From the IMG/VR virus record IMGVR_UViG_3300024341_000014, positions 1-29,144 of that record: a DNA stretch of 29,144 nt; one strand, written 5' to 3'. This document shows positions 1 through 29,144 of the stretch, piece after piece. Numbering within the stretch: position 1 is the first letter of the stretch; every line of letters begins with the position of its first letter. The notes beneath the pieces were generated by a model. That model saw only the letters and a program-made list of their open reading frames with translations, made no database searches and was not told the DNA's origin. The translations under genes were made by a program, and so were the position numbers. This stretch comes from a virus.

Positions 1-66
1 GTTCAAAGCACACCATCTTACGTCTACATAACACATGTTGGAACAATGTAACAAAAAGGAATTTTG

Positions 67-654
67 ATGCGTAAGAATCGGCCACAACCAAAAGTCCATT
101 GCTCACACTCAAAAATGATCAAGCTCTCTGCCCTTGTCCCCAATCCTCGCAACCCCAATACGCACCCTCCACGACAAATTGAAATGCTCGCGAAGATTAT
201 CTCGATTCAGGGCTGGCGGGCTCCGATCACCGTGTCCAACCTCTCAGGTTTCATCGTACGCGGACACTGCCGGCTTCTGGCCGCGCAGAAACTTAAACTG
301 GACGAAGTACCGGTTGATTTCCAGGACTACGCCAATGAGGCCGAGGAGTGGGCGGACCTTGTGGCCGATAATAGGATTGCGGAATTGGCGGGGATGGACA
401 ACGAACTTCTTAAGGATCTCCTGGGGGACATCGACGATCTGCCATCCCTCGCGGACATCTCCGGGTTCACGGTACGGGAACTAGAGGATCTATTCAATCC
501 TCCGGAACCACCGACAGCAATCAAAACGCCAGTACCGTACAAAATGGTCTGGGTTCTGATCGGGGTCCAAATATCTCATTGGAGTGAAGTAACCGAGAAA
601 ATTCGGGACCTGGAAAAAGATCCAGAGATTGAGGTCCATACCAGTGCAAACTAG
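67..654 (+). CDS. ParB/Srx-domain protein of phage type
   Basis: The N-terminal half carries a ParB/sulfiredoxin-type fold signature: an NPNTHP stretch, a helix ending in GWRAPI, then IVRGHCRLLAAQKL and VPVDF, matching the ParB box with its GHxR motif. In phages such proteins lie beside DNA methyltransferases and terminases and are thought to bind or nick DNA; a role here is inferred. The C-terminal part (VWVLIGV, then HWSEVTEKI) looks like a natural beta-alpha unit and is encoded by a 74-bp segment that recurs exactly downstream. The ATG at 67 is chosen because AAGGA lies about six bases upstream; a TTG at 64 is the alternative. The 3' end overlaps the start of the methyltransferase gene, so the two are probably co-translated. 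Confidence 0.8.
   Translation: MRKNRPQPKVHCSHSKMIKLSALVPNPRNPNTHPPRQIEMLAKIISIQGWRAPITVSNLSGFIVRGHCRLLAAQKLKLDEVPVDFQDYANEAEEWADLVADNRIAELAGMDNELLKDLLGDIDDLPSLADISGFTVRELEDLFNPPEPPTAIKTPVPYKMVWVLIGVQISHWSEVTEKIRDLEKDPEIEVHTSAN
529..602 (+). repeat. 74-bp perfect direct repeat, copy 1 (inside the ParB-like gene)
   Basis: This stretch is identical over 74 bases to 2584-2657. Here it is in frame inside the ParB-like gene and the protein continues sensibly on both sides, so this looks like the original copy. Confidence 0.95.
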
Positions 655-1819
655 GAAGATTGATAACTCACAGGCCAGGGGCGAGGGAATTCTCGGCCGA
701 AAGCGCAAGCGATTCCGCCTAATCGACGTGTTCGCCGGGGCCGGGGGGATGGCTCTCGGGTTCTCGAAGATGTTCGCCCATGCGTTCGATTCCGTATGGG
801 CCAATGATTTTGACGATGCCTGCGTACGCACGTATCGCAAGAACTTCGGAGACCACTGCCTGTCAGGCGACATCGTGGACATTCTCAACGATCCGGCAAC
901 GCAGATCCCGCCAGCCGATGTCGTCATTGGCGGTCCACCGTGCCAAGGGTTCAGCCTTCTGAACAAGAACCGCGAGGGCGACCCCCGAAAACAACTCTGG
1001 CGTCCGTTTCTTGATGTTGCCGAGAGGTCCGGAGCCCAAGTTTTCGTAATGGAGAACGTGCCGCAACTCCTGGGCTCCTTCGAGCACGGCGAGATTATGG
1101 GTACGGCAGAAACGATGGGCTTTAAGTGCTGGAGCGAAGTGCTCTGCGCGGCCGATTACGGCGTACCGCAGACACGCCGCCGGGCGTTCATCGTCGGATG
1201 CAAGTTCTTCGATCCCTCCGAGGTGTTTCCACCGAGGAAGACGCACTTCGACCCGCGCAAGGGCGGCGTGCAGATTTCCTTTTTGCAAGGGGACCGCAAC
1301 GGGTATCTGCCTGGTGCCGTGAAGTGGCGCACAGTCCACGATACGATCGCGGATCTTCCGCAACCGAAGGGAACGGAAATCCGCGACGAAGGCCCGCCTT
1401 TCGATCTTCACTTCGGACGTTCCCCTACTCCGATGAGCATCGCCCGTTACAAGGCGATTCCTGAAGAGGGCATGAACCGTTTCGACCTTCAGAAGCGCGC
1501 GCCCGAGTTGGTCCCGGGCTGCTGGATTCGCAAGAAAAGCGGCGGGACGGATCTGTTCGGCCGACTGTGGTGGGATCGTCCCGCGTTCACGATTCGCACG
1601 GAGTTCTTCAAACCGGAGAAGGGCCGGTACCTACATCCGAATCAACACCGACCGATAACGCACCGCGAAGCGGCACGGCTGCAGTCCTTCCCGGATGAGT
1701 TCGTCTTCACAGGATCAAAAATCGAGATTGCGCGCCAGATCGGCAACGCCGTGCCACCGGGCCTGGCGGCACGCGTCGCCGACGTGGTGTATCTGCTTCT
1801 GACGATGAACGACCGCTGA
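629..1819 (+). CDS. C5 cytosine DNA methyltransferase (Dcm-type)
   Basis: The enzyme transfers a methyl group from S-adenosylmethionine to C5 of cytosine in DNA. Ordered motifs are complete: motif I DVFAGAGGMALGF (residues 33-45), motif IV GGPPCQGF with catalytic Cys105, motif VI MENV (about 141-144), motif VIII QTRRRAF, motif IX REAARLQSFPDEF and motif X QIGNAVPPGLAARV near the C terminus. At 396 residues it is a normal full length, so it should be active. It may protect phage DNA from host restriction. The start is uncertain: TTG at 629 gives the longest form, while GTG at 644 has a GAGG ten bases upstream. It overlaps the ParB-like gene and is followed directly by a broken vsr gene, the usual neighbour of dcm-like enzymes. 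Confidence 0.93.
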   Translation: MRSIPVQTRKIDNSQARGEGILGRKRKRFRLIDVFAGAGGMALGFSKMFAHAFDSVWANDFDDACVRTYRKNFGDHCLSGDIVDILNDPATQIPPADVVIGGPPCQGFSLLNKNREGDPRKQLWRPFLDVAERSGAQVFVMENVPQLLGSFEHGEIMGTAETMGFKCWSEVLCAADYGVPQTRRRAFIVGCKFFDPSEVFPPRKTHFDPRKGGVQISFLQGDRNGYLPGAVKWRTVHDTIADLPQPKGTEIRDEGPPFDLHFGRSPTPMSIARYKAIPEEGMNRFDLQKRAPELVPGCWIRKKSGGTDLFGRLWWDRPAFTIRTEFFKPEKGRYLHPNQHRPITHREAARLQSFPDEFVFTGSKIEIARQIGNAVPPGLAARVADVVYLLLTMNDR

Positions 1820-1960
1820 CATGACCGATGTATTCTCCAAGGAGAAGCGAAGCTGGATTATGAGTCGCGTCAGGGGACGTGACACCAAGCCGGAGATACT
1901 CGTTCGATCGTTCGTTCATCGCATACATGAGAGAGAAAGTCCGGCTTCGCCTAGAGTTTC

Positions 1961-2006
1961 TCTGGGACCATTCAGGTTATTGCAAGTCGATAATCTGGGA
2001 CCATTC
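1961..2006 (+). repeat. pair of 13-nt direct repeats (TCTGGGACCATTC)
   Basis: The 13-mer occurs at 1961-1973 and 1994-2006, and again at 2429-2441. The segment following the first copy (CAGGTTATTGCAAGT) recurs with three differences after the third. The repeats begin just after the Vsr coding sequence breaks off. They resemble the short internal repeats near the ends of some insertion sequences, but there is no transposase and all copies point the same way. The identity of the element is unknown. Confidence 0.6.
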
Positions 2007-2022
2007 TGTTTCAGGTTCTCAG

Positions 2023-2034
2023 CTACAGCTGTAG
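2023..2034. repeat. 12-bp perfect palindrome CTACAGCTGTAG
   Basis: A perfect 12-base palindrome lies in the scarred region between the vsr fragment and the membrane-protein ORF. It could be an operator or part of a lost element's end. Nothing nearby decides between these. Confidence 0.4.
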
Positions 2035-2096
2035 AAGGGTACGACTCTGTAACAAAATAGCTATCATCGTTCAGGAGGAGTGTGGAGGAACCGAAC

Positions 2097-2642
2097 ATGA
2101 AAGACGGAAGAAAGTATCTGTGGCACGATGAGGACGTTCATAGAATGCACAAGGAGTTCCAACGGCATCAGCGGAGACGCGAGCGGTTCTTCGTCATCAT
2201 AGCAGGCGTCTGCATTCTTCTCTGCACGGTTCTGATCGTTCTCGCCTACGCCGCAGACTGGACGGCGGCAGGAAGTTCGTCAACGACGACCTGGACGACA
2301 ACCGGGCTCTCGATCGGGGACACAATCTCCGTCAAAGTTGCGGCCAGGGACGCACTCGGCAGGCCCGGCCAGGAGTCAGACGATCGCGCGACCTGCCCGC
2401 AAGAGACCGAAGACATGGTGCTGATTAATCTGGGACCATTCAGATTATTACGAGTGACACGTAAGAGTCTCGCGGGAACAGAAACGAGGCGGACCCGTGC
2501 GACACCCGATGCCGATCTCACGTGCGTCGGTTTTCCGTCTTCATCCTGGATTGCTAACGAAGAATGGCGGGAGGCGCATATTTCCAGTACCGTACAAAAT
2601 GGTCTGGGTTCTGATCGGGGTCCAAATATCTCATTGGAGTGA
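2097..2642 (+). CDS. mosaic ORF with an N-terminal membrane anchor
   Basis: The ATG at 2097 follows GGAGGA with good spacing. The first 30 residues are charged (KDGRKYLWHDEDVHRMHKEF and onward), followed by a clear transmembrane helix (VIIAGVCILLCTVLIVLAYA). After that the protein changes character. A short stretch resembles the end of a fibronectin type III domain (SIGDTISVKVAARDALGRPG). Then comes a segment encoded by DNA nearly identical to part of the glycosyltransferase gene at 15592, then a segment over a TCTGGGACCATTC repeat, and finally the 74-bp ParB-gene repeat read in another frame. Only the anchor part looks like a real gene; the rest appears stitched together from fragments. The full-length product may not be functional. 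Confidence 0.45.
   Translation: MKDGRKYLWHDEDVHRMHKEFQRHQRRRERFFVIIAGVCILLCTVLIVLAYAADWTAAGSSSTTTWTTTGLSIGDTISVKVAARDALGRPGQESDDRATCPQETEDMVLINLGPFRLLRVTRKSLAGTETRRTRATPDADLTCVGFPSSSWIANEEWREAHISSTVQNGLGSDRGPNISLE
2382..2425 (+). repeat. 44-bp segment shared with the glycosyltransferase gene (41/44 identical)
   Basis: Bases 2382-2425 match 15976-16019 with three mismatches and no gap, in the same orientation. Both copies encode RATCPQ, then two or three residues, then DMVLI. Flanks on both sides are unrelated. The copy at 15976 lies inside an intact gene, so the copy here is probably the displaced one. Confidence 0.85.
2429..2441 (+). repeat. third copy of TCTGGGACCATTC
   Basis: This copy lies three bases after the 44-bp shared segment. 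The preceding AA is also shared with the copy at 1994, giving a 15-base exact match (1992-2006 and 2427-2441). Confidence 0.6.
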
Positions 2643-2657
2643 AGTAACCGAGAAAAT
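2584..2657 (+). repeat. 74-bp perfect direct repeat, copy 2 (ParB 3' fragment)
   Basis: This is identical to 529-602 but lies outside any matching gene. It can be read as the same peptide in a small ORF (2497-2688) that ends in an unrelated SSRRTSSRR tail. Immediately after the repeat, in another frame, the bases read as LLKKDLLAEMI followed by a stop at 2691-2693. That stop overlaps the terminase start and looks like the tail end of a lost gene. Confidence 0.93.
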
Positions 2658-2689
2658 CTCCTCAAGAAGGACCTCCTCGCGGAGATGAT

Positions 2690-3373
2690 TTGACCAGGAT
2701 CAATAAGCGAACAAAATCGAAACCTCATCAGGACGACCGCGCCTCCAAGCTCCGTCTCCTCCTCGACGCCGGGCAAGCGGCCAAAGCCCACATCTACCGA
2801 GATCTTCTCGCCAAGATCGAGGCAAAACAAACCCTCAAGCCATCCGAGATCCGGGCGCTCGCATCTCTTGAACGAGAAATCGAGGCAGAACTTTCCGGAG
2901 GATCGCAAAGCGACACAGGGAAGCACACCTATGACCAGGCCGCTACCTACTGCGGCTTCTCAAAGCGAACTCTCAATTGGCATGTGTCGAGGGGGAATCT
3001 CAAGCAGGGGCCGGACGGGAAATTCGATGAGACCGAGCTCGATCGTTTTCTCACAGCCAAGGGGCGCAAGGGCGGCGGCGGCACAGCCAAGGAGCGGGCC
3101 GACCTCCGTTACAAGCTCGCCCGCGCACGGCGAGAGGAAATGCTCGTGGCGCAACTCAAGGGTACGCTCATCGACCGATCTACAGCAGAAAAGCTCTGGT
3201 CGGACCGGGCTCATGAACTGGCCAAGTCCCTATTCATGCTCTCGCGCACCATCGGTCACCAGGTAGCGGCGGCGAGCGAGCAGAAACTCGCGGATGTCAT
3301 GGCGATCATAGACGCCCGGGTCAAGGAAATGGTGCTTACTTACTCAAGGCCGGCTGATGGGATAGAAGGGTGA
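2690..3373 (+). CDS. terminase small subunit (Nu1-like)
   Basis: The 227-residue protein is the likely DNA-recognition subunit of the packaging motor. Residues about 82-125 form a helix-turn-helix unit (YDQAATYCGFSKRTLNWHVS, then LKQGPDGKFDETELDRFL), as in lambda Nu1-type proteins. The rest is helical and charged (ERADLRYKLARARREEMLVA and onward), as expected for oligomerisation and large-subunit contact. The TTG start at 2690 sits in a TTGA overlap with an upstream stop and follows GGAG by a few bases. The large subunit follows 1.5 kb downstream, separated by two unknown genes and two repeat arrays, which is unusual because the two subunits are normally adjacent. Confidence 0.78.
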   Translation: MTRINKRTKSKPHQDDRASKLRLLLDAGQAAKAHIYRDLLAKIEAKQTLKPSEIRALASLEREIEAELSGGSQSDTGKHTYDQAATYCGFSKRTLNWHVSRGNLKQGPDGKFDETELDRFLTAKGRKGGGGTAKERADLRYKLARARREEMLVAQLKGTLIDRSTAEKLWSDRAHELAKSLFMLSRTIGHQVAAASEQKLADVMAIIDARVKEMVLTYSRPADGIEG

Positions 3374-3378
3374 AAGTG

Positions 3379-3523
3379 TGGCGCGGCTGGGCGGGGCATG
3401 GCCTGGCATGGCCTGGCGTGGCCTGGCGTGGCGGGGCACGGCGTGGCAAGGCGCGGCGAGGCATGGCAAGGCCGGGCACGGCGTGGCAGGGCGCGGCGAG
3501 GCATGGCGAGGCGGGGCTAGGCA
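3379..3523 (+). repeat. G-rich pentanucleotide array 1 (29 units of NGGCN)
   Basis: Twenty-nine consecutive five-base units fit NGGCN with no interruption; only the first and last base of each unit vary. The array starts six bases after the terS stop and runs into AGGGG and a palindrome. The G-rich strand is the coding strand. A reading frame stays open through it from GTG 3378, but its Arg/Gly/Ala-rich translation is a by-product of the repeat, and the next gene has its own ribosome site. The function is unknown. Confidence 0.92.
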
Positions 3524-3526
3524 AGG

Positions 3527-3539
3527 GGACCAATGGTCC
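3527..3539. promoter_or_regulatory. palindrome GGACCAATGGTCC after array 1
   Basis: A perfect 13-base palindrome (six-base arms around a central A) directly follows the array. It is part of a 25-base block (3519-3543) repeated exactly at 4354-4378. The Shine-Dalgarno of the next gene begins eight bases later. It could be an operator or a small RNA hairpin near the 5' end of the message. Confidence 0.6.
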
Positions 3540-3560
3540 ATAATTCAAAGGAGGATGAAG

Positions 3561-4211
3561 ATGAAAACGGCAAAGGTCAAGATCACTGGTGCAACACCTC
3601 TGTTGATGCATGCGGACAGCATCGAATGGGCTGACAGAATGGAGGAATGGAAGAACGATCCGAAGAACAAGAAGATGTCGAAAGCCGGAGACGATAGAAC
3701 CCCGCCATGGCGCTGGATCGGGTGTCTCAATCATGACGGCAAGGTGATCACGATTCCAAATGAGTACATCATGGCATGCATCATGAGGGCGGCAGCACAG
3801 ATCCCGACCGGACGGGGCAAGGGCACCTTCAAATCTCAGAGCCAAAGCGGGCTTCTCTGCCAGGACTTCCATTGGCCTCTTCTTGTCGATGGCGGGACTA
3901 TCTCTATGGGCGATATCAACGATATGCAGGATCTCGATACGTTCAAGGACAACCAAGAGGCGGCCGCAGCCCTCGGTATCACCCTTTTCACCAAGCGGGC
4001 CAAGATCGGCGCATCAAAGCATATCCGCGTTCGTCCGCGCTTCGATAACTGGAGTACGGAAGGAACGCTGTCGATTCTAGATGAGCAGATCAGCACGAAG
4101 ATCATCGAACAGATTTTCGAGATCGGCGGGCGATACATCGGCCTCGGAGACTGGCGGCCAGGCGGGAAGACTCCGGGGCCGTTCGGAATGTTTGAGGCTC
4201 AGGTTATTTGA
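3561..4211 (+). CDS. conserved-type phage protein of unknown function
   Basis: The protein is 216 residues. AAAGGAGG lies six bases before ATG 3561, which decides the start against the much longer frame that reads back through the repeat array. Visible landmarks are an N-terminal VKITGATPLLMH, a central ITIPNEYIMACIMRAAAQI, a later IRVRPRFDNWSTEGTL, and a Gly-rich C-terminal loop GLGDWRPGGKTPGPFGMFE. From memory, proteins of this pattern occur in other phage genomes without a known role; I could not look this up. The layout (TPLLMH strand, IPxxxI helix, Gly-rich loop near the end) loosely recalls RAMP-type RNA-binding proteins, which is speculation. It lies between the two pentanucleotide arrays and the two terminase genes. 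Confidence 0.75.
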   Translation: MKTAKVKITGATPLLMHADSIEWADRMEEWKNDPKNKKMSKAGDDRTPPWRWIGCLNHDGKVITIPNEYIMACIMRAAAQIPTGRGKGTFKSQSQSGLLCQDFHWPLLVDGGTISMGDINDMQDLDTFKDNQEAAAALGITLFTKRAKIGASKHIRVRPRFDNWSTEGTLSILDEQISTKIIEQIFEIGGRYIGLGDWRPGGKTPGPFGMFEAQVI

Positions 4212-4223
4212 TCGGCTCGGATG

Positions 4224-4358
4224 CGGCTAGGCTTGGCAAGGTCGGGTTAGGTCTGGCATGCCATGGTTGGGTTCGGCGAGGCGCGGTGAGGCTTGGCGCG
4301 GCTGGGCGCGGCGAGGCGGGGCGAGGCGCGGCGGGGCCTGGCAAGGCCTGGCAAGGCA
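4224..4358 (+). repeat. G-rich pentanucleotide array 2 (27 units, partly decayed)
   Basis: Twenty-seven units keep the same five-base phase. The half nearest the palindrome is almost all NGGCN. The upstream half contains variants such as GGGTT, AGGTC, TGGTT and TGCCA. An out-of-phase CGGCT at 4213 suggests the array once began right after the stop of the preceding gene. The gradient suggests decay at one end or renewal at the other. Confidence 0.88.
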
Positions 4359-4361
4359 AGG

Positions 4362-4374
4362 GGACCAATGGTCC
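4362..4374. promoter_or_regulatory. palindrome GGACCAATGGTCC after array 2
   Basis: This is identical in sequence and in position relative to its array to the one at 3527. The shared block ends at ATAA, after which the sequences diverge until each gene's ribosome site (here AAAGGGGG). The exact repetition in front of two unrelated genes argues that array plus palindrome is one functional unit. Confidence 0.6.
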
Positions 4375-4393
4375 ATAACGAAAGGGGGAAAAG

Positions 4394-4894
4394 ATGGAGA
4401 CAAAGAACTATGCGGCAATCTATAAAAGAGGGCTTCCCTATGAACCAGATGTGCGAAAGCTTGAAGAAACATTCCCATCACCCGAGGAAGGCCGGGTGAT
4501 CACAAACGATGAGCTAAAATCAGTTCTGGGTTTGGATCGAGTAGAAGGAAGGCTCAACGCGGTTGTGAATTCATGGCGAAAAAGGATGATGCGTCAAGGA
4601 ATTCACATGCAGTGGGTTCCAGGGATTGGGCTCGAAATTCTATCTCCGGCTCAAGCACAAGAGGCAGTCAGAAAGAGAATGGGAAAATCAGAGCGCCAAT
4701 TGAATCGTGGCATCGAACAACATTCCTTCGTTGACAGAAGCAGATTGGACACCGTTCGACAGAAGGTATTTGATAACGAAACAATCGCGTATGCAAAGCG
4801 GAAGCTCATTTTCAGAGAAACAAACAAGGATCTTGCGATAGGTTGCCCGAAAGTAATCAGTCTGCCGAGACCGAAGAACGCAGCGGCCAAATGA
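4394..4894 (+). CDS. phage protein of unknown function (166 aa)
   Basis: ATG 4394 follows AAAGGGGG with normal spacing. The protein is basic and mostly helical, with no membrane segment. Residues 20-110 (LEETFPSPEEGRVITNDELK, then VEGRLNAVVNSWRKRMMRQG, then a WVPGIGLEIL strand) look like a compact domain in which a helical DNA-binding unit is possible but not demonstrated. The C-terminal part (HSFVDRSRLDTVRQKVFDNE and onward) is charged. I do not recognise a named family. The stop overlaps the terminase start by four bases, so it is translated together with the large terminase, and it is the second gene headed by an array-palindrome unit. A packaging or early regulatory role is possible from position only. 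Confidence 0.72.
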   Translation: METKNYAAIYKRGLPYEPDVRKLEETFPSPEEGRVITNDELKSVLGLDRVEGRLNAVVNSWRKRMMRQGIHMQWVPGIGLEILSPAQAQEAVRKRMGKSERQLNRGIEQHSFVDRSRLDTVRQKVFDNETIAYAKRKLIFRETNKDLAIGCPKVISLPRPKNAAAK

Positions 4895-6861
4895 TCTGCT
4901 CCCTTCCCACATCCTGGCTCGATGATCCGGCACAGGCGCTTGCATGGACGCCTTCGGAGCCGATCACATGGACCGCGGCCGAACGCGACGCCTTCCGCCC
5001 GCCTCCGGACATGACCGTCTCCGAATGGGCGGACGCGAACAGAATCCTTGCCTCCGGATACTCGCGACAGCCCGGGCCCTGGCGCACAAGCCTAACCCCA
5101 TATCTCCGTGAGGTGATGGACGCATTCTGTCTCCCGCACATCCGGCATATCGTACTCTGCTTCGGGACCCAACTCGGCAAGACGGAATCCCTGCTCAACA
5201 TGCTCGGCTACACGATCGATCAGGAACCATACCCAACGCTCTGGATCTACCCGCGCGAGGACGACGCGAAGAGCGTAAGCCGCACCCGCTTTCGGGCCTC
5301 TCTCCATTCCTGCCCGTCGATCGCCGGCAAGATGCCGGAGACGCGCGAAGGGCTTCAACTCCTTGAGATGCAATTTCCGGGGATGCCCCTCTGGCTGGCC
5401 GGGGCGAACTCGGCGGCCGGGCTCTCGCAGAAGGCGTGTCGCAACGTCTTCCGCGATGAGATCGACAAGTACCCACTTCGGGTTGGGGACGATGCGGATC
5501 CGCTATCTCTGTCCGAGGAGCGGGCCAAGAGCTTCTGGGACATCCGGAAAATCGTAGATGTATCGAGTCCGACGCTTGAGGAACGCGGCATCTGGCGACA
5601 GTTGCAGGCATGCGATGCGATCCTTCATTTCCGCGTCCAATGCCCGTTCTGTGGGCTTCCCCAAAAGCTGGAATTCCTGCAAGTGAAATGGGACAAACCA
5701 GAGAGCAAGGATGCTCCGCTCAAAGAAAGGATCCGTGTTTGCCGAGAGACAGCTGAATATCAATGTGAGAACTGCGGGAAGACGATAGGCGATGATTACA
5801 AGCAGGCGATGCTCGCCTCCGGTCGGTGGGACTTTCAAGAATCGGTGGACCTGAAATCCGTGGGCTTTCACCTCTCCTCTCTTTACAGCCCATGGCTCAC
5901 ATGGGGAGACGTGGCCGAGGTCTTCCTTGAGGCTACGGATGCCGAAACCGGGAGCCGAGAGAAACTTCAGAACTTCAAAAACGGCTGGCTCGCGGAACCG
6001 TGGGTTGATCGGGCTGAGACAATGAAGGAGGAAGCAATCCTCGCTCACCGCGTATCGATCGCTCCCCTGATAGCGCCCGAGGGCACCATAGCGCTGACGG
6101 CCGGCGTGGACATGCAGAAATATGGTTTCTGGTTCACTGTCTGGGCGTGGAGCCGTGGACTCGATTCCCATCTCGTGAGTTACGGCTACCTCCCGGATTG
6201 GGAGGACGTGCAGGAGATGATCTTCGCCGCCGAATGCCGCATTGACGGGTCAGAGCACACTATGGGCATTTGGCGCGCCGCACTCGATACCGGGGGCGGA
6301 GAATCGGCCGATGGACCATGGTCTAGGACAGAGGAAGCCTATGCTTGGCTCCGGCAACATGGACGCCGTCGGATCTGGGGAGCTCGCGGCATCAGCCGGA
6401 ACACAACCGGGGCTCGCATCCGTCACACCATAATCGACAAGATGCCGGGCAAGGGGAATCAGCCCATCCCCGGGGGCCTCATCCTTTGGCTGATCGATAG
6501 CGACCAAATGAAGGACACATTCTTCTGGCGGCTCGATCAAGGGGCGCAGGGTCCGCAGAAGATCACGCTCCATTCGGAGACCGGGGAGGATTTTGCCAGG
6601 CAGATCCTCGCCGAAGAGAAGCGGAGAACGCGGCATGGGACATGGGAATGGGTGCAGGTGCGACGAGATAATCATCTGCTTGACGCCTCGCTCCTCGCCC
6701 ATGCATGCGCTGATCCGCAATGGGCTGGGGGCTTGCGAGGCAGAGGCGCGACATCGCGGCAGGCCGATCCAGGGCCCAAGTCACAAGAAACACAGAGCCG
6801 CAAGCCCGAGAAGAAATCATGGATGCCTCAACAATCAAACTGGCTTGGGGGAAGAAGATGA
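4891..6861 (+). CDS. terminase large subunit (GpA family)
   Basis: This is the ATPase and nuclease of the packaging motor. It has TVSEWADANRIL near the N terminus, a Walker A-like GTQLGKT (residues 92-98) and Walker B VFRDEIDKYP (186-195). Two Cys pairs (CPFCG and CENCG) form a zinc-binding insertion typical of this family. The C-terminal nuclease is marked by GVDMQKYGFWFTVWAW, AALDTGGG and DNHLLDASLLAHA. ATG 4891 is chosen for its ATGA overlap with the previous gene; TTG 4843 would add 16 residues. The length (656) is close to lambda gpA (641). The stop overlaps the next start by four bases. Confidence 0.95.
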   Translation: MICSLPTSWLDDPAQALAWTPSEPITWTAAERDAFRPPPDMTVSEWADANRILASGYSRQPGPWRTSLTPYLREVMDAFCLPHIRHIVLCFGTQLGKTESLLNMLGYTIDQEPYPTLWIYPREDDAKSVSRTRFRASLHSCPSIAGKMPETREGLQLLEMQFPGMPLWLAGANSAAGLSQKACRNVFRDEIDKYPLRVGDDADPLSLSEERAKSFWDIRKIVDVSSPTLEERGIWRQLQACDAILHFRVQCPFCGLPQKLEFLQVKWDKPESKDAPLKERIRVCRETAEYQCENCGKTIGDDYKQAMLASGRWDFQESVDLKSVGFHLSSLYSPWLTWGDVAEVFLEATDAETGSREKLQNFKNGWLAEPWVDRAETMKEEAILAHRVSIAPLIAPEGTIALTAGVDMQKYGFWFTVWAWSRGLDSHLVSYGYLPDWEDVQEMIFAAECRIDGSEHTMGIWRAALDTGGGESADGPWSRTEEAYAWLRQHGRRRIWGARGISRNTTGARIRHTIIDKMPGKGNQPIPGGLILWLIDSDQMKDTFFWRLDQGAQGPQKITLHSETGEDFARQILAEEKRRTRHGTWEWVQVRRDNHLLDASLLAHACADPQWAGGLRGRGATSRQADPGPKSQETQSRKPEKKSWMPQQSNWLGGRR

Positions 6862-7064
6862 ACGAAAGCATCGGAAATACGGCGCTTCGCGGGGTACGAG
6901 AAATCCGTGAGTTCACCCGCCGTTCCTGGGGGACGATCGAAACATGGATAAGGAAGCAGAAATTCCCTGCGAGACAGATCAATGGCGTTTGGGAATCTGA
7001 CAAGGCGCTCATCACGAAGTGGAAGCATGACCAGATCAAGAAAGGAAAAACTGAAGAAATCTAA
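6858..7064 (+). CDS. small helix-turn-helix protein
   Basis: This 68-residue protein starts in an ATGA overlap with the terminase stop. Its middle (REIREFTRRSWGTIETWIRK, then FPARQINGVWESDKALITKW) has the form of a winged helix-turn-helix of the MerR/excisionase/Nu1 type: a helix, a turn, a recognition helix, then a short hairpin wing and a final helix. It probably binds DNA. The non-coding gap that follows contains an inverted repeat next to a -10-like box, a possible target. Alternatively it takes part in DNA recognition during packaging. Confidence 0.7.
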   Translation: MNESIGNTALRGVREIREFTRRSWGTIETWIRKQKFPARQINGVWESDKALITKWKHDQIKKGKTEEI

Positions 7065-7171
7065 GCCTTCCAAAAAGCCTGTCAAGTAGTTTTCCTCGTT
7101 CCGCAACCTTCCGCAGCGATCCCCATCGTTTTACAGCGTAACTGACAATCTCGCCCGATGAGAGACGCCCT

Positions 7172-7193
7172 TATACTGGCCTCATCTTGAGGC
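7172..7193 (+). promoter_or_regulatory. possible promoter -10 box with overlapping operator-like inverted repeat
   Basis: TATACT at 7172-7177 matches a sigma-70 -10 box. Two bases later comes GCCTCA-TCT-TGAGGC (7179-7193), a perfect inverted repeat with 6-bp arms. No good -35 box is spaced 16-18 bases upstream. The 162-base gap 7065-7226 is the longest in the head region and would suit a promoter for the small genes and portal. The call rests on sequence resemblance only. Confidence 0.3.
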
Positions 7194-7226
7194 ATATCTA
7201 TTTCTGTTTCTTGAGAGAGGTGAGAA

Positions 7227-7388
7227 ATGAGACCGCGCAGGGCGAAGCAGACAGAGCAGACGCAAACCCAGAATCGAAAAGTCTTCTGCCCATCTTGCGG
7301 CAGCCCATTCATCTCCTGCCAACAGCGGCGGACCGGATACGGGCAATACCGTTGCAAGACCTGTACACATCGATGGGAGGTCCGATAG
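7227..7388 (+). CDS. small zinc-ribbon protein
   Basis: The product is 53 residues. ATG 7227 follows AGAGAGGTGAG. After a Gln/Thr-rich start it has CPSCGSPF, then about 16 residues, then YRCKTCTHRW at the end: two CxxC pairs as in zinc ribbons. Proteins of this size and form occur in phages as small regulators (Mu Com is one example) and as the zinc end of transposases; I cannot say which is closer. The stop (7386-7388) abuts the TTG start of the next gene, so the two are coupled. Confidence 0.7.
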   Translation: MRPRRAKQTEQTQTQNRKVFCPSCGSPFISCQQRRTGYGQYRCKTCTHRWEVR

Positions 7389-7640
7389 TTGGCGACCTTT
7401 ACGACATGGGATGCGCTGATCACGGCGATCAAGGATGCAATCGCGACCCATGTTGCGACCGGAGATTTCCGGCTTCGGTCAATCACCATCGGGGCCGGGG
7501 CCGCAGCGCATACCCGGCAAGTTGCGACATTCGACGATCTAAAGGGCGCGCTCGAATGGGCAAAGGCCATGAAAGAGATTGAGGCGACTGAGGCAACCTC
7601 TCGCGTCTCCTTCGGCCGCTTTCGAAAGGACTACCGGTGA
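7389..7640 (+). CDS. gpW-like head-tail joining protein
   Basis: The protein is 83 residues, with a TTG start immediately after the zinc-ribbon stop and GGGAGG eight bases upstream. It has an N-terminal helix (WDALITAIKDAIATHV), a beta hairpin (RLRSITIGAG, then ATFDDL) and a C-terminal helix (GALEWAKAMKEIEATEA), matching the outline of lambda gpW (68 residues), which seals the filled head. Position between large terminase and portal, as in lambda, supports the call. Its stop overlaps the portal start (GTGA). Confidence 0.68.
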   Translation: MATFTTWDALITAIKDAIATHVATGDFRLRSITIGAGAAAHTRQVATFDDLKGALEWAKAMKEIEATEATSRVSFGRFRKDYR

Positions 7641-9259
7641 ACTGGCTGGATCGGGGGATCGGCAAGATTTCCCCCTCATGGGGCATGCGGCGCATGATCG
7701 CCAGGCGTCGACTCGATTGGCTGCGGAGCCAGCAGGCCCGATTCTCAGAAAGCCGCCGATCCTTCGAGGCCGTATCCGGGGATCGCCTTCGATATGATTT
7801 CTCGACGACCACCCTTTCTGCAGATTCGATCATCGCTTCCGGGGCAAAGGCCGTCCGGCAGAACGTGCGGCAGCTCGAGTACAACAGTGGGTTTGTGGCC
7901 GGTCCGCTGAAAAGAATCGTGGACAACGTGATCGGGACCGGGATCCGGTTTCAGGCCGCAGTAAAAGCCGCAGAGCGCCCAGGAGATCCACCGTTCTCCC
8001 AGGACCAGGCCGAAGCGTTCAACCGTCAGGTGGAGCGTCTATGGCGCAAGTGGACCCGCCAGGCTGATAAGCGCCTGATCTCCTCTTTTTTCGAACTTCA
8101 AGCCCAGGTGGCGGGCGCACTCTTCCGCGATGGGGAAGCCCTTGTTGTCGGACGCTCCAGCGGCCGCCCCGGTCGCCTCATTTCATACTGCCATGAGCTT
8201 CTCGAAATCGATCGGCTTGGGACGCCTCCTTCGCTCATCGGCGATCGCCAAGTGCTCAATGGAATCCGCTTTGACAGTGAGGGCGTCCAGCAGAGCTATT
8301 ACGTGCTTCGATCACATCCCGGGGACACGCTCTCTGCCCTCGCTGGATTCCGAAGCGAGGACTACGAAGAGATCCCCGCATGGAATCCGAATGGCACGCG
8401 GAAGGTGCTTCATCTTTACCGCCCCCTTCGGCCAGAACAGACTCGAGGCTTCAGCGAGTTTGCCGCCGGGCTCAAAGATCTCCAGGACCTTGACCGATAC
8501 CGAGAGGCCGAGATTATGGCCGCCCTCGAGGATGCCTGTCTCACCGGGTTTGTGAAGACTGATACCCCGAGCCAATTCCAGGATGACACGACGACCGATA
8601 ACCAAGACGTTGACTCGGGATCCGCCAGAATCCACGAATTCGCGCCGAACAAGTGGCACTACCTCAAGCCCGGCGAGGACGTGAAAATCCATGCCCCATC
8701 TCGCCCGGGATCTCAGTTTCAAAACACGCTCGATCTCCTGCTCTCCGGCACGGCTAACGCGATGAACATTCCGCCCGAGATCCTTTCCCAGAACTGGAAG
8801 AACATGAACTATAGCAACGCTCGAACCGTGCTCCTCCAGTGGTATTTGTTCTGCCGCATCGTCCAGGCCTACATCATCACCCACTACTGCATCCCGACCT
8901 ACCAGAACGTGCTCAACGGCTTTGTTGCGGCCGGACTGATCGAGGCGCGCGGGTTTGGCCAATGGCAGGATGAGTATTCCGAATCGACATGGACGCCTCC
9001 GGGCTGGCAATGGGTTGACCCTGTGAAGGAAGCGCAGGGAACACAGATCGATCTTGAAAATAGCCTCGACACGCTCACAAACGTGCTTGCGGCGCGTGGG
9101 CTCGACATCGAGGAAACCCTTGAGCGTAGGGCATGGGAACTCAAAAGGATCAAGGAGCTCGAGGAGAAGTACGGTGTGAAGTTCCCATCTCCGGACCGAA
9201 CCGGGAAAGCAGAAGAATCTGGCGAGCAAAAACAGGAAGAGCTACCGACTCTTCAGTGA
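7637..9259 (+). CDS. portal protein (lambda GpB family)
   Basis: This forms the dodecameric ring through which DNA enters and leaves the head and to which terminase and connectors dock. Its 540 residues match the lambda-type portal (533). The N-terminal region contains RQLEYNSGFVAGPLKRIVDNVIGTGI, the typical pattern before the first beta domain. Later come QNTLDLLLSGTANAMNIPPE and NYSNARTVLLQWY, resembling the conserved core of this family. The C-terminal tail is charged. The GTG start overlaps the gpW-like stop, and the prohead protease follows 11 bases on. Confidence 0.92.
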   Translation: MNWLDRGIGKISPSWGMRRMIARRRLDWLRSQQARFSESRRSFEAVSGDRLRYDFSTTTLSADSIIASGAKAVRQNVRQLEYNSGFVAGPLKRIVDNVIGTGIRFQAAVKAAERPGDPPFSQDQAEAFNRQVERLWRKWTRQADKRLISSFFELQAQVAGALFRDGEALVVGRSSGRPGRLISYCHELLEIDRLGTPPSLIGDRQVLNGIRFDSEGVQQSYYVLRSHPGDTLSALAGFRSEDYEEIPAWNPNGTRKVLHLYRPLRPEQTRGFSEFAAGLKDLQDLDRYREAEIMAALEDACLTGFVKTDTPSQFQDDTTTDNQDVDSGSARIHEFAPNKWHYLKPGEDVKIHAPSRPGSQFQNTLDLLLSGTANAMNIPPEILSQNWKNMNYSNARTVLLQWYLFCRIVQAYIITHYCIPTYQNVLNGFVAAGLIEARGFGQWQDEYSESTWTPPGWQWVDPVKEAQGTQIDLENSLDTLTNVLAARGLDIEETLERRAWELKRIKELEEKYGVKFPSPDRTGKAEESGEQKQEELPTLQ

Positions 9260-9269
9260 GGATTGACAG

Positions 9270-10283
9270 ATGGCGGATGAATTCTTTCGATCGTTCGACT
9301 TGGACCGGGCGAAGCTCGACGAGACGAACCGAAGAATCCCGATTTCTTTCTCCTCGGAATTCCCGGTTGAACGATGGTTCGGGAGAGAAATCTTGCTGCA
9401 CGGCGAGGATAACGTCGACCTCTCCTTTCTGAAACGCGCCGGGACCATACTTTACCATCACGACCCCATGAAGATTGTGGGTCCGATGATGGAGCCGAAA
9501 CTCGAAAACGGTCGAGGTGTGGCGGTAGCGGGCTTCGACGAAGACGACATTGGCAATATGTGCATGATGAAGGTGAGGTCCGGAAGTCTTCGCGGCATCT
9601 CCGCAAGATACAAAATTCTGAAGTTTCGCGAGGTCCTGCCGGGCGAGGAATACGAGCACCCGAACATGCCTGGCAAGAAGATCAAGGGGCCAGCGATGGT
9701 CGCCTTGAAGTGGATGCCTATCGAAGCGTCATTCACACCGATCCCGGAGGACCCCACCGTTGGGGCCGGTCGATCCATGAGCCGGTCTCTCGAAGGAATC
9801 GAAATCGAGACAAGTCCATCCCACGCAAATCAGGAGGGCATTGAGATGGAAGAGAAGGACGTAAAGAAACTGCTGGCAGACGAACTCACCCCGATCCGAT
9901 CCATGGTCGAAAAGCTCAAGGTGCCGACGGTCGAAGAGGTGGTGACCGCGGTCCGCTCGGCAATCGCCGATGAGGCGAAACCGAGGTTCCGGGTCGATGC
10001 ACCGGCATTCGCCCTGCTCATGGACCGCGCGGCTGCGATCGGCGTCGAGGCCGAGGCCGTTGTGGCCCGGATGCATCGCGACGGGAAGACCGAGGCGGAA
10101 ATCCAGAGATCGCTTCTCGACCTGGCCACGGGCAAGCGGGATGCCTCGAATACGATCCAGGGCGGCGACCGGCAGGGCGATCCGAACAAGGACGGGACGC
10201 GCGAAGCCGTCCGCTCCTTCAAGGGGCTGAACGACGATGAGTTCTTCGCGGCACTCGCCAACCCGAGCCCGTTTCTCGTCTGA
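9270..10283 (+). CDS. prohead protease with C-terminal scaffold-like region
   Basis: This protein matures the capsid by cleaving head proteins. Residues 1-170 form an HK97-type S78 (U35) protease: SFSSEFPVERWFG, LLHGEDNVDL, LYHHDP with candidate catalytic His63 or His64, GSLRGISARY with likely catalytic Ser111, and MPIEASF with Glu152. After a linker comes a highly charged helical region (EEKDVKKLLADELTPIRSMV and onward), as expected for a fused scaffold delta-domain. Ending in a short hydrophobic tail (FFAALANPSPFLV) is also common for scaffolds. ATG 9270 follows GTGAGGA. Confidence 0.9.
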   Translation: MADEFFRSFDLDRAKLDETNRRIPISFSSEFPVERWFGREILLHGEDNVDLSFLKRAGTILYHHDPMKIVGPMMEPKLENGRGVAVAGFDEDDIGNMCMMKVRSGSLRGISARYKILKFREVLPGEEYEHPNMPGKKIKGPAMVALKWMPIEASFTPIPEDPTVGAGRSMSRSLEGIEIETSPSHANQEGIEMEEKDVKKLLADELTPIRSMVEKLKVPTVEEVVTAVRSAIADEAKPRFRVDAPAFALLMDRAAAIGVEAEAVVARMHRDGKTEAEIQRSLLDLATGKRDASNTIQGGDRQGDPNKDGTREAVRSFKGLNDDEFFAALANPSPFLV

Positions 10284-10338
10284 TCAGGCCGGCAGAAGGA
10301 AACCATAACAGACCATCGGCTTTTCGGAGGATACGAAG

Positions 10339-11202
10339 ATGACAGCGGTAAACAAGGACCCCTTTGTGAGATCCCTGAGCCATGACGGGAAGCCTCACGT
10401 GTTTCGTGGGCTCGTTCAGGCCGGATCAACCCAAGCGATCAAGATCGGCGAAATCTGCGCCTTCAACAAGACGGCCGGCTATTGGGTTCCCGTCTCGGCG
10501 GTCAACGATTTCATCTATGCGCTGGCTGTCGCAAGGCAGGAACAGAAGTCTGACGATGTCGCCGGGTACATCGAGTTCTACAGCCTCCATCCTGACGATC
10601 AGTTCGAGTTTACAATCGACGCAGCCCGGGCCCTGGCACTCGGGGACACCTTCCTGCTCACGACATCGGACAGCCAGAAGTTGACCTATTCCGCGACCGG
10701 CTACCCCGTGGCTCGATGTGTCGACGACGGCCACTATCCGGAGAGGGGCGCCGGGACCACAATCCGCAACCGGAGCTATGCGGTAGTCTCCTTCAACATC
10801 GCTTGTTCGGCCTGGGGGCTCCTGATCAGCGGGTGCGGGCTTGGCGTTGAGAAGTGGGTCAACCTGACTGCCGCGCTGACCACGCTCTACAAGGAACAGA
10901 GTGGCCTCTGCATCACGAACGTCGGCGATTCTGACGCGCAGATCCAGCCGCTCCCCCAGTCCTGCCCGAAAGGAACATGGTTCAAATGCTTCGCAGAGGC
11001 AGCCGCTGATCTGGGGTTTGACCCTGGAGCAGCGGGCGCGATCTATATCGAAAACGCGAAGCAGACCGACGCCAAGGGCGCGTGGGTGGACGCAATCGGG
11101 GACAGTCTCCGCGTGACCTCCGAAGGAAACGGCGATTGGGTCGGAGAGACCTCGATCACGAGCGCGGCCGATCAGACCGCGGCACTCGACATCGAATCTT
11201 AA
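10339..11202 (+). CDS. probable head decoration protein with extra C-terminal domain
   Basis: The protein lies between protease and major capsid, the lambda gpD position, with strong CGGAGGA before ATG 10339. Residues 10-100 (HVFRGLVQAGSTQAIKIGEI and onward, then AVARQEQKSDDVAGYIEFY) resemble the beta-rich cement proteins of the gpD/DUF2190 type. From about residue 125 there is a second segment with several Cys residues (ACSAWG, SGCGLG, LCITN, QSCPKGTWFKC) and a pattern typical of small exposed beta domains. At 287 residues it is well over twice gpD's size, so the second half could be a surface display domain. The decoration role comes from position and fold impression. Confidence 0.7.
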   Translation: MTAVNKDPFVRSLSHDGKPHVFRGLVQAGSTQAIKIGEICAFNKTAGYWVPVSAVNDFIYALAVARQEQKSDDVAGYIEFYSLHPDDQFEFTIDAARALALGDTFLLTTSDSQKLTYSATGYPVARCVDDGHYPERGAGTTIRNRSYAVVSFNIACSAWGLLISGCGLGVEKWVNLTAALTTLYKEQSGLCITNVGDSDAQIQPLPQSCPKGTWFKCFAEAAADLGFDPGAAGAIYIENAKQTDAKGAWVDAIGDSLRVTSEGNGDWVGETSITSAADQTAALDIES

Positions 11203-11232
11203 CTGATAGTCGATTCTGACGCGAGGTTCAAA

Positions 11233-11252
11233 ACCTTTTTCGGAAAAGAGGT
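11233..11252 (+). promoter_or_regulatory. hairpin covering the ribosome site of the major capsid gene
   Basis: ACCTTTTT-CGGA-AAAGAGGT can pair over eight positions (one G-U). The right arm contains the GAGGT Shine-Dalgarno of the capsid gene eight bases before its ATG. It may tune capsid translation, although an A/U-rich stem of this kind is weak. Confidence 0.35.
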
Positions 11253-11260
11253 ACGGGAAA

Positions 11261-12487
11261 ATGGACAAGCAGAGAAAGCCGCTGATCAGCAACCTGGCGA
11301 CAGCGAGGGGGATTTCCCTGAGCGAGCTTCGGCTGCTGGCGAAGAACGAGCCGGCAGAGTTCGTCCGGAAGATGGAGTTTGGGGCCGCCTCCGGGAAACT
11401 CCGATTCTCGGATATCCGCGACATCCGGGGACTCTATCAGGCACTCGCCGACGTGCAAGTGCCCATCCAGATCCGGGACGCCTCGGATACCGTGCGATCG
11501 ATCGGGGCCAGTGCCTTTCCGATCCTCACCGGGACGCTGGCCATTGCCGCGATCAACGATGCGTACATGGCAGCCCCGTCCATCGGCGGGCAGCTCGTCA
11601 CGGAACTCGACGATACGAAGCGCGTAACGACGATCGCCGCCGTTCATGCGCTGGACAAGAACGTCGATGAAGTCAAGGACGATCAGGAGTTTCCGGAGAT
11701 CTCCGCGACCGAAGAGAAGGTCGAAATCAGACACCGGCAGAACGGGCGCAAGGTGACGATCCATGCCAATGCGATCCTCGAAAACGAGATTGCCGACATC
11801 GTGACCAGGATCAACGCTCTGGGCGAGATCGCAGCGGAATGGATCGAGGAACAGACCCTCTACCGCGTCACCGACTATTACGGATCCAAGTTATCGCCTG
11901 CAGAGCCATACGTCTACCGCCCGAACGGAACCGGGACGGCCCTTTTCTCGGCGTCGGCAAACACCCCGGGAACGAGAGCCCCGAGCGGAACCCGCGTCAA
12001 CAGCAACGCGCTCGTCGATGAGACCGACTTGACGAATGCGCGAACCGTGCTTCGGGCCATGAGGAACGCAAGAGGCAAGCGGATCAACATCCCATGGTCT
12101 GAGGTGATCATTCTCGTACCGGACGCTCTCGAAGCAACCCTCATGAAGATCGTGAACAGCGAGCTTGTGCCGGGCGTCGAGAACGAAATGAACGTCTGGG
12201 GTCCGCGCGGGAAATACTACATCCCGCTCGAACGTTGCATCTCCAGCCCGAAGATGGACGACATGAGCACGGCGACCTGGTACATGGGGGCCTTCCGCCG
12301 GCAGTTCGTCAGGAAGTGGAAGCTCCGCTTCGAATACATGACCCTCGGTCAGGACACCCAGGCGTACCTCAACAGCCGGATCGCTTTCCAGGCGCGCATT
12401 GCATGGGACTGCGAGATCGGGGCTACGGATTATCCGTTCGTTGTCCAGTGCCTCTCGGCGACGACAGCCCCGGGCGACGGCGGCTAA
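11261..12487 (+). CDS. major capsid protein (HK97 fold, inferred)
   Basis: The 408-residue protein has position, size and composition fitting the major head protein. The N-terminal 60 residues are helical and charged (SLSELRLLAKNEPAEFVRKM and onward), suitable for a cleavable delta-domain. The middle (VTTIAAVHALDKNVDEVKDD, FPEISATEEKVEIRHRQNGR, then ALGEIAAEWIEEQTLYRVTD) has the E-loop plus spine-helix pattern. Near the end MGAFRRQFVRKWKLRFEYM and AYLNSRIAFQARIAWDCEIG resemble the final strands of capsid proteins in which the chain reads out as binding and coat properties. The GAGGT site is eight bases upstream. Confidence 0.85.
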   Translation: MDKQRKPLISNLATARGISLSELRLLAKNEPAEFVRKMEFGAASGKLRFSDIRDIRGLYQALADVQVPIQIRDASDTVRSIGASAFPILTGTLAIAAINDAYMAAPSIGGQLVTELDDTKRVTTIAAVHALDKNVDEVKDDQEFPEISATEEKVEIRHRQNGRKVTIHANAILENEIADIVTRINALGEIAAEWIEEQTLYRVTDYYGSKLSPAEPYVYRPNGTGTALFSASANTPGTRAPSGTRVNSNALVDETDLTNARTVLRAMRNARGKRINIPWSEVIILVPDALEATLMKIVNSELVPGVENEMNVWGPRGKYYIPLERCISSPKMDDMSTATWYMGAFRRQFVRKWKLRFEYMTLGQDTQAYLNSRIAFQARIAWDCEIGATDYPFVVQCLSATTAPGDGG

Positions 12488-12519
12488 CCGGGACTGGTCC
12501 GGAAGCTGATCATAGATCA

Positions 12520-12541
12520 CACCTCAATCGGTTCGGAGGTG
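12520..12541 (+). promoter_or_regulatory. hairpin covering a strong ribosome site
   Basis: CACCTC and GAGGTG (6-bp arms, 10-base loop) pair across the segment. The right arm is the heart of GGAGGTGA, a near-perfect Shine-Dalgarno six bases before ATG 12548. The 60 bases between the capsid stop and this gene hold no other signal and no T-run, so a terminator is unlikely. Confidence 0.4.
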
Positions 12542-12547
12542 ATCGAG

Positions 12548-12688
12548 ATGAAGATCACACGAAGCACGAAGTTCCTTGCCTCGCTCGTTTTCTGCATCGC
12601 CTTGGCCGGCATCGTCATCGCGGACCCGCCATCTGAGCGTCCTTACGGGATCGCTACGCCGTACTGGTACGGATTTGCATATCGGTAA
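12548..12688 (+). CDS. 46-residue secreted or anchored peptide
   Basis: A near-perfect GGAGGTGA precedes ATG 12548, and the ORF ends at TAA 12686-12688, 12 bases before the next start. The product has a basic N terminus (MKITRSTKFL), a hydrophobic core (ASLVFCIALAGIVIA) and a short mature part rich in Pro and aromatic residues (DPPSERPYGIATPYWYGFAY). This is a typical signal peptide, or an anchor, with only about 20 residues after it. I do not recognise a family. Its place between capsid and connector genes is odd for a secreted product. The strong ribosome site makes expression likely. Confidence 0.65.
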   Translation: MKITRSTKFLASLVFCIALAGIVIADPPSERPYGIATPYWYGFAYR

Positions 12689-12700
12689 GGGGGTCCCGAT

Positions 12701-13444
12701 GTGGAAAAGGCCCTCTACATCCCGATCGGCGAGGACAATTGGCTCGACTTCGATGTTTGGAACTCGTCGTCGGCCGATTGGCTCACCGGGGCTGTCAACG
12801 CGGATTTCACGATTCATCTCTTCCGCGATGGCGAATGGGTTTCCCCAACGGGTCTCTATGTCCATGAGATCGGGCATGGGGCATACCACGTCTCGAATTC
12901 CGCGACGCCTACCATCCCATATCAAAGCGCAGCCGAAGAGCAGGTCGTTATCCGGGTCAAGCACAGCACTTATGGGGGCTGGCGTCGGTTTTCGTTCTGG
13001 GCCAGGGACATATCCGGGGATGTTCCGACGGTTACTCAGATCGTCAACGCCATCATCGCCCTGCTCGGGATCAACGATCGGGCTCCGGGCACGGTGGTCA
13101 CGGTGAGTGAGTCGGTCTTCGAGGGGTTGCTCACAGAATTCGACAGCGGACCCACTTCGGAGGCCGTCAGTTATGAACCGATCGACGAGAGCGCCTTTTC
13201 GATCAGGACCCTGTTCACGGTCGACGATGTATCCGAGACCGATGAATATGAGAGGGCGAAGGCCGTTGCTCATTTCCGGACGGCGGACCTCGAAGAGCAT
13301 ATCGTGAGGGCGGATACGTTGCCATGGGAAAACGACACTGTGACGCGCTCCGACAGCACGGTATGGATCGTGCGCCGCATCCTCGGGATCAACGGGGGAA
13401 TCGTGACCGTTGAACTGACCAAGGACGAACGAAGGGTCTGGTGA
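12701..13444 (+). CDS. probable head-tail connector, two-part protein
   Basis: The protein is 247 residues, with a GTG start and AAGGGGG overlapping the preceding stop. Residues 1-110 form a beta-rich domain (WLDFDVWNSSSADWLTGAVN, then GLYVHEIGHGAYHVS and VVIRVKHSTYGGWRRFSFWA) resembling structural beta-sandwich modules. After a linker (VTQIVNAIIALLGI and VVTVSESVF), the C-terminal 90 residues end with SDSTVWIVRRILGINGGIVT and a final VELTKDER. This is the kind of strand pattern seen in lambda FII-like head-tail connectors. Its position just before the tail-completion gene supports a connector role. A fusion of two domains is inferred. The stop overlaps the next start (TGATG). Confidence 0.6.
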   Translation: MEKALYIPIGEDNWLDFDVWNSSSADWLTGAVNADFTIHLFRDGEWVSPTGLYVHEIGHGAYHVSNSATPTIPYQSAAEEQVVIRVKHSTYGGWRRFSFWARDISGDVPTVTQIVNAIIALLGINDRAPGTVVTVSESVFEGLLTEFDSGPTSEAVSYEPIDESAFSIRTLFTVDDVSETDEYERAKAVAHFRTADLEEHIVRADTLPWENDTVTRSDSTVWIVRRILGINGGIVTVELTKDERRVW

Positions 13445-14109
13445 TGAATCTCGGCGGACTCGCATTGAAGATCGGAATCCCATCGGCAATCCGGAATTCC
13501 GAGAAGGTTGCCGCCCACATTCGGAGGGCCAATCGATCCGCGATCCAGGCAACCGGCTTTTATCTCCGCCAGCAGATCAAAAATGCTGGACAGACCGGCA
13601 TTACAAGTCTTGGCTGGAAGCCTCAGAACCCGTACACGCTTCGCCTCCGAAAAGCGCATTGGGGGAAACAGCAATCGGCATGGGCAAAGGCCCTCGGTTA
13701 CTCGAAGATCAAAACCGTTCGCGGAGGACGCCGAAGACTTGCCGCAGGCTCTATCACTCTCGGGAGCGGAGATGAGTTGCCAATGCAACGGCTCGTCTCC
13801 ACGGTTCGTTATCAGTATCGAAGTTATCCGGAACGCGAGGTCATGCGGATCGGGTTCCTCACGCGGAATTTACAGCGGATCGCTGAGCGTCTCGCTTCGG
13901 GGTTCTCGATCCCGGTAACCAAGCGTTCAAGGAAATTCTTCTTCGCGATCGGGCTGCCTCTTCGCAAGGAGACAACCGCTTTCGTCGTCCCGGCGCGGCC
14001 TTTGATCGAGCCCGTTTACAACCGGGAGAAGGATAAGCTCGTCATCGGATACCGGCGGGTATTCTCTTTGAAGTTCGCGGGCGCACAAAATGACGTTCAC
14101 TTTCTTTGA
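13444..14109 (+). CDS. tail completion / minor tail protein (gpZ or HK97 gp10-like)
   Basis: The 221-residue basic protein begins at ATG 13444 within a TGATG overlap (GTG 13441 is the alternative). An early helix (SEKVAAHIRRANRSAIQATG and FYLRQQI) and a late PARPLIEPVY followed by a charged end fit the HK97 gp10/lambda Z pattern, where a PARPFL-like motif is common. Such proteins join the finished tail to the head. The position between connector and tail terminator matches. Assignment is by context and motif, not strong similarity. Confidence 0.65.
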   Translation: MNLGGLALKIGIPSAIRNSEKVAAHIRRANRSAIQATGFYLRQQIKNAGQTGITSLGWKPQNPYTLRLRKAHWGKQQSAWAKALGYSKIKTVRGGRRRLAAGSITLGSGDELPMQRLVSTVRYQYRSYPEREVMRIGFLTRNLQRIAERLASGFSIPVTKRSRKFFFAIGLPLRKETTAFVVPARPLIEPVYNREKDKLVIGYRRVFSLKFAGAQNDVHFL

Positions 14110-14118
14110 GAGGATCGC

Positions 14119-14616
14119 ATGGCCCCGTTGACCATGGACGCAATCGGCAAGGCCCTGCGGAACGCGATCCGCGATGATGCCGCGATCCTCGCCTATTGCG
14201 CGTCCGAATTCGGCTCTGCCTATGCGATCTATTACACCTCTGGGGGCCGAAAAGGGAATCCGACGCAGATCCAGTATCCGGCCTTCGTCCTTCGTCCACT
14301 GAACAAGGATATTGGCCAGGGCGAAGCGAAGACGGATCGCGCCTACGCCTTTTCCCTCGGCCTGGCGATCGAGGATGAAACCCAGACCGAAACGACCGAT
14401 GGGAACGGCGTGCTTTCGGTTGAGGCCGAAGGCCCGAAGGTGCTCGAGGATCTTCTCGACTTAGCGCGCACCGCGATGCGCTCGGTATCGACTGAGCTTT
14501 TCTTCAGCGAGGACACAATGGAGATGGACGAGACCGTTTTCTTCCCCGTGTTCTCGGCTGAAGTATCGATGCTCATCACCTATCCAATAACCCCAGGATT
14601 TGACCCGAGTTTGTAA
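14119..14616 (+). CDS. probable tail terminator (gpU-like)
   Basis: The 165-residue protein starts after GAGAGGA. It opens with a helix (MDAIGKALRNAIRDDAAILA), followed by beta strands (YPAFVLRPLN, then TDRAYAFSLGLAIEDETQTE) and a long helix (EDLLDLARTAMRSV). It ends in strands (EVSMLITYPI). This alpha-beta order fits tail terminators that cap the tail tube. It lies directly before the tube gene, as U precedes V in lambda. No unique motif proves the call. Confidence 0.62.
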   Translation: MAPLTMDAIGKALRNAIRDDAAILAYCASEFGSAYAIYYTSGGRKGNPTQIQYPAFVLRPLNKDIGQGEAKTDRAYAFSLGLAIEDETQTETTDGNGVLSVEAEGPKVLEDLLDLARTAMRSVSTELFFSEDTMEMDETVFFPVFSAEVSMLITYPITPGFDPSL

Positions 14617-14631
14617 CAGGAGGGCCGAAAA

Positions 14632-15582
14632 ATGGCTCAGGCAAGAGGAAGCGCCGCACAGATCGTGATCGATTTTGAAACCACCTACGGGAGCGATCCG
14701 GTAGCCCCTGCCGGGATTTTGATGCCGTTCAATCCTCCATTCGGCCTCAAGGCCGATCAGAATATGACGATCCCCCAGACTATCCGAGGGGTTCGCGACG
14801 CGACCGAGCCCATCTTCGGAAACCGAGACGTGCGCGGGTCGATCTCGGTTCCGGTTGATCTGATCGCCATTGGTTATTGGCTGCGCGCATTGCTCGGCAG
14901 CCCGGCGACCAATCAAAGCGTCGCCCCTTACGTTCATATCTTCAAGCCGGCGTCGTCAATCCCGAGCCTCGTCGTTGATGTCGGTCACACGGACATCACC
15001 CAATTCCTCAAGTACAACGGGGTCAAGGTGGACTCAATGGCCCTCGATTTCAGCGGAGACGGTGAGATCGTCGCGGCTATGGATCTCATTGGTGCGAACG
15101 TTGCGGCCTCCGGTACGGCCTATGACGCAACACCGACGAGTCTAACCTTCACCCGCCTTTCGATGCCGCAGGTGACGCTCGAAGAGGGCGGAGGCGCTTT
15201 GTCCAACGCGAAGATTATCAACCTCTCGATCAAGAACAGCCTTGATCCCGATTCCTTCGTGATCGGTGGCGGCGGCATCCGTGGCGCTCTCCCGGAGGGG
15301 ACCTGTACAGTGACCGGAAAGGTCACCGCGATGTTTGAAAACCTCACCCTCTACAACAAGGCTCTGAACAACACCGAGTCGAGCCTCGAAGTCATCATGA
15401 CGAGCGGTAGCTACAGCCTCAGCATCCTGGTCCCAGAGCTCAAGTACAAGCTCACGAGCCCGGTCGTCCAGACCCAGGGCGGCGTCTATGTCGAACTGGA
15501 ATTCTCCGGGTATTATGAGAACGGAGCGGACGCGGCATGTCTCAAGGTGACGCTGGTCAATACGCATTCGGCTTACGCATGA
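14632..15582 (+). CDS. major tail tube protein
   Basis: The 316-residue protein has AGGAGG upstream of ATG 14632. The N terminus (QIVIDFETTYGSDPVAPAGI) and the following PFGLKADQNM, IFGNRDVRGSISVPVDLIAI and YNGVKVDSMALDFSGDGEI segments are the standard pattern of tube proteins that recognise a short peptide start, a beta-sandwich with a long loop and repeated G/D turns. Length and position between terminator and chaperone genes agree. It polymerises into the non-contractile tube around the tape measure. Confidence 0.82.
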   Translation: MAQARGSAAQIVIDFETTYGSDPVAPAGILMPFNPPFGLKADQNMTIPQTIRGVRDATEPIFGNRDVRGSISVPVDLIAIGYWLRALLGSPATNQSVAPYVHIFKPASSIPSLVVDVGHTDITQFLKYNGVKVDSMALDFSGDGEIVAAMDLIGANVAASGTAYDATPTSLTFTRLSMPQVTLEEGGGALSNAKIINLSIKNSLDPDSFVIGGGGIRGALPEGTCTVTGKVTAMFENLTLYNKALNNTESSLEVIMTSGSYSLSILVPELKYKLTSPVVQTQGGVYVELEFSGYYENGADAACLKVTLVNTHSAYA

Positions 15583-15591
15583 GGTGGCCTC

Positions 15592-16488
15592 ATGAAGGCT
15601 GCCGTCTTCAGCATGCAAGCCAACTGGTCCGGGCGCGAGGTCCGAGAGGCTATCCGGAAGGGTCTTGATCGCAGGGGCTACCCAACGTCCCTCCGAAGTC
15701 TTGAAGATCCAGGGCTTGACGATTGGGATGTTGCCGCGGTCTGGGGCTTTCGTCCTCCGATCCCGGAGTATGTTTCGAAGTGGGTCTCTGCCGGGCGTCG
15801 CGTCTTCGTCTGCGAACTTGGGCATCTGAGGCGCGCCAAGGCCCGTTTTCACCCGGACGGCCGGTTTGAGCGCTTGCATGATCAAGATGCCTATTATCAA
15901 TTCGGCATCGGGAAACTGAACTGGCTCCCCCCTCCCCTATCGTGCCTATCCGATCGTTTTGACGCTCTGGCTATCGATCGCGCGACCTGCCCGCAACAGA
16001 CTGGAGACATGGTGCTGATCGCCGGGCAAACGGTAGGCGATGCCTCCCACAACGTGGGATTCCGTGACATGGTCGCATGGACCGGGAAGACCGTGGAGGC
16101 CGTGCGCTCCTCCACCTCGCGCAAGCTCGCCTTCCGGCCGCACCCGAAACAGGCGCTTTCGATCAAGGACGGCCCCCTCGTGCGTCCGATCGGCGTCGAC
16201 GAATACCGGAACCCGGTTAACCCACTGTCGAATGACCTCAAGGACTCTTGGGCCATGGTCACGATCTGCTCGACATCCGGCCAGGAGGCACTGCTCTCCG
16301 GGATCCCCGTCTTCTGCGAGCCGTGGGCAATCTACTCTGAGGTTGCGAACATGGATCTTCGAAAACTCGACTCTCCGGAATGGAAGGATACCTCCGACTA
16401 TTTCAACCGGCTGGCCTATGCACAATGGACGATTCTCGAGATTTCTGACGGCATACCCTTCGAATTCTTGAGCGGATTTCCAAACTGA
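15592..16488 (+). CDS. glycosyltransferase-like (capsule-polysaccharide-synthesis type) protein
   Basis: The 298-residue protein starts after a GAGGTGG site. The N-terminal half has a Rossmann-like outline (VAAVWGF, then RVFVCELGHL). The second half holds VLIAGQTVGDASH, RKLAFRPHPKQ, VTICSTSGQEALLSGIPVF and RLAYAQWTILEISDG. These resemble the GT-B nucleotide-sugar domain of capsule polysaccharide synthesis proteins: RPHP, then ST-G-EAL--GIPV. It could modify host surface sugars or virion proteins. The gene interrupts the tube-to-chaperone order, so it looks like an acquired cargo gene. Bases 15976-16019 recur, 41/44 identical, at 2382-2425. Substrate and activity are unknown. Confidence 0.68.
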   Translation: MKAAVFSMQANWSGREVREAIRKGLDRRGYPTSLRSLEDPGLDDWDVAAVWGFRPPIPEYVSKWVSAGRRVFVCELGHLRRAKARFHPDGRFERLHDQDAYYQFGIGKLNWLPPPLSCLSDRFDALAIDRATCPQQTGDMVLIAGQTVGDASHNVGFRDMVAWTGKTVEAVRSSTSRKLAFRPHPKQALSIKDGPLVRPIGVDEYRNPVNPLSNDLKDSWAMVTICSTSGQEALLSGIPVFCEPWAIYSEVANMDLRKLDSPEWKDTSDYFNRLAYAQWTILEISDGIPFEFLSGFPN

Positions 16489-16498
16489 AAGGCGCGAG

Positions 16499-16906
16499 AT
16501 GGGAGATGGGACCACAGCGGCGGCAGAGAGCTTATTCGGAATTCCCATCAAGGATCTCGGCGCATGGGGCATTCTTGCGGTCATCGCAATTCGATACCTT
16601 CTGGAGGGCGGGCAAGTGAGCCTTCGGTTATACAAGACAAGGCGCAATGGCAAGAACGGGCAAGGCAATGAGCCAGGGGGAAAGGTGGAGCAAATTGTCA
16701 TCTGCCCCCTGGACCGCGCGGGGACGACAGAGAAGGTCAATACGATCGAACGGCATGTGGAGCAAATCGAGGCCCGCATGCTGCCTCAAGAGATCTTTCT
16801 CGAAATGCAGAAGGGGATAGGAAAGACCAATGAGCACCTGGCGAAGCTCGTTATGATCCTCGAGGATCGCAGAGCGCAAAAACTGGAGGTCGGCCATGAT
16901 TTTTGA
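16499..16906 (+). CDS. single-helix membrane protein of unknown function
   Basis: The 135-residue protein starts at ATG 16499 after AAAGG. Residues about 21-38 (AWGILAVIAIRYLLEGGQ) form one membrane helix. After a basic, flexible stretch (KTRRNGKNGQG), the C-terminal 60 residues (VNTIERHVEQIEARMLPQEI, then KTNEHLAKLVMILEDRRAQK) look like a coiled coil facing the cytoplasm. The shape recalls some holin-accessory proteins, but the position within tail genes does not help. The stop overlaps the next gene by 11 bases. Confidence 0.62.
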   Translation: MGDGTTAAAESLFGIPIKDLGAWGILAVIAIRYLLEGGQVSLRLYKTRRNGKNGQGNEPGGKVEQIVICPLDRAGTTEKVNTIERHVEQIEARMLPQEIFLEMQKGIGKTNEHLAKLVMILEDRRAQKLEVGHDF

Positions 16907-17291
16907 GGACGAAGGCTTCGGCGATCGGAATATCAAGGTCATGATCGAAGGCGAAGAGGTTTCTTTTACGGTCGCGCGAGAGGACTTCCGGGCCGTGCTC
17001 AAGGCCTACAAATCGGCCAGAGACGCCGGTCTTATCGATCCTGGAGCCCCTGGGAATAATGGGACGCGGGATCCTGTTGCCGGGATCGCCGTTTACAATT
17101 TTCAATTGATGAGCCTCATCAAGTCGTGGAAGAGCCTCGTCTCCCCAAACGGAAAAGAGGTCCCTTGTACTGACGAAAGAAAGCTCCGATTCTTCGGAAA
17201 ATACCCGGCCGCCCTCTTTGAGATCGGGAGACAGCTTGAGGCCGCAGAGGAGGCGGAAGTAAAAAACTCCGCGACCTCGCAGCCTGGGTAA
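16896..17291 (+). CDS. tail assembly chaperone, short form (gpG-like)
   Basis: The 131-residue product is read in the zero frame from ATG 16896, preceded by CTGGAGG. It is acidic and helical (VAREDFRAVLKAYKSARDAG, then FFGKYPAALFEIGRQLEAAE) with no enzyme motif. It lies directly before the tape measure, the position of lambda G. Codons 122-124 (GTA AAA AAC) contain the slippery heptamer A AAA AAC. Most ribosomes would stop at TAA 17289, while some shift -1 into the overlapping frame. Such proteins coat the tape measure during tail assembly and are absent from the virion. Confidence 0.78.
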   Translation: MIFEDEGFGDRNIKVMIEGEEVSFTVAREDFRAVLKAYKSARDAGLIDPGAPGNNGTRDPVAGIAVYNFQLMSLIKSWKSLVSPNGKEVPCTDERKLRFFGKYPAALFEIGRQLEAAEEAEVKNSATSQPG

Positions 17292-17318
17292 GCCGATACC
17301 GGCCGGAGGTGTGCGAGG
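17261..17318 (+). promoter_or_regulatory. programmed -1 frameshift signal: slippery site plus stem
   Basis: The heptamer A AAA AAC (17261-17267) is in the right phase for simultaneous slippage. Seven bases later CCTCGCA (17275-17281) can pair with TGCGAGG (17312-17318), a 7-bp GC-rich stem whose loop contains the zero-frame stop. Slippery site, 5-9 base spacer and downstream structure are the classic elements. Confidence 0.8.
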
Positions 17319-17596
17319 CATGCAGGGACGCGAACAAGGCAAGGCCTGTTGAATGCGCTGGATGCACCCAGGAGAGGCCCTTGGATATCGGGATCAACCG
17401 CCTTGTGGCATGGGCATTTCAGAGGCTTTCCGGTGGGCTCTGGGACGGGATGGGAGGGGTCAACGTGCAGGGCATCGCCGCAGGACTTGAAGCCCTAGGC
17501 GTCGTCGGACGGTTGCGAGGTCTTTTGACGGAAAAGCTTATCGACTTGGCCGGAATGATCCAAACTGAAAATCGGAAGAGACGCGATGTCAAATAA
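17309..17596 (+). CDS. tail assembly chaperone extension (gpT-like), read by -1 frameshift
   Basis: This frame lies -1 relative to the short chaperone and is continuously open from the slippery site to TAA 17594-17596. A ribosome shifting at 17267 would make a fusion of about 233 residues, adding LRDLAAWVSRYRPEVCEACR and onward. The GTG at 17309 is only the first start codon inside the frame; independent initiation is unlikely. The extension contains CEAC and CAGC pairs that could bind zinc, and a helical tail (GLEALGVVGRLRGLLTEKLI). In lambda the T part of GT contacts tail tube subunits. The end overlaps the tape measure start by 11 bases. Confidence 0.75.
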   Translation: MCEACRDANKARPVECAGCTQERPLDIGINRLVAWAFQRLSGGLWDGMGGVNVQGIAAGLEALGVVGRLRGLLTEKLIDLAGMIQTENRKRRDVK

Positions 17597-20198
17597 GGTC
17601 GTAATCGAACTCGAAACCAAGGATAACGCGACCGCCGTCTTTCTGCGCGGCATCAGCGGCATGAAGCTTGGCCTTGCCGATCTGGAGAAGATGGCTGGCC
17701 AAAGCCTCGGCCGAACCAGCGCAGGCCTTAAGGAACTCGGCGGCGCGGCGGCCTTCATGGGCGGCCAGACCGGGAAGACCTTCGAGCGTCTTACGTCCGG
17801 ATGGATGAAATTCGGAACGGTGCTAGCCGTCGGGTACGCGGTCAAGTCCGCCGTCTCAGGGATCTGGGATCTGCATAAGGAAATCACGGCGCTCGTTGAT
17901 GGTACCGCAGATTTTGCCGGGCGCATCGGCATATCCGTCGAGGCCCTTTCGAAACTCGACTATGCCGCGAAGATGACGGACGCCGGGGTTGAGACGCTTC
18001 ATTCGTCCCTCCAGAAGATGGCCCGCAGCATCTCGGAAGCAGCCCAGGGCATGGGGAAGGCCAAGGATGCATTCAAGGCCCTGGGGCTCGATATCGCGAA
18101 GCTCGCCGTCGAAAAACCAGACCAACAGTTCATGGACATCGTCCGGGCAATGGAGCGAGTCGGCAATCAGGGCGACCGGGTTCGCCTGGCATTCCAGATT
18201 TTCGGCAAGGGCTCCGGGCCGCTCGTCCAGATGTTGAACGAGGGGACCAGGGGTCTGAACCGCTTCTTCGACGAAGCTGAAAAGAGCGGGAACGTCATCG
18301 GCGCGGAGATGGCTGAGAACGCGGAGAAGGCCGAAGAAGCGATGAAGCGATTGGATGCGGCGGTCTTGGGGCTGAAGATCCAGTTTGCACAGGGGCTAAG
18401 CCCTGCCATTACTGGGATCATCGAAGATCTGACAATGCTTCTTGTTACGTTTGAGAAGGGGATCGCGTTGATTTTGGGAGAGGCAATTCCCGCAGCACTC
18501 GAAAAACTAAAGGGGAATTACCGTCGGACTATTGAAGGACTGAGACAGGAACAGGCGTGGGGAAATCTTGGGCTCCCGCCATCATGGGCGGAAAGGATAG
18601 GGCTCGGCCCCATACAGGCAGAGAGAGGTGTTGGACCGGAACGCCCTGAGATGCCACGATTCAATTGGCGCTCTGAGACAGAGGCGAAGCAATTACCCCC
18701 TCTTCCTTTGGTCATGACTAAAGAGCAAGAAAAGGCCCTCAAGAAATACGAGGACCTCCACCGAGAGGTAACCGAGCAGATCGCGGCTCTCACCCAAGGC
18801 GAATTCGAGGGCAAGCGCGAGAAGCTTCGGCAATGGCTTGCCGAAGCCGAGAAGACATACAAGGCCGCCGGGAAGCCCATCGAGGAACTTAAGCGAAATG
18901 CAGAGCTCCAGTTCGATGAAATCGGCCGGGCGGAGCGAACGAGCATCCTCGACAAGTCCGTGAGCCTCTATGATGAACTGGCCAAAAACCAGTCTTCCAC
19001 CGTCGCCGATCTCCGGAATCTCTGGGATGCCTATGCTAAATGGCGCTTGGAGAAGATCGAGGCAGAGGCAGCGGCCCTCCGAAAGCAGGAGGTCCCCGAG
19101 GGGGTTGTTTATGCCGTGACCGCGGCCCGAAGGATGGAGGTTGAGGCGGAGCCGCAACGAGAGATCCGGGACAAGTCCGTGAGCCTCTACGAGGAGATTT
19201 TCCGGCAGCAATCAACGAAGGCCACTCAGTTGAGCGGCCTCTGGGAGCAGTATAAGACTCTCCGCCTGCGGCAGATCGAGGAGGAGGCCGACAGGCTTCG
19301 AAAGCTCGGGGTTGCCGAAGACCTCGTGACGGCCGCCGTCGAAGCCCAGAAGAAGGCGCTTGATCGGGGTCTTGAACCCCGTCGCGGGACTCGCGAATGG
19401 ATCGATATGCGGATGGAGGAGGTCCGGAAAGGCGGGGCGAGGGACAAGGAACTCGACCGGTCTCGACGCGAGATGGAACTTCAATATGCCGAAGAACTCG
19501 GGATCGGACGCGGACGCGGCGCCCGCATGGGGCTGGAGCAGTTCACCGACGATCTCGGGACGCAGGCCTCGAGATGGGCAGATATCTCTCGTGGGGCGGC
19601 GGAGTCAATCACCGGCTCGATGGGCGATGCCTTCTCAGACATGATCCTCGGTACGAAATCCGTGTCAGAGGCCTTTGCCGAGATGGCAAATCAAATCATA
19701 GCCGACATCACCAGGATAATGATTCGCAAGGCAATAGTCGAACCGATTGCCGGCGGCATCCTCGGAGCCTTCGGCATCGGGCATGAAGGCGGGACGATCT
19801 CGACCGAAGGTATTGAACGATTCCATGCCGGAGGCAAGCTCGGTCCCCGTGAGCGGGTGATCATCGTTGAGATGGACGAGGTGGTCATCCGTAAGGAGGC
19901 GGCCCGAAAAATCCCGCGCTCCTTCTGGGAGGGGATAAATCGCATGCACGAGGGCGGGTTTGTCGGCGGATCGCCCAGACCGTTCATCATGCATTCAGGA
20001 GGGCCGATTCCCCAGGAACCTCAACGCGCTTCCGGGGAACAACCAAAGATCCAGATCAACATGGTGAACAAGAGCGGGGTTCCTCTCCAGGCCGAAGCCG
20101 GAGACATTCGGTTCGACGGACGCGGGTATGTGGCCGATGTGTGGCTCGATCTCTACCACAATAACCGGGGCTTCCGCCAATCCATCGGGAGGAGATGA
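17586..20198 (+). CDS. tape measure protein
   Basis: The 870-residue protein is the longest tail gene after the J-like one and directly follows the chaperone pair. The N-terminal 200 residues have the usual tape measure pattern, with hydrophobic helices (WMKFGTVLAVGYAVKSAVSG). The next region (DFAGRIGISVEALSKLDYAA, then RAMERVGNQGDRVRLAFQIF) and its FGKGSGPLVQML resemble the common tail length domain. The middle is long coiled coil containing a 73-residue tandem repeat. Near the C terminus are hydrophobic stretches (AGGILGAFGIG) and Gly/His-rich HEGG motifs. Using the known rough scale of 0.15 nm per residue, a tail near 130 nm is predicted. Confidence 0.88.
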   Translation: MSNKVVIELETKDNATAVFLRGISGMKLGLADLEKMAGQSLGRTSAGLKELGGAAAFMGGQTGKTFERLTSGWMKFGTVLAVGYAVKSAVSGIWDLHKEITALVDGTADFAGRIGISVEALSKLDYAAKMTDAGVETLHSSLQKMARSISEAAQGMGKAKDAFKALGLDIAKLAVEKPDQQFMDIVRAMERVGNQGDRVRLAFQIFGKGSGPLVQMLNEGTRGLNRFFDEAEKSGNVIGAEMAENAEKAEEAMKRLDAAVLGLKIQFAQGLSPAITGIIEDLTMLLVTFEKGIALILGEAIPAALEKLKGNYRRTIEGLRQEQAWGNLGLPPSWAERIGLGPIQAERGVGPERPEMPRFNWRSETEAKQLPPLPLVMTKEQEKALKKYEDLHREVTEQIAALTQGEFEGKREKLRQWLAEAEKTYKAAGKPIEELKRNAELQFDEIGRAERTSILDKSVSLYDELAKNQSSTVADLRNLWDAYAKWRLEKIEAEAAALRKQEVPEGVVYAVTAARRMEVEAEPQREIRDKSVSLYEEIFRQQSTKATQLSGLWEQYKTLRLRQIEEEADRLRKLGVAEDLVTAAVEAQKKALDRGLEPRRGTREWIDMRMEEVRKGGARDKELDRSRREMELQYAEELGIGRGRGARMGLEQFTDDLGTQASRWADISRGAAESITGSMGDAFSDMILGTKSVSEAFAEMANQIIADITRIMIRKAIVEPIAGGILGAFGIGHEGGTISTEGIERFHAGGKLGPRERVIIVEMDEVVIRKEAARKIPRSFWEGINRMHEGGFVGGSPRPFIMHSGGPIPQEPQRASGEQPKIQINMVNKSGVPLQAEAGDIRFDGRGYVADVWLDLYHNNRGFRQSIGRR
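18951..19388 (+). repeat. 73-residue tandem repeat within the tape measure gene
   Basis: Two units start with DKSVSLY at 18951 and 19170, a period of 219 bases. The first 20 bases (GACAAGTCCGTGAGCCTCTA) are identical. Both continue with a WxxYxxxRLxxIExEAxxLRK pattern before diverging. Such units change tail length in whole steps. Confidence 0.75.
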
Positions 20199-20200
20199 GT

Positions 20201-20638
20201 ATGCCTGAGATCTTCCCATCCACTATCAGGGCGCCCGCTTCAATGCGTACAGTTGACCGCGTCTTCGGCTTGGAGACGCCATTCGAAAGCGGGCATTCCC
20301 AAAGTCGCGCGAAGACCACGCGGAAGATCAAGTTGATTGATGTCTCATGGCACCTCATCCCAACTGACGAATATCTCGACCTAGTTGCCTTTTTCCGAGA
20401 TGTCGGGAACTTCGATGCATTCTACTGGCAATGGCCGCTCGGGATGTATGGGGAACCGGGCTTCGGGGGTATTTCACAGACGGATGATGATGGAACGGGC
20501 TTTGGGCAGACGGAACAAGAAGTCGGGTACGGTGAAGGACTCGTGTTTCTCATGAGATTTGTAGAACCCGAATTACAGGCGGAATATTCAACCGAGTTCG
20601 ACCGGTGGAACGTCGCAACGCGCATGAAACAGGTCTGA
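20201..20638 (+). CDS. minor tail protein (gpM position)
   Basis: The protein is about 145 residues. ATG 20201 is preferred over 20195 because GGGAGGAG lies eight bases upstream. It has RAKTTRKIKLIDVSWHLI, then LVAFFRDVGNFDAFYWQWPL, typical of small tail-tip proteins of the lambda M/DUF2460-like kind that attach the tip to the end of the tape measure complex. It follows the tape measure and precedes the L-like protein, as in lambda. The family is supported by position and outline only. Confidence 0.62.
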   Translation: MPEIFPSTIRAPASMRTVDRVFGLETPFESGHSQSRAKTTRKIKLIDVSWHLIPTDEYLDLVAFFRDVGNFDAFYWQWPLGMYGEPGFGGISQTDDDGTGFGQTEQEVGYGEGLVFLMRFVEPELQAEYSTEFDRWNVATRMKQV

Positions 20639-20639
20639 A

Positions 20640-21254
20640 ATGCTCTCAATCCCCGCTGAACTGATCGCGAAGAAAAATGCGCTCTACCAGAGCGGCGCGG
20701 TCATCGAACTACTCGAAATCCAGATCTCCGAATCCGCACAGACGCTACGCCTTACGAGCAACGATGAGGATGTTGAATGGAGTGGATACACCTGGACGCG
20801 GTTCCCATTCCGAGGCGGAGAGGTTTCGGAATCATCTGATGGGGATCTCCCGAGACTCGATGTCCAAGTATCGAATGTGAGCCGGGTCATGCAGGGGTAT
20901 ATCGAGCAGACGGAGAACGGCCTGGTTGGGGACACGGTGATCTATCGACTCGTGCACTCGAATCATCTGGACCAGGATCCATATCTGACCGAGACCTTCG
21001 AGATCGTCGGCACGCGATGTGATGTAGTTTGGGTGACGTTTACTCTGGGGGCCGAGAACTTTCTGTTCCGGCGATTCCCGTTGAACACATTCAAGAGGAA
21101 CGTCTGCCGCTGGAGACAGTTCAAGGGCACGCAATGCGGATATATGGGGGCAGCGACAACCTGTGATCGAAAGCTGTCGACGTGTATCGGATATGCAAAT
21201 GAAGCCCGCTATGGTGGTTTTCCTGGGCTACTCGATGGGTTCTTCGATGTCTGA
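20640..21254 (+). CDS. minor tail protein L-like, with four-cysteine C-terminal cluster
   Basis: The 204-residue protein has an N-terminal beta domain (VIELLEIQISESAQTLRLTS, then GYTWTRFPFRGGEVSESSDG). Its C-terminal part holds Cys156, Cys166, Cys175 and Cys182 in a CRWRQFKGTQCGYMGAATTC arrangement. Lambda gpL and relatives hold an iron-sulfur cluster with four similarly placed cysteines in the tail tip, so the same is likely here. It sits between M-like and NlpC/P60-like genes, exactly the lambda order, and its end overlaps the next start by eight bases. Confidence 0.8.
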   Translation: MLSIPAELIAKKNALYQSGAVIELLEIQISESAQTLRLTSNDEDVEWSGYTWTRFPFRGGEVSESSDGDLPRLDVQVSNVSRVMQGYIEQTENGLVGDTVIYRLVHSNHLDQDPYLTETFEIVGTRCDVVWVTFTLGAENFLFRRFPLNTFKRNVCRWRQFKGTQCGYMGAATTCDRKLSTCIGYANEARYGGFPGLLDGFFDV

Positions 21255-21639
21255 ACCAGACGTCTCCGATCTGATTGGGAAACCCTTCGCCGAGTTCGGG
21301 CGCGGCCCGGATGCCTATGATTGTTATGGGGTCTGGATCGAGGTCCGGAAACGTCTGCAGCTCCCAGCCATTGACGTTGGGTCTCTTGCCATTTCTCTTT
21401 CGGAGGCGATTGCGGAGAAGATTCAGAATAGCAAATGGATGTTTCAAAAGGTCGATCGAGAAGAAGTTGGGGATCTTGTACTCTTTCGCGGGGTCGCCGG
21501 GATGAATACACATATCGGTGCCGTGATCGCTCACGGCGTTTTTCTCCATGGGGCGGCCGGAATCGGGATTCATCGCAGCAAGCTCAACAACCCGCTGTAC
21601 CGCGATCGAATTGAGGGGATTTACCGGTATGTTGGGTGA
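21247..21639 (+). CDS. tail-tip NlpC/P60-type peptidase (gpK-like)
   Basis: The 130-residue protein has Cys26 in AYDCYGVW and His89 in NTHIGAV, with GDLVLF between them, the NlpC/P60 pattern of papain-like cell-wall peptidases. It probably cuts peptidoglycan or matures the tail tip during entry, as lambda gpK's C-terminal domain is thought to do; the N-terminal JAB-like half of gpK is absent. ATG 21247 is chosen because the conserved domain starts soon after and the overlap with the previous gene is short. The stop lies 11 bases inside the next gene. Confidence 0.82.
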   Translation: MSEPDVSDLIGKPFAEFGRGPDAYDCYGVWIEVRKRLQLPAIDVGSLAISLSEAIAEKIQNSKWMFQKVDREEVGDLVLFRGVAGMNTHIGAVIAHGVFLHGAAGIGIHRSKLNNPLYRDRIEGIYRYVG

Positions 21640-24600
21640 GATTAGGGCTGTTCGGAGCCTGAACCCTTTTGACCCGTCTCGTCGCGAGATGCGAGCAGTG
21701 GAATACGTCCCCGGGCTCCGCATCCTCGACGTGGCCAAAGCCATCGGCTATCTAGAACCGTCCATCGTGCTGAGGAACGGCGCGATTGAGAAAGACCTCT
21801 CCCGCCTCGTCGCGCCAGGTGACATGATCCATGTGGTCCCAGTCATCCAAGAGCCGATCACCGCAATCATCACGACGATAGCCGAATTTGCCGCCGCCGC
21901 CGGATCATTCTTCACCGGAATGTTTGAAACTATCGGAGGGATTGTTGGGGGCCTTACTGCCGGGAACATGGCGGCTGGGGCAAAGATCGGCGCGATTGTC
22001 GGCAAGGGCATCCTCAGCATCGGCCTGGGGATGGCCGCAAACACCGTTGGAGGCCTCATTATCAACGCCTTGATGCCTCCCCCTGGAATGGGTACAGGGA
22101 GTCCGCCCTCACCGACCTACGGATGGGGACCTCAGAATAATCCCGGTCGCGAGGGAGCGGCAATCCCCGTGGTCTATGGTGAGGTGATGAGCTACCCCGT
22201 TGTCATCGGTCAATACATCGAAGTCGGGCCGGATGAAAGCCCATACGCCTCGAGCAAGTACCAGTGGATTCATACGTTGCTCGCTGTTCATGAAGGACCG
22301 ACGAACAACATGCCGACCGCCAATGACATTTGGGCGAACGATGAACCGCTTGCCCTGCTTTACGGTTATGACGTGAAAGCCACGGATGGAAGCAATACGC
22401 CCGACACATCACAATTCAATAAGTTTCAGAAACTCCATCAATACCGAGCCCTGAACAAGCTCATGGGAGACCCGAGATGCGAAGAATTCGCGATGACCCT
22501 TCTGCACCTCAATGGGGACAACGGCTCGACGACGATCGCCGAATCCTCGATCTATGGGAATGTCTACACATGCCAGGGAGGGGCCGCGCTCTCAACCACG
22601 CATCCTTTCCTTGGCTCAGCAAATCTAGATGCGACCGTGGCGGGCGATTACGTGACCTGTGATCTCTCAGGGACGTTCGGACTCTTCAATAGTTTGACTC
22701 TCGATTGGGATGTTGAATTCCGATTTCGGCAGGCTGTGCTCACAGACGGGGTGATCGTCGGACAACAGCGCATTGATGCCGCCTACGAATTCTATTGGGC
22801 GATCAGCTACAACGGCGGCAACCTCGAGTTCATGTGCTACAAGCGCGTGAACTCTGGGGGATGGTTAGCAACGACCTTCTTCAACGTCTCGGGGGCCGCA
22901 TCACTTTCCGTGGACACGTGGCATCACGTCCGCGTCTGCAAGTTTCAGCCTTCCGGCGAGACGGACTATACGGTGAGGCTCTTCGTCGATGGACAGCAGA
23001 TTGCGTCCGGGATCCAGGCTACGACTCTTGAAACGCCGGCAAGCGGGACCTGGTCTCAGCAGATTGGTCGAGGCTACCGCCTCGAGACCGGGAGTGCCGT
23101 TCAGTATGACGGGCTCTGCGAAATCGACGAATTCCGGATTGTCATCGGACAGCTCCTCTATGACGTGAACGGATTCACCCCTCCATCCACGGAACTTGAA
23201 GCAGATCTCATCGAATACGTGATGACCAAGGGCATTGTCGACGAGATCACTCTGACCATTGAGGCCCCGCGCGGGATCTTCTATATCAACAACGATGCTG
23301 AACTTGAGATCTGGTACACGATCCTCTACTACGCCTATCGCAAGGTCGGGGATTCGACATGGACCGGTGCATATAAGGGGTTCTCTGGAGCAAGCCGCGA
23401 AGCGCTCTGGACGCAATGGACGATTATACTTCCGGAGCGGGCACAATATGAAATCAAAATGTTCCGGACAACGGCATTCGATGAGGACACGCGCCATCAA
23501 TCGTCCACTTATTGGATCGGCCTCGATGAGATCCTGAACGAATTTCTGAGCTACCCGAATATTCAAGTGGTCCAGATTGGTCTTCAGGCCCAGGACCGCC
23601 TGAGTGGGCAGATCCCGACGTATCGAGTACGGAGCAATATCACACAGATCATTGTTCCGACCTTCGATGGTGCAAGCACACAAACGGTTGACCCGAGAAC
23701 CCCCAAATGGGCGGCATTCGACATGTTGACCAATTCGCTTTCTGGCGCTGGCGTCTCGGCCGACCGTTTTGAAGAAGATGCCATGAATGATTGGGGAGAC
23801 TGGACTGAAGGGCTCGTGGCCGGGAATTATCGTGCACGCTTGAATATGATTTTTGATGCTGAGTATGACATGGACAACGCCTTACAGCAGGTCGAAAACG
23901 TAGGTCGGGCGAGGCTCGTCCGAAAGGGAACAAAGATCAGTGTCGCAATCGAAAAACCTGGGGATCCGGTCATGTTGTACTCGGCCGGGAACATAGTTGA
24001 AGGCCAGTACGAATTGAAATACCTGCCGCAATCTGAGCGCGTCGATGCCATCGATGTTGAGTATCTTGACCGGAACAAAAATTGGACGAGGCAAACTGCC
24101 TTTGCGAGATCTACCGACTACGAGAGCCTCACGATACCGGCCAGGACTGCTCGGGTGTTCATTCCTGGGATCAACAATGAGGAACAGGCAAAACGCGAGG
24201 CCATCTTGCGGATGCAGCTCACCGAGATGCTGAAGCGATCTATCGAGTTTGGCGCCGGTCTCGATGCGATCCGCTGTGTCCTTGGTGATCTCTTTTACTT
24301 TCAGCACGGGGGCAATTCGGCAACGATCGGCGGCCGTCTTGCTGAGGATGTCGTATCCTCCAAGCGGGTAAGGCTAGACCAGACAATCAATCTCGCGGCT
24401 TCTGAATTTTCAGGAAACTGTAAGATCTGGATTCGTAAGGCTGACGATACAATCGAGGAACTTACTGTATCAGGCCCATGGGACACGAATACTGAGATCA
24501 TCATGGTCGGAACGGATCTCACAGCGAGCCGCTTCGACGTGTTTATGATCGGAAAGAGTGTCGGAGAAAAGCACACATATCGCCTTATGCGGCAGGCCCG

Positions 24601-24694
24601 CGACTCGAAACAGACATATTCTCTTCGCGGTCTTGAGTACGACGAGGATGTGTATTACCACGCCGACTATGAGAGCGGCGAAGTAGCGATCTAA
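21629..24694 (+). CDS. tail-tip host-specificity protein, I/J-like, with LamG insertion
   Basis: The protein is about 1021 residues. ATG 21629 follows TTGAGGGG and overlaps the gpK-like stop. The first 70 residues are a beta-grasp (ThiS-like) unit as in lambda gpI: VEYVPGLRILDVAKAIG, VLRNG and LVAPGDMIHVVPV. A hydrophobic Gly/Ala stretch follows, then the J-like core with IPVVYGEVMSYPVVIG. Residues about 340-510 form a laminin-G/concanavalin-like domain (DWDVEFRFRQAVLTDG, DTWHHVRVCKF, VRLFVDGQQIASG, CEIDEFRI) that lambda J lacks. The rest returns to the J pattern (LPQSERVDAIDVEYLDRNKN and onward). This protein should form the tip that selects the host; the LamG domain may bind surface sugars. 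Confidence 0.85.
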   Translation: MLGEIRAVRSLNPFDPSRREMRAVEYVPGLRILDVAKAIGYLEPSIVLRNGAIEKDLSRLVAPGDMIHVVPVIQEPITAIITTIAEFAAAAGSFFTGMFETIGGIVGGLTAGNMAAGAKIGAIVGKGILSIGLGMAANTVGGLIINALMPPPGMGTGSPPSPTYGWGPQNNPGREGAAIPVVYGEVMSYPVVIGQYIEVGPDESPYASSKYQWIHTLLAVHEGPTNNMPTANDIWANDEPLALLYGYDVKATDGSNTPDTSQFNKFQKLHQYRALNKLMGDPRCEEFAMTLLHLNGDNGSTTIAESSIYGNVYTCQGGAALSTTHPFLGSANLDATVAGDYVTCDLSGTFGLFNSLTLDWDVEFRFRQAVLTDGVIVGQQRIDAAYEFYWAISYNGGNLEFMCYKRVNSGGWLATTFFNVSGAASLSVDTWHHVRVCKFQPSGETDYTVRLFVDGQQIASGIQATTLETPASGTWSQQIGRGYRLETGSAVQYDGLCEIDEFRIVIGQLLYDVNGFTPPSTELEADLIEYVMTKGIVDEITLTIEAPRGIFYINNDAELEIWYTILYYAYRKVGDSTWTGAYKGFSGASREALWTQWTIILPERAQYEIKMFRTTAFDEDTRHQSSTYWIGLDEILNEFLSYPNIQVVQIGLQAQDRLSGQIPTYRVRSNITQIIVPTFDGASTQTVDPRTPKWAAFDMLTNSLSGAGVSADRFEEDAMNDWGDWTEGLVAGNYRARLNMIFDAEYDMDNALQQVENVGRARLVRKGTKISVAIEKPGDPVMLYSAGNIVEGQYELKYLPQSERVDAIDVEYLDRNKNWTRQTAFARSTDYESLTIPARTARVFIPGINNEEQAKREAILRMQLTEMLKRSIEFGAGLDAIRCVLGDLFYFQHGGNSATIGGRLAEDVVSSKRVRLDQTINLAASEFSGNCKIWIRKADDTIEELTVSGPWDTNTEIIMVGTDLTASRFDVFMIGKSVGEKHTYRLMRQARDSKQTYSLRGLEYDEDVYYHADYESGEVAI

Positions 24695-24703
24695 AGGAGA
24701 TCG

Positions 24704-27415
24704 ATGATGAAGAGACTGACCTCCCTTGCCCTTCTTTGGCTCATCCTGATTCTTTCCACGCCTTCGGCATTCACCACCGAGACCACAAATTACGGTCTCG
24801 GGAAGCCCGCGAAGGGCGCACGCGGATGGGACACCACAATCAACGCGAACATGGATACGATTGACGATGCCCTCGGCGATCTTTCTTCGGAGATTTCTGA
24901 TTCCCCTGAAGTCCTCTTCTACAGCGACAAGTTCAACGGCCCAACCGGGACCACGGTAACCCTCCCGAAGACGGTCTCCGCTGTCACCGAGTACGGAGTT
25001 GCCATCACCCCGACGACCCGAGCCGAGGCGATCGGTGACATCTACGTCACGAAAACCGTGACAAACTTCGTAGTGAAGTGCGCCGAGGCGAACGTTACAG
25101 ATACCTTTGTCGCCACCCTCTATTACACCGGAGATCTCAACGCCTACGGAGAGTCTGTCTATCGGGAATGGATCGTCTCCGCATCCTCAACGATCATCGA
25201 TCATGGGCTCACGACAACGGCCGGATCGATCAAAAACCTGATCGATGCGGCTGGCTCCGATCAGGTGAATATCACCCTCCCGGGGAACCACACTTATCCA
25301 TTCCTCCGCAACTGCACGTTTCCAGCCACGACGACATTCATCTATGACCGAGGCGCGATTCTCGACACTGACTATTCGATCCGCAGCTCTTCATTCTCCT
25401 GGGTCGTGAGCCCTTCTGACGCAGATGAATGGACGCTCCGGAGTTCCGGCGGCGGGAATCCAAATATCCAAGCGCCGTATACAGTGATCGAGGATTCGGA
25501 CCGTCTGGCCGATGGCACGGCCGGGAGCCTGTCGGATGGGGAATGGGACTGGGCGGACAAGGACGGGCTGGGCTATTCGACAGTGTACATGAATCCGACG
25601 GCGGCCGGCGACCCTGATCTTGCGGCCGAGGGTTACTTCGAGGCCGGGATACTGATCACCCACAACGGCCTTCCGGTGGCTCCTCCGGGCCAACAGATTT
25701 TCGCCGGGCAGGGGGTTATTTCCTTTGGCGACTGTGCGATCACCATTCTCCACACCGGTTGGTGGGGGCTTGCTCGAGACGGGGCAACGGATGACACCGC
25801 GACCATCCAGGATTGCCTGACGGCGGCCGATGAAGACAATCTCACCGTGGATCTCGGGGCCGGAGAATATGCGGTCACACAACTTGATATACCGGTAGGG
25901 GTGAATGTGATCGGCGGTGGCGAGGAGACGACGATTCTCCACGGCAACGGGACTACGGACACAATCACCAACTCGGCCAAGTGGGAGAAGCAGGAATTCA
26001 AAAATTTCTCGGTCACTCACGAGGACAACACACTCGGCTCGGGGATTGCGCTGATCGACGCTCCGTATGGTGCCGTAAGCTGTGTGTTCAAGGATCTGCT
26101 GCTCACCGGGAAGGCCGGTGTATCAGATTACGGGATGCACCTCCATGGAGAAATTCCAGGCGCAGGTGCAGGAACACAGGGCGTGTTCAACAATATCCTT
26201 GAAAACGTGAGAGTCCAAGAATCCACGGGGACAATGATCTCCGCGGCAAACATATATTCTGCGGTGGTCGCCGATCCCTCCCTGCTCGATAACCAGCCTG
26301 CCGCGATTTACCTGGATGGAAGCGATACCGTGAACCAGAGGGCGAATATCAACAGTCTTTACCGTTGCCATTTCGCCGGATGGCCGATCGATCTCCTGAT
26401 CCGCAATGGGCACGTGAACAATGCCTACGGTTGTAAGTCCTCGGTCAACAGCTACGACGATCCCCTCGGTTCGGGGCTCGGAGATAACCGGATTGCCTCG
26501 ATCGCGATCGTTGATTCAACGGCGGTCGCGAGTTCGGTGACCACGGACAACAACTTTTTTGGATGGAGTTTTGACTCTTGGGATCAGACGCGGCGCGTCT
26601 GGCTCTACAATACGACGACCGCTGGGAATCCATACTTCGCCAATTTCTACGGCTGCCGCACGCTCCAGGCCTGGCTCTATGACCAGTCCGTCGCCGGCGG
26701 TTTTCATGCCGACGCGGTTGCAGCCCCGACGTGCACAAATGACCCTGATTGTGTACCGGTATATGGGGTGTTCGGAGATCGAGGGAATATGATCGCTGGA
26801 ACCGCCGTTGAGAACGTATCAAGCAATTACCGGGCGGGGCTCTACGGATCGCATGATGCTGGGGTTGCGGCGTTCGCCGGTTCGGGAGATCGTAATTCCG
26901 GGGCCTTTCTTGCGGCTGGCCCCGATTTTGATCCGACGGCGCCAACGAATGCCATCGGTCCTCATGGAAGCGCGAGCATCCAGATTCTCGATCATGCGAG
27001 CGGCGATGCTGAATTTAGGCTCTTCAGAAAGGCGGCCGGGGCGAATACGTACACGGTCCTTGTCAGTGTGACGGATGACGGGCTGATGACTACAACCGGC
27101 CTCGGGCTCGGCAACAGCTTAGACGAAGAGCTTACAATCGCCACGGGCGCAATCACGGTGACGGACCGGACCTCCTACAGGATCGATACCGAAGGCGACG
27201 CCGCGACGGATAATCTGGATACGATCAACGGAGGGACGGAAGGTCAAGTCGTCACCTTTACGTCTGCAAATAGTGGGCGAGACGTGACCTTCATGGACGG
27301 GACCGGGAATATTCAGTGTGGATCGGCCAAGGCCCTGACGACGGTCTATGACGAGATCGTGTTAAAGAAGCAATCAACATACTGGAAGCTCATCAGCTCT
27401 GCGCTCGCAAATTGA
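24704..27415 (+). CDS. tail fibre/tailspike with signal peptide and beta-helix domain
   Basis: The 903-residue protein is preceded by AAGGAG at the J-like stop. Residues 1-24 are a clear signal peptide (KRLTSLALLWLILILSTPSA). Next comes TTNYGLGKPAKGARGWDTTI and a DTIDDAL helix, a common phage fibre attachment pattern. From about residue 355, GLARDGATDDTATIQDCL opens a pectate-lyase-type right-handed beta-helix with repeated short strands (VNVIGGGEETTILHG and onward). The C-terminal 150 residues (ELTIATGAITVT, DTEGDAATDNLDTINGGTEG and GNIQCGSAKALTTVYDEIVL) match a beta module often seen at fibre ends. It probably binds or cleaves a surface polysaccharide. A Sec signal on a virion protein is unusual. 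Confidence 0.82.
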   Translation: MMKRLTSLALLWLILILSTPSAFTTETTNYGLGKPAKGARGWDTTINANMDTIDDALGDLSSEISDSPEVLFYSDKFNGPTGTTVTLPKTVSAVTEYGVAITPTTRAEAIGDIYVTKTVTNFVVKCAEANVTDTFVATLYYTGDLNAYGESVYREWIVSASSTIIDHGLTTTAGSIKNLIDAAGSDQVNITLPGNHTYPFLRNCTFPATTTFIYDRGAILDTDYSIRSSSFSWVVSPSDADEWTLRSSGGGNPNIQAPYTVIEDSDRLADGTAGSLSDGEWDWADKDGLGYSTVYMNPTAAGDPDLAAEGYFEAGILITHNGLPVAPPGQQIFAGQGVISFGDCAITILHTGWWGLARDGATDDTATIQDCLTAADEDNLTVDLGAGEYAVTQLDIPVGVNVIGGGEETTILHGNGTTDTITNSAKWEKQEFKNFSVTHEDNTLGSGIALIDAPYGAVSCVFKDLLLTGKAGVSDYGMHLHGEIPGAGAGTQGVFNNILENVRVQESTGTMISAANIYSAVVADPSLLDNQPAAIYLDGSDTVNQRANINSLYRCHFAGWPIDLLIRNGHVNNAYGCKSSVNSYDDPLGSGLGDNRIASIAIVDSTAVASSVTTDNNFFGWSFDSWDQTRRVWLYNTTTAGNPYFANFYGCRTLQAWLYDQSVAGGFHADAVAAPTCTNDPDCVPVYGVFGDRGNMIAGTAVENVSSNYRAGLYGSHDAGVAAFAGSGDRNSGAFLAAGPDFDPTAPTNAIGPHGSASIQILDHASGDAEFRLFRKAAGANTYTVLVSVTDDGLMTTTGLGLGNSLDEELTIATGAITVTDRTSYRIDTEGDAATDNLDTINGGTEGQVVTFTSANSGRDVTFMDGTGNIQCGSAKALTTVYDEIVLKKQSTYWKLISSALAN

Positions 27416-27422
27416 GGCGGAT

Positions 27423-27908
27423 ATGCGCCGACTCACTCACTGGGAGATCCTGACGCTGGCCAAAGAGCATTCGCAGACTATCGATCCGATGTTGATCACG
27501 GCAATCTGCATGGTGGAGAGCGGCGGGAACCCCTGGGCCGTGCGCCATGAGCCTGGGTATCAATGGTGTGTACCCGGGGCCAAGAGACCACTGACATGTC
27601 CAGAGGCGACCGAGGGATTCCTCCAGCGCACCTCCTGGGGCCTCGGGCAAATCATGGGCGCGACCGCCCGCGATCTTGGGTTTGACGGATGGCTCACGGA
27701 ACTGCTCGACCCGGCGCTCAACATGATCTGGGTCTGTTCATTCATCGAGCGGCTCGCCGCGAGGCTCTACGGGCATCGCGAAGACGTGATTTCGGCGTAC
27801 AACGCGGGTAGCCCGAGGAAGACGCCAGGCGGGCAATACGTGAATCAGGCCTATGTTGATAAGGTCCTTGACAGGCTCCGGATCCTTGAACAGGAAATCC
27901 GGGTCTGA
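27423..27908 (+). CDS. lytic transglycosylase (SLT-type endolysin)
   Basis: The 161-residue protein is an SLT-type lysozyme-like enzyme: Glu32 in the MVESGGNPWAV motif is the catalytic acid, followed by SWGLGQIMGATARDLGF and VISAYNAGSP, the three motifs of the family. It cleaves the MurNAc-GlcNAc bond of peptidoglycan. There is no signal peptide, so a holin or other route is needed. The start follows TGAGGCGG, seven bases after the fibre gene. The membrane protein behind it suggests a lysis cassette, although a tail-associated role is possible. Confidence 0.87.
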   Translation: MRRLTHWEILTLAKEHSQTIDPMLITAICMVESGGNPWAVRHEPGYQWCVPGAKRPLTCPEATEGFLQRTSWGLGQIMGATARDLGFDGWLTELLDPALNMIWVCSFIERLAARLYGHREDVISAYNAGSPRKTPGGQYVNQAYVDKVLDRLRILEQEIRV

Positions 27909-27936
27909 ACAACCAGAAGCGGGGAGGGATCGCCAC

Positions 27937-28179
27937 TTGAAACTCAAGAAAAAATGGGCGAAGCTGATTGCGCCGCTAGTTGCCCTCGGGCTCGCCCTGG
28001 GGCTCGGGCTGAGCGGGAAGATCCCAATGGACCGGGTTTGGTCGATGGCCGAGAAACTCTTGGAAAACGCGGTCACCACGACAATCGACGAGGTCGAAGA
28101 GCCGTCCCCGTCGCCTCCCGGCGAGATCCCTTATGGATTGCCTGTGCACGATGGTCCGGAGCGGCAGACCGATGGATAG
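27937..28179 (+). CDS. small single-helix membrane protein, possibly lysis-related
   Basis: The 80-residue protein has a TTG start nine bases after GGGAGG. It has a basic start (MKLKKKWAK), one membrane helix (LIAPLVALGLALGLGLSG), a short amphipathic helix (VWSMAEKLLENAVTTTIDEV) and a Pro-rich tail (EEPSPSPPGEIPYG). Its place after the transglycosylase suggests a holin or spanin part, but one helix and no lipobox do not decide. It overlaps the next gene by eight bases. Confidence 0.6.
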   Translation: MKLKKKWAKLIAPLVALGLALGLGLSGKIPMDRVWSMAEKLLENAVTTTIDEVEEPSPSPPGEIPYGLPVHDGPERQTDG

Positions 28180-28600
28180 CCCGGAGGTCCTCGGCTCGCA
28201 TGCCTTCGTGACCGCCTTGGCTGTGCGCGGTCCGCTCACCGAACAGGTATGCGCTGACACGCTCTGTGACATCGCGCGGTCGATCGGCATGAAATCGGAT
28301 GGACTGCACAAGGCCACATGGCGATACCCGGCATTCGGAGCCGGCGGCGAAGGGCTCACCATGGTCCAACCGATCGTCGAAAGCTTTCTGGCCTGGGATA
28401 CGTGGTCCGAACATGGCGGTGGGTATCTCTTCGTCGTTTCATGCCGGCTCTACCAGGCCTCAAAAATCAGACTCGTTCTCGAAGCGCACGGGCTCGAGGT
28501 GATCGACGAGCAGCGCATAACCCTTGCCATCGATGGCCATTTGGAAAGGCATCCGCCGGCCGCATTCACCGATGACGTTCGCGGGAGGGCCTATCCTTGA
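28172..28600 (+). CDS. S-adenosylmethionine decarboxylase family protein (SpeD-like)
   Basis: The 142-residue protein (start ATG 28172; 28133 and 28151 are alternatives) follows the short bacterial SpeD pattern: a starting GSHAFVTALAV strand, a helix (ADTLCDIARSIGM), GLTMVQPIVESFLAWDTWSE, FVVSCRLY and a last strand-helix part. Known SpeD enzymes self-cleave at Glu-Ser to make a pyruvoyl group and decarboxylate S-adenosylmethionine for spermidine synthesis. Here Glu70-Ser71 and Cys91 (20 residues after Ser, the same spacing as in the Thermotoga enzyme) are kept, along with Glu80. The His five residues after Ser is Asp76. That change suggests another substrate or altered processing. It lies between lysis and fibre genes and overlaps both. 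Confidence 0.72.
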   Translation: MDSPEVLGSHAFVTALAVRGPLTEQVCADTLCDIARSIGMKSDGLHKATWRYPAFGAGGEGLTMVQPIVESFLAWDTWSEHGGGYLFVVSCRLYQASKIRLVLEAHGLEVIDEQRITLAIDGHLERHPPAAFTDDVRGRAYP

Positions 28601-29144
28601 AGACGCGCACGGTTTGGATTCTGCTCTTTTCGCTATGCGTTCTTTTCTGGGCTCTCGCCGCGACTTACAGCATCATGATCGCGGAGGCCAATGCCCAAGG
28701 ATGCGCGAATCCACTTTGCGAAGACGACCCATGGACCTGGGAACTGGTCGAAGATCGCGTCGACGCCATGATCCAGGACGGGACCGGGCTCACCTGGACC
28801 TACAACGATGCCGGGAATTCACTCACCGGCAACGTCTCGCTCTCGCCCTTCGATACGGGGGACCTCGCCGAGGGCTCGAATCTCTATTACACCGACGTTC
28901 GCGCGGATGCCCGGATATCGGCCTGGCAGACCGGGACGCTTCCTGGGATCCTTGACACCATGATTCAGGACGGGACAGGCCTCTCATGGACCTACGACGA
29001 TCCCGGCAACACGCTCACCGGCAACGTCTCGCTCTCGCCCTTCGATACGGGGGACCTCGCCGAGGGCTCGAATCTCTATTACACCGACGTTCGCGCGGAT
29101 GCCCGGATATCGGCCTGGCAGACCGGGACGCTTCCTGGGATCCT
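28597..29144 (+). CDS. repeat-containing tail fibre with signal peptide, partial
   Basis: The TTG start at 28597 is in a TTGA overlap with the SpeD-like stop and is preceded by GGGAGGG. The frame is open to the window end (182 codons). It has a signal peptide or anchor (KTRTVWILLFSLCVLFWALA, then AEANAQG), CANPLCEDDPW, and repeated 64-residue units with DGTGLTWTYNDAGNSLTGNV and DLAEGSNLYYTDVRADARIS. Such NLYYTDxR units are typical of phage tail fibre shafts. The second unit is complete save for its last residues. The 3' end of the gene lies outside the window. Confidence 0.8.
   Translation, partial: MKTRTVWILLFSLCVLFWALAATYSIMIAEANAQGCANPLCEDDPWTWELVEDRVDAMIQDGTGLTWTYNDAGNSLTGNVSLSPFDTGDLAEGSNLYYTDVRADARISAWQTGTLPGILDTMIQDGTGLSWTYDDPGNTLTGNVSLSPFDTGDLAEGSNLYYTDVRADARISAWQTGTLPGI
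28768..29144 (+). repeat. 192-bp tandem repeat in the fibre gene, running off the window
   Basis: Units start at 28768 and 28960. The last 131 bases of the window (29014-29144) are identical to 28822-28952, while the first 54 bases of the two units differ at several positions. The window ends inside the second unit, so the unit number is unknown. Confidence 0.93.

Follow-up and report, generated by a model that had tools for sequence, protein, structure and literature searches.

What do two long GGC pentanucleotide arrays do between the terminase genes of a phage? The window, that is, the whole 29,144-nucleotide stretch analysed here, is an IMG/VR virus fragment that carries portal, capsid and tail genes besides terminase. 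An earlier note had suggested that its arrays form a cis element preceding two genes with no relation to each other. We conclude with high confidence that the locus is a VIPR system and that the arrays are genes of trans-acting guide RNAs (vrRNAs). VIPR (Viral Interference Programmable Repeat), described in a bioRxiv preprint of April 2026, comprises a RAMP protein (Vipr), vrRNAs of alternating GGY and NN with a structured 3' tail, and a vap accessory gene; it reads double-stranded DNA in a gapped manner with a one-base skip, and is deployed against competing phages (PMC13142463). Array, hairpin tail, vipr and vap each have a counterpart in the window, and the locus joins this already described kind of system rather than forming a new kind. 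The locus and its neighbours are listed below.

2690-3373, + strand: terminase small subunit (phrog_57, E 2.6e-12), upstream neighbour outside the system
3380-3524, + strand: repeat tract of predicted vrRNA 1, 29 GGC-NN units (GGC in 29/29, NN mixed)
3525-3543, + strand: 3' tail of predicted vrRNA 1, made of GG, the hairpin GGACC-AAT-GGTCC (3527-3539) and ATAA, within a 25-base block (3519-3543)
3561-4211, + strand: vipr, encoding a predicted 216-aa RAMP (Cas7-like) protein, phrog_4652; ribosome site at 3550-3554
4225-4359, + strand: repeat tract of predicted vrRNA 2, 27 units, 26/27 GGY-NN (20 GGC, 6 GGT; one GCC)
4360-4378, + strand: 3' tail of predicted vrRNA 2, as in vrRNA 1, with GG, hairpin (4362-4374) and ATAA, within a 25-base block (4354-4378)
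4394-4894, + strand: vap1-like gene, 166 aa; a winged-helix domain is predicted ahead of a long helical hairpin
4843-6861, + strand: terminase large subunit (phrog_15, E 4e-161), downstream neighbour outside the system; its true start probably lies 3' of 4843, since 4843 overlaps the vap gene

Array anatomy and the genes beside the arrays

The unit consensus across both window arrays is GGY-NN. Array 1 consists of 29 successive GGCNN units with zero interruptions, so the earlier count of 29 NGGCN units is exact, whereas the count of 27 for array 2 is slightly generous in view of its GGT and GCC units. Such repeats had been said to be missing from the rest of the window and to be beyond chance. 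Indeed, a scan of both strands found no further GGC array of at least four units, and 29 in-phase GGC would be expected in the window's base composition with a probability below 1e-40 by arithmetic. Rfam and Pfam searches gave no family for the arrays, and BLAST against named phages and plasmids gave zero matches, which is expected because NN is free. In array 1, GGC is constant and NN is near random (in order, GC TG GG AT CT AT CT GT CT GT GG AC GT AA GC GA AT AA CG AC GT AG GC GA AT GA GG TA AA), indicating that the array is not the slippage of a single unit. An inner duplication of 8 units (40 bases) was found in this array; its copies are 85% alike and differ in the NN letters only, the pattern that retained GGC and free NN would produce.

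Both arrays close with the same 25-base block, AGGCAAGGGGACCAATGGTCCATAA, at 3519-3543 and 4354-4378, as previously observed. Within it, GGACCAATGGTCC (3527-3539 and 4362-4374) gives a 5-bp stem with an AAT loop, the only structure predicted in the window tails by a folding program that is blind to pseudoknots. Two arrays with the same hairpin tail are in line with the functional unit that had been proposed to be duplicated here.

The gene at 3561-4211 belongs to phrog_4652, annotated as 'unknown function', and a Pfam search with its product found no family. A profile built from 78 family members strongly matched one solved protein, PDB 36pp 'SUSP1 Vipr protein' (E 4.5e-39), which the window protein alone also matched (phmmer, E 1.3e-10). 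For its AlphaFold2 model (pLDDT 93.8), the Foldseek matches at E below 0.001 were Cas7-type subunits of type III and VII complexes, and VIA-align matched Cas7/Csm3 with Z up to 11.9 over 160 residues, the fold matches spanning residues 1-216. Conserved residues of the family near the C-terminus are G190, G194, G196, R199 and G209. Judged by sequence and model, the product is a Vipr homologue, with the predicted RRM core and glycine-rich loop of a RAMP protein. In a maximum-likelihood tree it groups with the Viprs of L263, L264, L073, L101 and L096 (100/100), and this group is sister (support 92/95) to the one holding SUSP1 and most vap1-like loci.

A triplet read every five RNA bases is also known from TRAP, the trp RNA-binding attenuation protein, which binds NAGNN repeats; the read-out is alike, but TRAP is not a relative, the fold of Vipr being that of a RAMP protein. 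Ideas of TRAP-like ring binding, a G-quadruplex, an R-loop, a Chi-like site or an origin were set aside upon recognition of Vipr.

For the gene at 4394-4894, a Pfam search found no family and BLAST among named phages no match. Direct hhalign comparison of its family to SUSP1 vap1, taken from the SUSP1 record, gave 89.5% (E 2e-6), and profile comparison via an intermediate family gave 94.7% and 98.7%. Homologues adjoin arrays in L263 (36%), L073 and L244. The protein model (pLDDT 85) has two long helices after a winged helix, with OmpR-type DNA-binding domains as the nearest folds, though in weak matches. These profile comparisons identify the gene as a remote homologue of SUSP1 vap1. DNA-binding Vap proteins are reported for types II, VI and VII, with vap1 the type II one, which fits the predicted winged-helix Vap of the window (PMC13142463). 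The two genes behind the arrays, earlier supposed to be unrelated, are best read as partners of the arrays.

Arrays and Vipr in other contigs

Viral contigs were scanned for ten in-phase GGC by DNA pattern alone. At least 120 stretches were collected, bearing out an earlier impression that GGC pentamer tracts occur in other phages, and all proteins of these loci were clustered without prior expectation. Tabulating the genes near the arrays, as had been suggested, returned the family of 3561-4211 in 88/120 contigs among the matches listed (profile search); by BLAST, the same family was found in 84/122 loci among the matches listed, with a median distance to an array of 28 bases. For the reverse test, six close Viprs were used as queries, blind to arrays, and 80 loci were collected. 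Arrays were present in 79/80 of these contigs, with 318/318 arrays on the vipr strand; the set includes near-identical contigs, so these counts are not independent events and the list of distinct stems given below is the safer measure. In bacterial genomes, a 12-unit pattern found mostly pure short repeats and a few mixed-NN arrays; among bacterial contigs collected by the GGC pattern, the Vipr family occurred in 6/9 mixed-NN loci and in 0 of the others, and it was absent from 20 whole genomes with simple GGC repeats. The association is reciprocal: array and protein each predict the other, which provides an independent check of VIPR in environmental phages.

Across the collected arrays, the third base of the unit was C 4887 times, T 353 times and A or G 62 times, showing that units follow GGY. 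The earlier view that the arrays are not coding is supported by the collected loci, in which none of the 413 arrays counted in all lay inside a gene called by a codon-based caller, and 328 ran in the direction of both neighbouring genes (364 arrays had partial flank gene calls or stood at a contig edge). In 27 long contigs matching an 11-unit pattern, the matches were confined to one strand per contig, barring two pure GGCTC-type simple repeats. In other phages, 78% of 377 arrays had 9-16 units and 24 had 25 or more; long tracts are therefore a minority form that is not unique to the window. One tract spanned 142 units (L024:6301-7010), and those of L043, L069, L108 and L130 had 48-60, the reported range being 9-16. 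The NN letters were mixed in the pattern-collected viral arrays (L021-L140), although C was rare (12%) at the first of the two. In the same set, TA was the rarest pair against expectation (0.69), and AC and GG were also low; avoidance of TA would fit guides copying codon positions 1 and 2.

The terminal tails of Vipr-selected loci opened with GG in 200/222 cases, and a stem of at least 4 bp began exactly two bases past the last unit in 158/222, as against about 18/222 shuffled tails with any such hairpin at any offset. Dozens of distinct stems keep pairing (e.g., GAGCC/GGCTC, GCACC/GGTGC, GTCCC/GGGAC, GCTGC/GCAGC, GACC/GGTC). Stems vary even among the arrays of one phage (L343, L350 and L386), and the nearest relatives of the window have a hairpin at the same offset with other letters. 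Since the pairing is kept while the letters differ, it is the shape and register of the tail that are conserved and not its sequence, which sustains the earlier proposal that RNA structure is involved. A search for the array followed by the palindrome had also been proposed. Arrays with a hairpin at a fixed place were found in other contigs, but the palindrome in its exact letters is confined to this phage, its tail motif giving elsewhere three chance-like matches, all without arrays.

An alternative reading is that the arrays act mainly in cis, as 5' leaders of vipr and vap, with Vipr binding controlling its own operon and no DNA targeting. Each window array directly precedes a purine-rich ribosome site and an ATG (3561 and 4394), and a consensus search found no promoter or terminator of note beside the arrays, both of which suit a leader. 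Elsewhere, however, arrays lie 3' of vipr, in series of up to nine or more, where no gene follows that they could lead, and other contigs have arrays without a detectable vipr. In L082, six arrays (467-957) lie on the strand opposite to vipr, which requires the vrRNAs of that contig to be transcribed on their own. Hypervariable NN would not be needed in a leader, and SUSP1 makes its vrRNAs as discrete species of ~100 nt, which direct repression in trans (PMC13142463). We thus consider a mainly cis role improbable. A DNA-level signal, such as a packaging signal, replication origin or recombination site near the terminase genes, is suggested by the position of the window arrays between the small and large terminase genes and was among the earlier proposals. 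Yet the arrays of other phages sit in many places and track vipr, found in 88/120 loci, rather than a terminase-like family, found in 9 (both among the matches listed); in the Vipr-selected loci GGC lies on the vipr strand, and a hairpin that stays paired while its letters change is indicative of RNA, leaving this reading with hardly any credence. That the arrays are a functionless product of slippage or assembly is just as implausible, because, although the inner duplication in array 1 tells that duplication does occur, GGC is fixed and NN near random over hundreds of arrays, the simple slippage arrays of bacterial genomes lack vipr, many independent contigs carry the same design and the association tests refute the reading.

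Among the matches listed, 32/120 pattern-collected contigs were without vipr in the examined stretch. The whole records of these 32 contained vipr in two, one of them merely a fragment at a contig end, and four others (L070, L075, L112 and L113) are simple repeats. The remaining vipr-less contigs are orphan vrRNA candidates. Ten of them (L029, L037, L041, L050, L059, L071, L084, L092, L099 and L116) are viral contigs of 18-48 kb that carry mixed-NN GGC arrays and no detectable Vipr gene across the whole record. In L029, L041, L084, L105 and L116, the arrays are opposed to the neighbouring genes. The vipr-less contigs may be fragments, may encode a Vipr too divergent for the profile to detect, or may be satellites equipped with vrRNAs of their own, a class of element mentioned in the VIPR report (PMC13142463).

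Known systems, guide format and proposed action

Like the described systems, the window locus is phage-encoded and pairs a small RAMP protein with one small accessory gene, representing the minimal locus of vipr plus one vap; its GGY/NN tandem repeats, which specify RNA tracts with a structured 3' tail, occupy the gaps flanking vipr (PMC13142463). Different from them, its tracts are longer (29 and 27 units), and the letters of the hairpin tail vary between phages and between the arrays of one phage. The closest comparison is with the type II systems of SUSP1 and P. fulva, with which it shares a vap1 homologue and a sister position in the Vipr tree; the window tail, like that of Felixounavirus relatives, starts with GG followed by a stem. 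In contrast, the window Vipr is about 25% identical to theirs, its units are GGC as against mostly GGT, and type II vrRNAs have 9-16 repeats each (PMC13142463). The type II tail of the SUSP1 clade has a pseudoknot; for the window tail a simple hairpin is predicted, with no pseudoknot visible (the folding program does not model pseudoknots). We therefore file the locus as VIPR, type II-like, yet not as type II, because its unit numbers fall outside the reported range and the pseudoknot was not seen.

With class 1 CRISPR-Cas systems (Cas7, Csm3 and Cmr4 backbones), the locus shares the RAMP fold and, presumably, the arrangement of subunits as a backbone on a guide RNA; it differs in its five-base as opposed to six-base period and in its gapped NN code. 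No CRISPR repeat-spacer array was found in the window, and no cas match among the window genes scanned. VIPR was reported in April 2026 as a possible CRISPR ancestor (PMC13142463). Such systems are recognisable from raw sequence by the five-base period, and the sets collected here supply many new guide sequences and tail covariation, from which a consensus of the tail and a detector working on sequence could be derived.

RNA expression, binding, the one-base skip and repression come from work on SUSP1 and P. fulva (PMC13142463); by analogy, we infer expression, processing and competitors as targets for the present phage. Transcription would yield two vrRNAs, one spanning 3380 to roughly 3540 and the other 4225 to roughly 4375, both with a GGY-NN tract and a short hairpin tail. 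The single-domain Cas7-like Vipr may line up along the tract with about one subunit per five bases, holding the GGY bases and presenting the NN pairs to double-stranded DNA, where every NN pair would be matched and a single base left unread before the next pair. Once bound, the complex would block transcription of a competing phage, prophage or satellite, and the Vap1-like protein, which is predicted to bind DNA, probably adds to this block.

Targets were sought in viral contigs with four 8-unit stretches of the two arrays in the one-base-skip reading, matches being extended along the array. The 74 contig matches contained none that extended along the remaining array and nothing above chance; the best extension, in L341, agreed at 17/38 further positions, which is not convincing after 16 tries. 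Comparing all arrays with all collected loci at skips of 0-3 gave no excess for any skip length, the skip-1 count being inflated by contigs gathered with that very pattern. The targets probably lie in phages or prophages outside the collection, or the matches tolerate mismatches.

Tentatively, this VIPR branch may have a guide format of its own, in which the hairpin tail is conserved in shape and register and free in sequence even between the arrays of one phage, so that Vipr would recognise the GG-stem register and not a fixed tail, and in which tracts of 25 to 30 units would serve as long guides (75-90 base targets) or as two overlapping guides. If this holds, the understanding of how specificity and mismatch tolerance work would change.

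Other repeats in the window

Further repeats were observed. A perfect 74-base direct repeat (529-602 and 2584-2657) surrounds a DNA cytosine methyltransferase gene and a short Vsr-like frame (1821-2060), a region that looks like an inserted or duplicated cassette. The vap gene (4688-4714) and the tape-measure gene (18650-18676) share a perfect 27-base inverted match on opposite strands. A dispersed repeat of 45 bases, 93% identical, lies inside two unrelated reading frames (2381-2425 and 15975-16019), and the shorter repeat TCTGGGACCATTC occurs three times near the 2381-2425 copy. At the right contig end, 28753-29144 holds a near-perfect in-frame tandem copy of about 192 bases, which reflects either a tail-fibre-like gene with internal repeats or an effect of the assembly at the contig end.
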